The notes beneath the pieces are model-generated. The model had not been told where the DNA came from. It saw nothing but the letters and a program-made list of their open reading frames with translations, and made no database searches. This document shows, one piece after another, positions 1-64,000 of a stretch of 64,000 bases of DNA. The translations under genes and the position numbers were made by a program. Source of the stretch: Lanius collurio (taxonomy: Eukaryota > Chordata > Aves > Passeriformes > Laniidae); assembly GCA_020086605.1 (NCBI GenBank), contig JACBWW010000044.1, forward strand, positions 6,378,202 through 6,442,201, written 5' to 3'. The first letter of the stretch is position 1; each line of letters begins with the position of its first letter.

Positions 1-3000
1 TAAGGTGATGCAGACATGGTGGGCATGCAGCACCCAAGCTGTTCCTGATCTTGTGGGAACTGACTGCTGGTCCTGAACCCATCCTTTCCTGTTTACTTCT
101 ATACTATACTTGGGGCAAAAGGTGTTCCTGCCAGTGTTGTAGGTTATTTGGTCTAACCACAGTACCGTGAATAGTAGAAGCTGAAGAAATAAAAGCCTAT
201 TTTTCTGACCAATTTACCTGGAGTCTGTATTTGGACTTGGACTGCTGATAAAAGTGAGAAATTCCTGGCAAAGTGATTCCTGGGAAACAAGTAGTAAGTC
301 ATTGAATTTAGCATCTCTTTCTTGGGTTCCTTGGCTACAGAATGGAGAAGAGAATCTTCATCACTTTCTTCCTTCATACAGGTGTGGTTTTAATCCAAGT
401 TTTACTTTTACATAAGTAAAACTATTTGCATAGGAGGTAGAATCCCATCAGACAAAGTGAACCTTAGTGCAACACCAGGTACAGAGTATCCACACTTTTG
501 AATCCAGTGAATTCAAAACACCCTTTTTGAAACGTGCTCCCCAACACTGAGGGGGCCACCTTAGTCTCTGGACTTCAGAGGGTAAGAAGAGAGAACAGAA
601 AGTCTTTTATCCAAAAAACAAAACCACAAAGCAAAAATTCATGGTAACTGGCCTGAAACTGCACCTCAGTTTTGGGATGAACTTGGTGTGCAATGGTTCT
701 TTGCTGAACTTCACAAACAACTTCTGCCTCTTTCTGTTTGCTCACTTGGCCTTGTTTGTCTGCAAACACCATCTCAGGTTGTTGTAGTGCTGCTCCCCCT
801 GGCTAAAATCCCTCTGTACATTCCGCAGCCTCCACTGAATATCTGCATGAACTGTTCTGTGGGATGTCTGCACGAGGCTAGTTAAACCTGGAGTTGTGAT
901 GCCCTGCTGTGGGTCACCGTGTCTCCTGGAGCTGCTGCTCAGTCTGCCAGGGTGGTTATCCTCCCTCAAGTGAGCTGAGCCAGTGGGAGCATTCCAGGGA
1001 CATTTAAGAGCGCAGGTAGCTCAAGCGGAAGAAATTCTCCTCGTCTTTGCCCCTTCAGGCTGGCTGCGACTCTGCCGAGGGGAAATGACGTTTGTTACCT
1101 GAGTAGCTCCAGGAGGACTAAAGGTCATGGTGAAATACTCTGGTGAGGACTGTGGCAAAAGAACAAAGCTGGGATTAAGGGGAATTTTCAGTAGTAATTG
1201 CATCTCGTTCTGGCTGCTGCCACAGGTAGTCTAGTCACTGGCTAAGGTAGCTCAGAAGTGATTTTGGAATACTGCTCTTGGACTTGAAATGGTATGGACT
1301 ATTCTTCGTCCAGGTGCATGGCTGTGAGCTTGTGTGTTTGTCAGTGACACACAAGCTGAGAGAGGCAGAGAAATTCCTGGGGTTCAGGTGCCCTCCTGCA
1401 TCCTTCTGCTTGCTGGAAAAGCTTCTTGCCAAGCAATGGAAGAAATATCTCCCTCTTCTTGTCCAGGAGTATCATCTCGGCCACCTGCGTCTTGCAGCTC
1501 ATATCAAGGGAAGTACTGGGGACCTGGACATTTCATAGACTCAAAACTCACCTCTCCTCACACATTTGATATGTCCTTCAGTGAAGAATCACTATTTACT
1601 GGGGGAACCTGAAAATATTCTGAGCCAAAGTAAAAGAAGACAAAAAATTAAAGCATCTGTTGTCAGTATTCAGGATAGAGAAACTGCAAATATTTGCAGA
1701 AGGGTCATGTGGAGAAAGGAAAAAACAAAGCAGGGTTTATGCTGTTAAAGCAAAAAATAAAAGTCTGCCTGCTTATGCATCCAACTGCTTTCCAGGCATC
1801 CACCTGCTGGGGATTTTACCTTTCTGTCTCTTTGGAAACGTTTGAGTTTGTGCTCTCTGTTGTGTGAAACAAGGCTGGTTTTCACTGGAAGCAATTGTCC
1901 ATCTGGGGAGGTCTCATCACAACTGCAGCAAACTTAGGGTGTTCCAATCTGCCTTGGGGAGTGTTTGATTTCCAAACACGCCTTCTTCCACTCTGTCTGT
2001 AAACTGTGTGGTTCACACAGATAGAATGGTTCTGATGTTATCTTACCCATAATCCAAACATAGAAGCATTTTGCATGCACAGGCTGTTTACAAGGGAATG
2101 ACATTTTCCCTTGGGACTGAAATCACTGCTAACTGCTTTAGAAATACCATTACTTTTTTGATGTCTCTCCAGGGAACACATAAAATATCTCCATTAGTAA
2201 ATACATTAGTTCCACTGTACTTATCTGAGAAATATTACTATATTTTGCAATAGTTATACCAACAGAAAACTAGTTTAGCGATCAATTTCCCATTTATTTG
2301 ATGTTTACGCATGAAATGATTGTTCCAAGTGGTGTGCTCTTGATTTCTTAAAGCTTTGTTCTTTGTTTCTTTCTACTTCAATCTTCTTTGTTATTCCTTA
2401 CATTACCATCAAAAATGTTGTGTCTTTTTGTCCTTTGAACTTATTAAGGCAGATGGGGATGCCTCTTTTTAGGCCTGTTATAGTGTCATAATTTTTAATG
2501 CTTCCTGTAAAGCACTGTACTACACATGTTCCCTATATAACTCTAACTACTAGACCTAAAACAATGTAACTTTTATCATCAAAAAGACTGTAAAGAAAGA
2601 CGAAAAAAAAAAAAAAAAAACAAACAGGAGTTTTGGTTATATTCAGCCAATGGTTAATTTATACAGAAATTTTCTCCTGGATGTTAAAAAAATAACACAC
2701 ATGTGTATTTCTTTATCTTGCTAAAGGTTCAAGTTTTTTGAGCTTGTTCTTTTCCCACTGCACAGTTAACAGTTTTGGTATTGAACTGAAGTGGAAGTTT
2801 CACAGCATGGGAAGAATGGATGGCCAAAGGATGCATTTTGCACTTTCAGGAACTCTTCTTCCATCAGTTTCCAAAATGAACAACAACAAACTGGTAGCTT
2901 TAAGGAAGGTGAAAATAAGCAAAGGCAATTTGCTTATTATTCAGGCTTATGCCTTCATACTGTCAGTGGGAATGCTGAGAATCTGAACCGACTGAAATGG

Positions 3001-3128
3001 GTGCTGGCAGCAACACCCACAGTGCCTGAAGGATGTGACAGAATATGGGACATGATGAAAAGTCCAGGACAAAGTGAGGATCCCTCGAGCAGCCACCCTC
3101 CTCCTTGCTGACCCTGTGTTTTCCCTAG
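1..3128. other. non-coding DNA, no gene recognised
   Basis: AT-rich sequence with only short chance open frames. A pure A-run lies at 2603-2620. A 51-nt interval on the - strand (1099-1149) has an acceptor-like and a donor-like edge, but it is too short to call as an exon. No repeat family is recognised. Confidence 0.6.
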
Positions 3129-3294
3129 ATATCTCCTGCCCCTGTGTCCAGAGCCCTCAAACCTGACAGCAGGATGACAGAGGGACCCTCCAGTGCTCCC
3201 TGGCAGCCCTGGGTGAAGAAGGAGGAAGAAGACCCTGTGGCTGCCCCAAAATGGCCTTCTGAAAAGATGGAGAAGTTCCAGCCAGTGCAGACAG
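3129..3294 (+). CDS. candidate internal coding exon of an unidentified gene
   Basis: The interval is preceded by a good polypyrimidine tract ending in CCCTAG and followed by a textbook donor, CAG|GTGAGT. One frame is open across all 166 nt. It reads as a hydrophilic segment containing WVKKEEEDP and KWPSEKMEKF, charged and proline-rich with no recognisable domain. No partner exon on the + strand was found nearby, and the surrounding sequence is GC-rich, which favours chance open frames; the opposite strand is also open here. The splice edges are seen directly; that the segment is coding is inference. Confidence 0.35.
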
Positions 3295-5327
3295 GTGAGT
3301 GGCAGAGCTGGGTCACAGGGCCAAGGATTGCAGCTGGCTTGGCCCCATCCCATCCCCTGTGGACATCCCCAGGGAAAGGGGGAAACAGAGGATGGGGCTG
3401 ATGCCCCGTGGCAGTTGTGCTCCATTCACTGAGCCTCCTTGTGCTGGGCCTGCCTGGGGAGTGCAGTTCCAGGGAGGCTCAGCTGTGTTCTCCAGCCTTT
3501 CCCACAGCCCCTGAGCTCTGAGTGTGCCTGGGCTTTGTCAGACCCAGCTGAGAACCTGACTCCCAGATGAGAACTCCTGTAATGCTGAGCTTGTGCTGCT
3601 GTGCTGGATTTGCTTACGCAGACAGAACTCTCCACTCTGAAGCATGTAAGTGGCTGTAGCCAGTGCCTGGTAAGGATTTTAACCCATTTTTAATATGTTT
3701 TTAAGTCAAGGGCTTGATTTCCAGATGTGCAAATAATTGACAGAAAGCAGAATTTCCCTGTAGGAGCAGATGCAGAGTTACCACTTTTGGAAAGCAATGC
3801 CTAAGGATTTAGATATCAGATTCATTGGCTCTTGGGCAGTAAATAAACATTGGATATCTCTGTGTGCACATAAAGAAATGCACATCTTAGAGGCATTTTC
3901 AGGTGGAAATAGCCAGGGACTAATTCCATAGGTTGAGGTTTTCAAGGGCAAAAATACAAGCTGTATAACTTAATACCTCATCATTTTTCTCGTCTCTTTT
4001 TTCTTCTCCTTTTTTTTATTTTAAGAAAACTAGAAGATCTTTGGTTCTGCATACAAAATTCATCAAAGAGTGGTTTCTCTCAGCTTTATGCTTTCCCCTT
4101 TGGTCCTTTGCAAACATTACCACTGATGGATTTAACTATTTTTTTGTAACCATTAAAAATGTGAATTAGCCTGAGCTGTGACACCTCCAAGGCCTCAGCA
4201 GAAAGCCACCATCTTCGAGACAATTATTGGTTTACAATTGTAATATGCTGCTTCTCTTCTAGCCATTATTTTAAAATCTATGTTGAAAAATCCCTGAACA
4301 TGCACAACAGTTTTCTGGATGCATTTTCGTCATTGATGTTTGCTTTCATTTCCAAGCCAAAGTAGGAAAAAATATAAAATCAGCATCTTCCAGTGTAATT
4401 TTCCCTTTGTAGAGCAACTTGCAACTTTAAAGTGAATACTATTCTCGACTTTTAAATCTCAGAGAGAGTTCTGTTGGTCCAATTCTTTTCCCCATCCTGG
4501 GCTCATGTTATCACTGTCACCTTGCAGTCATGGTGAGAAACATGCAAACATTCTTATTTGTGTTTTGTCAGCTACCTGATTATCTAGTAATATCTTTAGA
4601 TACCTTTTATTAGGGATAAATCCCACTGGATCCCACTTAATTCTTTTGATTGTGACAGGAATATTGCATAAAAGTGTCTGTTTCCTACTGCTTTTCCTGA
4701 TATTCGTACAGGAGATATTTAGTTCAGCTTATCGAGTCTATTTTCTAGTGTATTCCAACTTTGTATCCACTGGCATCTCTCTGCCACATGAGAAATATTC
4801 AAACAAACATATTTTTTTCCGTGTAAAGGCAATATCAGTTGGCCAGTTTCAGGGGTATTATAAACACTGCTTTGTTCTGAAATATGCCTGGAAGGCACAA
4901 GCTATTTCCTCATAGCTGCCTTTGCCTTTGCTTCCCTAGAAACCTTTGTGATTACTTTCTGTGAATTTTGATTCCTTATTTTAGGCAGGATCTTTGCTTG
5001 TACATCTAATGATCTGCACTCAGTTTGATTTCTGCTTGTCTAACTAAGCAGCTCAGCACTCTTACAAGGCCACAGTTGTTTCTGTCATTAAATTCTGGAA
5101 TAAATATGTTTGTGGAGAAAATGTCTGTGAGAAGACAAAGCTAAGTGTGACATTCTTCCTCAACACCAAGAGATCTGGAAAAAAAAACAACCAGACTTGG
5201 AAAAAGATCCACCTCAACCTGTTAATTTTTCATGCTTTTGATTCTGCAGTTGTCAGGGAATTGTATTTTTTTCCTTGTCAGTACTCAAAATTCCTAAAGG
5301 AGGTAATTTATAAAGAAACCTAGTAAT
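3295..5327. other. non-coding DNA, no gene recognised
   Basis: AT-rich with many stops in all frames. No repeat, RNA gene or exon with convincing splice edges was seen. Confidence 0.6.
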
Positions 5328-6680
5328 TCATAGAATCACAGTATAGTTAAGTTTGGAAAATACTTGTGGGGTCATTAAGAGCAATCATCAACCCAGCACC
5401 ATCAGCTCATGTTCATCACTAAATCATGTTCTCAGGTGCCATACCCACACATCTTTGGAACTCTTCCAGGGATGATGAGTCCACCATTTACATGGGCAGT
5501 TCCAATGTTTTGCATCCCTTTCTGTGGAAAAGTTTTTGTAATATCTGATCTAAACCTCCAGTGGCACAACTTGAGGCTGTTTCCTCTTATTCTGTCCCCT
5601 CTTCCCTGGAAGCACAGCCTGACCCCCACCTGGCTCTATCCTCCTGTCAGGGAGTTGTGGAGAGTGAGATCTCCCCTGAGCCTCCTTTTCTCCAGACTGA
5701 GCCACCCCAGCTACCTCAGCCACTCCTGGTGCTCCAAATTGCTCCTCAGCTCTGTTCCCTACCCTGGACATGCTCCAGCCCCTCAAAATCCTTCTGGTGG
5801 CGAGGGGCCCAGAACTGTGCATAGCACTTGAGGTGTGGCCTCAGCAGCGGCCAGCACAGGGACGGTCACTGCCCTGGTCCTGCTGCCACAGCCTGGCTGG
5901 GACAGCCCAGGTGCCATTGGCTTTCTTGGCCACCTGGGCACCCCTGGGCTCATGTCCAGCTGCTGTCACCAGCACCCCCCAGGGCCTTTTCTGGCTTTCC
6001 AGCCACTTTTCCCCAGCCTGGAGCTGCAGGGGGCTGAAGGGACCCAAGGGCAGGACCTGGCACTTCCCGTGGGTGTAGCTCACCCCGCTGGCCTCATCCC
6101 ATGGATGCAGCCTGTCCAGATCCCTGTGCAGAGCCCTCCTGCCCCCAGCAGATCCACACTCCCACCCAGCTCAATGCTGTCTGTGACCTTGGTGAGGGTG
6201 CACTTGATTCCCTCAGCCAGGTAATCAATGAAGATATTAAACAGTGCTGATGAGCTGTTCTGCCAGCTCCCTCAGTACTCTTGGGATGTGTTTTTTGGAT
6301 GACTCCATGGACTTGTGTGGGGCTGAGTTGCATAGCAGTTCACTGACCATTCCCTCATGGGTTGTGGGGGCTACATTCTGCTCCCTGCCTCTCTTTTCCA
6401 GCTCAGGGGCTGGGTACCTTGGGAACAACTGGTTTCATTATTAAAGACTGAGGCAAAGAAGGCAGCTCCTCATTCTTTGTCTCTCTGTTACCTCCCACAT
6501 GCAACAAAGGATTCTCCTTGACCCTACTTTTGTGGCTGATATATTTACATAAGCACTTTTTGCTGCCTTTTACAGCAGTGGTCAGATTCACTCCTAACTG
6601 GTCTTTGGCCCTTCTCATTTTCTCCCTGCATGACCTCACAGCATCCTTGTAATCCTCCTGAGCTGCCTGCTCCTTTTTTT
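5328..6680 (-). mobile_element. CR1 LINE fragment, antisense, with 3' end
   Basis: The left edge begins TTCATAGAATCACAG, the reverse complement of the characteristic avian CR1 3' terminus, followed by GTTTGGAAAATAC..GGGGTCATTA, typical of the CR1 3' untranslated tail. Further right the - strand retains degenerate reverse-transcriptase 3' coding sequence, for example the text reading as 'NIFIDYLAEGIKCTLTKVTDS' broken by stops, and then older upstream material to about 6680. It is about 1.35 kb long, 5'-truncated as most CR1 copies are, and has no intact ORF. The open frames on the + strand here are shadows of this GC-rich element. The right boundary is approximate. Confidence 0.9.
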
Positions 6681-8835
6681 CAGAGGCAGAAACTGGAAAT
6701 CACACATGGTTGTTTCACCACTACCAGATGCAAGCCTCAGTGCACAGAGCTAAATAAAATAACCCAAGGAAAAGAAGGAATTTGTACTTTTGGTGCTTTA
6801 ACGTCCTTTTTTCTTCCTCACACACCTGATTAAATGTTGTTGAATAATCCTTTTGAATGCACAAGGATTAACAAGTTGATTTAGATTTTGGAGATATGGA
6901 TTTCTCTGTCTTCCTAAAAACAAGTTGCCTGTTAATGGCTAATTTCTATGTTTATATATCGCCATGTTTCGAGTAAGGCATAACTGCAATTTTGTACAGA
7001 ATGTACAAGTGCTACATCTTCTTCCCATGAGGATATGGATGATAGGATTGCCTTATATAAAGCCCAACATTTGAAATATGCATACCTTTCCTTAAAATAG
7101 TAATGCAAAAGTATATGGGGTGGCAGAGGTAGGATTTATTGTGGAGATGGTAAGGAGGTGGCTGCAGATTTTTCAAATATTTATTAATAGGATCTTTTGT
7201 GGCACCCATTACTATAGTAACAGAATAGCCCATGCAAGCATGGCTTCATTCTTCATTTTCTGAAGATAAATAGATGGGAACTGAGATGCACAGATGAGAA
7301 GATTAAAAACCCAATGTCAAAACTGGGTTTCTGCACTGGAGGCAGTCTAAAATCTAGATTTCTAGAGTCTTAGCCATTGTTTTAACCTAAATTCCTCTAT
7401 CTTTTTACTGCAGGACAAAGTAATTAAATAATTAGCCACCAAATAAATTAAAGTTTTTCTCCTTTTTTAGTGTTTTGTTCACCATCTTGACTGATTTACC
7501 TGATGGTGCATGTGTGAAGACTTCCTTGTGAGCAGCAAGTGTGGGAGCAAAACCACAGCATGTTCCAGTTCCACTGATTGACCCTTTGGGGCCAGTGTGT
7601 TTCCTGCTTAGTGTCTGAAGGATTTCAATACCTGGGTAGCACTGGCACTGTGTGTTAGTCTCAAAATATAAATTTTAATTGAATTTGTTTGAAAAGCAAT
7701 GAAAGACAAGAGAGACAAGAGTGTGTACACCTGTCAGACCCATCCCAAGGATTTTTGGAGCATTAGTTCTCCTTCACCAATGTCTCACACTGTTTAACAC
7801 TAAAGCATCACTGGAACCCACAGACTAAGTCTTACCCACTTAAAATGAAAGATGTATTGGGATTTTTCTGAATATTTCAGTGTTGCAAAAAAATCCCATT
7901 TTCTTCAGATGAAGCATATTTCTGAGGAAACTATGTTTTCCATCAAGAAGAACACTGGTGAAAAACAGTCTGTTCCAGCAGGTCTTTGGGTGTGTGTGAA
8001 TTCTGGTGCTGGAGGTTGGGGTTTCTTGAGTTATTCTGGGTAGACAGACAGGGATGCCTCCTGAGCTGTTCCCAGGCTCTTGTCCCTCATCTCACCTGGG
8101 TGAAGCTGTTGGCCAGCTGAGCTCCATACCCTCCCTCTGGGAGCAACTTTTGCCATCCAGCTTTTTCCACCCCACTCTTGCGGGCTGAGTTGTGGCTGCT
8201 GACATTTTGCTTTCTCGAGGGAACCACTGAGCTTCTTGTTTGAAGGAATATCAGAAACAAAAAGGGGATGTACTAAATGTTATTACTTTTTCTTTCCCTC
8301 TTCAGCTGCCTTTACTAAAGTTTCCTTCTCTCCAATTCAAGGAATGACATCTGTAATGACACCTGCAAGGTCCGTGTGTATGATCAGTGTCCATATGAGC
8401 CATGCTTCTGTATCACCTCCTCTTCCTCTGCCTGGTTTGATGCACCTTTCCCTTTCTTCCTGCCCTCCGTTTGTAGCACTCCTTTCTTCTTCAATGTGAG
8501 TATTTCTTTCCCCCCACTGATTGAAAAAGCTTTAATTGGTTGTACCTTCAGGTTGTACATTTTCTCTGACTGTACATCAGCAAGCTGATGGCTTAGGCTT
8601 CACCCATGGCTTAGGCAGAAACTGTGACAGGCACTATCAGAGTTTTCCTCTTGTCTATGGTGAGGTTTGAGTCAACCTCTACTCATGACTCCTCTGGAAG
8701 TATCACCTGAAGTTTTTCCAGACACTCTTCCATTTCCCTGGGGCTCTTGGCTGAAGGTTTGGTGTGAGATCAGAGAAAGGCACCAGGACAAGGAGTAGAA
8801 AGACATGCCCAGAGACTGTGTCAGAAAAAGAGACA
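6681..8835. other. non-coding DNA, no gene recognised
   Basis: No gene or repeat recognised. At 8340-8499 a cysteine-rich frame (reading CNDTC and CPYEPCFC) follows an AG and ends near a GTGAG. It was not strong enough to call as an exon. Confidence 0.5.
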
Positions 8836-8879
8836 TTTATTTTTTCTTTTGTGAAGATTTGCTCCAGCCCTCCTTGTGC

Positions 8880-9640
8880 TTCTAGTGGGGCTTCTTCCTG
8901 GGCTGGGGAGCATCCAGGGGCCTGTGAGCCTTCCTCTTTGGGCAGCGCCATGGCTGCTCAGACAAACAATCCCTGTCCTGGCTGGGAGTGGAGGGGCTGT
9001 GGCTGGAGCCCTGGGCAGAGGGACCTGTGGCCACTTCCTGCCCCAGCTCCTCCTGGGGATGGACCTGCTCTGTTTGGGTGGGGACAGAAGGGAAGTGTCT
9101 GGGACCACTGTGTGGTCCAGCTGGACCCCATCTCCAGCTAGAGCTACTGGAGCTGCTGGAGCTGCTGGAGCTAGAGGTAGCTCCAGGGTTGTCTTCCTTA
9201 TCCCTGGCAGCATGGGAGTGCAGCAGGCCCCTGGCTCTCTCACTGCACCAGCACTCAATGACACTGATGATGCTGTGCACCAGTGGGCCTGTGTGCTCCT
9301 GGAGCAAATGCTGCAGCCTCTGGACCAGGATCTCAGCAGCTGGGCTGTGCATGCACAGGCTGTGCAAGATGCTACTCTCTGCACTCTTTACCGGCCACTA
9401 CTGGTGCCAGTATATATCCACCAGCCTCTGGTGCAGCCAGGGCTGCACCCGGTCCAAGAGATGCTGCTGTTGGTGAAAAAGTCCTGCCCACACCTCGGGC
9501 AGGAGGCCATCCATAGCCACTGGCAATGGGGGCTATTTTCAGCCGGGTCACTGGCAGCTGTCCCTGCCTGGCTGCTGGATTCTGATGGCCCTTCCATGTC
9601 CCTGTCCCTGTCCATGCCTGTAGGCTGCAGAAGCCTAGGG
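8880..9640 (-). pseudogene. Topors-like (RING E3 ligase family) retro-pseudogene, C-terminal part
   Basis: The - strand carries an intronless frame that ends at a TAG at 8880-8882 after a basic tail (PKRKAHRP, PRKKPH). It is followed within about 45 nt by an AATAAA signal (8836-8841, -). Upstream the frame reads a serine homopolymer of about a dozen residues, then GPSAQG and SPSTPSQ, and further upstream a helical segment with LLDRVQPWLHQRLVDIYWHQ followed by an in-frame TAG near 9405. From memory of the family, this layout (helical middle, Ser run, 'GPSAQG', basic C-terminus) matches the Topors-like E3 ubiquitin ligase genes that are multicopy in bird genomes. The N-terminal RING domain (Cys/His zinc ligands) is not visible here, so the copy is 5'-truncated or diverged as well as interrupted. 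GC-rich composition gives long shadow frames on the + strand. Confidence 0.6.
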
Positions 9641-12345
9641 AAGAGCTGAGTACCACAGGCTGTTCCTTCTTGCAGACATCCTCATCAGTAGTCCAGGATC
9701 AAGCCAGTCTGAGCCAGGCTCAGCTGGCAACTAATATAACAGTGAGGGATGTGATGCTTCAATCATCCCCCCGTGATGTCACAATCCATCACTTGCTAAC
9801 ACCTCCTCTGCCCCCCATTGATGACACAATTGAGTGTGACAACTGAAATATATAAGATACAGGCACAGTATATTATATAAGACACAAGGTCACAATCCAT
9901 CCCCTGATGATGTCACAAAGGACATCAAGGCCTTGTCTGTGACTTCAGCCCCTCAGTTGCCCTTGCACTTTACTTTCTCCAGTATAATTCCTATCCAAAT
10001 AAACAACCCAGTCCTGATCACTTTCCACCTTAGACGCACCTGGTCCCAGGTTTGGGATTTTGCACAGCATTACTTAGACAATGTCAAATTTGAAGTTGCT
10101 GGTGCTCTTCCCTTGCAAGACTCCTTTTCCCAACACACCCCCAGTGCTCCCCTCCAGGTTTTCTGTTCATGCTGGCCATCACTCGGGCAACTCTCCTTCA
10201 GGGATTGTGAAATCCAACCATTCCTCACAGCTCCAGCTGAAACTTTTCCTGGCTTCCTGCACCAGCTTATGCTGCAATTTCTGATTGCATTAATTGTCAT
10301 TAATGGACCTGTCTGCAACCTTGTCAGTTGTCTGCAGCCATAAATCCGTTAACACAGGTCTGGCTGTTTGAGTTTAAATGATGTTTCTGCCCTTAATAGT
10401 GGTTACAAAACCCCTAAACATTCTAAAATAAACAGTAGACTAAAGTGAGAGTGAAAATCTAGGTATAAATTTTGAATTCTGAGGACTGTTTTGTGTTTCA
10501 AAGTTACATGCTCATAAAATATTTTTATAGACATTAGAGCAACAGAGGTTTTTAAGGGAGGATCATGTCCTTTTAGTGCTTCCCTCAAGGGTGTGACATT
10601 CAGGTTGATGTACTTTCTCTTGGGTTGCTGAGTACTGATTTTTATTAGTGGCTCAGAAAATAGGAGCATGGTAAGTCTTGTATTGCTGCACATGAAACTC
10701 AGGCAGCAGGAAGAAAGATTCTTTTATGAGCACATCTTTAAATTTTCCATTAAGACTTGAAATGATTAAAGAAAAAGAAAGATTTAGGTTTCTTACATAA
10801 TTCTTTGGAACAAAAATACTTTCATGATTTGTGTTAGTAATATTTATAAAGGAAAGCACACAGACTGTATCAAGTAAGGGACATACAGTTAAGTCACTTA
10901 TGTTCTACTTTTTATGGCATGATTGAGTTGTGAATTATGTTCATTTTCCCTGCATTTACAGGCTGGAACACATGGTGAAGGCTTAGTTATAGGGAGTGTG
11001 TCCATGACTATAACTTTCTATGCACCCGCATGGCTTCCTTGGATGCAGGTTCACTGTCTGAACTGAGCTGGCAGGGTCTGAAATACTGCAGGTTGTGCTA
11101 GGAGCTCAGATGGACACCTTAGGATGATCCAAGAAGGGCTGGCTCCACATTAAAGTAGGCAGTAAGGTCCGGTTTGTAGGGCTACTGGCTTTGTACCCAT
11201 GAGCTTGGATTCTAGTGCAAACTGGTTTTGTTTCCATTTCCCATCCTCAGGAGAATATTTTTCCTGCTTGAAAATCTCATTCAGTCATTCAGGTGAGTGG
11301 AATGGATGTGACTGAAGTAGTTCTGGAGCTCAATCTCTGTTCTTCCCCATGTGAGTCTTGTAGGCAGATATGCGTAAAACGTGAAGAATGAGGCTACAGG
11401 ACAGAAGCCAGATACTCATTTGTGCATCTGAAATAGGATTAATGAGGGATCAGCTTTGACTGGAAGCTCAAGTACAAATAAATTTACAAAATGATAAAGT
11501 AAGAACATCTTTAATGAACAGATCAAGTATTCTGAAACATAATTGTTTGGATACCTTTCTTCTCCCTTTAGAAAATTTTCTGGGGAAGGCCACATTCAAT
11601 GGCACAGAAAAGGTAAACATTGGCAAACATCACAAATAAATCTACAGCAATTAAAGTCAAGGTTCTGCCCTGGCAGAACTCTCCTGCATAGCAGTGAGGT
11701 GAGTTAATGGAGCTCTTCCTGCTGAGGAATGCACACAGAGGTGTGCACAGTTGGGCAATATCCTACAGCTGGAGAACACAGCTCTGTGAGATGTCATTAT
11801 GCTGTTTGGACTTGTCACTCACTCAAACAATGTGCTAAACTGGAGATTAACTATTATTAGCTGTGCAAAAACCACTAGCCAAGCCATGAACATAATATAT
11901 TTTACATTCTGTGGAACAGAGCATGCTCAACAGGTTGACCTGCTGGCATACTTGGGTGATCCTGGAGAATTAAATGTTCAGCTGGGACACATGAGCCCAT
12001 GCCAGGAGACTGCTCAGCACAGCATTATGAGACTCACATCCACAATCAAGAGCTCCTCTTTCTCCCCACACCCCAAAGGAGGCAGCCTTGTCTGTGATTG
12101 TGTCTGTGCTCTTGTCAGCAGAGCAACTGAGGACAAATTTACTGATAAGGCAATTCTAACTTACATGTCTGTCACTGCTACTGAATGAAAAATTTATCTC
12201 TTGAGGTAGCTCTCTCTCCAGGTTGCAGGAGAAGTTGTGTGACACTTACTATAATGTGCAAATCTTGACTCTGTGCAGGGTTGAGATGGGTAACAGTGAT
12301 CTGGCATGCATTTGTGGTTGAATATCCATTGAATCAAGTCCTCCA
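9641..12345. other. non-coding DNA, no gene recognised
   Basis: 9700-9960 holds several short direct repeats of the type GATGTCACAA and CACAATCCATC with ATATATAAGA boxes. It may be the former promoter side of the adjacent Topors-like copy. The remainder is AT-rich with no recognised element. A 129-codon open frame at 11799-12188 has no recognisable domain. Confidence 0.5.
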
Positions 12346-13200
12346 TGTTATAAATGTGTCAAAATTCATAAGAAATTAAATGATATCAGGATTGGTTTTA
12401 AGTGTAAAATATATTAGATTATACATAGGATATATTAGACTGTACCTATATCCAAAAATGTTATGCTTGGAATGTGCCTTGGCATGTTCCCTGGCATCTC
12501 GCTCAGAGTTACAGATTACTTCTCCTGAGGGTAACATTTGCATTTGAAGCACGGGGCAGACCTTCGCAGGAGAAGCTTTCAAGCACCCATCATCAGGAAG
12601 TCAGATATCCATCTGGCACATCAATCTATTCCAAATCCACTCTGCCCTTGGAAAATCCTTTTTCCATCTGAAAGGAGCAACAGATATGATCATCTAAGTT
12701 TCTGTTCCTCCCTGGACCATGCTGATGAATGGACCTCTTACCTAAGACTCTTCATTTTAATTACACAAGGGGGTTCCTGGAAACATCAACATCTGAATGG
12801 ACCCCTTACTAGAAACACAAGAAGAGTTCCTGGAAATATCAACCAAAGACACAAAAGAGTTCCTGGAAACATCAACATCTGAACAAACCCCTGATCTCTG
12901 GACCAGAGGACCATAGAAGACAAGATGAATATGAAAGAGACAAAGGATTCTCTAGCCAGAGGCAGGAAAAACAGTATAAAAACCAGACTCAGAAGATGTG
13001 CACTGCCTACCCGAACTGCTGGTGTTCAGGGCTGTGTATGTGTCACCCAGGGTCAAGAACCTAGGCTTGGCCCTGCCGTTTTATAGTGGCTATTCAAAAT
13101 TGTCAATTTGATCATAAAATAAATTCTGTTTGTTTTTATATTAATAATTTGGCTCATGCAATTTATTAATTCGATTTAATTGGCAGTTTCATTTATAACA
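12346..13200 (+). mobile_element. solo LTR, family A, copy 1
   Basis: The element starts TGTTATAAATG and ends CATTTATAACA, giving an inverted 11-bp terminus and the canonical TG..CA ends. It has a TATA box (TATAAAA, 12975-12981) and a polyadenylation signal (AATAAA, 13118-13123) in the right order for a + strand LTR. Flanks read TCCA(T) on both sides, consistent with a 5-bp target duplication that has lost one T. No internal retroviral sequence is attached. Two further copies lie in the window (20313-21078 reversed; 63756 onward), confirming a dispersed family. This copy is about 89 bp longer than copy 2 because a unit beginning GTTCCTGGAAA is present three times (about 12773, 12826 and 12859) rather than once. 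Confidence 0.85.
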
Positions 13201-16200
13201 TCCATGATTTATTTTTGGTCAAAGGACATTTCACCTCATCAATACATTGGAGTAAGAGATTGTCAACAAGACAGGGAGTGTCAGAAATCTGATCCTTTTT
13301 ATTACTTTTGTTTCAACACTGAATTAATTTTTGTAGGCAGCTACCAGAACAGGAGCACATGCTTGTAGAAAGACCTGGTAAAGCTGTGTTGCAGTAGTAA
13401 ACACATTAATTTTCAGTCATTCATGGAGCCACTTCTGAAAAACTCTGGGAGCAACTAAACATTTGTAAATACATGGCTGAGCAGACACAGGACGCTGCTG
13501 TTAACAGAATGCTGCTCGTTTCATTAGCATTTGCATCTGGTCTTCAAATAAATAAGTGTATTCAAGCTTGATGTGTGGCTAGAGCTACAGATCCAAATGG
13601 CACCACTGATACCTTTAGCAACAGCTTGAGGTCTGAGCAGGTCCGCTGTTCAAGATTCTTAGTTTGGTTCATCTTTTTTCCTCAGGGATGTAATAAATAC
13701 ATCATACTTGGAAAGAAGAAATAAAAGGCAACTCACCATGGCAGCGTATTCTTGTGTTTGCTGTTACTGGGGATTCAGCATTAAAGTACTTCAGGGTTTG
13801 TCAGGCATTATTTGCAAGGTTTAAGAGGGTGAAAAATACTACAGAAACAATTGTAAACCAGGGTAAAAATAATGAATTATGCCACACTGAGAGGGCAGTT
13901 ATTCCACCACTGCATCTGGCACCACTGATATCTGCGTGGCAGACTCACCAGGGAGGAGTATGATGGAGAGCCAGACCTCTTCTTATTTGCATCAGTGAAA
14001 GGAGTACTGCTGGCTTCAATGGTGCCAGAGACTAAAAATTCAGTCATTCCTACAGCCAGTCCCTGTAGGCTTGGATTTTGAGGTTTTTCAGGTCTTTTTA
14101 GAGATTATTTTGTACCTATGGAAAGGAGTTAATGAGTTCCCAAGGCTTTTAGTTGGACCTATTGTTCACACTTTGAATTCAATTTTACAGGAAATAGAAA
14201 AGAGTGTCATTTTTTCTCATACACTAATCTTTCCACAATATGGAGATCCAGTTCACTTCTTTGGGTCAGTTTTTGAGTCATCATGTTATAAATATTTGGG
14301 TTTTTTCCCCAACTGTATAGTTAATATAAATATATAGATTTTATAACAATGAGTATTGGCAATTTTCTTGATGGCTCAGACATGTAACTACCAGTTTATC
14401 CAATGTTTGGTGTATACAGGAAAGGGATGTTAAATATGTTTAATAATTTAATGTAATTAAAGTCGGGAAGAAATTTTTCCAATAACAAAGGCACAGTCTG
14501 AGAAGGAATAAATTCAAACTGTTAGAGAGGTATTTCTATTAACTGCAAACTCATCAATCTGACTCACTTGGTGCAACGAAGTCACAAAGACACAAGTAAC
14601 TTTACAGTTTCTACCTGTATTTTTGCTTTTATGTATAAGCCAAGACAAGTCAAAAGAAATCCATAACAAGACTTAGTCAATAACACTTTTTTTTTCCCTG
14701 TGAAACGGAGAGCTTTTTCTTAGCTTAGCATAATTGTGTAGTGTGAGACCTGTTGTTCCCTATCTCTGCATTGAGGGTTAATTAATAATAAAAATGAGTT
14801 GCTGGTGTCGAATGAACCCTGGAATTGCAGCTCTGGGTGTAGGGGGAGGTCAAAGGCCCTTGGCTTCAGACAGCTCACCAGCCATCAACTCCTTGTAATT
14901 GAAATAAAATTGTCTTTAAATGAGCTGGGTTCATGCATAACAGAAAACACAACCACATCCCACCACCACCACCATGTATCTCTGGAATGACATACAGCAA
15001 CTTTAGATATTAGGTGGAACTGAAGATTTGAGTAACAGACTTTCATCAGCACCCATGCGAAGATAAATCCATATGAATTCATCGATATCAAACTCCTCCT
15101 TGATACCATACTCCTACCAAAGCTCTTGGGATGCTGATGGGTCATCTGAAGCTGGCAAGACATCCCCAAACTGTCAGATTTCAGATCTCAAGAGCAGAAG
15201 AGTGAGCACCATGCCACAGGACGTTTGTGTGTATCAATTTTGATCTTACCCTTCTGATGAATGAGTTTAACAACTGTATCATTTTAGCTGTGTGTTAACA
15301 GTGTTGCAGCTGGGCTAACATTATTCATTGGTAAGAGTGCAATCCTTAATTAGTGGAACAATTATTTTGCGTATTAGGTGTGTTTGCTTGGCTCACATAA
15401 GGTGCAAAACTTGTAGAGAACAAATTAGTGGAAAATGTCAACAACCTTAGCTGTAATTTGGACACAACAAATAGGCTTCAGGTGGAGTGAGTTTGTCTGC
15501 ATACTTATGTTGGATGATTTTATAAAGTTCAACAACTTTATTTATAGGAAATACTCCTGAGGAATTTTCACTTGACAAATTATGTTACCACTTAACTCAT
15601 GAAGCAGAGACCTTCATAAGAGACAGCAAGAACAACAGAACCATCAAAAAGCCCCACTCCCACATTGGGAAAGAATAGGTGTGAAGCTGCAGATTAAATT
15701 GCAATGTATGAATGTAGGACACCCTGATTTGGGGAGGAATGTAAGGTGGTTTGGGATTAAGCCTAGACCAAAGGTCACCCTAACCCTGGTTTGCCACCTA
15801 GCCCAGCTTGCTAAGAATAGTTAAGGAGGGGCAGCTGCTGAAGACAAGGCCATGGAAGGGAATGGAATCTCTCCCCCAATTGCAGATATCTCTGATTCTT
15901 GAAAAGGGTGGGACAGAGCCTAAGACTCCCTTCTTCACAATCCAGGCTGAGGCAGGACATTTCAGAGGCTTCTGCAGCCTGTGGAGGGAGGAGGGAAGCT
16001 CCAACTCTGGTCCTAAAGCACCACCAAGGTTGAATCAAGGTCAGAACCAGCACCTCTGAGTCCTGACAAGTTGTAACTGATGGAATCAAGCCTGAGTCCT
16101 AAATGAGTGGTTGCCAAAGCCTAAACTCACTCTTAGGCATGACACAAAGCTGGCAAATGCACAGTGTACTTGTACCCCTATAGTGCTCATACTGTCTGTC

Positions 16201-16255
16201 CAGGCTGCTCTATCAAAACCATGGACAAAAATAAAATGTAATAAATTTTTGCACT
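13201..16255. other. non-coding DNA, no gene recognised
   Basis: AT-rich. Short chance frames only. 13500-13570 contains an ATTAGCATTTGCAT stretch that could belong to a conserved non-coding element, which cannot be judged without alignment. 15600-16250 ends in two AATAAA-type signals and may be an unclassified old LTR. Confidence 0.5.
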
Positions 16256-16800
16256 AATGTGGTGGTTGATCTTAGCTGGCTGCCAGTGGTTCAGCAAGAT
16301 TCTCTCTCACTGCCCCTCTTCAGGAGGATGGGGGAGAAAATAAGGTGAAAAACTTGTAGGCTGAGATAAAGACCGTTTAATTAAAAAAAAAAACAAAATA
16401 GAGTATACTCTGCACAGGGGAAATAAAAAAGGAAAAAAATATTCTCTAGGGCATGAAATATCCCTTTGGTCAGCTGCCTTGCTCTGTTCCCTCCCAGCCT
16501 CATGTCCATCCCCATCCTACTGGCCTTTCCTTGAAGAGGCTGCCTCAGTGCTGTTGAACATCCCACCCCAAACACAAAGCACGGCTCTCCAGGTGCTTCA
16601 GTGGCAAAGTCCATCCCACCCCAGCAGAGCCAGGCAGCCTTCATCCACCCTAGCTCCAGCATCTATCTCCCTAGGAAAAATAATCCAGCTGCGGTTTGGA
16701 AGCTACTGAAGAAGAACGCTACACTAAGCACTGCTGAAGCAAGTTTCTCTGATGGACAGAGTGCGTTCTGTCCTGCTCAGGGTCCCCTCACCATTTAGCA
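16256..16800. mobile_element. old LTR-like repeat (avian ERVL-type, tentative)
   Basis: The stretch opening TTGATCTTAGCTGGCTGCCA, passing through a CTCTCTCACTGCCCCTCTTCAGGAGGATGGG-type segment and then GAGATAAAGACCGTTTAATTAA, resembles a common bird LTR repeat as I remember it. It is followed by an A-rich tract (about 16382-16440). No TG..CA ends or target duplication could be fixed, so boundaries and class are tentative. Confidence 0.4.
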
Positions 16801-19382
16801 AGAAGGCTTAAAAACAAGCAAGCAAACAAACAAGCCCTCAAAGTGTGTGTCTTTCCCTTCCACTGGGAATGTGGTACTTTTGATATTCCATTTTCCTGCT
16901 GAAAGGTGATCCTGGCAGCAGTAGGGTCTGTGCTTACGGGTAGATACATGTCTAAAATGGAGGGGTGTACACATCAAATTGGGTGCAATCTAATATATTT
17001 AAAACAATTTTTTGGCTTTTCTCTTTCTTTTACCCCTTTGAAGTCTTTGCAAAGTGGAAGGAGAATTCAGTGATGTGCAACAAAACTCTAGTGGGGAATT
17101 TTTTGAGCAATGGCCAACTAAGTTTTCAAAGTGGAATGAAAATGAATTTTGTATCCCCACGAGAAAATTGCTACAACAAAATTGACATCACATTTCTCTT
17201 TTAAAAACAAACCGATCAAAGGCTTACAATTGGTTGTGTTCCCTGTGGGAAAATACCACAGAAAAGGCATAAAAGGGGTGTTTTATTTCAAGAGGAAGAA
17301 GCGAAACTACAAGTTTAAACAATAAATCCAGAAGGTAGAGGTATTTGTGAGATGACACCAGAGGAGGAGGCCCTTCTCAGCATCCCTTTGGCAGAAAATC
17401 CCTGAACAAAGTCTGATGGTAGATAAAAAAGGTGATACTGTGATTTAATAGCCACTGAGAGGAAATACTCAATGCTCTGTGTCACTTTGCCATTCCAGGA
17501 CAGTTCAGGATAAGTAGATTTATGCTCTGGCTTGAGACAATTAAGGACGCATTAAAGTAGGATTGAAGTGTGATTGCCTGTAGTTAGGAGATAGGACCAG
17601 CTGCATGGCCCTGAGATCCCAGAAAGCTGAGAATTCAGTAATTATCCTCAGAGGCAATCTGCCTGCAGTACATTGGTTTGATGTGTTAAGTCAGAAGGGA
17701 AAAAGAAACATCCACGTTTGATAAACAGGCTTACAAAAGAAAACAACTCCTTTATTCCAGAAATTCAAGTTTAGCTCTTGAGTACAAGATACAGGGATAC
17801 AACTGCAGCAGGGGAAGACAAAACACAAATATCAACAAAGAAAGTTTAATGGGCTCATTCAGCATTTTTGCGGAATCTGCTGAATATCTTTTTCAAGACT
17901 CCTTTCTGCCTGTTTCTCTGGTTTACAAGGCTTGTGTTATCACATTGAAAGATGGAATGTTGTACAGGATCTGGAGAAAAACATATAGGATAAATTATTT
18001 TGCCTTTGGCAGTCTGTTTTCCTGCCTTTTATGCTTGTAGTAGAAACTTTCTGGGGAGGAGCATCCTGTTAAGCCTTGTGTGTAGCCAAGGTTTGAGCCT
18101 AGACTTTCCTCCTTCTGAATGGGCAGGAAGTTACCCTGAGCAGCAGGAAGATCTGTTTCTGTGTTGGATTTAATGCATCTTTTGCTCTGAATGTTTCCCT
18201 GCAATGGAAAAAGACAGAAGTGAAACACCACTGCCACAGAAAAATGGCACCATGGAGGCTTCCCATTTTGTCCTAAAATCAGGAACAGGCAAAAAACTCT
18301 CGCACAAGCTGTCAGGAAAGCAGTTAGAAACATGTCAAATTAATTTCTATCTGCATTTCCTTTAAAAAGTATTGGAACTGACACATTTTCTGAAAGATTG
18401 GATAAAAATTTGCTTACTTATGAAACTTTTCAACATATGAGAGATTTCATAGAACAAATTTCATAGAACAAATTTCATAAGAGAATGTGAGCATCTTCAT
18501 GTTCTCTTGTGCAAGGCAAGAATTATTAGATTAACCTTTGGATGTTGTAGATGGAGGGAGGAAAACAGAAAAGAACAGGGAACAGAGAAATACAACCCAT
18601 TTGTCTCCCCTTTGGGAGTCCATGTATTTAGCTCTCCACTTCTGTCAAATTAGAGTCAGAAGGATTAAACACGAGAAACTTTGAGATATTATTGCAAGTG
18701 TCATTAGTGGCCAGTAAATATGGACTTTTCACAAAGTCACAATATTGTTTGCAAAGAGATTTCCCAGCTGCTAGTGCTGTAGAGTAAAATTAATCTCCCT
18801 CAAGGGAAAAAAAAAACATAAAAGGGATAAAAAAATAGAAGGGAAAAAACAAAGGAGAAAAAAACCACAGGTATCTTATAAATGCCTTAAACTGTTTTCT
18901 TCTTTGGAGAACTTGTTCATACAGTGAATGTGTTGTTTATTTTCATGGCCCAAGAAGGTACTTAGTACCTCAACCTTTTTCACATCCTGTGCAACTGGGG
19001 GCCCTGCCTTGCTCAGCAGCAGGCACACATTATCCTGTCATTATCACCAATGTACTTACAGAGGCTTTTCTTGATGTCTCTGACATCCCTGGCCAGGTCA
19101 AATTCCATTTCAGCTTTGGCTTCCCTACTCTCAGCCTTGCCTGTTCAGAGAGTATCTCTGTATTCTTCCCAGGGCACCCTTTCAATTTAGAATTGCAAAG
19201 CAAATATGATGCATTTTGTGTTCTCCTTCTGGCATCCACCTGGGGTAGGTCCACTTGGATAGAGAAGCTGCTGGTAAGATGAAGAACAGAAGTGCCATGG
19301 GAGAACATGATTTTCAGGACCGTGGTGTTTTTTATAATAGCGTGCTACTTAAAGATGCTCTAAGTGAAAGCAGACCATTCAC
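16801..19382. other. non-coding DNA, no gene recognised
   Basis: AT-rich with no recognised gene. A short tandem repeat of AGAACAAATTTCAT occurs near 18449-18480, and A-rich runs lie at 18808-18870. Confidence 0.55.
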
Positions 19383-19683
19383 TGTTGTAGTGCGGGGAAT
19401 CCTTACAATATATAAGACAGCGATGGACTTGGAAGGAAAGATGAAGCAATATTTCTTTAGATGTTCAGGGATTATTTTATTCCTCCAGCTGCATGGGTGG
19501 AGTTCCCGGGCCAACCCCAGTCATGGGACCCTGCTCTCTTCTACCCGGGCCTGGGCACACCCAAACCACCCAACCAGGAACGGGTATAGGGCACAGGTGA
19601 CATGGGGACAGGGACAGGGACAGACCTGTACCCTGCAGAGTCCCTCCCCCCAGGATTTCAGAGAGAGGCACCTCCACAATTCA
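19383..19683 (-). repeat. 3' LTR of the Y-box provirus
   Basis: 301 bp. On the - strand it begins TGAATTGTGG immediately after a polypurine tract and ends CACTACAACA. It contains an AATAAA (in GAGGAATAAAATAATC, -). It is nearly identical to 22370-22673, differing at about 11 positions plus a 3-bp indel (ACAATATATA versus ATAACAATATATA). Confidence 0.9.
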
Positions 19684-19695
19684 CCCTTTCTTTTT
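19684..19695 (-). promoter_or_regulatory. polypurine tract of the Y-box provirus
   Basis: On the - strand AAAAAGAAAGGG abuts the TG of the 3' LTR, where a retrovirus primes plus-strand DNA synthesis. It fixes both the LTR edge and the orientation of the provirus. Confidence 0.85.
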
Positions 19696-19896
19696 AAATA
19701 AAGAACATTGGAAAATACAGTTGGATAAACAACAAAACATTTTCAAAGGAAAGGGAGCCACTATCTTGCATCCCCAGATATCCAAACAGATTTTCTTTGG
19801 AGCATCAGAAGGCAGACAGGACTTGAGCATGCTTCAGATGGAAGCTGAGGAAGGGATTTTCCTTTTTGTACCTGTTGGAATCTTAGAAAATGATGG
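19696..19896 (-). other. 3' internal tail of the Y-box provirus, origin unknown
   Basis: AT-rich sequence between the Y-box segment and the polypurine tract. It could be the captured 3' untranslated region or leftover retroviral 3' sequence. No env motif was seen. Confidence 0.5.
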
Positions 19897-20312
19897 TTAA
19901 TTTCTTCCCTCCCTCCTTTTCATCCCCCCCATTGGCATTGCAAAGGGATTAATGGCAAATGAAAACGACTGGTTTTGTGAGGGGAGCCAGAAAGTGAAAT
20001 TTGGGCTGGGCATATATGGGGGATAAAGGGGCATGGGATAAATGGGGAAGGTGGGATAGGGGAAAGGATAGGGATTATGGGGATATTGTCTAGCATATCT
20101 ACTGCCTTTGATGGGGCACCCCCAGGACCTGTAACACAGGAGGCCTGTGGGGCCCTTCCTTCCTTGCACAATTTTAAATTCGACTCTTTCTTCTTCTACT
20201 AAGCTTGGAACATCACTTTTTGGGGTTCTTTTTTACAATAGCAGATTTATGGACAAAAATACTTTCTCCAGTATTGTTTTTCAACAAGAAACCGTAATTT
20301 TTCTTTACATTA
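19897..20312 (-). pseudogene. Y-box protein pseudogene, second half of cold-shock domain and C-terminus
   Basis: This continues the domain interrupted at 21083. On the - strand the frame reads an RNP1-like box (KNYGFLLK, about 20284-20304) and an RNP2-like box (IFVHKSAI, about 20237-20260), the nucleic-acid-binding strands of cold-shock domains. It then hits a TGA at 20213-20215. A different frame continues with the domain's last strand (RVEFKIVQG) and a segment matching the Y-box motif after the domain (VTGPGG, then GSRYA), with another small shift between these two. The C-terminus is not the usual alternating basic/acidic tail. It is a Tyr/Pro-rich run (PYPFPYP, IYPMPLYPPYMP) ending at 19897. 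Y-box proteins bind mRNA and DNA; this copy is disrupted. Confidence 0.8.
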
Positions 20313-21078
20313 TGTTATAAATGATACTGCCAATTAAATCGAATTAATAAATTGCATGAGCCAAATTATTAATATAAAAACAAACAGAATTTATTTTATG
20401 ATCAAATTGACAATTTTGAATTAGCCACTATAAAACGGCAGGGCCAAGCCTAGGTTCTTGACCCTGGGTGACACATACACAGCCCTGAACACCAGCAGTT
20501 CGAGTAGGTAGTGCACACCTTCAAGGTTTCTGAGTCCAGTTTTTATACTGTTTTTCCTGCCTCCGGCTAGAGAATCCTTTGTCTCTTTCATATTCATCTT
20601 GGCTTCTATGGTCCTCTGGTCCAGAGATCAGGTGTCTGTTCAGATGTTGATGTTTCCAGGAACCCCCTTGTGTAATTAAAATGAAGAGTCTTAGGTAAGA
20701 GGTCCATTCATCAGCATGGTCCAGGGAGGAACAGAAACGTAGATGATCATATCTGTTGCTCCTTTCAGATGGAAAAAGGATTTTCCAAGGGCAGAGTGGA
20801 TTTGGAATAGATTGATGTGCCAGATGGATATCTGGCTTCCTGATGATGATGGGTACTTGAGACCTCTCTGGTGGAGGTGCGAAGTTCTGCCTGTGCTTCA
20901 GATGCAAATGTTATCACTGAGAAGGGTAACCCGTGACTCTGGCTGGGCTACCAGGGAACATGCCAAGGCACATTCCAAACATAACATCTTTGGATACATG
21001 TACAGTCTAATATCTCTTATACTTAAAATCAACCTTGATACCATTTAATTTATTATGAATTTTGACTCATTTATAACA
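20313..21078 (-). mobile_element. solo LTR, family A, copy 2, nested in the Y-box pseudogene
   Basis: 766 bp with TGTTATAAATG..CATTTATAACA termini, flanked by a perfect 5-bp target duplication CATTA (20308-20312 and 21079-21083). It is a reversed copy of the element at 12346-13200, with one rather than three GTTCCTGGAAA-type units. Removing it together with one CATTA leaves the cold-shock-domain frame continuous across the site, so it inserted after the Y-box capture. Confidence 0.95.
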
Positions 21079-21083
21079 CATTA

Positions 21084-21560
21084 TACCATTTTACAGTTCC
21101 AAAAACCCTAGCAGCGATAACCTTTTCATTTTTCCAAGTTCCTTTCTTCTTGCTTTCACTTTTGGTTTTGCTCACTCTTGCATCAGAGCTGCCGCAGCCA
21201 GGACCACCAGGGCTGGAGCCGCTAGCGCTTTCCTGTTGCAGGGTCTGGACTCCTCGGGATCATGTTTGGGGCCGTGCAGGTCCGGTCTGGCCGTGCTGCT
21301 GCACGCTGACCCTGCCGGCTGCTCCACCTTCGGCCACTTCTGCACCGCTGTTTGGCGCTCTGCTCACTTCTCCTCTGGAGCTCTGCGTGACTGCTGCTCC
21401 ACGCTTTCCGGGCTTTCCCGCGGCTGCATGGCTGCGCCCTGTGAGGCGTTCACGTGTGCGCGGCTTCTTATCACTGGCGCTGCCACCGCTCCTGTCAGCT
21501 GTGTGGCCGTCGGCTAGCACGGTTCCCTTCTCGCCCCCACACCCCTCTGGCTCTGCTCAG
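21084..21560 (-). pseudogene. Y-box protein pseudogene, N-terminal region and first half of cold-shock domain
   Basis: On the - strand the frame ends with EKVIAARVFGTVKWYN just before the nested LTR. This matches the start of vertebrate Y-box cold-shock domains, with the conserved Lys-Val-Ile and Gly-Thr-Val-Lys-Trp. Upstream is a Gly/Ser/Ala-rich stretch (SGSSPGGPGCGSS, then a Lys-rich linker), as in the low-complexity N-terminus of Y-box proteins. Earlier in the same frame is a Gly/Ala/Arg-rich region interrupted by a TGA near 21260. The sequence is GC- and CpG-rich, unlike its AT-rich neighbours, as expected of 5' sequence from a CpG-island gene. In vertebrate Y-box genes the domain is split by introns. 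None is seen here, so the source was spliced RNA. Which Y-box paralogue it came from cannot be decided by eye. Confidence 0.8.
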
Positions 21561-21950
21561 CGTGGCTCACCACGGTCACCATAGCGACTGCCACAATCAC
21601 CGCTGCCTTTCTCGCTGTGGGGCTCAGACCATCACTCACTACATGGTGTGGGGCAGCCATTGCCAGGTCGTGCCTCATCCGCCACTGCCCTCACTGCTGC
21701 CTCTGGGGGAACACCGCCGGGCCTGTGCCACTGCCCTGCTCCTGGCTCCACTCCTGCCGCCTCCACTCTCGCCGCTGGCTCTGCTCCCGCCGTGCCTGGC
21801 CTCACTGGCTCTCCCACACATGGGAGATCCCTCACCACCACCCGCAATGCACTAGGCGCCCATGGCTGGGGCCGTGCAGTCTCCGAGGTGGCGAAGGAGC
21901 CCGCTGCAACGCGCGCACTGCTCAGCCATGTGTTCACTGCTGATACAGCA
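21561..21950 (-). other. GC-rich segment joining gag to the Y-box sequence
   Basis: Ala/Gly/Pro-rich in the gag frame, which continues from gag to a TGA at 21632-21634. A second TGA follows in the same frame before 21520. Composition changes abruptly near 21950 from AT-rich gag-like to CpG-rich, so the capture junction probably lies there. It may be the 5' untranslated or N-terminal coding sequence of the Y-box mRNA, or a low-complexity gag linker. Confidence 0.5.
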
Positions 21951-22261
21951 GCGGGACACAGCCAATATTGCTCAACAATCTCTGAAATCAGGTAATATTC
22001 ACAGAAATAGTCTTGCATCAGCACGTTTTTTGATTTGGAAATTAACTGTGTCCAAACATTCTTCCAAAAGTCCTTGGTAAGAATCAAATCCCAAGAAACA
22101 CAGAAGAAGTTTTTAAACAGCCATGCCAAAAAGTGTCTTAGCTCTTTCTGAGTTTGAATTAAGCTAATATCTACATATTGCTGTTTGAGAACCTTTTTAA
22201 GTTTAAGGTAAATGTCTCTTTGTGGTTCGGACAGCCATGAGTCCTTCCATGAGTCCTCCAT
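21950..22261 (-). pseudogene. gag: gag matrix-like segment (partial)
   Basis: From an ATG at 22261 the - strand reads about 100 residues resembling the N-terminal matrix domain (p10-like helical domain) of beta-type avian ERV Gag: LSEPQRDIYLKLKKVLK, then KELRHFLAWLFKNF and TKDFWKNVWTQLI. This domain normally directs Gag to the membrane for assembly. It lies 108 nt downstream of the 5' LTR, as expected for gag. No capsid, nucleocapsid (CCHC) or protease sequence follows. The frame runs into GC-rich sequence and shares its phase with the cold-shock-domain frame. The identification is from the helical pattern, position and family resemblance. Confidence 0.7.
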
Positions 22262-22349
22262 TGCTCAGAGATGGGACAGCAAAATGAAAGTAAGAAGAGA
22301 TATCCAGAGTTACTCACGAATCACCAAATTATCTTCTCCAGGGATCATT

Positions 22350-22367
22350 TGCCCGCGTTCTCCACCA
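22350..22367 (-). promoter_or_regulatory. putative primer-binding site
   Basis: On the - strand TGGTGGAGAACGCGGGCA lies two bases inside the 5' LTR. The TGG start and position are those of a retroviral primer-binding site. The matching tRNA was not identified. Confidence 0.55.
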
Positions 22368-22369
22368 TT

Positions 22370-22673
22370 TGTTGTAGTGCGGGGAATCCTTATAACAATA
22401 TATAAGACAGCGATGGACTTGGAAGGAAAGATGAAGCAATATTTCTTTAGATGTTCAGGGATTATTTTATTCCTCCAGCTGCATGGGTGGAGTTCCCGGG
22501 CCAACCCCAGTCACGGGACCCTGCTCTCTTCTACCCGGGCCTGGGCACACCCAAACCACCCAACCAGGAATGGGTATGGGTCACACATGACATGGGGACA
22601 GGGACAGAGGCAGACCCGTACCCTGCAGGGTCCCTCCCCCCAGGATTTCAGGGAGAGGCACCTCCACAATTCA
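22370..22673 (-). repeat. 5' LTR of the Y-box provirus
   Basis: 304 bp, the direct partner of 19383-19683, with TG..CA ends and an AATAAA on the - strand. It is followed on the - strand by the putative primer-binding site and gag, which sets the provirus orientation. Confidence 0.9.
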
Positions 22674-25600
22674 CACAGATTCTGATAGGGTGAAATAAAA
22701 GAAGACAAAATAAATTATGTTTTAAAATGCTGACTTGTGCATCAGAAAAACCATTATAACCTGATTTTTTTCAGCAAGAGGAAGGACTCAAGTATGTTTA
22801 GAATGAATTGAATGTGTCTGAAGATCTAAAACTGTTAAACTCCAGACAAATAAATAAATGCTCCTTAACTTGCATAAGATTTGGATAGAAGAACAGAAGG
22901 AAGTGAAAATATTGATGCTTTAATTTTTGACTTTTTAGGGCAGTATTTCTTATGTCTGCTTTTATTACCATAGATGATGAATGCTCCTCCACAGCAGCTT
23001 CTGCTGCAGTCAAGTCAGTAACCATTCTTACCAGCAGGATGAAAAAGATTTGTGTAGGGAATAATTACAATTACTTGATAAATAGTGAAGAAATTTTATC
23101 TCAGGCCTCTCAGTTCCTAAAGCCAAGTAGTCTCACAGTCACAGTCATGAAGCTGCTGCATTCTAGATGCCAATCACCTGATACCTATTGATAAACTCAC
23201 TTCTTACAGTTCACAAGGAGCTGCACATCTCCATATCACACTTCACAGAAGCCTAGGTGGAAATCCCTGTGCTGAAGATGCTTAATCAACTTTCTCATCT
23301 CCAAATATTGCCATGGGAACCACAGCTTTTCAGAGTGCAAAATAAACTGGTGGATTTCTCCGCCTTACTCTAAACTAAAAATTGAATTAATCTCTACTTG
23401 CTCTGCCATCACTGATTGCAGGAAAACAGCCAGATCATTCCTCAGGTGAAACAGTCTAGTCTTCTCTTTGTAGAGCAAGCCTTTCTTCCCCTGTCTCAGG
23501 TGCAGAAATGGTATTTGTTTCTGTATGTTGTGATAACCATCTCAGTCTGGTCCAGCATCTCTGGAATGGCCATCTGGAGGTGCCCAGGGAAGAAGAAGCG
23601 AATAAAGAGAAGACAGACTAATCTGCTCCCCACTTCCCCCACTGCACCCTTTCACCTCCCAGGAATTTCAGTTTCACCCATGTCCTGAGTGAGAAATGGC
23701 TTGTTGTTTCTGGTCATTCCTGAGGCAATTGTTTCCATGCATTTTTCTAGTTATTTTAATTCTGAATCCCTTCAACATCTGAACCAGGGCATGCCCTGGC
23801 AAAGAATCTTTTATCAGAATAACTTGCTGAGTGGAATAGAAAATTTCACTGTTTTTTAACTCAGTGGCTTAATCTGAAGTGGCCACTTTCTTGCACAAAG
23901 AATCATGAAGCAACTGAACCCCACTGGTTTTTCAACATTCGCTGTTCTGCACACAAACCCTTCCTCCACACTCCTGCAGGAATAATGGAAGCTGTCAGAA
24001 ATGAAGGATCCATTGCAATTATATTCTCTGCACTAGAAATATGAGTTTTGAGGGGAGTTTATTTATTTTCCTTATTTTCCAGACTTCTTTGGAGCCGGGT
24101 TCAGTTGCAGATCTTTGGCACTCAGAAGTGAGTCTAGCAACTGAAGTCAGAACACCAGAACAATACAAAGAAAACGACTTTTTTTGAAAATGCTGAGCAA
24201 CATTCACAATTCTTTGGAGTTCTCTGCTCCTAGCAATGAACCTGTCCACCCCTCTTCCTCAGCTCTCCCCACCTGCCTCATGCACGTTCTTTGCTAAGCC
24301 CGACACTGACAATGTGTGGTGAGCCCATCTGTCTCCTCTGGGTTTGAACTTTGTGCTTGAGCTTCACGTTTTATTACCACAACTATCACTAAGAGATAAG
24401 GACAAATTTCAGCAGGTGCCAGTCCACCCTGGGTCAGAACTTCTGAAGGGTCTTGTTCTTTTTTCCCCCTCTTCTCCCCATGCCTGCTACAATCTCATGG
24501 TTCCTTCTCTTCCTGCTGTTCCTTCCTGCCTCTCTTCTCATTTTTTTCCTGAGGTCAATCAGCTCCTTTTCCCCCAATTTTTCCTTCTGCTTGGTTAATT
24601 TAGAGGTAGTTTTAGGAGTTGAGTCAGATCAGCAAAGACTCTGAGGGGCACCAAAACTTGTGCAAGGCTCAGGTGTGGCAGGAAGAGATGCAGAGAGAGA
24701 GGAATGTCGCCTCTCTTTCAGCAGCTGCATTGGCTCTGCAATGGCTGTGCACCTTCTCCATAAATGTTTGTCCCTAACATGTCAAATGCTGGGTGTGACT
24801 GTGACTGCAGCAGTGTCTGCATCTGCTGTGGCTGGTCAGAAGCAGCAAGGCTGCAGTATCAGTTGTGAACACGGAATTATTCAGTCACATATCACATATA
24901 TCACAGCTGTAATGTGATACAACATACATTTTGTTGTACTACCACTTAAAAACTGAACAGGTTTGCACATTCTTCGACTGTGGAATTTATTGCCTAGGTT
25001 TGTTTTGAGTATTCATCTTAGACTGGCTGTTCAAATAGAGTGAGAATCTGTGGTTTTTGTCAGAACCTCCCCAGTTGCAATTGTATTATCCTGCATTTAT
25101 AAAGAAAGTGGCCAGTTAAGGTGAGAAGTTTGTGGCAGGGAATATCCCCACCCTCTTTGCCACCACAAGTGGCCAGTGAAGATAGGAGAGATAACCCAGA
25201 TGGGCAAGGCCCAGCATGGTATCACCTCCTGGTGCCAAAAAGTTGGGCAGCTTAACAGATGTGGGAACAGATAGAAAATCACAGGTGACCCAAAGGCCTG
25301 TTTTACACTATGAAAGTACTACGGATTATCACAGAGGCAGAAGTCTATTAGGCACTCCCTGGGAACGTGCAAGACGATTTCTCCCTGAAGCTTGGATGCA
25401 ATTTCATAGTTACTTTTCTGGAAATTGAGGGCAAGGATTTTGATGTCTGCCCCTTCAACAATTTGGTGCTAAGATACATTGAATCCTAATCTCTACCATT
25501 TCTGCACTAGCTATATTAAAAAATGGTACCCTATCGTGCATTGTATTTAGATGTTAATAGCTTCTTTTTTCTTTTTTCCTGTGTGGTAATTGTGTGTTTT

Positions 25601-27919
25601 AAGTCTTATGTCTGTTAGTTTTGTATCTATTAAATAATTAATTCATTCTGTAATATACCGAATCAGGCACTATTAAAGAACTTGCAAACAAGAGTGGGTG
25701 GATTTTGGGGTGCTGGCCATCCCTATAAATCTACTGCCTGCTGCCAGAGGCCTGGACAAAAGTCAGAGACTTATCTAAACCCCTCATATCTATTAATAAC
25801 AAACTTCTTAACAATATTAATAAATGGGAAGGGAAAGTCACGCTTTGCAAAGGAAAACAACATCTCTCTGGCTGTGCATCTGTTTCCTCTGTTCTTCAGG
25901 ACAGTGGTAGGGACACTGGTCTCCAAGAGCAAGGATGGAAAAGATGCAACTCTAAGCCCTTTCTAGAACTCACCAGCCTGAGGGCAGCACAGGGAGTCTA
26001 AGCCATCACTCCAGGCAGCCAGGTAGCCTATTTGATTCATTAAACTCCCTGCATGCCAGATGTTTTTTGTGATGGGCAATTACCCAATGGCTTTGTTACT
26101 CCCTTCGACTCTGACTTGCACTGTAGCCAGAAAAATTGTGTTAAGCACGTGGTTTTGAAATGTGCTGGAACTGGAGAGTGAAATAAATAAAACAGCAATA
26201 AAGATGTAGTGCTTCCCCTCTCCTCAGATGACAAAGAGATCAAGCAAATGTTTCCTCACAAGATAATCTGACAGCTTGTTTAGGAGAAGTTGAGTCAAAA
26301 AAGAAAGGAGATGTTCTGCTAAGGATGGGGTAACTTCCAGTCAAGGCTCAGAGCTCTCAATGAAGTTCTCTAGGAAGAGAAGGCGTGAAGAGATGCTAAG
26401 AATCTTTAGTCTGATTAGGGAAGGAATTGTTTCAGTTATTTGTTTAAAATACAGCTTATTTTTTTTTTAGACCAAGGAACTGCGAGCATCCTAGGATGGT
26501 TAAAAAACACCTCCACTTTACATAGGCATATTTCAGTGAAATCAGAATAAATAGCTAAGCTGTGTGTCACTAGACAGCAGGCAAGACATTTCACTCCTGG
26601 AAGAAAAGGAATCTGGATTTTCTAGGGAACGCGGAGGAACATAAAAGCTACAGTTGAACAAACGCACAATTCATTTCACTGGCTGTCTGATGGAGCAAGG
26701 CAAGCATTGCATCAGTTGACTCTGAAATCATGTATGCACTTATAAATACAAACTGCTTTCAGCCTTCTTGTGCAGGATTTGAATTTTCTAGGGGGAATAT
26801 CAATGTAAAACTTGGAGAAAATAGATAATTAGCCCCCAAACCAGCTACATCACTTGAAATGAAATGGGAGTACCTCAGATATTAAAAACTGAGTTTCGAG
26901 ATAATCGATCTAAAGCTATCAATGTGATATAGTGTCTGGATCCCAAATAAAATCAAAACCATGTGCATAGCTATTGCCTTCATGACTTCATCTTGTCACC
27001 TCAGCAATAATCCTAAAACAGGAATACCTGAGTCCTGGTTTATTGTATTTTTCCAGCTTCTAAACAGGTCTCAATAGAAGGTTAAAAAAAAAAAAAAAAA
27101 AAACCAAAAAAACAAAACAAAACAAAAAAAAAAAACCAAAAAAAAAAAAAAAAAAACAAAACTTTGCTTGCTTTTTAAAATTTACTTTTTCTTCTAAAAC
27201 TGCCAATCAACAAATTCAGTTTCCCACGTGGAAGTCAGACGAGGTTAGTTCTGTCTCTTGCAACAAAGAATCAGCTGCTGGTGAGCAGGGACAGCTCCCA
27301 GCTCTGTCGCTGTCAGTGTGGTGGCACTGAGTCACTTGTAATTTGTTTCAATCAGCAGAGACAGGAGGGACAACTCTGCACGCACTCGGGAAGGATTGCT
27401 CGGGTCAGAGCAGACCGTTCCATTCAAAGGCAGTTTTCAGTGTAAAGCTACAATTTATCATGCTCCCGGGAGGGGAAGAAAAAGTGCTATAATGCTTCCA
27501 TAACTGTATAAAGCAAATGTGGGGCTGGGCTTTGGTGAGATGGTGATCTGGCTTTTAAACTTAATCCTGGGAAAAAAATGATTGAGAAGTTACTGAGTAC
27601 AGCTGACAGAAATTAGAAATTAGAGACAAAATTAGCTGGATTAAAATACTTTCACCATGGAAATAGAATTTTAAAAGGTAGGAAAGGCAAAATTGCTTAA
27701 ATTGTGAGATTGCAATAAGCACACATTCTACAGACTGAATTTCACTGTCTTTTGCTTGATTTGTTTAAAGATTTCCTGCTTTTCTACAATAGAATTATGT
27801 TTTTCTTATTCCCAGTGGAGAGAAGGACATACGAGATGTTAAAACTTTTGTCATGTAGGGGAAATTTATGTCCACTTCATTTTTATCTTGGATTTAATTC
27901 TCTGAATAACATAGCCAGA
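22674..27919. other. non-coding DNA, no gene recognised
   Basis: Only chance frames. An A-rich tract with scattered C (27083-27162) is the most visible low-complexity feature. No LINE end was recognised next to it. Confidence 0.55.
27083..27162. repeat. A-rich low-complexity tract
   Basis: About 80 bp of A-runs separated by C or CC (AACAAAACAAAAC-like in the middle). It may be a decayed poly(A) tail or simple sequence. Confidence 0.9.
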
Positions 27920-28827
27920 TGTCTTGGTTTGAAAAGACAGATGTCTGTTAAGGAAGACAGGAGCCTCCCTTGAGGTGAAGGATGCAACCCCCCTTCTCTC
28001 TGAATTATTATAAATTTGGAATTAAGGGGCTTTCAGGCAAAAATATAAGGAATAGGAATAACAGTTCTTTACTAAAATACAGATGTATAAACAGGCAAAC
28101 AAACAACAATAACTATAGTGGTGACAACAAACAGAAGCACAAACCCAGTGCAGCCTCTCTCGGCTGTCAGGCCCTTTTCCCCTTTGGTGCAGTGCCAGTC
28201 ACAGCCAGCAGGGGCGCTGGCGGCTCCTGGTGAGCAGGGCAGGTGCGATGGTTCTCCCGCGGCTGCAGGGGGCGCTCCGGAGCGAGCTCGGGGAGCACGG
28301 AGCAATGGCGGATTAGATCTCGGGAAAGAGGGATGGAGAAAAGGCTTCACAAACCTCCCTGGGCAGCTGATCCTGGGGTTCTTCCAGCAGAAAGGAAAAA
28401 ACGGCAGGAAAACCCGCAGTGCTGACGAGAGAGTCTCTCCTGTCTCCACACCAAGTCTCGAGTTCCGCTGAAGCAGTGGCTCTGTAGAGAAGGTCTCGTC
28501 TTCCTCTGAAGGTCCAGTGGTGATGTAGAAGGGTCTGGTCTTCCTCTGAGAATCCAGTGGAAAAGGCTGCTTGTGGTGTTCAAAATTTCCCCTTATATCC
28601 AGGCTGGAAGGCTTGGTTCCTCCCTCTGGGCGGAGCATCTCACAATGGGTGATATAGTCTTATCAGTCATGCGGTGATGGCCCATTAGCAGGAGATAGTA
28701 TAGGAGAGATAAAAGACTCTGCCCCACCTGGTGTCAACAGCTGGCCCATTAACAGAAGATAGCCTCATGAGCTTATCAGGGATGAGTCATGAGGGAGGTG
28801 GGGAGCACTGTCCCACCAGTTTGAACA
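27920..28827 (-). mobile_element. LTR, family D, copy 1
   Basis: On the + strand it starts TGTCTTGGTTTGAAAAGACAG, so on the - strand it ends ..CAAACCAAGACA. A TATA box sits on the - strand (GGATATAAGG, about 28589-28600). A CpG-rich core (28200-28330) is shared almost exactly with the copy at 30691-31618. The right end is placed at CCAGTTTGAACA but no target duplication confirms it. Near-repeats of GGCCCATTA(A/G)CAG..GATAG occur at 28678 and 28742, inside the U3-like part. Confidence 0.7.
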
Positions 28828-30690
28828 GTTTATGAAGATGGTGACAGAATACAGACTTTTGGGTACATTTTACATTGCAACCCAGGACACCAGATTTATC
28901 AAACTTTCTGAGAAGTCATTGGGATTTTTTTGTCTGAGTACTGACTGTCAAGATTCTTCTAATGCATATTGCCCTATGGATCTGTTGACATTGGCACTGG
29001 TGGGAAGATGTGGGTGTGCTCAGCCTGCAACCACCACAGTCTAAGACAGGATCAAAAATGGCTGAGATATATCTATATCTAATTTATATCTGTATCTATC
29101 AATTCTATGAAAATGAGACTGATCTAAATTGTGATACAGGCCGTGTGCCACTTGCATCTGCAGAGCTGCAGAAAGGACACACAACAGAGTCAAACTGATT
29201 CAGTACTGACAAAGGACAATGCCTACACAGAGAACTAATATCTTGGCTGATTAAAAATTAAAGCAGTTGAAACTTCTCCAATAACTGAACATAACTCTTG
29301 ATCTGTGCCACAAGCCACAAGTCAGGCTGGCTGCCTGATTCGGTGTCTTGCCTCCAACAGCAGCCTGTGGTCATCAGCAGGTGCAGGATGTCCATTGTGT
29401 TAGAAGGTATCTTAATGATGGTTTAGCTGGAAGTTTACATTCTTTTTCAAGTGTTCCAGATTTTATGGTGCAGCTTTTTGTGTTTTCACTGTCTACCTTT
29501 TATCACGTGAAGAACAACTAACCCAGGAAGGACAATAGGGGGGACATTATTTTTATATTTCAGTAGTAGGAGAAATCTGAATTTGTTTCTGGTGCTTCAG
29601 GTTCTAAGCTGGTTGTAAAATTTGAAGTTGAAGGAAACTTCCTTGCATGTTATTAGGTTCATTTGTAAGGAGAGTGAAAATCATTCCAGCTTTTGTTGCA
29701 AAAATCATTCTGCATTTTGTTATTTTGGGAATTTATGTATGTCTCAGTACAGAAAGGTGAGCCTTCTGATAACCAAGACAGGACAGAAGGGTGTCACGGG
29801 AGGTGCCTTGAGGCATAATGTGGTGCTTAGCTTGAAATATGTAACCCGTATGCCTGCTGAGGAACAGCATTTTTCTTCCTTTTCCTCTTTTCCATCCTAG
29901 GAAACATTTATACAGAATATCGGCAGTCCCAGACATTCGCAAAAGATAGAATTAGATACGAAAATGTTCTTTAGGTTCCAGACCCATGGCAGGAAATGTG
30001 AAAGGGTGCAGCAAAACCTGAAATTAACCCTCACAAAAGGAGTTACACTGAGTGGGATTGATGGTGGTGCTTATGCAGTTTGTCATCCAGGTGAGAGGGT
30101 GACAGTGCCACGGTGTCCCCCAGGCACTCATAATTTTTTAATCCCTCAAGCCTACATATATGAGGTAAATGCACTCAGAGGCTGTAATGATCCTCTGAAT
30201 TTCTTGGCTTTTTTTTACTGGGCCTTGAAAATGAGACAGACATCACTGAAGAAGTTTTTACCTGTCAGCATCTTCCTATGGAAGTTGTACTCATAACACA
30301 GAGACTGACTCTACGTGTTGATAAGGAAAACAAAATTTAGCTCTCATCTCTTCAAAAGGAAAGCCACATTTCTTCCACAGCAACTGGCAATCTTCACTTT
30401 GTCTTGACTTTCTGAGATGTGTAAAAGTGTTGGTTTTGTCCAAAATGTGGTTGTGGGAACTCAGCACTTCTGTTTAACGAATCAATGTGATTATATGGTA
30501 GCTTTTTATTGTTTAAAATACACATCACCTCTTTGGGCATCATGTGAGAACTCTCATATCTTCCAATTTGTTCAATAATAGCTACTTATCACCTCTTTTG
30601 TGTATTAGGCTTACTTATCCTAGATTTACACATTATACTACTTTTACATACTTATACATAACCTATATGGTTCACTTACTTATACTTACT
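28828..30690. other. non-coding DNA between the two family D LTRs
   Basis: No primer-binding site, gag, pol or env motif was seen next to either LTR. The two copies are therefore probably independent insertions rather than the ends of one provirus. Confidence 0.55.
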
Positions 30691-31618
30691 TGTCTTGGTT
30701 TGAAAAGACAGATGTCTGCTAAGGAAGACAGGAGCCTCCCTTGAAATGAAGGATGCAACCCCCTTCTCTCTGAATTATTGTAATTTTGAAATTAAGGGGC
30801 TTTCAGGCAAAGATATAAAGAACAGGAATAACAGTTCTTAACTAAAATACAGACATATAAACAGGCAAACAAACAACAATAACTTTAGTGGTGACAGCAA
30901 ACAGAAGCACAAACCCAGTGCAGCCTCTCTCGGCTGTCAGGCCCTTTCCCCGCTGGTGCAGTTCCAGTCACAGCCGGCAGGGGCGCTGGCGGCTCCCGGT
31001 GAGCAGGGCAGGTGCGATGGTTCCCCCGCGGCTGCAGGGGGCGCTCCGGAGCGAGCTCGGGGAGCACGCGGTAATGGCGGCTTAGATCCTGGGAAAGGGA
31101 TGGAAGAAAGGCTTCACAAACCTCCCTGGGCAGCTGATCCTGGGGTCTGTCTGGGCTCTCCTGTCCAGGCAGGCTGGAGCAGCAGTAGGAGCACAAATTC
31201 TGGGTGGCAGGCGAGACGTATCGAGCTGCGGAGCTGTGGTAGGAAATCCTCGGAGGTCTCGGCAGGCAGGACGGGCAGGGCTGCAGAGTAGCGAAGGCTG
31301 AGGCAGCAGAATCTGCAGCTCAGCTCCCAGCGAGGCAGGGAAGGACAGGTTTTGGATCCTGGGGTTTTCTCCAGCAGAGAGGAAAAACAGCAGGAAACCC
31401 GCAGTGCTGACAAGAGTGGTCTCTCCCCCGTCTCCACACCGAGTCCCAAGCCCCGAGTCCCGAGGCACACTCCGGTGAAAAACAGTAGCCCAGAGTCGGC
31501 TCCTCCTCTCCATGGCCAGTTCTTTTGTTTCTCCCAAGTACCCAGCAATTTGTTGCCTCGGTAACATGTATGGGAGAAAATTCCTCAAGAGAAAAAGGGA
31601 ACTCCCAAAACCCCAACA
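30691..31618 (-). mobile_element. LTR, family D, copy 2
   Basis: Begins TGTCTTGGTTTG and ends CCCCAACA on the + strand. It shares about 430 bp of near-identical sequence with 27920-28350, then carries about 219 bp absent from copy 1, bounded by two GATCCTGGGGT words (31136-31146 and 31355-31365). Beyond that the U3-like part differs from copy 1. No clear target duplication. CpG-rich core at 30950-31080. Confidence 0.7.
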
Positions 31619-34342
31619 TTTCTTAACTCAGCACTTACACATTTTACTAACTTATCCATAATACAGCATGTAGACATTTTGCAACTGCTGTGCATGAGAT
31701 TACACATTACTTGATTGGTCTCTTCACTTTGTCCAAGAGCTCCACACACACTTTCCAGATAATACAATTGGTTCCTAATCCAGTGCAGCACAGTCCTCTT
31801 CATCTATTCCTTGCTGCCTTGGTATTTTAGCCTTTCAGCTTCTCCTTTCCCAATTCTAATTTAGCACAGTTTATCTTTCAGTCCTTGAAGCTCCAGATCC
31901 AGACAAGCAGAGTCAAGATAATGGCAGTAACAAAATCCATCCAGTGATCAGCAGCCAAGTAAGTCCAGGAAATCCAAACAACAAGACAGCCCAGGACAGA
32001 GAGCAAATACAAACCCCTCTCACCTCTCTTTTCTCTTCTTCCCTCCCACTGAATTTTCCAGCTGGGCTTAAAAACCCTCCAGGAGCTGAGCTGCTACACT
32101 TGAAGGTGGATGGCCAGGTGAAGCTGGTGAGGGTAATTCCAGCCTGGTCTCTCTCTAAGGGCTCCAATAAGAGTAAATAAAGATAGTTTGGCTGGGGCAC
32201 ACTATCGTGGTTAAAACACCTTAGAACATGTGATTGTTTTTCTTCTCTCTTGTTGACCTAATGAAAACATTACTTGTATCATTAGAAAGTCATGGCTAGA
32301 CAACACTAACATTTAAAGGCTAAAAACATCATTTAGAGAAGAGACTTCACATGTGTTGTCATTTTGAACTCTATTCAATACCAGTTTCTTTTTCAAAACT
32401 CCTGTTAGGACTCACAGAAAGGTAAATATATAAGAATCAGGGAGTATCATAAGAATAAAATTAGTATTATCATTGTTCTGAGTGAATAGCTTTTAAAAAT
32501 AATTTTTAACATCTCTCCTTACACAGTCTAGCAACAATAAATTCTGGCATTTTCAATGCCACACTAAACACTCTGTATTTTTCTCCTGAATGTGGCTATT
32601 AATGCCACAAACAAATGAGAAAGGTGGAGACCTCTCATTTAAATCTGTTGATAGCTTCAAGTTATCAGTATTTAAAGGCAATATTCAGATAGAACTTTCT
32701 ATTTTCTTACATAGAAGAGGCTTTTCTTGGTAAGATCCATCATAGTTAAGAATCTGCTGGGAATGCACCTGATATATTGACATTTCCAGTCATTACACTG
32801 CAACTTGCTGAAAGATTTAAACTGCAGGATTTTCACCTGAGGTTGCATCTCTTGTTTGAAAAGTGGTGATTTGAGAGGAGCTTTCTGGAAAATTTAGGAT
32901 CTGCATTTTTTTTAAATACTAGGTTTAGTTTTGCCAGAAATCTGTTTAAATCTCCCCTGCATATGAATTGCAGACTGCTTTGATCATGGTGGTGGGAAGA
33001 GAGGAAAATGGAAAGCATACATGGTGTAAGAGACTTATTTTACTCATCCCTCAGGAGAGGACAGCAGGGAGATCAGGTAGTAAAACTTCATTCAAATGCT
33101 GCACATGGAATGTGTGGAAGTACCAAGCCTCTCAAAGGACCCAGACCTTCCTTCCCTAACTTTTTATTCTGTCTGGAAGGAAGCTTTTTTATTAAGCCAT
33201 AATACCTCACCATAGCTGGGAATTAGTATGTTTCACTCTTTTCTAGGTGAGATTGTGACAAAGTAATTTCTCTCCTGGTATTGCAGCTTCCTTGTGACAC
33301 TTTTAGCTCGTCTATGAAAATACAAACACTTTCCCTATCCCAGAAGATACATCAAGGCCGCTGCCTGTGGCTGCCATAACTGCCCACAGAGGACCTAGAC
33401 TTCCCGAGGGATGTTTTAATCCTGTCAAATCTCTTTCTGACCACATTTTGTTTGTTTCTTGTTCCATTCCTAGCATTTTATAAGGTTTTGTTTCTTCATT
33501 AACTCAGCCATGAGCTGGAAATAGATCTGTGTCTCTCATGCTGTGCTTGAGAGGGGCAATAATACACAATAATGCTCTGATTGATGTGTTAGAGTGAAGA
33601 CTGTCAAATAATGAGATATTATTATAGTACTATCTATTACATCTATAATTACTATGGTACCATACCATCTTATTGGCTGTGTTGTATATATATATATATT
33701 ATACATGGATATTTTACATGGATGTTGATATTATATTATGATACTGGTATTATTCATTATTTTACACAGATATTATTTAATACATGTTATGATTGTAGTA
33801 TTATAGACCCCCAAAGAGATGAAAACTGGAAGATTATTACCTGAATACCTCAAATTTTAACAGCAATTTACAGATCTGCAGGAAATCTGAAGTTCATAAC
33901 AACCTGAGCCTGAGTTTTGCCCTTTTTCTGGATGATTTCCAAGTGGTCTCAGTGTCATGCCTGGAACAGTGGTTCTTGCTGCTAGAGCAGCAGCATTTGG
34001 CAAAGCAGGCACATCCCCAGAGCCTCTCAGGGCAGCAGTACTCTGCACTGTGAGAGATGGATCTTGGCCCTTTGAATTAAGGGAAGAGGTTTTTCAAAAC
34101 TTAGAAATATGGAACTTAACACCAACACTTCCAGTTGTATTATCAAGATTATGGCCTTGATTTTCAAAGCCACCTATCTTGCAATGATTCTTATGGACTG
34201 CAGGCTGAAATCTTTATAGATTTTAATTGACTCTGGCAAGATGTTGGTTTTTAAAAATGAGTAACGCTGAAATCCAGGTGTAAGACAGTTACATTACAAA
34301 TGACTGGATACTTGTTTCTCAAAACTGATACACAAGCTAGAC
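31619..34342. other. non-coding DNA, no gene recognised
   Basis: AT-rich with no recognised gene. A short (TA)n run lies at about 33686-33700. Confidence 0.55.
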
Positions 34343-34510
34343 ATAGAATCATACAATCAATAAAGCTGGAAAATATTTCCAAGATCATGGACTCCAACCT
34401 TTGACCAAACACTACCTTGTCAATTAGACTTTGGCAATAAATATCATGTCCATTTGTTTCTTAAATGCCTCCACCAAAACCAACAAGGATTAAACCCACA
34501 AAATAGCAGC
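34343..34510 (-). mobile_element. CR1 LINE 3' fragment, antisense
   Basis: Opens ACATAGAATCATACAATCAA followed by AAGCTGGAAAATATTTCCAA and GACTCCAACCTTTGACCAAA, the reversed CR1 3' tail. Short and diverged, with an approximate right edge. Confidence 0.8.
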
Positions 34511-36027
34511 AGCCTCAACCTCAGTCCTCTCCCTGCTTCAATTTTAAAAGCTGGCTTTGGTGTTAATTCTATACCTGATTTGATGAAACTGGTTTCATGA
34601 GGTTAAACATTTTTCCCTCTGCAAGTTGTTAAGTAGAGCTGAATTTGTTCTGGGAATGGAAAGGAAAGCAGAGAGGATTACTTCAGGTCTTTGCTAATTC
34701 TGTTTTAAGGAATTTCAGAATATGGACAATCCTTGGAAACAGCAGAAAATGTGTGCTAAGGCACAGGACTTTACTGGATGGTGAGAGAGGAAGAGGTAAA
34801 CGGTAATAATTATAATGGCAACTTTGGATATAATAATGATGCTAATGATAGCAATAACCAGTTATTTTGCTTTTTAATTGATACCAATTACCTGAAGAAA
34901 CACAGAACAGATTCTTGATTAGTAAATTTCTCAAGACAATTTGTGAAAATTAACTAACTTCCAAATAAAGACTTTCAGCTGATTAAGTGACTCCTGCTTT
35001 ATTTTATATAGATTTTTTTTTTATTACCAGAAAATCTTGAATTCTATAAAAGTAAAATAAGTTATATGAGGGTATTTTTCATTACAGGAAGGAAAGCCTG
35101 AAGGAAGGATGACATATTTCAAATCTTTCCCCTCTTTTTTTCCCTTGAGATTGGGTGAATATTTGATACTGCTGAGCAGTAGCACCGTGATTCAGGCAGG
35201 CACTTGAAAACATGCCTAATTTTGCATTTGCTAAATAAAGAGCCAGCTAGGGCTTGTGGGATCCTCATTCAGCTTTCAACCTGATTTGGTACCCTTTGTG
35301 CATTGAAACTTGGGAACAAGAAACAAACCCACTTCTGATTCTCAGTGGAGAGTCCAGTTAAGCAAGCATGTGGGTGTTCAAGGACTGCTCCAATTTATGC
35401 TTCCAATTTTTGTGTCACTTATGCTGTGATTAAAATAAGAATACAATGGGTATAAAATATTCTCAGTTTATTTCTGCATTCAGGAGCATTTCTTCACCAG
35501 CTTCCCTGTATTTCTCAGGATTTTCTCTTTCCCTGGTCCGTAAGGTTTCTTGTACAAATTAGCAATAGTACCTGAACTAACTTCTTCCATCTAATAAAAG
35601 TATTATTGATAAAAAATTAATAACATAAAACGTGGCCCCCTCTTCAGCTTTTCTGTGATGTGTGAGATATTTCTCTGAGGTTAAAGGCAAACTCCAGCTT
35701 TGCCCATAACACCACTGCAGCCAGTTTTCCCTTGGTCAATGTAAACCCTGATTGCAACAGCAAATATGACTGGGTTGAAAACTATCTCAGTAGCAGAGAG
35801 GAAAGGAAAAAGCCAGGATATTTGACTTACTGACCTGTGAGAGATGTTTTGGTTCCAGGATTGCAGGGATGTGACATGTCACTGTTTATGCACAAATGAA
35901 AAAATGCCATTCTGCTGGTACAGATTTTTTCCTTTGTTGGATTAGAAAAAGACAACACACCACAGAAAACCTCAGGATCTTTGTCACTCTACATATCCTT
36001 GTGTGGTTTAGAAGATATTTTTCAATG
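34511..36027. other. non-coding DNA, no gene recognised
   Basis: AT-rich, no feature supported. Confidence 0.55.
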
Positions 36028-36434
36028 TTAAAGGTGGTCAGAGGGTTGGAGTTCCTCTGTATGAAGGCAGACTGAGAGAGATGGGGGTGCTTAGCCTGGA
36101 GAAGGCTCCAGGGAGACCTTACAGCCCTTTCCAGAGCCTGAAGGGGCTTCAGGGGAGCTGGAGAAGGAATTCGGACAAGGGCATGGAGTGACTGGACAAG
36201 GGGAAACGGCTTCCCAGTGCCAGAGGGCAGGGTTAGATGGGATACTGGAGAGAAATCCTTCCCTGTGAGGGTGGTAAGGCCCTGCCCAGAGAAGCTGTTG
36301 CTGCCCCTGGATCCCTGGAAGTGTCCAAGATCAGGCTGGACAGGGCTTGGAGCAACCTGGGAGAGTGGAAGGTGCTTCTGATCACAGAAGGAAAGTTGTA
36401 CTAGTACCTTCCAACCCAAACCATTCTGTGATGA
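36028..36434 (+). mobile_element. CR1 LINE 3' fragment, sense
   Basis: Contains the hallmark CR1 text CTTAGCCTGGAGAAGGCTCC, GGGAGACCTTACAGCCCTTT, later CAGGCTGGACAGGGCTTGGA, and ends CCTTCCAACCCAAACCATTC followed by TGTGATG. This is a 5'-truncated copy. The open frame on the - strand across it is a shadow. Confidence 0.92.
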
Positions 36435-39400
36435 TTTTATTACTATTGCATTTGGCTGCTCTTTTTCTTTTAGTTCTCTATAATTTTGTGAACCCTTCCC
36501 CACCCCCACAGGATCCAGTTGCTTGAGCCCAGCTCCCAACCCAGGCCCGGGACTGGCAGAAACCATTCTCTGAAGTTTAACCTGAAACGTAGGCAAACAG
36601 CTGCTGCAGGCAGAGTGGGAGCTTTAGATAAAATTCATCAGAGAAGATTCCATTGAGACAAAAGGTGCAGAAAGGACCCCCTGGAATTCTAAACTCCTTC
36701 TCAGAAGGGAGCCTGGATGTGGCTGCACCCAATCTTCACCCCAGACTTAGGAAACAGTTTATATTTAAGGAATTATACAGGTGTAATTGAGTCTTTATGT
36801 GACTTTGTCCTGCAGCATTAAGGATGGCACACTGAATATATTTATCAAGAAAAATAATTAATTTACATTGATTATGGTAATGACTAGATTAAAAGATCTT
36901 CATCAGAATTATTGACTACATAGAATAGGTAGCTACAACTACTAGTATAATGCACTATTTTGGAAGCAACAGTAAAGCTAGCAAAAGACAATAATAAAGT
37001 AGCTATTGATGCCACTCACCCACACCAATGACCATGGGCCAAAGTCAGACTCAAGGAATAACCTTGAGTGACATCCTTGCTCCAGAGAGGAATCTCCATG
37101 CTGGAAGGGGTGTGTTAGAGGTCCCTGACGCTAAAGAGTGAAATGGTTTAGTTAAGACTGCCTCCTGTGCCTCCAGGCCAGCTGTATCAGCTCAGCAGCT
37201 TTTAGGGTAAGTTATTGATAACTTGTTGGTTCCCTTATCAGGTACTTTAAGAGGTAGTTTTTTCCTCCTCAGGATGTTTAAGTTTAGGGATGATGAGTCA
37301 GGCTGGTTTCATGTTCTTCAACACCAAAGACAGCATGGCCCCCCTTCCCCATCCACCTCTGGTAACTTTGCAAATAACAGATTTGGAGTTGATTTACCCC
37401 TGCTCCAGGTGGCACATCCAGCTACAGCATCCACCCAAAACCACCTGCAAATTAAAAGCCAAAAACTGCTGTGTCTGCTGTGTCCCCAGCCAGGGGACAA
37501 GCTCAGGCTGTGCTCCCAGGTCATGGCTGTGTCCCCAGCTCCATGGGGCTCCAGGGACTTCAAGAGATGGAGAGAGACATCTGCAAATGCAGGGGTCCCA
37601 TCACATCCAGGGCATTGGCAGCTGTGGGACGAGCACCAGGAGCAAACGTGGATTGACTGTCACGTCCCACGTATCAGTCTGACATTCACAGCCTTTCAAC
37701 ACCTGCATTCATTTGGAAAGTGTTATTCCTTTTGTTTGCTTTCTTCTTACACAGACAGTGATTTGTTTAGTATATGCCCTGTTTAATTAATCACAGTTTA
37801 GTCTTCTCTGCTGGAATATAAATGTACCCATTTATATTCAGTGAAAAGAAAAGAGCACTGTATTTTTCTTCCCAATGCCCTAATACACGGTTTTGGGAAG
37901 AAACAAATTTTTACCGGGATATGAGAAAACGTATACTTTGTTGCTTTCCCTTGTTTGCTCAGATAAATCCCTTTATTGCTGGTGAATAAAAGAACAGGGG
38001 TCTTCTGCCAACCTTAAATATGTGTTCAATTTCTTTCAAGTGATAAGATTGTGTGATTTCATGTTCAATATTGCTTGATCCTGCTGCTGCTGCACAGTTT
38101 GTATGAGAGAGTGAAATCATGGCATCAAAGTCATATATTCTTGTAGAAGCACTTATCATCAGACTAGTTATTGTTGTTTTCTTAGCAATGCTGTAATGTG
38201 CAGAACTAGACCTACAGTGAAAGTTGGAACTTTCACCCTAAACCATGAAAGCTCAGAATTTAGGTATAAATGTTTCTGTACATTAGTTTATGCATATTTA
38301 CCACTGCTTTGTTGCTACCTTCATTCAGGAAAAAAAAGTCATGTCAGGAGCAGAAGAAATACCTGATCTTTCATGTAAGACCTACCTGGAGCTGCACATC
38401 CTCAGAGTAGTATATATGAAAAATATTTACCTATGTTTTGTGAACAAAGATTAAAGAGTTGTGGAGAGGAGGAGAAGTTATGCCCAATCTTACTGTGAAA
38501 AATAAGCAAAATTCCTCGAGCTGCTTTTTAATTGATCTGTTGTGCTTTAATCTTAAAGCTGTCCCATACATCAACTTTGACTCCCTAGAAACCTCAGTCC
38601 TTTATGAAAAAGGCAGTTCTGCTCACATTTCTCTCATGGGAAAGTTGCTGTTCTTTTTAGGGACAATAGGAATGGGTCTACACTAAAGAAATCCATGCCT
38701 GGGGTACAAATGAAACGAACAGAGAGCTGCACTGAGCACTTAAATGATTCCAAAACGCTGTGTCTGTTGTGGCACCGATAGGCAGACAAAAGCTGAAGAC
38801 TTGGATGTAGGTAAAAAAATAAGTAAGCTTATAAAGAAAAATATTAATAAATAAACAACCATACACTAGAACATTAAATGCCAGTTCTTTGCCTCTGGTA
38901 TATTTGCTTATCTTATGTTCTGCACAGCAATTGTTGTATGGAATGTTATGCACCACCTCAGGCTGGCATGGAAGTTGTCCTGTATTAGCAGATGAGGACA
39001 TTTCCTAGGCTGTACCTGTGTTTGAAACAGCTACTCCAATTACAGCAGTAGAATGTATCTATAAATGAAACCCACCAGCTCCTGGGAAATCAGCTCATAC
39101 CAAATGCTTATGTTTGTGTTTCTAATAACACAGACTATTACAGCACTGGCAGGGCCACTGCTTGCTCTCACAATACTTTCCCTAGAACCCTGAGTGAAAT
39201 TCATTTTCTCAATTCCTTTCATTAAAGCTCTCAGTGGTGTGGTCTTAAGACTTCTCAGGATTGGTCTGGCAGTGCAAAACAAAGACAGGATTTACAGCTC
39301 ATCTTTCCAGATGCAAAGACAGATGGAAACTGAAGCTTTCTCTGAGGCAGCTGTAAAAAAGCATAGAGCAAAAACCCAGAGGGACTAATGACTGCTCCAA

Positions 39401-42400
39401 GCCTCAGCAATTCTCAGTTCCAGTGACATGTGAGAACATTTGGACTGCTCCTACCTGTAAAAGCTCGGGGAAGTGTGATGATACAAACAAATGCATGGGC
39501 AATTACCCTGGTATCTAATCCAGGGCACCTACCTGTTCTCAACACCACACACGTTACACACCTCTTTCAAACCCAACACAGTCCTACAAGATTAGCTGGA
39601 TACATCTAACAGCAGGTGTGCTGAATGGCTACAGAATACAGGTGAATACCCTGAAGCTTGTTTCTGGGAAACAATGAACATCCAATACACACTCTGTTGC
39701 CTTAGCTCTGCTATCTACATTACAGGTATGTAATTCATTACTTCACTTCTGCACGTGAGTACATGAGCTCAGGTTCTTCCCCTCCTTTGCATTCCATCTG
39801 CTCTTACACATCTGAAAAGCACCTGTGAATTTGGCTGTTATGTCAGTATATGAGTGCCAGGGGAAGAGTGGAGAAGTACTTACCTGCCAGATCATTATTT
39901 TCATTCCCAAGGAGGTTAATATTCAAAAATGGCCCTCACCAGTCACAGAAAAATTGGACTGGAAAAAATAAAAACGACAAACACTTGTAACACAAACATC
40001 AATTGTATATTGTCACCTCCTTGAGAAATACATGTTGCACATAAAGATCTCCAAGGTATTTATCACAAGACAAAATTTTTTTGTCCACTCATTTAATTAT
40101 GAGTCACTCAAAGCAAGATTTCCACATTTGGGGTAATAATTGCTATCCAAAATATCATCAGTCAGTCAGCACTGCTGACTGGCAGCTAGCAGATGTGTGA
40201 GACCCTCCATGCTTGGTTTAGGCCAGCAGCCCTTGGAGATTTATCTGTGTGAAGAACCCATGTGAAACACAGTTTTTTATCTGAAAAAGACCTGCACCAT
40301 GTTTGGGAAATAAATCAACATTTTCATTATGATGTACAGCAAGCTTACAACACTTCCAGATAATAATAGCAACAGGATAACCAATTTTGAATTTATTGCC
40401 AAAGTTTCAGGTTATGGACTACCTGAAGAAATATGTTAATAGAGTTTATTGGTCAGATTAATATCACTAATATTTAGAGTGTAGTCTCACTTTAGGTAAA
40501 ACATAAAATTGGTTACAGTTGTTGAGCTACCACAGGAATTGCTGTGTTGAAAAGAAGGCAAGACTCAGCCTGTCCTGATGAGATACCTTTTAAGTCAGTT
40601 TGTGTCACTGCATCAGGGTCAAGTGACTTGACAGATATTTCAGTGTAACTTAAAAATATTTTTAGTGGTGTGAGAAGCCCTGGGAGCAGAAGAATGGCAT
40701 TTTGAGGCTAAAGAAATCAGTCTTCATGAGAGAGCAGCACAGTCTCAGCCCCATACTTGGCTGGGGTGCATTCCATCAGTCCTCTGAGGCGCTCTGGGAA
40801 AAGATTTTCCCTCTCTTGTTGACAGAAGATGGATACACAGCCTCCTTTAACTGCCTCTGCTTTCACCTTCCCTCCAAATACACAGAGCAAAAAGACTGCA
40901 TAAGAAAACTGTTTTTCGTAAACTTCCTGGTGCAAGTCATTCAAGCCCATGTTTTCTTTGAGGGCCTGGATTTTTTGTTTTGCTGACAAGGACAGTAGCA
41001 GTAATATATTGTTTTGTTCTTAGTGGATATTATGATCATAACTCTACAAACCCTGTTAATCCTGCCACAAAGTTGATGTGGATTAGCCTGGGGAAATGTA
41101 GACATGACTGTAGTATCCTTAAACTTTTCCTTTGCTTTTGCCCCTGCTTTTTTGTTTTAGAGTGGCAGTGATAACATAGTGTCATACAGTAAATTATTCT
41201 TAGAGCTCAGGGGAATATGAAATTGCTGTGTGTAAAAAAAAATTGTGGAAGCAGACATAGGTCGAGACAGTGAGAAATTAAGATTCCCTAGAACAACTGT
41301 GACTTCTCCATGTCAACTGTCAATTGGTGTCTGGAGGACTGGTGTGGGACTTCATACCAGTTTATCAACACAGAAAGTGCACGAGTATCAGCTCTTGTTC
41401 TAGAGAGGAAGACTCTGGCAACTCTGAACTCAGAGTCCTGTAGCCTAACACAATGACAGGCTGCTGGCAGAAGCTGCTGGGCTGGTGGAACTTGGTGGCT
41501 GAGACACCAGGGCCAGCTTTGCAGCAGTCAGGTAGGATCTGTGCTTCTCCATCTTTTTGGCACTTGCTTAAATTCCTGTCCCAATCAGTGAACAGCTCTG
41601 GGTGTCCCACTGCAGCGTGTAGGTTTCCCACACAGTGGTATTTTGCCTCATTCCCTGTTCTGCTCTTGCAACAAGAGCTATAAATCTGTATATCAACCCA
41701 AACCACAGAAAAGAAAGATCATGTTAATTAAACTGCATTGTAAAGCATTGAATCAGATAAGTTTTTCAATTAACAGTTCAATTTGTTTTGGCTTTATTTT
41801 GAGAAAGAAACAGTATTTGCAGCCAGGAGTTGTTACCGCCTTTTTGCATTTTTTGATGAAACAGGGCACTCCCACAAGTTGTTCCTTCTCATTTCACTTC
41901 CCAGAGTTAAAATATTCCTCAATAGAGAGTGACTTTCCTCTGGGAGTAAAACACACTGAGAAGACAAGGTCTGTGTTCCTGAGACCTAGATAAGTTTCAA
42001 TTCCTTGTTCTTAAAAATGAATTCAGAACACAGAAGCTGGTGTTTCTAACGCATAATTTTTTAGATTCAGCTGTTCTGGAAACTGTTCATGAAAGAGAGG
42101 GCTAGGCTACAAAATTTAGGTAGATTCTAAGCAGGATCCTAACTTTTATGGGGAGAACTGTAGTGAAGTCAGTACTAGACGTTTACTTTTTTGTCTTTTT
42201 TGAGCCCTTGAACAGCCACCCTCATCACCACCTGTGCATGGTGTAAATTGAGACCTTTATACTTGAAAAATTACAATGTTTACAGCCTCACCAACAGCAC
42301 CAGTCGTCTTCACAAACACCTGAGGATGATGGGTTTGAGTGATAATGCCTGATGAAAAGGTTTGAGGGAGCAATGGTTGCTGTGTTAGGCTAAGAATTGA

Positions 42401-45087
42401 AGGCATTTAAGAGCAGGCCAGCTGTGTGTGGATCAGCCTGTCCTTAAATGCTGCACAGAAACAGAGCCTTCAGACAACCCTGTACCACCAAGCTTTTTTT
42501 TCTCTCCTGTTCCCCTTGCTGACTGAACTAATTGGCCTCATTTTAATCTCAGCATCCCCATGACAGAAAAAAATTAATTCTTCCTGTCTGTTAAGCCCTC
42601 AGCATATATCTTGAAAACTTTTCCAAGTAATTAAGACATCTCAGATTGTCTGTTTCTAGTACTCTGAGACTGCGAGTGGTTTCATTAGCCCTTTTTCTAT
42701 CACTGTCAGGGAGATCCTTGCACATTTGCCTATGGAGGGAGTACCATTCATACAATTCAGTGTCTAAGAGATCTTCAGTGTGAAAACATATTGGGTCAAA
42801 CTCCAATTTACTGCATTCCAGTAAGAAAACTACTGCCTTGTAAAGTGGGATCATGCAACACTGGCGCACTTGCACAAAACATACAGAACATACAGCTCAT
42901 TCTCCTATTTGTTTTTTCATGTTCCTCATCTTTATTAAAAGCCACCTCTTTTCAACCTCAGAATCACATATAATAATAAACCAAACAATTTATGAAGTAC
43001 TTTCTTTGTTATGGGTATTTTTAAAGGATTTTACTCCCTGGTGCAAAAATAGCCCGCCCACCAAACTTTAAAAATCTTGCATGTTTTTACTCCAGATGTG
43101 TGTAAGAGTAGGTTCCCCATCAAACTGTCTAGGCATGGATTTCATGAAAGGCACTTAAGCAAAAAGGTTCCTTTTCTTTTTGCAAATGTTCCTGTTAGAA
43201 ATAGTGGATGGGAAGACCAGAACAACTTGCTGTATGGTAGCGGTGAAGTGCTGACAGGCAAAAAGCCTTGGGACAGGGACATTTTTTGTGTGACAGTGGA
43301 AAACTCTGTTTTTGCTAAAAAAGAACCTTAAAAATCAGTCCTTTCTGAGGTGAAAAATAGAAGAAACACATTAAAAAGAGTTTAAAAATATGTTTTTATC
43401 ACTTGAGACTGCAATAAAGACTGAAACTTAGCAAGAACAATTTAGAAAATTACAGGTTGTCAAGTTCATTTGAAATAGATTTGCAATGTATGATGTTTAG
43501 TTATGAAAACAGAGGTACCTATTGACATCTTTCTCTCCATCATCAGAAATCTGTGATGCACTTTGTGGAGGCATATGTTCACCTATTCCCCCCCTTCCCC
43601 CCCCGGCACAATCCCTTCCAGTTTCAAATCCTTTTGGCAGATATTTTGGATTCTAAAAGGGAAAATGGGCTGGTCAGTTCTTACACTAGTGATGGGTCTG
43701 TGTCAGGGCGAGGGAAATGGAATCAGGAGCAGCAGAGTCGTGATCAGTGCTTCATCTGCCGCCTGGGAGTGTCAGAAATGGTGCGAGCTGTGTGAGCAGC
43801 ACTAGCATGGCACAGTAATATTAACATGCTAGATATAGCATGTAGGGATGATAATAAGCAGTAATAAAGGTAGACATGACAATTACAATAATGCCTTGTC
43901 CAGCACCAATGTGAAAGTGTTGTGTAACAGTTAAAATATATATGGAAAATAAGATTAAGTGTTAAAATACACAAGTAATACACATATGTTGACTGAGCTG
44001 CACCAATTGGCTCAGCTTGTGAACAAAGCCAGAAAAGAAAACAAACTGCTGTGTAATAGAAATATCTCCTACTTCTTGTGCTTGTTCTGGGGACACACTA
44101 GACTTACACAGTTAGAGCAAACCAGCCATTTCCATGACCTCAAGAGCTTTCACAGCTAAGCCCATGAAAGTCTGTTCTTGGTGCTGTAGTTCAAGGCATT
44201 TCAAATAATGCATCACGGTAGATACCAGTTTCCCATATTCTGCTACATGCTGCAAACACTTTTATAGTTAAATTGTAGCAGACATTGCACTGTGGAATAC
44301 CCTTTAATTGCCACAGTGCTTTTGAGAAGCAGTGCTGATGTTGACAACAGTTTACAAAGTGTTTGTACTCTTAATTGTTCTAAAGTAGACAATTCTCTAA
44401 TTCTACATCGAATGCTTGTGCAAGGACTGCAATGAATGTGATCGTGTAAAAGGAATTTAGATTTAGATTTTTGCTAGATGCCTGTACATAAAATAGTTTA
44501 AGAAATGCAGGTGATGTTTTTTAAGAATTGTCTAGAGTTAAAAACAAAAAGAAAAAGAAATTTATCCTTGTTTAGCTCAACCATGGATTCAGAACCAAAA
44601 CTGTCACTACAGGGAACTGTAGGTAAGCAGGTCGATGCAGAGAAGCCACCGCTAGCCCTGCTAACAGCAAACCTGCCGTGTGGATAATGAGATACTGCAC
44701 TCTGCAGCACTGCAACTCAGACAGAAATCTGTCAGGGCACCAGCTCCATTCACAGAAAAATGAAGGCAAGGCAGTGCATGAACTGAGCCTGAGATTTAAT
44801 TTTATGTAGCTTGGTCCTGTGAGAAACCTGATGCAATGTGCTGGGTTAAATGAAGCATGCATTATAATGATATTGACAGAATGGGAAGGAGAGAGGTGCA
44901 GGGAGGAAAGGAGAGGGGGAGGGGGGAGGGGAGGTGTTGGATGGGGAGAAGAAGAAAAAGCATTTGCCTGGTAGAAAGTCTTACAACAAAGATATTCCTA
45001 AGGCAAGCTTTCAGCTGCTTCTCATTTCCCTTCCCCCAAAATACCAAGTTTTTGACTGGAAATATTAAATCCAAGTAGAGCACTTAC
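36435..45087. other. non-coding DNA, no gene recognised
   Basis: About 8.6 kb of mostly AT-rich sequence. Open frames such as 37223-37786 (+, 187 codons) show no domain and no splice context. A G-run cluster on the + strand at 44915-44934 could fold as a G-quadruplex. No repeat family recognised. Confidence 0.5.
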
Positions 45088-45256
45088 ACACGGATGTGCT
45101 TTCGTTTGGCCTTGGTGTAGTTGCAGACCACAGAGCACTGTGGCGTCTGCATCTTCAGGAAGCCACAAGGTGTGTGGTGTCTCCTGAAGTCCATGGAGTG
45201 CCAGTGGAAGAGGCTGTGATTTCCCAAGACATTGAGGCCAAAATACTTCACTGTGG
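45088..45256 (-). CDS. internal coding exon of an unidentified gene
   Basis: On the - strand the interval is preceded by a long polypyrimidine run ending TCTCCCAG and followed by the strong donor TGT|GTAAGTGC. Length is 169 nt. One frame is fully open and looks like real protein: VKYFGLNVLGNHSLFHWH, then MDFRRHHTPCGFLKM, then QCSVVCNYTKAKRKHIRV. It is rich in Trp/His/Cys/aromatic residues, unlike chance translation. It begins with two bases completing a split codon and ends two bases into the next. I do not recognise the family. Another frame is also open, so coding status rests on the splice edges plus composition. No second exon of the gene was found in the window, implying long introns. 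Confidence 0.6.
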
Positions 45257-48200
45257 CTGGGAGACAAGTATTTAGAAAAAAAAAGAAAGGTAAAATACTG
45301 TACTATCATAATTTGTTTTCTATTCGGCTACAGTGAATTGTGACAACAGAAACCTCCTGGAGCAGGACCACAAGCAGATAGCCCAGGACTCTAAGAACAC
45401 TGTACCTTTACAGGGCAGTAGGAAAAGAGACGTTGAAGTATATTTTGCAATTAGAGAACAGAAGCAAATGATAGTTCTAGAGAGCTAGAACTCTCTGTCT
45501 CCCTCTGAGTCTGGTTTGATGATAGCAATTTACCATGTTGAAAATATTACTCAGCACCTACTCAGGGAATGGAGTCGAGAAGAAAAATGGGTTTGGTGCT
45601 CCACTGAGAAGGTAATTGCAAATCAAGTTCAAGGCAGAGAACAAAGAGCAAGAGGAGTTCTATCTTACTGAGACAAAAATACCATTTATTACTCATTAGG
45701 CATTGGAAACATAGAGTTTTCTTTGTGCTTGTGGGCTAAAAAACATAAAAGTATAAATGGTACAGGAGTTTCAGAAATGCAGTTTTTCATGCAGGAAGAA
45801 TGGGGGAGAGATTTGAAGTTAAGTGTCAAAGTCATACTTTCTTTGCCCAATAAAGAATCATTTCACCTGTATTTTACATTTTTTGACCTGTAGTTTTTTC
45901 CCCTCTCCCCAGTGTCTAAATTAGTGGGTGGAAGTTTAATCAGAGTACTATTGCAGTACTCAGCTTATGGAGGATGTTGACTTAAAAGGATATTACTTAC
46001 TGTGATTAAATATTCCATGTCTATGGTTGTTTCCATGGGCATAATGGCCTTATGGAAATTCTAATTATTGTAGTCAGTTATGCTACATATGTATCTACTG
46101 GGTTTTAATGAAATTCTTTTTGGGCTAAGAGGTGGTTTGATTATTTTTTTTTTGTTATGCTCTTGCAAAGATGTTCAAATGCAGAGGTGGAATAATTTGC
46201 ATGAATATTTACATATTTTTCAGTTATTGTCAACTGAATGATTTCCTCTCCTGAGGTTCACGTTCAGTGGAAGCTTTACTGTCTTCATTGAGAGCCAGGC
46301 CTAAAGCACTGGACATCTTTATTGTTCCTGTCAGCTTTCTCTTTCAATGCATAAAATAACTCTTGCATTTCTATAGTGGACCTCTAGCTGGGGAAGATTA
46401 CACTAGCGGTCTTAGTTTTCAAAATCAAAATGCTGGTTTTTGTAATTTTTCATCACAACAAAATACTCCTGCATTTTGATTGAATTTTGCTTGTCCTCCT
46501 TGATGTTATTGTAAAGCTTTGATGAGTGTGTGAATCCAATAAAGACTGAAATAAGTGTTATAGGCACAGGTGCAAACTTGATTTAAGTGTAGTGCTATTG
46601 TATCTATAGATACATGGGCTCATGGATCCACAAATGCTGCAGAACACTGTTAGCACCAGAATACAGCACAATAGGCTGTTTCAGCTGGTGAAAGCCTCTG
46701 AATATTCACATTCAAACCATACAGTCCTTTCCTCACCAAAGGCCTTTTTAAAAAGCATTTATGTTACTGTGGTTATTTTATTGCATAATTCTGAGTGTAG
46801 GTAGAGTAATGGGAGCTGGTGTCATTACCTACAGATTTAAAGCAACTTTCTTACAGAACAAAGTTAAGAACAGCAGGAATGGTTGTCTCTGCAGTTTCTA
46901 GCTTTCTATATCCAGGAAAGCAGCAGTTGCAATGCCATTCTTAAATCTTCTCTGAGCTGATTCAGTGGTAAAGCAGGAAGGTGTGACTCTTTTTTGACTA
47001 AAAACCAACACCTTGGTTCTGTTTGCGTGGCCACATTTCTTCTTACTCTTCTGTCTTGACAGTGCAAAAAAGCTTCCACAAAACTCCAATTTTTATGTAT
47101 GGAGGATGATTTGTTGGAAATTAATGGAACGATTTGTTGCTGGATGATTCTAAATGTTTTTGGTGCTATGCCATCTGCCTGATAGGCAACTGACCCAATG
47201 TCAAAGTCCTTTTCTCCCTGGTCCTGTCCCTGACCTGAGCAGCCCCTGTGGCCTTAGAGGGTGTTATGGGGTTTTGGAGAAGGCAAGAGCACCTAAAATC
47301 AAGGCACCAAACATTTTCTGTTGCTGTGGCAAAACACTCACGTCCAACTCAGCAGTGCTGATATTTCTCGAAAGCAGTTTTCTCTTGTGCTCTGCACTAG
47401 GCACGTGCCTGGTCTTTGTGGTGAGCTTCCCTAAAACAGCAGAAACAGGAGCACTGGAGAGAAATCCCCTCTGGTGTCATGGAGAGCCCAGTTCTTCTCC
47501 AGCAGCAGAGCACAGAGAAAAAGACTTTGGCCACCACATCTGCAGAGAGTGAGTCTGAGTCTGTGCTGAAGAGGGAATGGGGTTACAAGGGTGCTTTTTT
47601 ATCCTTCTTGTTTTTGTTCCTTAAGCTCCATGCCTTGCCTTCCATGCATAAGAAAAATGACACAAACCAGGACTCAAGACAGGCTGTGTGTAAACATGTT
47701 ATTGCATTGCTTGGCAGTCTACAAACTGAGGAGCTACTGAAAAGAAGATATGAGTAAAAAAAACCCAAACTCTTGAATGAATAAGCAAAATTACTATTTA
47801 AAATCATGAACTTGGCCCATTGATCAATTTTATTGCTGAGAAAAGGAGGCTAAGAGGCTCCATTTAGATTTGTTTGCTTAATTGATTTTGATTTTGATTC
47901 TGATTTCTTACTTGCATTTTTAATATTATTTCTCTGCCTGGTAAACTCCATTTGATCTTCTTCAGAGAGAATACAGTTGTTTAAAAATTCATTACTGCCA
48001 TTTTTTACCTGTAGGATTTTTAATAAACTCCAGCTTACAGACCCTGTGCTAGGCATGGGAAAAATCAATACTTTATAGAAATATGTTGAGAAAATAAATT
48101 ACCTGTCTTAGAATATAGGCTTTCACTGACAGCCAGAAATCAAAAAAATACTTGATATTTTTATGTTCTACAGCATTATCTTTATCATACCTTGTGAGGT

Positions 48201-51200
48201 GTCTGTTTCTTCTTCATTTCTCTATTCTTACATTCCCCCCTCTTCTCATTTTTTTATGAATCAAGTATGACAACCCTAGTCAATAGAAATATTCAGGCTG
48301 AAGCTCTTGGTATTGCATCAGGCACAGCCTACAATACTTCATGTACCTTCTTTCACTCCTTTGGTCTTCCTTTCTGTTTCCATCCCCATGCCTCAATATT
48401 TTAGATCCTAAGGGCTGCATGGGTTGAGGAAATGGGAGAGACAGAGTTTACTGGAATAGGAGAGAGCTTTACAGACCAAATCAAAAAAGATTTAAAAATG
48501 GACAATTTGGTGGACAGAGAGACTTCGTGTATTTTTTTTTCGTGTATTTTTTTTTCCACATCCAAGGTGACAAGACTTTTGTTCCCCAACACCTGATAAT
48601 CTGTTCCATCTTAAGCAGTTAATTTAGGCAATGGTTGTACTCTTCTATCAAGCCTGGTTTTCTCTACCATCTCAGAAAGTGAGAACCAAACACCTTTGTT
48701 ATTCTTCCTTGTGCTTTTAATTCCCTCTTTAGTTGTCTACAGTTGGTTTCCTTTCTGTCTATCCATGTCTGGGGACTTTGACTACCTTGAGACTCACTGT
48801 TGAGCCCTTCCTTGATGTCAGACTCAAATTTCCATTCACTTCAATGACACAGGACTTACATCTTTTCTCCTTTTCTTCTCCCATCTCTACAGCTTAAAAT
48901 CTCTCCATTTCAGACCTGGGAGCTGTTTCTTTGGGAATGTCTCATGAAATTTGATGCAGATGTTACATGAGTGTAAGGTTATATTCCTTACGCAATGTAA
49001 ATAGGTTTTGACATTTGCAACTCAGGGAAAAGATCCAATTGCATTGAAAGACAGAAATAGAAAGTGAGCCTTAAATTTTAATGCAGGCAATTAAATTCCA
49101 CTACCAGCATTTTGAGATTAATGGTACAGAGAAACAGGCCCATTCTTTGAAGCTCATTCTACTGAAATGGAATTAGATTCATAGTATGAATATATGGAAG
49201 CAGTTTCTTTCATGTATAATTAAATTCAATATTAATATTTAACACTTATATTCAGGGCTGTGATTTTTCAGTCAAAATGTGGCAAAGATTGGAGCAAAGT
49301 CTTCCACTCCTGCAACTCTAGAAGCAGTTATTCATTTCAGTGTAATTAATGTGGATTTAAAGCTGAAGCCAAAAGGAATACTCCTGATAGCAGATTGCCT
49401 ATGCTTCATTTTTAAATTTAGACTTTAACACCTCAGGTTCTAATGTGCCATTCACAAAAATGTTTTGTCATTTGAAGAAGAAAAAAAAAAATAACCAGGA
49501 AAGGAGGGGAATGGAGTAGCAGTCTCTACCACCAGCCAGCAAATTCACACCAGCTGAGCCTCACACCAGACTCCTGGGATGGTACATAATCTCTTGGAGA
49601 GGGGGCTGTACCCCCACCTGAATTTAAACAGCACCGTGAATCCCTGGCTCTGCCCAGTTTCCATGAAGCAAATCATCATTTCAAGTATGTTGGTCCATTT
49701 CCCATTATCTCCTCCTCCAGGAGGAGGTGGGACTGGGACACTGTGGCCTTGAGGCAGCAGTGGAGCCCCCAAGAATTCCCCTTTTCCCCATTTCTCTCTC
49801 TGTCATTCTGAGCATCTCACCTTAAAGAATAGATAAGCATTCCCCACAGGTGGCTGGCACTGAAACAGAGATGTCTCAGTCATCACAGGGATTTTTCCTA
49901 CTCCCATCACTGCTCAGACACCTGCACATGCTGACTTTGCCGCTGATTTTGATGGTGGTTGTCTGAATCCACAGGTTCTGAACTCATTCTTGAGAGAACA
50001 ACTCAAAATCCTGTGTTTTGGAGCTGAAATGGGTGTGCTGAGAGAGCAGGTGTGAACCAAAAAATGATGGAGCTGTCTGTCTTTGAGTTTGTGCAGTTGC
50101 TGGGTCGTATATTCACGCATCCTAAAACCCCAGAGTTTCAGAGCACATGGGTTTGATGGAAGAAAGCTCTTCACAAACGCTTGCAAATAAAAAAAAGATG
50201 TTCAGAAGTCCTTATCTTCACTGCTAGTTACAAGTATAAAAAAGGCTGAAGTAGGCTGAGAAAGTAAACAGGCTGAAAGTAGTTTTGGCAAAAAGTGGGA
50301 AGAGCCCTTCCTTTTTCTTTCTCTCTGTATGTCAGCAGAGCTGTATTTGCTGCAGATGTTACTCGCTTTTAGACTAAGCACACTTTGATTTTCAAGTTTA
50401 TACTTATCTTCAAGAGATACCAGCCCTCAGTGCTCCTGGAAGAAAGCTATCCCACCGTTAGCATGACTGGCATCTAACATATGAGTATTGTTGTGTTAAA
50501 TTGAACGAGAAGATGGGAACCAAAACAATCCATTTATTCCTTATTCTTGTTAATCTACTGGATATTTAGGCTTTCAATGTGCTCAACAGACTATGCTCTT
50601 TTTTCTTAATAATGAACGATTCTAAAAATAGAGGAAATAAAGAAAGCAGTAAAGAGCCTGTGCAGGAAGGGAACTTCTGTGTCCCAAACCTGTATTTTAT
50701 CTCTCAGCAAATTCGTCATCGCTGAAATCTATGAAAATTCTTGGAGAATGTAATACCAATCAACCACCTTTAGGTACATTTATCAGACAAACATGGAATT
50801 CTTTTTCCCTCTGCTGTAAAAGCACTACACATTTTTAACCATTCTAAAAATATTCAAACAAGGGCCATTTGAAGCTCGAAGTTAGTAAGGTGTGTAAACA
50901 GTGCAATCTGAAAATAAAGCAAATTGCTTTGGCCTGCAACTGCAACTGCAAACTCAGTCACCAGCTCCTGGAAGGGCTTTGGTGGTGCTGCAGGGGCCAA
51001 ATGGGAGTCCAGAGCCTGAGCAGCACTGCTCCCGCTGTGTCTGTGTGAGGGGCAAACACCTGGGGAATAAAACCAAGGCTGCTGTCTCTGCATAGCCCCA
51101 CAGACAGCCTGCCAAGGCTCCTGTTCAGCTGAGGAAAAAGCCTCTTTAGATATTTATTAATGGGCCTTCTCTCATGGAGAAAAAAAGCAGAGACAGTGAC

Positions 51201-51990
51201 TGGATATATTTAATTTCTGAGTCTATAGAATAATTTGGCTGAGCATCAACATCTATTAGTTATTCTTAGCAGGGTAAAAAGCACTGTTTATCTCTAATGT
51301 GAAATAAATAACTGTTTCAGACAAAGTACTGATGTGAAATGCTTTCAGAGAGCTAGAAGGAATAACAAAATGCTAATTGAATCCATTATTTTATGGGGTC
51401 ACCAACAAAAAATATAGCCTTGATAGAAGTTCTGTAAAAGATTCATTAGTACTTTTGATAGATTTTTGTCATTTGTCACTGACTTGCTACCTTAACTGCA
51501 GCAATAAAAGCTTGCACTATCTTCCATTAAGGGTGTTATTGTTCATATAATCAAGAGCTTAAAAACAAGATGCAAATGTAGGGACTGAGCAGAAATGAAG
51601 GCTTATAGTTATCACTGTCTTGCACAGAAACAATGGGATAAATAATCCATAATGGATATGTTCTCAGAGAGCAAGTCTTTGGCAAGGAAATGCTTGTTGC
51701 TACAGAACTTGGACTTTTTTTTCCACAACAAGTAAGTTTTGGAGGAAAATGGTTCTCATGACATTTGAAATATGTTTCCCCCTTTCTGAAGTGCACCTCA
51801 ATAGTAGCACCTGAATCCATTTTGGAAGATAAGCATCACTGCCTCCATGCATTATTTTTCTTCTTTCTAAGGAATAGACGTAGGACAGCAGACAATGTAA
51901 GGAGACTGTCCCATTTGTAAGATGTCCAAGAGTTCCTGGAAAAAGCATGCTTCTCTTTCTTAAATCTTCAGTGGTGACATAAACAGAAAA
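45257..51990. other. non-coding DNA, probably intronic
   Basis: Upstream intron of the exon at 45088-45256 if that exon is real. AT-rich, with no repeat or further exon recognised. Confidence 0.45.
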
Positions 51991-52034
51991 ATTTTCTTTC
52001 TTCCTTTCTTCCTTTCTTTCTTCCTTCCTTCCTT

Positions 52035-52119
<85 letters not shown>

Positions 52120-52578
52120 CCCTTCCTCCCTTCCTCCCTTCCTCCCTTCCTCCCAAACCTTCCCGAACCTTCCCGAACCTTCCCTTCCCGAACCTTCCCG
52201 AACCTTCCCGAACCTTCCCGAACCTTCCCTTCCCGAACCTTCCCTTCCCTGGATTCCTGGATTCCTTCCTTCCTGGAATCCTTCCTTCCTGGAATCCTTC
52301 CTGGAATCCTTCCTTCCTGGAATCCTTCCTTCCTTCCTTCCTTCCTTCCTTCCTTCCTTCCTTCCTGGAATCCTGGAATCCTGGAATCCTTCCTGGAATC
52401 CTTCCTGGAATCCTTCCTGGAATCCTTCCTTCCTTCCTGGAATCCTTCCTGGAATCCTTCCTGGAATCCTTCCTTTCTTCTTCCCTTTCCCTTTCCCTTT
52501 CCCTTTCCCTTTCCCTTTCCCTTTCCCTTTCCCTTTCCCTTTCCCTTTCCCTTTCTCTTTCCCTTTCCTTCCCTCTCC
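51991..52578. repeat. compound pyrimidine-rich satellite
   Basis: Four adjoining tandem arrays lie on the + strand. First is a pure pyrimidine tract of TTTC/TTCC/CCCT units (51992-52153). Then comes a 10-mer array of CCTTCCCGAA (about 52154-52240), then a 12-mer-like array of TTCCTGGAATCC with a pure CTTC block inside (about 52241-52465), and finally a TTTCCC hexamer array (about 52466-52578). The long open frames on the - strand (Lys/Glu/Gly-rich) are only translation of these repeats and are not genes. Confidence 0.97.
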
Positions 52579-55500
52579 AGAGATGTTTCCTCCTCTTGCA
52601 TAGATGTAATTTTTGTTTTCCTGGCTAGGAAAGCTGCTCCAATCTTCAGTAATGCAAATTTTCAGTTTCTCTCTTTCCCTCATTTCAAAGCATGTCTTTA
52701 CTCCTAGTGCAGCATGTGGAATAACCCTCAGTGCCCTCAGCTCAAATCAGAAGTAAGCACCTCTCTCTTTTCCATTTTCTTCCTAATTGTCTTCTCTTGG
52801 GGTTCCCTCAGGTCTCTCCTCTCTGCAAGACTCCTCTCTTTTTTTAGTGCACCACCGATTTCAGTCTCAGTCAAGTTGCTGCAGTGGGATCAGGGATTTT
52901 TTTTTGCACCTAAGTCACATTCAGAGTCCTGAAGGAGCTGTATCAAGGCTGACAGGTTATACTGATCAAGACACCTCCTGTAAATATCTTCTAGTGTGGC
53001 TTTCCCCTATGAAAGGCAAACAACAGCAGCACTTCAGAGCAAAGCATCATGGCCTGAAATAATGGAAATAATGGAAAACAAAAAAAAATCCCAAACCCCA
53101 AAAAACCCTCCAACACTGGGAATAGAATAAGCTTCAAACTGTCTTCACTGCACTGTAAAAACAGAGGTAGAAGTCTCAAAGTAATTTTGCTTGAGGGACT
53201 AAGCCTTATTTATCTTTGCTTTTTTTTGCTTGAAACACAAGGTGTTTCAGCCCTCTTACTGAGATACCTTGTATCCATGTATCCAACGAAGTTTTGGAGG
53301 ACGGAGGATGTTCATACATCTAAAAGGTGTTCTATGAATTTAACAAGTTTAAGAATATGCACTCGGGGCCACATGGGTGTGTATTCAGAAAATTACACAC
53401 AGGAATAGGGAAATTCTATATTTTTTTAACACTATGTATTACTAAATCTGACTAAACAATTATGAAAGGGCTTTGGAAAGGTAAAAAATGCACTTCTAAT
53501 GTCAAGTCTTATTTTGTGAAGCAAACCACAAGACACCTGATTTCACTTTAGCTCTTAGAAACAACAAGCAAGTGGTGTATAATGGTTTACAAACCAGCCA
53601 GGCAGCACAACAATGAGTACTGAACAAGTTAAATTAATGACATGCTTTCCAAACAAGACAGCATTTGTCAAAAATAATTTTACTAGCTGTAATTATTGCT
53701 TTGTCTTTTATTCAGCTATGGATGCCACAGTTTATTGCTGGTGGCAAGGATGGCAGGTAGATGATGGGCTGTACCCTTACAGCACTGTGTAATTTGCCAC
53801 TGGGGCTTTCTGCCTCCTTGCCTCTCTCCCCTCTCTACCTCATAGCTCTGAAAAGTAAGAAATTATTTTCCTGTTTCATCTAAAAATCTTATGAGTCCAT
53901 CTCACTCCTTAGAGATAAGGAGCTGAAATCAATATGTGATTTAGCAGGTCTCCAGGGGCAGTGAGACACCAGATTAGCAGACCCATGGGGCAGAGCCACA
54001 CTTATCTCCCCCAGAACAGCTTCCTTTGGTGGCTGAGGAATCTCACGTTCACTTGAAAGTCAAATAGAAACAACATCCCTGAAACTGCAGTGATGCAAAA
54101 GCTGTTCATCTGATAAGCACATAAAGCATCTGCATGTTTTAGAAGAGGCTTAAGCAACAGCTTCTTCAGTTTCATATTTATGACCTCATCTCCTGCTTCT
54201 GCTTGAACACTTTAGCACTGTCTGCACCTTAAGGGTGTCCAGTAATGCCAGGAAACTTCAACTCCTCTCCTATCTGGGTCCTACAAATGTGGCTGGAGTC
54301 ATTAATGATGAAAATTAAATCTTAGGAAATTACTGCCAGGCCAGCAGGGGTTCAGCTGCAGAAGGCAACTGCCAGCCAGCCTGCAGACAGTCTTTATTCC
54401 CTCTAGGAAAAACAAGGGCAGCTTAATTTAACATGAAGTTTGCACGGCATAGATGACCTTTCAACATGAATGTGAGCAGCGATGAAGGAATGGTTATAAA
54501 CATTAATTATTAAATTACTGGAAAGGTGAACAAATAGTTGCTCATTTCACTTGGATAAGGGGGCTGGTCTTACAAACAAGAAAAAACAAAACCTGTAGCT
54601 GAAGACTCATGAAGATCAGGGCCCTGCTCTTGTTGCTCTCCACTAATTCACTACAGTAAAAGTTCTTCTCCAAAGACTGTGTCACAGCCTCATGCCCACA
54701 TCCTTCAATCTAACCTCAACAATGAGCCTGCATGAACCTGCACTGACTTTAGGAGTCCAGATATTGAAGGGTTCAATTAAAACATTTGCAGCTTCTCAAC
54801 TTGTGTGTAGAGTTTTTTAACACTTTGGCTTAAATTCCATGCATAAAATAATAATAATATAAAGAAATACTCTGATCAATAGCTTGAGTCAATGTGTAGA
54901 GCAATCAGTTACTTGGAAATATATATCCACTCAAAGAGGTTAATGAAATTCTTATACGTTGAAATACGGATTTTACAGAAAAAAATAGTAAAGGGAGATG
55001 ATAAAAATAATGACTGAGAAAAATAAATCAATAACTGCAACATAATTACATTTGTTGCTGTTTCAGTCAATGAAATATCTTACCCACTCCTACCCGTATT
55101 TGTGCAGGCAATTAATATACATAACTCAAGATCAGCTTTGGCACTTCTATAGGAAAAGATCTCCAGGCAGAGAGATTGTGATGCTCTCTTCCACTCGTGT
55201 AAAAAAATTGCACATTTAGGGCTGACATTGATACTTTACCTGCATTGACACTGAAAATACATTTGACAACAGAGTTTTTGATTGATTAGCAATAGCAGCT
55301 TCCTTGGCAAGAGGAAGGGATATTCTATTACAGAGCTTTCTTTCCTCACTGTAGCACAGATCTGCTTGGCATGCCAAAATTCATTTTCGCATCCCTCCCT
55401 CATTTTTAATGATCATGGAAGACGCATTTAAGGATGTGAAGAAAATGGATCTGGAAACAGAATTTGTCATTACCATGGGTTTGTAGGTGATGCAGATAGT

Positions 55501-55889
55501 ACAGGGCAGAATAATGGCATGCAAAAGCTAAAACTCTTTATTTTAATCCCATCTCCCAATACCACTTGCAACACAGATGTTCTTGTCAGCTTTTGCTTTC
55601 CATTTTTTTCTTAATTTCACATAGTTAAATACTTGTCATAAATGAAGTAAAGAGTTTGGCTTTAACATTCATAAAATGACGAGCAATTAGTGAGAAGTTA
55701 TTAATGTTATTTGTACATGATTGAGTTGTTAATTAGTCGCTAAAGTTAAGGACGTTTACATTCCTATATTCTTCACTGTTACAAATGTTCCAATGCTAAG
55801 TGTTACTCTAATGCTCCAGCCAAAGTTTAAAAGTTTAGACTGTTTTACAAAACCTTGTAATATTTCCTGAATTATTATTTGAGTTAAGC
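52579..55889. other. non-coding DNA, no gene recognised
   Basis: AT-rich with no supported gene. 55600-55760 is an ATTA-rich stretch that could be a conserved non-coding element, which would need alignment to decide. Confidence 0.5.
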
Positions 55890-56456
55890 TGTGTTGCAGA
55901 AAGGGAAAGCCCCACACGTGCTGCCAAGGAGCTATATTTAGAAGGCCAGCTGGGAGTCTGTCACCGAGCTCTGCGGAAACCTGGAATTTTAATGCAAGAT
56001 TCTCCCATCAAAAATCCGGACCACATCACCCAGAGACTGCAACCTTAGCAGCAAGCAAACCATTGGTTACAAGACTTTACATCACACCCTAAACCAGAGC
56101 CAATGACTTTGAAAAGACTCTACCAATCACCTCCTACTCTGAAGGCAAGACAGTGGGTAGTGATGGGAGGAGCCAGAGGGATATAAAACCCCAGTCGCGG
56201 ACTCGATCCTGCTCTTGTGCTCAGAATTAGCCCAAATAATGTGCAGTATTAGGCTGTCAGTATTAGGCCTGCTTGTTAGGAGACCTTGCTTGGGATTTGC
56301 CCAAGCAAACCCCAGTGCTGTGGGTCTGCATTGAGCCTACAGCCGTATTGGCTATAAGGGTCTTCGCCTGCTGCGAACCCAGATAAGCTATTTTTGATTA
56401 CGGAATTTGGCCGTGGTTTTTTATAATTCAAATTGGGTGTGGCCTCATTCCTGACA
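55890..56456 (+). mobile_element. solo LTR, family E
   Basis: The region has a compact promoter of LTR type: three CCAAT-type boxes (CCATTGG near 56062, GCCAATGAC near 56100, CCAATCACC near 56125), then a TATA box GATATAAAACC (about 56180-56190) and a GC-rich start region. It ends ..GGCCTCATTCCTGACA. Proposed ends are TGTGTTGCAG and CTGACA. No target duplication or polyadenylation signal was confirmed, so the boundaries are provisional. No other copy in the window. Confidence 0.6.
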
Positions 56457-57985
56457 ATACTGAAACAGGAAATCTTTAATTGGGGGAATTATTGATTATA
56501 AGAAGCAGCCAGATGCTGTATATGACTATTTAACTCATTAGTTAAATACATTATTTAACTCATTAGTAGAAGTTTATTAATGGAATTTCTGTTTTATTCA
56601 GTGTGTACACTGTAGATTCTCCCCAAGAGCCTGTGTGGAGGAACACACTTCACTACAATGAACCCTAAGAGCTTTTCCTGGTTCCTCCCATTTTTCATTC
56701 CAGAGCATCAGAGCCAAGTAATTAAACAAGCTGGAGCTGAAATCAAACCCAGCCAGCCCAGCAACCAACAGATTTATACGGAGCTGCAAAAATGCCTTTT
56801 TTGTTGTAGCTGCTTGTATACATGTTTGAATTATCACAAGGTCCAGTAAATGGCTCACTTCTATCATAGTTAGAGGGGGAAAAGGCTCTTGGCATTGATG
56901 GGTGCACAAATGACTCAGTACAATTATTAACGTTTATTTCACACTTTTCATTTAGAGCTCTTGGGTAGCCTTTAAAAGCAATGGAAGTTTCAGTGAGTAA
57001 GTATCTTAAGAAAGAAGAATTAGCAAGTTGCTTCCCATTTAGTTAAAGATATCTTCTCCACTGCAATCACGACAGTATTAACGAAAGAATTACAGTCCTT
57101 GTGCACTGTCACAGAAATAAAATACATAGATACAGACAAAGATCAAATCCCCTAGAGGATTTTCCAATAGGGGTGTTATCTGGCATAGGCAAATATCACT
57201 CCTCACATTTACAATTTTTTTTCATTTCAAATATCCATTTTCTCACCTTTTGTGTCCTCTTAACATTGTTTCTGGTGTCACAATGTTTGCTCTGGACTGG
57301 ACTGAAGTTCCGCTTGGTTGAACAAAGAAAGCTCCATCCATAAAAAACAACCCCTGTTGTTTATTAGCAGGGCAAAAGAATAGTTTTCTTTCTTGGACAA
57401 TGTGGTGAGACATTTGTTTCATGTTCTGGGAAGTCTCTGCAGTTCAGAGCACTACCTTTCTGGTGCTACCAGTGTATTGTTTGGCCAGTTCAAATAAAGC
57501 AGCAATTTCCTTCCAGAGTTGCTATAGTAGTGCAAAAATCAACAGATTAAGATCTGGCCACTGGAGACACAGAGTTTGGTGAGGAAAGAGACAACATGCT
57601 GCCTGATTGCTTGAGGAGATACTGTCAACACCCAGACTGGAGGCACGTAGTTATGGTTGCTGCCTACACCAAGGAGACATTAGTATCTCCACACCTCAGT
57701 GAAGGGAGTGAGGATCAAGTAGGGAACAAGTAAAAGCATTACATTCAAATTTCACCGTCTCTTGAAAGGACACACACTCCTCTGGCTTACAGGAGTCTCT
57801 TCCTAAATATTCCCCAAGCTATAGAGTGAGAATACTCTTTATTACTTCTGATACCAAATTGTAAATTTCCAGTCTACAGGATGTTCAAAAGCAGCACGTT
57901 CTGAGGACCCAACCTCAGGCCAGTTAAAAAAGGCTAACTTCCATACCCAGGAAATGACTTTTCTTGGAATTTTATCTATGCATGT
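56457..57985. other. non-coding DNA, no gene recognised
   Basis: AT-rich flank of the env-bearing provirus, no feature supported. Confidence 0.55.
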
Positions 57986-57991
57986 GTGGAG
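57986..57991. repeat. target-site duplication, left (GTGGAG)
   Basis: Identical to 63061-63066. Six base pairs is the usual duplication length for alpha- and betaretroviruses. Confidence 0.92.
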
Positions 57992-58281
57992 TGCCGTGGC
58001 CCGAAGCGGGGGGAGAAATCACACCAATATGATGCATGTAACAAGCTCCATTTATTGTTTTCCAGTACGGCAAATTATACAGTTTTTTGATTCCGTACAC
58101 GCGATCATGCAACCCCCGATTGGTCTATCCCTAAAAGCACGCTCGCTGCACGCACCCTCAAGCTACTTTCTATTGGCTATATGTAAAACGCGTAACTTCC
58201 CTATTGGCCCTAGGTCCGTAAGCTCCATGTCCCTTGGTCTAAAGCCTTTCATACTGTTTCCGAATCCCTAGGGCCCCAACA
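57992..58281 (-). repeat. 3' LTR of the env-bearing provirus
   Basis: 290 bp. On the - strand it starts TGTTGGGGCCCTAGGG right after the polypurine tract and ends ..CACGGCA. U3 carries three CCAAT motifs on the - strand (GGCCAATAGG, AGCCAATAGA, GACCAATCGG). A TATA-like TGTATAATTTG lies at about 58070-58081, and AATAAA at 58051-58056 lies only about 20 bp downstream of it. The AATAAA therefore falls at or before the expected start site, implying a very short R as in alpharetroviruses. The env stop codon (58268-58270) lies inside this LTR. Confidence 0.92.
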
Positions 58282-59599
58282 TCTCCCCCTCTTTTTCAAA
58301 TACCGCAGTAGCTAGGCTCTCCATTTGCTTCAATAGCAGGCGTATTAAGCAGGGCCCAAATGCACAAGCTAGCAGCAAAAGCAGTATCGGCACTCCAAAT
58401 GTCAATAATAAGCTTCGCATCCAACCTCCCAGGCCCAAGCCTTGTAGCCAATTATCAAGGCCTGATTCTCTTTCTTTCAAATCATGGAGGTGTAGCCTTA
58501 AGTCCTCTATCTTCTTATGTATTGACTCTGAATGATCAGATAAATTAAGGCAACACATTCCTTCAAAATCTTGACATCCATGGCCATGGGCTAACAACAA
58601 AAAATCAATGGCGGCCCTATTCTGCAGGACGGCGTGGTTCACACTTTGAACATCTTGGGACATCATATCTAAGATAGTAGATGTAGTATTCAATTCTTGT
58701 TTTGTCCAACACCCTATTTGTTTGGCTAATTTCATGGCCTTAGAGGCTGAAATTCCATGGAGGACCATAGAAACAATTATACATGTGAAATCTTTCCAAA
58801 ATGTTGGGTCTCCTACATCACAACAATCTAATTCATGAATACCTTGCCGTTTTCGATGGCTGTCCCTTTCCCACTGCATTAGGACTGTCAGGTTGGGGTG
58901 AAACACAGCTAGCTTTCCTAGATAACAAGGTCCTCCTTGAGGGCAGGACGGTATGCCATTCCAAGCTCGTTCTCCACAGATGAGAAAAATGCCTGGTGGC
59001 AGTGCTCGTGGTTCTGTGATGTTGCTGCCGTTACAGCCAGTATATACATATCCAAGAACCGTGCTATGTTCGAGCGAGGAATCGAGGGTGGCCCATTCCT
59101 TCCGGTTTCTATTAAGATTTCTCTGCTCTATTGGGAGGAAGGAAAACCAGCCCCCTCCAGAGGAGGATGCATTAGAAGCATTCATGTTGCCAAAAAGATC
59201 TAATTCTTCCGGGGGAGATGTCAATGTAATGTTTAGGGATTGAACCAGGAAGCATTGCACAGCACCCTCATGCTGGCTAGGGGTAAACCCTACATAATGG
59301 TGAGCGGAGTTGTTAAGTGCCTTCCATGGTGTCGTTTTCGTGCTATCATTGACATACTTTTTAAACTCAGGAGCATGCCAAATGGGGACCCCTATCAAGC
59401 ATGTACGAAATGGGTCTCCTACGCCTCCTAGGGCTAAACAAAAGGCTGGCTGGCCTGTGCGATTCGCTATCATTAGCCAAATGTTATCTCTAGGTGCGGC
59501 AAAGCGTACAAAGCTGCTAGAACTATTTAATATAAGCATCGGGATGCACACCACCCATTCGATCATGGTGCCTACAAATTTGTTCGCGTATAAACACAA
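58268..59599 (-). CDS. env: intact alpharetrovirus-like envelope glycoprotein
   Basis: 443 codons, no stop. Env mediates receptor binding and membrane fusion. Residues 12-30 form a plausible signal peptide. Residues 39-70 (NIWLMIANRTGQ, then GDPFRTCLIG) are typical of alpha/beta surface subunits, and PPGIFLICGERAW with GGPCYLGK near 202-230 is strongly alpharetroviral. A basic SHRKR (247-251) marks the surface/transmembrane boundary. The transmembrane part has an internal, cysteine-flanked fusion-peptide-like segment (about 259-297), the LQNRAAIDF stretch (325-333), a CX6CC motif (C342, C349, C350), a membrane span (about 396-419) and a short tail. About 11 N-glycosylation sequons are present. 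The surface subunit is shorter than in leukosis viruses (about 250 residues). The first ATG is uncertain: in related viruses the start is supplied by splicing from gag, which is absent here. Confidence 0.9.
   Translation of the reverse strand: MCLYANKFVGTMIEWVVCIPMLILNSSSSFVRFAAPRDNIWLMIANRTGQPAFCLALGGVGDPFRTCLIGVPIWHAPEFKKYVNDSTKTTPWKALNNSAHHYVGFTPSQHEGAVQCFLVQSLNITLTSPPEELDLFGNMNASNASSSGGGWFSFLPIEQRNLNRNRKEWATLDSSLEHSTVLGYVYTGCNGSNITEPRALPPGIFLICGERAWNGIPSCPQGGPCYLGKLAVFHPNLTVLMQWERDSHRKRQGIHELDCCDVGDPTFWKDFTCIIVSMVLHGISASKAMKLAKQIGCWTKQELNTTSTILDMMSQDVQSVNHAVLQNRAAIDFLLLAHGHGCQDFEGMCCLNLSDHSESIHKKIEDLRLHLHDLKERESGLDNWLQGLGLGGWMRSLLLTFGVPILLLLLACAFGPCLIRLLLKQMESLATAVFEKEGEMLGP
58282..58296 (-). 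promoter_or_regulatory. 3' polypurine tract
   Basis: On the - strand AAAAAGAGGGGGAGA directly precedes the LTR. It is the plus-strand primer source and at the same time encodes the last residues of Env (KEGEM). Confidence 0.9.
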
Positions 59600-59837
59600 T
59601 AACTGTAGTCTTTTTCGCTACTTCAGCAAAAGCAAGCCCATGTTGCAAAAGATATGCTAGGCGACTAATCTCTAAGCGATCAACATTTTCAAACAGTTCA
59701 TCTTCCCATAGCTGATGTGGCTGTGTGTCTTGATCTAAATCACCCCCTAGCCACAAAGTAAGAACCTCCTCAGGGAATGCAGAGGGCCAGAGGTCTCTGC
59801 ACTCTGGGCATCCAATAAGATGAGGCCCTAACCACAC
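59523..59837 (-). CDS. overlapping open frame upstream of env, possible env leader
   Basis: 104 codons in another frame, overlapping the first 77 nt of env. It is acidic and leucine-rich (FPEEVLTLWLGGDLDQD, then RLEISRLAYLLQHG) with no Arg-rich nuclear signal, so a Rec/Rev-like role is not supported. It could be a disrupted env leader, with a frameshift separating it from the surface domain, or an accessory frame. A splice-acceptor-like CTCTGTCTCCTTAG (-, at 59986-59999) sits about 150 nt upstream. Confidence 0.35.
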   Translation of the reverse strand: MWLGPHLIGCPECRDLWPSAFPEEVLTLWLGGDLDQDTQPHQLWEDELFENVDRLEISRLAYLLQHGLAFAEVAKKTTVIVFIREQICRHHDRMGGVHPDAYIK

Positions 59838-60017
59838 AGGGCCCTGTGAGTGTCTCTAGGGCCGTCTGCACTGCCTGCACTGTATCACAAGGTCTATTAT
59901 TCTCTTACAACAGCCACAGGTAGTGGCACAAAGTGCGGCAAGCCTAGTTCTGACACACGCATTACGACAGCATCTGCTTGCTCCTCTAAGGAGACAGAGT
60001 GCCGGGTACGAGATCAG

Positions 60018-60743
60018 CTATAACCCGGGTGAGGGCTTCACAGAGGGGTTGCAGCCGTCGCCATCATCGCTCTTGGCGTCTTCAGCGTCCTGACTCCTCT
60101 TCCTTTTCTCTGACGGAAGCCACGGCTTCACCCACTTGGCTGGTACCCACCGCGCCTGCTCGTCACCTGCAACGACACAAGCATATCCCCTTCCCCAGGT
60201 TAATAACCGACAGGGACCCTCCCACACTGCTTGATCTGGGTACCACGTGAAGATATAAATGTTCTGTTTAGACCAGTCATTTCTGTTTCCCTTGCTGTGT
60301 ATGTCCATAGGTATAGTCCCTTCCTCAACTGGGTTGAGCCGATTTAACACATAAAGAGCTTTTTGGAGGATATTGTGCGGGGACATCTCCCCCTCTTTTT
60401 TCAAAACGAGGACCAGGCGCTTGATGTCTTGGTGTCGTCGCTCAACAATAGCTTGCCCTGTGCTATTGTAGGGTACACCTGTTTTATGAACAATTCCCCA
60501 GTCAGAGAGGAATCGCGCACACGCCTGGCTACGATATGCGGGCCCGTTGTCTGTCTTTATCTGGTCAGGTCGCCCTAGTGCTGCAAAGGCAGCTTGCCAG
60601 TGGTGCTTAACCGCTGAAAAGGCAGTAGAGGTTGTTGCGGTAGCCCAAGTAGCCTTGCTATAGGTATCAACTGAGACATGTACAAATTTCAGCTGCCCAA
60701 AAGAGGCAATCTCAGTGACATCAGTCTGCCAAATTTGCCGCGG
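60018..60743 (-). pseudogene. pol: integrase catalytic core and C-terminal domain
   Basis: The frame is open from just after a TAG (60744-60746) to the pol stop. It carries the DDE triad in the expected contexts (WQTDVTE, KTDNGPAY, GQAIVERRHQ) and an SH3-like C-terminal DNA-binding domain (GPCRLLTWGRGYAC, RWVPAKWVKPW). It ends in a charged tail rich in Asp, Glu and Lys. Integrase joins viral DNA ends to host DNA. Apart from the nonsense codon just upstream, this part looks undamaged. It contains the internal polypurine tract. Confidence 0.9.
60386..60401 (-). promoter_or_regulatory. internal polypurine tract (central PPT candidate)
   Basis: On the - strand AAAAAAGAGGGGGAGA is the same as the 3' polypurine tract except for one extra A. 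The match extends into the flanks (TTTG before, TGT after; 60383-60405 versus 58279-58300). It is read in the same frame relative to the tract, giving KEGEM in both integrase and Env. Confidence 0.7.
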
Positions 60744-61793
60744 CTACAGGCCGCGAGGACATGTACCGTAGGGTTGTAATGGTGCTATCCGTGCACAGTC
60801 TGGACACAAGGCCACAACAGTACGAGCTTGATCCTTGGTGATAGCAAACTGACGTTGTAATGCGCGTGCAGATTGGTGGAAAAATGCATGTGAGTCTGCT
60901 GCTTCTGCAAGGGGAGTTGTCTGAACGGCACCCGCTACAGCTCTATCTATAACTGCATTCCCTTCAGTCAGGATACCTGGAAGATTGGTATGGCTGTTTA
61001 CATGAGTAATCCAATATGGGTGTCTCTGTTGTTCAATTCTGTTGTGCAACTGTATTAACAGTGAAGCGATGTTTGGGTTAGCCACGTGTCCTAAAAAGGC
61101 AAGCTGAATGCAGGGCAGCAGGCCACGGACATATTGAGAGTCTACAACAAGGTTAATCAGAGGGTCTTGATGATTGGAAAAAGCCAGTAGAATTGCTTGC
61201 AGTTCTAACACCTGAACTGACACATGCTCTCTGTGTTTGACTACTGTATGCCATTGACCATTGCTGTGCCAGGCGTATCTGAAGTTTCTGGTCTTCCCAC
61301 TTGCGTCTGTGAAGAGTGTGATGGCTCCAGCAATGGGTGTCGTAGACACAAGAGGTCGCTCCTGAACATGTAAAGCAGTCCTAAAGAGTGGGTGTTTCGG
61401 GTAGTGGGTGTCTAGCTGCACCGAGGTGGTGGCAAGAGCGAACGTGATGCTTGCATACGCCCATTCCTCCATGAACTCAACTGTCTTCCAAGGGAGATAG
61501 AACTTGGTTGGTTCTACTCCAAATACCTGCCGTACACGTTTCCGTGCCTTGAGTAGTAGCAAACCGGTCGCTTCCGGCAGGGATAGCACTGAAGCCTGTG
61601 GAACACTCGCAGGGAAGACCCATTCAAGGATGTTCATTCCCGAGGCCACTGTTTGGATGATCACTGCTGCAAGGGCGTTGTGCCCCAAATGGAGGGCGAC
61701 GTGTACGGGACACTTAGGATGATAGTGATAAGTTTGTGTTGTCGCTAACTTCTGCTCTATTACCTCGAGTGCTCGCCGCGCTTGAGAGTTCAA
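60744..61793 (-). pseudogene. pol: RT connection, RNase H and integrase zinc-binding domain
   Basis: 349 codons between a frameshift (about 61790-61796) and a TAG (60744-60746). RNase H shows all four acidic residues: D163 (TDASG), E197 (LELQA), D218 (VVDSQYV), D283 (VIDRA). The integrase N-terminal zinc finger follows (H302, H306, C330, C333). The terminal TAG falls at the start of the integrase core, truncating the enzyme. RNase H would degrade RNA in RNA/DNA hybrids during reverse transcription. Confidence 0.9.
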
Positions 61794-62323
61794 GCCTCAG
61801 TGGGGTCTGCTAAATTTTTGAGCAGCTCTAACAATGGGGAAAGCTCCTAATTGGATATTCCACACCATGTCCGGATCCACTGGATATCTCCGACCAGTTT
61901 CTGTACGTCGTTTACATTGGCCACTACGTGGTGTAATTTCATTTTGTTTGGGCAGATCCGTGTCTCCGTAACTGTCATCCCCAGATAAGTCCAATGGGAG
62001 GTGCGCTGTACCTTTTCTTCTGCTATGGTTAGTCCAAACCTTTGTAGTGTAGTCCGGAGATCTGTCTCGTGCACCTCGGGCAGGGGCTTTTCAGTGGCTA
62101 TCAGAATGTCATCCATGTAATGGTAAACAATTGCCTGGCAATGGTCCTGCTTCCACACTTGCAGGGCCAGATCTACATACCACTGGCAAATTGTTGGACT
62201 GTTTTTCATACCTTGGGGTAGTACCGTCCATTCATAACGTTGTGTTGACCTGCTGTTGTTTATCTTGGGTATGCTAAAAGCAAATCGTTTGGTGTCATCA
62301 GGATGAAGTGGAATGCTGAAAAA
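61794..62323 (-). pseudogene. pol: reverse transcriptase palm/thumb segment with YMDD
   Basis: This frame continues RT after the frameshift at 62319-62323. It carries GMKNSPTICQ and the catalytic YMDD (about 62108-62119), then TSHWTYLGM and the thumb. It is stopped by TAG at 61847-61849. Recognisable pol reading (LSPLLELLK) continues in the same frame beyond that stop, until a TGA at 61790-61792 and a second frameshift. Confidence 0.9.
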
Positions 62324-63022
62324 CAGTCCTTCAGATCAATCACTAACAGATGCCGGTGTTGTGGTAAGGTGGCACGGGATGGAAGACCTGGCTGTAAGGC
62401 ACCCATATCATGCATTTTGTCATTGACTGCTCGCAGGTCGTGCAGCAGCCGCCATTTCCCAGATTTCTTTTTTATAACAAACACAGGGATATTCCAGTCA
62501 CTGGTGGAAGGCTTAATATGGCCCAGAGTCAATTGCTCTTGTACTAATGCTTCCAGGGGCTCTAACTTTTCAACTGGGAGAGGCCACTGAGCTACCCAAA
62601 CAGGATCATCGGATTTCCACTGGATCTTCATGACAGGTAGGTCCCTTATCTCAGTGACTGCCCCACAAAAGGGGGAGTCTGAAGCACTGCCCCCCCATTG
62701 TGCAAGCACGCCTCGGCCCAAAATCCATAACATGGTATCCATCACATATGGTCGTATTTCTGCTGTGTTCCCCTCTGCATCATGTACTGTGCACCATTCT
62801 TTGCTAATGTTGGTGACTGTACTCCCACCAATGCCCAGGATTTGGCCAGCAAGGCGCTCTAGAGTCCAATGAGGCGGCCAATTTCTTACAGGGATGATGG
62901 TGACATCAGACCCTGTATCTAACCTTACCTCGATCCATTCAGCTCCGTTTGGTCCCATCAATTTTTCTTGCCCTCGTGTAATGCGGACAGCATGCGTGGG
63001 ACACTGCAAAGATAGTAATGTT
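62319..63022 (-). pseudogene. pol: protease fused in frame to N-terminal reverse transcriptase
   Basis: One continuous frame. Protease has the aspartic active site DTGSD (D31 counting from the first Met at 63009), a GIGG flap (about 59-62) and ILGRG in place of the usual Gly-Arg-Asp/Asn. RT follows from about residue 135 with [31 protein letters not shown] and the first catalytic aspartate (VIDLKDC). It ends at a one-base frameshift in the T-run at 62319-62323. No dUTPase and no G-patch lie between protease and RT. The 5' end is the deletion junction with the LTR remnant, so the true N-terminus of protease and all of gag are missing. Confidence 0.9.
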
Positions 63023-63060
63023 GCCTTTCATACTGTTTCAGAATCCCTAGGGCCCCAACA
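63023..63060 (-). repeat. 5' LTR remnant (38 bp of U3)
   Basis: Matches the U3 start of the 3' LTR (58244-58281) with one mismatch, then joins directly to the protease region. The promoter boxes and R/U5 are gone. Confidence 0.92.
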
Positions 63061-63066
63061 GTGGAG
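63061..63066. repeat. target-site duplication, right (GTGGAG)
   Basis: Pairs with 57986-57991 and proves that the outer edges of the provirus are original. Confidence 0.92.
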
Positions 63067-63159
63067 CTGGCTTGTGATGGCTCAGTGTTCAGAAAGCATG
63101 CCAATATTTGAGTTATTTCCTAGTAAATGCAGGTCTGTCTTCCAGCTGGCATGAAACAT

Positions 63160-63650
63160 CATCTTAAACCCTGTGTTCAGTTTTGAGGCTTTCAATTCAG
63201 GAAGGATGTTGAGGGGCTGGAGTGAGTCCAGAGAGGGTAACAGAGCTGGAGAAGGGTCTGGAGCATCAATAGTGGCTGAAGGAACTGGAGGGGCTCAGCC
63301 TGGAGAAAAGGAGACTTGTGAGGATCTTCTCACTCTTTACAATTTCCTGACAGAAGATTGTGGTGAGATGGGTGGGTCTCATCTCCCAGATAAATGGTAG
63401 GATGACAGGAAATGGCCTCAAGTTGAGCCATTGGAGGTTTAGATTGGGTATTAGGAAACTTCTTTTTTCACAGGGTTTTAAAGCATTGGAACAGACTGTT
63501 CATGGAGATGGTAAAGTCAACAGCTCTGGAAAGTGTTCAAAAAACGTGCAGCTATGGCACTTGAGGACGTGGCTTAGTGGTGACCGTGAGATAGTGGTAC
63601 TGGGCTAATGGCTGGACTTGGTCTTAGAGGTCTTTTCCAAACAGTTCTGA
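63160..63650 (+). mobile_element. CR1 LINE 3' fragment, sense
   Basis: Contains the CR1 series GGGGCTGGAGTGAGTCCAGA, GGGGCTCAGCCTGGAGAAAA, GGAGGTTTAGATTGGGTATT and GGACTTGGTCTTAGAGGTCT followed by TTTCCAAAC. Diverged and 5'-truncated. It lies about 100 bp beyond the provirus target site. Confidence 0.88.
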
Positions 63651-63755
63651 CTCTACATCTCTGGCACCTTGCTTGTGCCACACATCTGTTCATAAATACC
63701 TAGAACACTTTTTTTAAATTTCTTATTTCTTTCTCCCTCACCACCCTGTCAAGCC

Positions 63756-64000
63756 TGTTACAGATGAGTCAAAATTCATAAGAAATTAAAGGATATCGAG
63801 ATTGGTTGTGAATGTAAGATATATTAGATTGTACATAGAATGTATTAGATTGCACCTATATCCAAACATGTTGTGCTTGGAATGTGCCTTGGCACGTTTC
63901 CTGGCATCTTGCTCAGAGTTACCAAACACTTCTCCCAAAGGTGAAATTAGCATCTGAAGTAAAGGCAAACCTAAAAGGAGAAGTAATCATGCATCCACCA
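63756..64000 (+). mobile_element. family A LTR, copy 3 (cut by window end)
   Basis: Starts TGTTACAGATGAGTCAAAATTC and follows the 5' part of the family A LTRs at 12346 and 20313 (reversed) to the end of the window. More diverged at its first bases. Whether it is solo cannot be seen. Confidence 0.8.

What the first reader, a model, noticed from the sequence alone, without database searches (positions are those of the whole stretch)
19383..22673. Endogenous retrovirus that captured a host Y-box (cold-shock domain) mRNA
Between two LTRs of one provirus, with putative primer-binding site, gag matrix start and polypurine tract in correct order, lies an intronless Y-box sequence. It shows EKVIAARVFGTVKWYN before the nested LTR, RNP1-like KNYGFLLK and RNP2-like IFVHKSAI after it, then RVEFKIVQG and VTGPGG. 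Pol and env are absent. This is the layout of acute transducing retroviruses, but the cargo is an RNA-binding Y-box protein, which I do not know as a described retroviral cargo. The domain spans positions where host Y-box genes have introns, so it came from spliced RNA. A packaged, LTR-driven RNA/DNA-binding protein could have served the virus (RNA chaperone, translation control) or altered the host cell.
Basis: partly seen in the sequence, partly recalled or inferred. Interest (0 to 1): 0.95.

Follow-up and report, generated by a model that had tools for sequence, protein, structure and literature searches.

The report
Bird retroelement family carrying Y-box domain
A large family of short bird endogenous retroviruses took up the RNA-binding cold-shock domain of a host Y-box protein, fused it to the start of their own Gag-like protein, and seems to have kept it working while they spread.

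Summary
Observation confirmed. The window holds a 3.3-kb minus-strand provirus: two ~300-bp LTRs, PBS-like site, gag-like start and polypurine tract around a Y-box cold-shock domain (CSD) split by a nested solo LTR. It is not a lone captured-gene provirus. In the window's own genome the Y-box part repeats: 40 of 40 scored DNA matches (896 candidates) and 150 of 150 scored protein matches (1304 candidates). In 28 of 28 loci mapped the parts found keep one order, LTR-gag start-GC-rich linker-CSD-3' region-LTR; 22 have both LTRs, median about 2.5 kb. No pol or env was found. Six-bp target duplications: 14 of 21. Ten of 150 matches keep an open frame of 499-509 codons; in three checked it runs from the gag Met through the CSD. 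The CSD shows purifying selection: third-position excess and lowest pN/pS in the true frame. Best reading: a non-autonomous ERV family whose Gag-like protein ends in a captured CSD instead of a zinc-knuckle nucleocapsid, mobilised by another element's Pol. That role is inferred; helper, parent gene and other birds remain untested.

The parts
19383..19683 (-). 3' LTR
   Evidence: repeat pair with 22370-22673; LTR matches at the ends of other copies
19684..19697 (-). polypurine tract next to the 3' LTR
   Evidence: sequence
19698..19899 (-). 3' region between the Y-box tail and the polypurine tract, taken as non-coding
   Evidence: matched in 27 of 28 mapped loci; no third-position excess
19900..20080 (-). 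Pro/Tyr/Phe-rich tail after the CSD, with a YPxxL motif
   Evidence: tails of other copies
20081..20311 (-). C-terminal two thirds of the Y-box CSD, read in more than one frame in this copy
20313..21078 (.). nested solo LTR of another family that splits the CSD (CATTA at 20308-20312 and 21079-21083)
   Evidence: no nested-LTR match in the other 27 mapped loci on either strand, and there the two CSD parts abut
21079..21136 (-). N-terminal part of the Y-box CSD
21137..21960 (-). linker, GC-rich in most of its length, in the same frame as gag and CSD; 3 in-frame TGA in this copy; exact borders unknown
21961..22261 (-). gag-like start, predicted all-helical, matrix-like by position
   Evidence: relative P0001, 71 of 102 identical
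22262..22369 (-). leader with PBS-like site next to the 5' LTR
   Evidence: matched in 17 of 28 mapped loci
22370..22673 (-). 5' LTR

Best explanation
The locus is one decayed member of a multi-copy, non-autonomous ERV family of about 2.5 kb with 6-bp target duplications. Shown: the LTRs flank one frame, Gag-like start - linker - Y-box CSD - Pro/Tyr-rich tail; no pol or env matched in the copies fetched; the gag, linker and CSD parts bear marks of purifying selection acquired while the family spread. Inferred: an ancient retrovirus took up a Y-box mRNA by template switching. The CSD now sits where Gag normally has its zinc-knuckle nucleocapsid. It binds the element's own RNA, so the fusion acts as a small Gag that gathers and packages that RNA into particles using another element's Pol. 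The tail's YPxxL motif may recruit budding machinery. (The family, frame and selection alone I would put near 0.9; the whole mechanism is lower.)
For: Multi-copy: 40 of 40 scored of 896 candidates; 150 of 150 scored of 1304. Parts in one order in 28 of 28 mapped loci, both LTRs in 22; of 20 more diverged loci 15 have an LTR pair and the other five match the family's 3' region and/or LTR. 6-bp duplication in 14 of 21 against 0.42 expected with shuffled flanks. No pol or env match in 63 fetched loci, some overlapping. Open frame of 499-509 codons in 10 of 150; in three checked it starts at the gag Met and holds the CSD. Third-position excess: gag 1.27 (P 0.012), linker 1.14 (P 0.024), CSD 1.48 (P 0.006); non-coding control 0.93. 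CSD pN/pS 0.34, 0.48 and 0.47 in the true frame, lowest of six in all three comparisons. In the window copy 16 of 38 changed CSD residues occur in at least two of 119 natural homologues, against 16-19% under neutrality. The ERV CSDs form one group in the tree. YB-1 affects MLV, MMTV and HIV production in an RNA-dependent way (PMC6040738, passages).
Against: No matrix profile or fold match, so 'Gag' rests on position, helix content and the relative P0001. Packaging, helper Pol and late-domain use are untested. A non-coding control read as codons gave pN/pS 0.83, 0.81 and 0.50, so the 0.48 within group B alone is not decisive; and the interval of the true frame overlaps that of the best wrong frame in all three comparisons. 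The tail has no codon-position signal (1.06, P 0.34). The four RNA-contact residues are kept in 89-100% of copies but rank only 1st, 21st, 30th and 21st of 90 sites. None of 28 mapped loci has the whole frame. The branch that sets the ERV CSDs apart has weak SH-aLRT support, 44. The window copy lacks a target duplication. [quoted passage not shown]
Confidence: 0.6

Rival explanations
1. Passive passenger: the Y-box was taken up once and amplified because the LTRs and packaging signal of the element replicated; the protein did nothing.
For: None of 28 mapped loci has the whole frame; non-autonomous elements can spread without coding capacity (recalled); one of three non-coding control frames gave pN/pS 0.50.
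Against: Third-position excess in gag, linker and CSD but not in the 3' control; true frame lowest of six in three comparisons; ~500-codon frame kept in 10 of 150; natural-variant test.
Confidence: 0.15
2. The fused CSD served the element mainly as a regulator (translation or stability of its own or host mRNA, or LTR transcription), not as a nucleocapsid substitute.
For: Host Y-box proteins have such roles (start of abstract of PMC7226217; passages of PMC6040738).
Against: Fusion to a gag-like start, a place in the last third of the frame, and a YPx1-3L-bearing tail in 15 of 17 and 13 of 15 copies fit a Gag-like role better; none of this is a functional test.
Confidence: 0.2
3. Host domestication: selection came from a host use of LTR-driven Y-box copies.
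For: Long open frames exist.
Against: The signal lies in comparisons of many dispersed LTR-flanked copies, in both sequence groups, which points to selection during spread.
Confidence: 0.04
4. A one-off LTR-mediated retrocopy or processed pseudogene inside one provirus.
For: LTR-mediated retrocopies are known, chicken included (PMC5408686, passages).
Against: The unit is shared by 28 of 28 mapped loci, with 40 and 150 scored matches; no poly(A), longest A-run 6.
Confidence: 0.01

Closest known systems
Crocodilian ERVs that captured KIT-ligand or nectin3 (PMC4299795, passages)
   Same: host mRNA inside an ERV lineage, several copies, purifying selection on the captured gene
   Different: there KIT-ligand lies between pol and env and nectin3 replaces env; here an RNA-binding domain is fused to a gag-like start and no pol or env was found
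Acute transducing retroviruses with gag-onc fusions (recalled)
   Same: gag start fused to a cell-derived coding sequence; helper needed
   Different: multi-copy germ-line family; no transforming cargo shown; the cargo is a Y-box domain
LTR-mediated retrocopies made by template switching (PMC5408686, passages)
   Same: LTR-flanked, intronless host sequence with no poly(A)
   Different: here the chimera multiplied and kept a selected reading frame
Host Y-box proteins YBX1/2/3
   Same: complete CSD in other copies (Pfam 1.2e-23; Y-box chains 4.1e-40)
   Different: mean 54% (group B) and 69% (group A) identity to YB-1; Pro/Tyr-rich tail in place of the basic/acidic tail
Retroviral Gag with zinc-knuckle nucleocapsid (recalled)
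   Same: matrix-like start, nucleic-acid-binding domain in the last third, late-domain-like motif
   Different: CSD instead of zinc knuckles; no capsid or zinc-knuckle domain recognised in the pieces scanned

Membership tests
Endogenous retrovirus | paired LTRs, PBS, PPT, target duplication | tested here: met
   both LTRs in 22 of 28 loci; 6-bp duplication in 14 of 21; PBS- and PPT-like sites. This copy itself shows no duplication; the primer tRNA was not identified
Endogenous retrovirus | gag, pol, env | tested here: not met
   only a gag-like start; no pol or env match in 63 loci with this window's other ERV as query: non-autonomous
Y-box protein family | Y-box-type cold-shock domain | tested here: met
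   Y-box chains rank above bacterial CSPs and LIN28
Y-box protein family | basic/acidic C-terminal tail | tested here: not met
   tail is Pro/Tyr-rich; 1 of 36 tail-host comparisons exceeded all shuffles (L014-P0014), the other 35 did not
Acute transducing retrovirus | cell-derived coding sequence fused to gag | tested here: met
   single frame in three of three copies checked
Acute transducing retrovirus | transforming activity | not testable with these tools
   none
LTR-mediated retrocopy (one-off) | single chimeric copy of a host mRNA | tested here: not met
   multi-copy
Retroviral Gag | matrix domain | tested here: inconclusive
   helical model, mean pLDDT 67.9; no profile or fold match
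Retroviral Gag | zinc-knuckle nucleocapsid | tested here: not met
   none among Pfam matches of the gag, linker, CSD and tail pieces of two copies and of the window pieces

The most novel reading that the evidence does not exclude
A retroelement family replaced the nucleocapsid of Gag with a captured host Y-box cold-shock domain. Its ~500-residue Gag-CSD fusion packages its own RNA into helper-driven particles, and the family has spread to 150 or more copies while doing without every enzyme gene.
Probability: 0.45. Interest if true: 0.95.

Novelty: new variant of a known kind. Interest (0 to 1): 0.87.

Why it matters
The captured genes of retroviruses that I know of are mostly growth or receptor genes (recalled; PMC4299795 passages for two). 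A captured RNA-binding domain, fused to a gag-like start and kept under selection in a family with 150 scored matches, would show that retroelements can rebuild their core RNA-packaging protein from host parts. It also turns the question of why YB-1 helps several retroviruses into something that can be tested in a natural fusion. I found no report of it in the listings of ten library searches, of which paired Y-box or cold-shock terms with endogenous retroviruses, nor in term look-ups in five bird papers. Subscription papers and repeat libraries were not searched.

Tried and rejected
Rejected: a one-off capture or processed pseudogene (multi-copy, no poly(A)); a Lin28-type CSD (Y-box chains rank first); shared ancestry with the starling protein P0105 (5 of 16 changes shared, not an outlier against a mean share of 0.22); an unrelated 5' block in some copies (it proved to be a diverged gag start).

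Led nowhere: viral contigs; protein database with the CSD piece; fold search of the gag start; Rfam; a first script for target duplications that set the LTR start wrongly and counted 0 of 27 (replaced); Pfam, NCBIfam and PDB on the gag and linker pieces. In one search the locus L016 showed a second, inverted copy instead of the one searched for; one search mapped the searched one.

Never answered: the LTR search for a pol-bearing helper; the 3' Y-box and gag DNA searches; the host YBX tail search.
Full report
What is there. On the minus strand the window holds a short provirus between LTRs at 22370-22673 and 19383-19683. They differ by 11 substitutions and one 3-base gap in about 300 bases (counted). 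At a recalled bird neutral rate near 2e-9 per site per year that is roughly 9 million years. Inside, in order, are a PBS-like site, a gag-like open frame with a Met at 22261, a stretch rich in GC (64-69% in 150-base steps from 21183 to 21932), a Y-box CSD, a Pro/Tyr-rich tail, a 3' region and a polypurine tract. A solo LTR with CATTA on both sides (20313-21078) splits the CSD. The CSD pieces match Y-box proteins one by one. An Avian_gp85 match in the env of another ERV of the window points to a bird host.

One frame. The gag start, the linker and the CSD start share one frame, with three TGA between them. From 21970 to 21079 that frame has 3 stops against 9 and 18 in the other two frames of that strand, and 9.7 on average in shuffles (P 0.0115). 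A relative of the gag start, P0001 (one protein, from a 531-base contig), is 71 of 102 identical before the GC-rich part, and a short similarity continues beyond it (shuffle P 0.011).

Multi-copy. In the window's own genome (1.097 Gb) the 222-bp piece 21079-21300 gave 40 scored matches of 896 candidates, at 86-100% identity, itself included. The YB-1 CSD gave 150 scored matches of 1304 candidates; not all were looked at. Of the 40, the best 28 were mapped. The parts found stand in one order in 28 of 28; all have the linker (at least in part) and both CSD parts, 27 the 3' region, 17 the window's gag type and 11 a diverged gag type, 22 both LTRs; 27 have the two CSD parts abutting and only the window copy has the nested LTR (gag type). 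Median length 2509 bp without the window copy. Twenty-one LTR pairs have K2P median 0.092, range 0.055-0.134. Twenty more diverged loci, picked by me mostly from the top of the 150, are LTR elements too: 15 LTR pairs, K2P 0.025-0.175, median 0.097; the other five match the family's 3' region and/or LTR. The LTR ages of the two sets are alike, so neither is shown to be older. Six-bp target duplications: 14 of 21, one more of 5 bp (shuffled flanks 0.42 and 1.52). No pol or env in 63 loci, some overlapping; the query was the other ERV in this window, so distant pol types could be missed.

Selection. From 47 loci, 36 ungapped CSDs came from 35 loci (one locus gave two); 12 loci were dropped because their CSD is broken or gapped, and 5 of the 36 hold a stop. 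They were split at 62.5% identity to YB-1: group A (19; 63-74%) and group B (17; 44-62%). The tree puts L058 (64%) with the B side and L060 (62%) with the A side. pN/pS within A, within B and between them is 0.34, 0.48 and 0.47 in the true frame, against 0.45-1.27 in the five wrong frames. The nearest wrong frame each time (0.45, 0.63, 0.51) is the one on the other strand that shares third positions, and its interval overlaps that of the true frame. Corrected dN/dS medians are 0.30, 0.45 and 0.34, and pN is below pS in 171 of 171, 134 of 136 and 323 of 323 pairs. A 3' non-coding control gave 0.83, 0.81 and 0.50, so the group B value alone is weak. Third-position excess over 27 copies is 1.27 in gag, 1.14 in linker, 1.48 in CSD, 1.06 in tail and 0.93 in the control; the two copies used to set the phase agree at 573 of 612 columns. 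The window copy's own CSD is 48 of 90 identical to YB-1, with more conservative changes than neutral drift gives (20 of 42 positive against 29%, P 0.005), though having no stop is not unusual (P 0.17). Of its changes, 16 of 38 are seen in at least two of 119 natural homologues (neutral 16-19%, P at most 0.0005), and 26 of 36 near-invariant sites are kept (neutral 19.6, P about 0.008). With LTRs under 4% apart, most of this divergence predates the present insertion. The residues that stack on RNA in YB-1 (names recalled) are kept in 89-100% of 36 copies, but rank 1st, 21st, 30th and 21st of 90 sites, so they are not outliers.

Intact frame. Ten of 150 matches have an open frame of 499-509 codons. 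Three were looked at: one frame from the gag Met, gag matched in all three, CSD near residue 367, then the tail. None of the 28 mapped loci has the whole frame.

Origin. On a tree of 89 columns the 36 ERV CSDs form one side of a branch (bootstrap 98, SH-aLRT 44; 99% of 200 bootstrap trees), as one capture would give, though few forks are resolved and one long-branched copy lies next to the hosts. Of 36 tail-host comparisons 1 exceeded all shuffles.

How it may work. In retroviral Gag the matrix lies first and the RNA-binding nucleocapsid near the end (recalled). Here the CSD takes the latter place, and a YPx1-3L motif follows in 15 of 17 group A and 13 of 15 group B tails of 35 residues or more, against about 3 in shuffles; PPxY and P[ST]AP were found in none. 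The copies are related, so these are few events. YB-1 is reported to regulate MLV vector and MMTV production in an RNA-dependent manner and to support HIV, while an MLV vector's transduction was not severely hampered by its knock-down (PMC6040738, passages). I infer that the fusion packaged the element's own RNA with Pol from a helper. Family, frame and selection are shown; packaging, helper and budding are not.

Known or new. Gene capture by ERVs is known: KIT-ligand and nectin3 in crocodilians (PMC4299795, passages), and LTR-mediated retrocopies including chicken (PMC5408686, passages). I saw no report of a Y-box cargo in the listings of ten library searches, nor the words Y-box or cold shock in five bird papers (PMC6523648, PMC5006616, PMC4272516, PMC11009239, PMC8310711; term look-ups only).

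Noticed in passing
window 58271-63027 (-): Another ERV with protease, RT, RNase H, integrase and an env with Avian_gp85 and TLV_coat matches.
   Followed up: partly
window 27920-31146: A further short LTR pair (~460 bp each, ~2.3 kb between); no convincing Pfam match in the two ORFs scanned there.
   Followed up: partly
window 12346-13201, 20313-21078, 63756-63972: Three members of the nested LTR family, the second inverted to the others.
   Followed up: partly
L058: A young element (LTR K2P 0.025) whose CSD lies on the group B side of the tree at 64% to YB-1, with the window's gag type: perhaps a third, recent lineage.
   Followed up: partly
L016: Two inverted copies of the family lie within 3.2 kb; the one searched for is broken after a short C-terminal CSD part.
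   Followed up: partly
P0105, superb starling protein: Annotated hypothetical protein that is a diverged Y-box copy sharing 5 of its 16 changes with the window CSD; may be another captured or retro copy.
   Followed up: partly
window 52079-52502: Long simple repeat array of TTCC/CCTT and related units.
   Followed up: no
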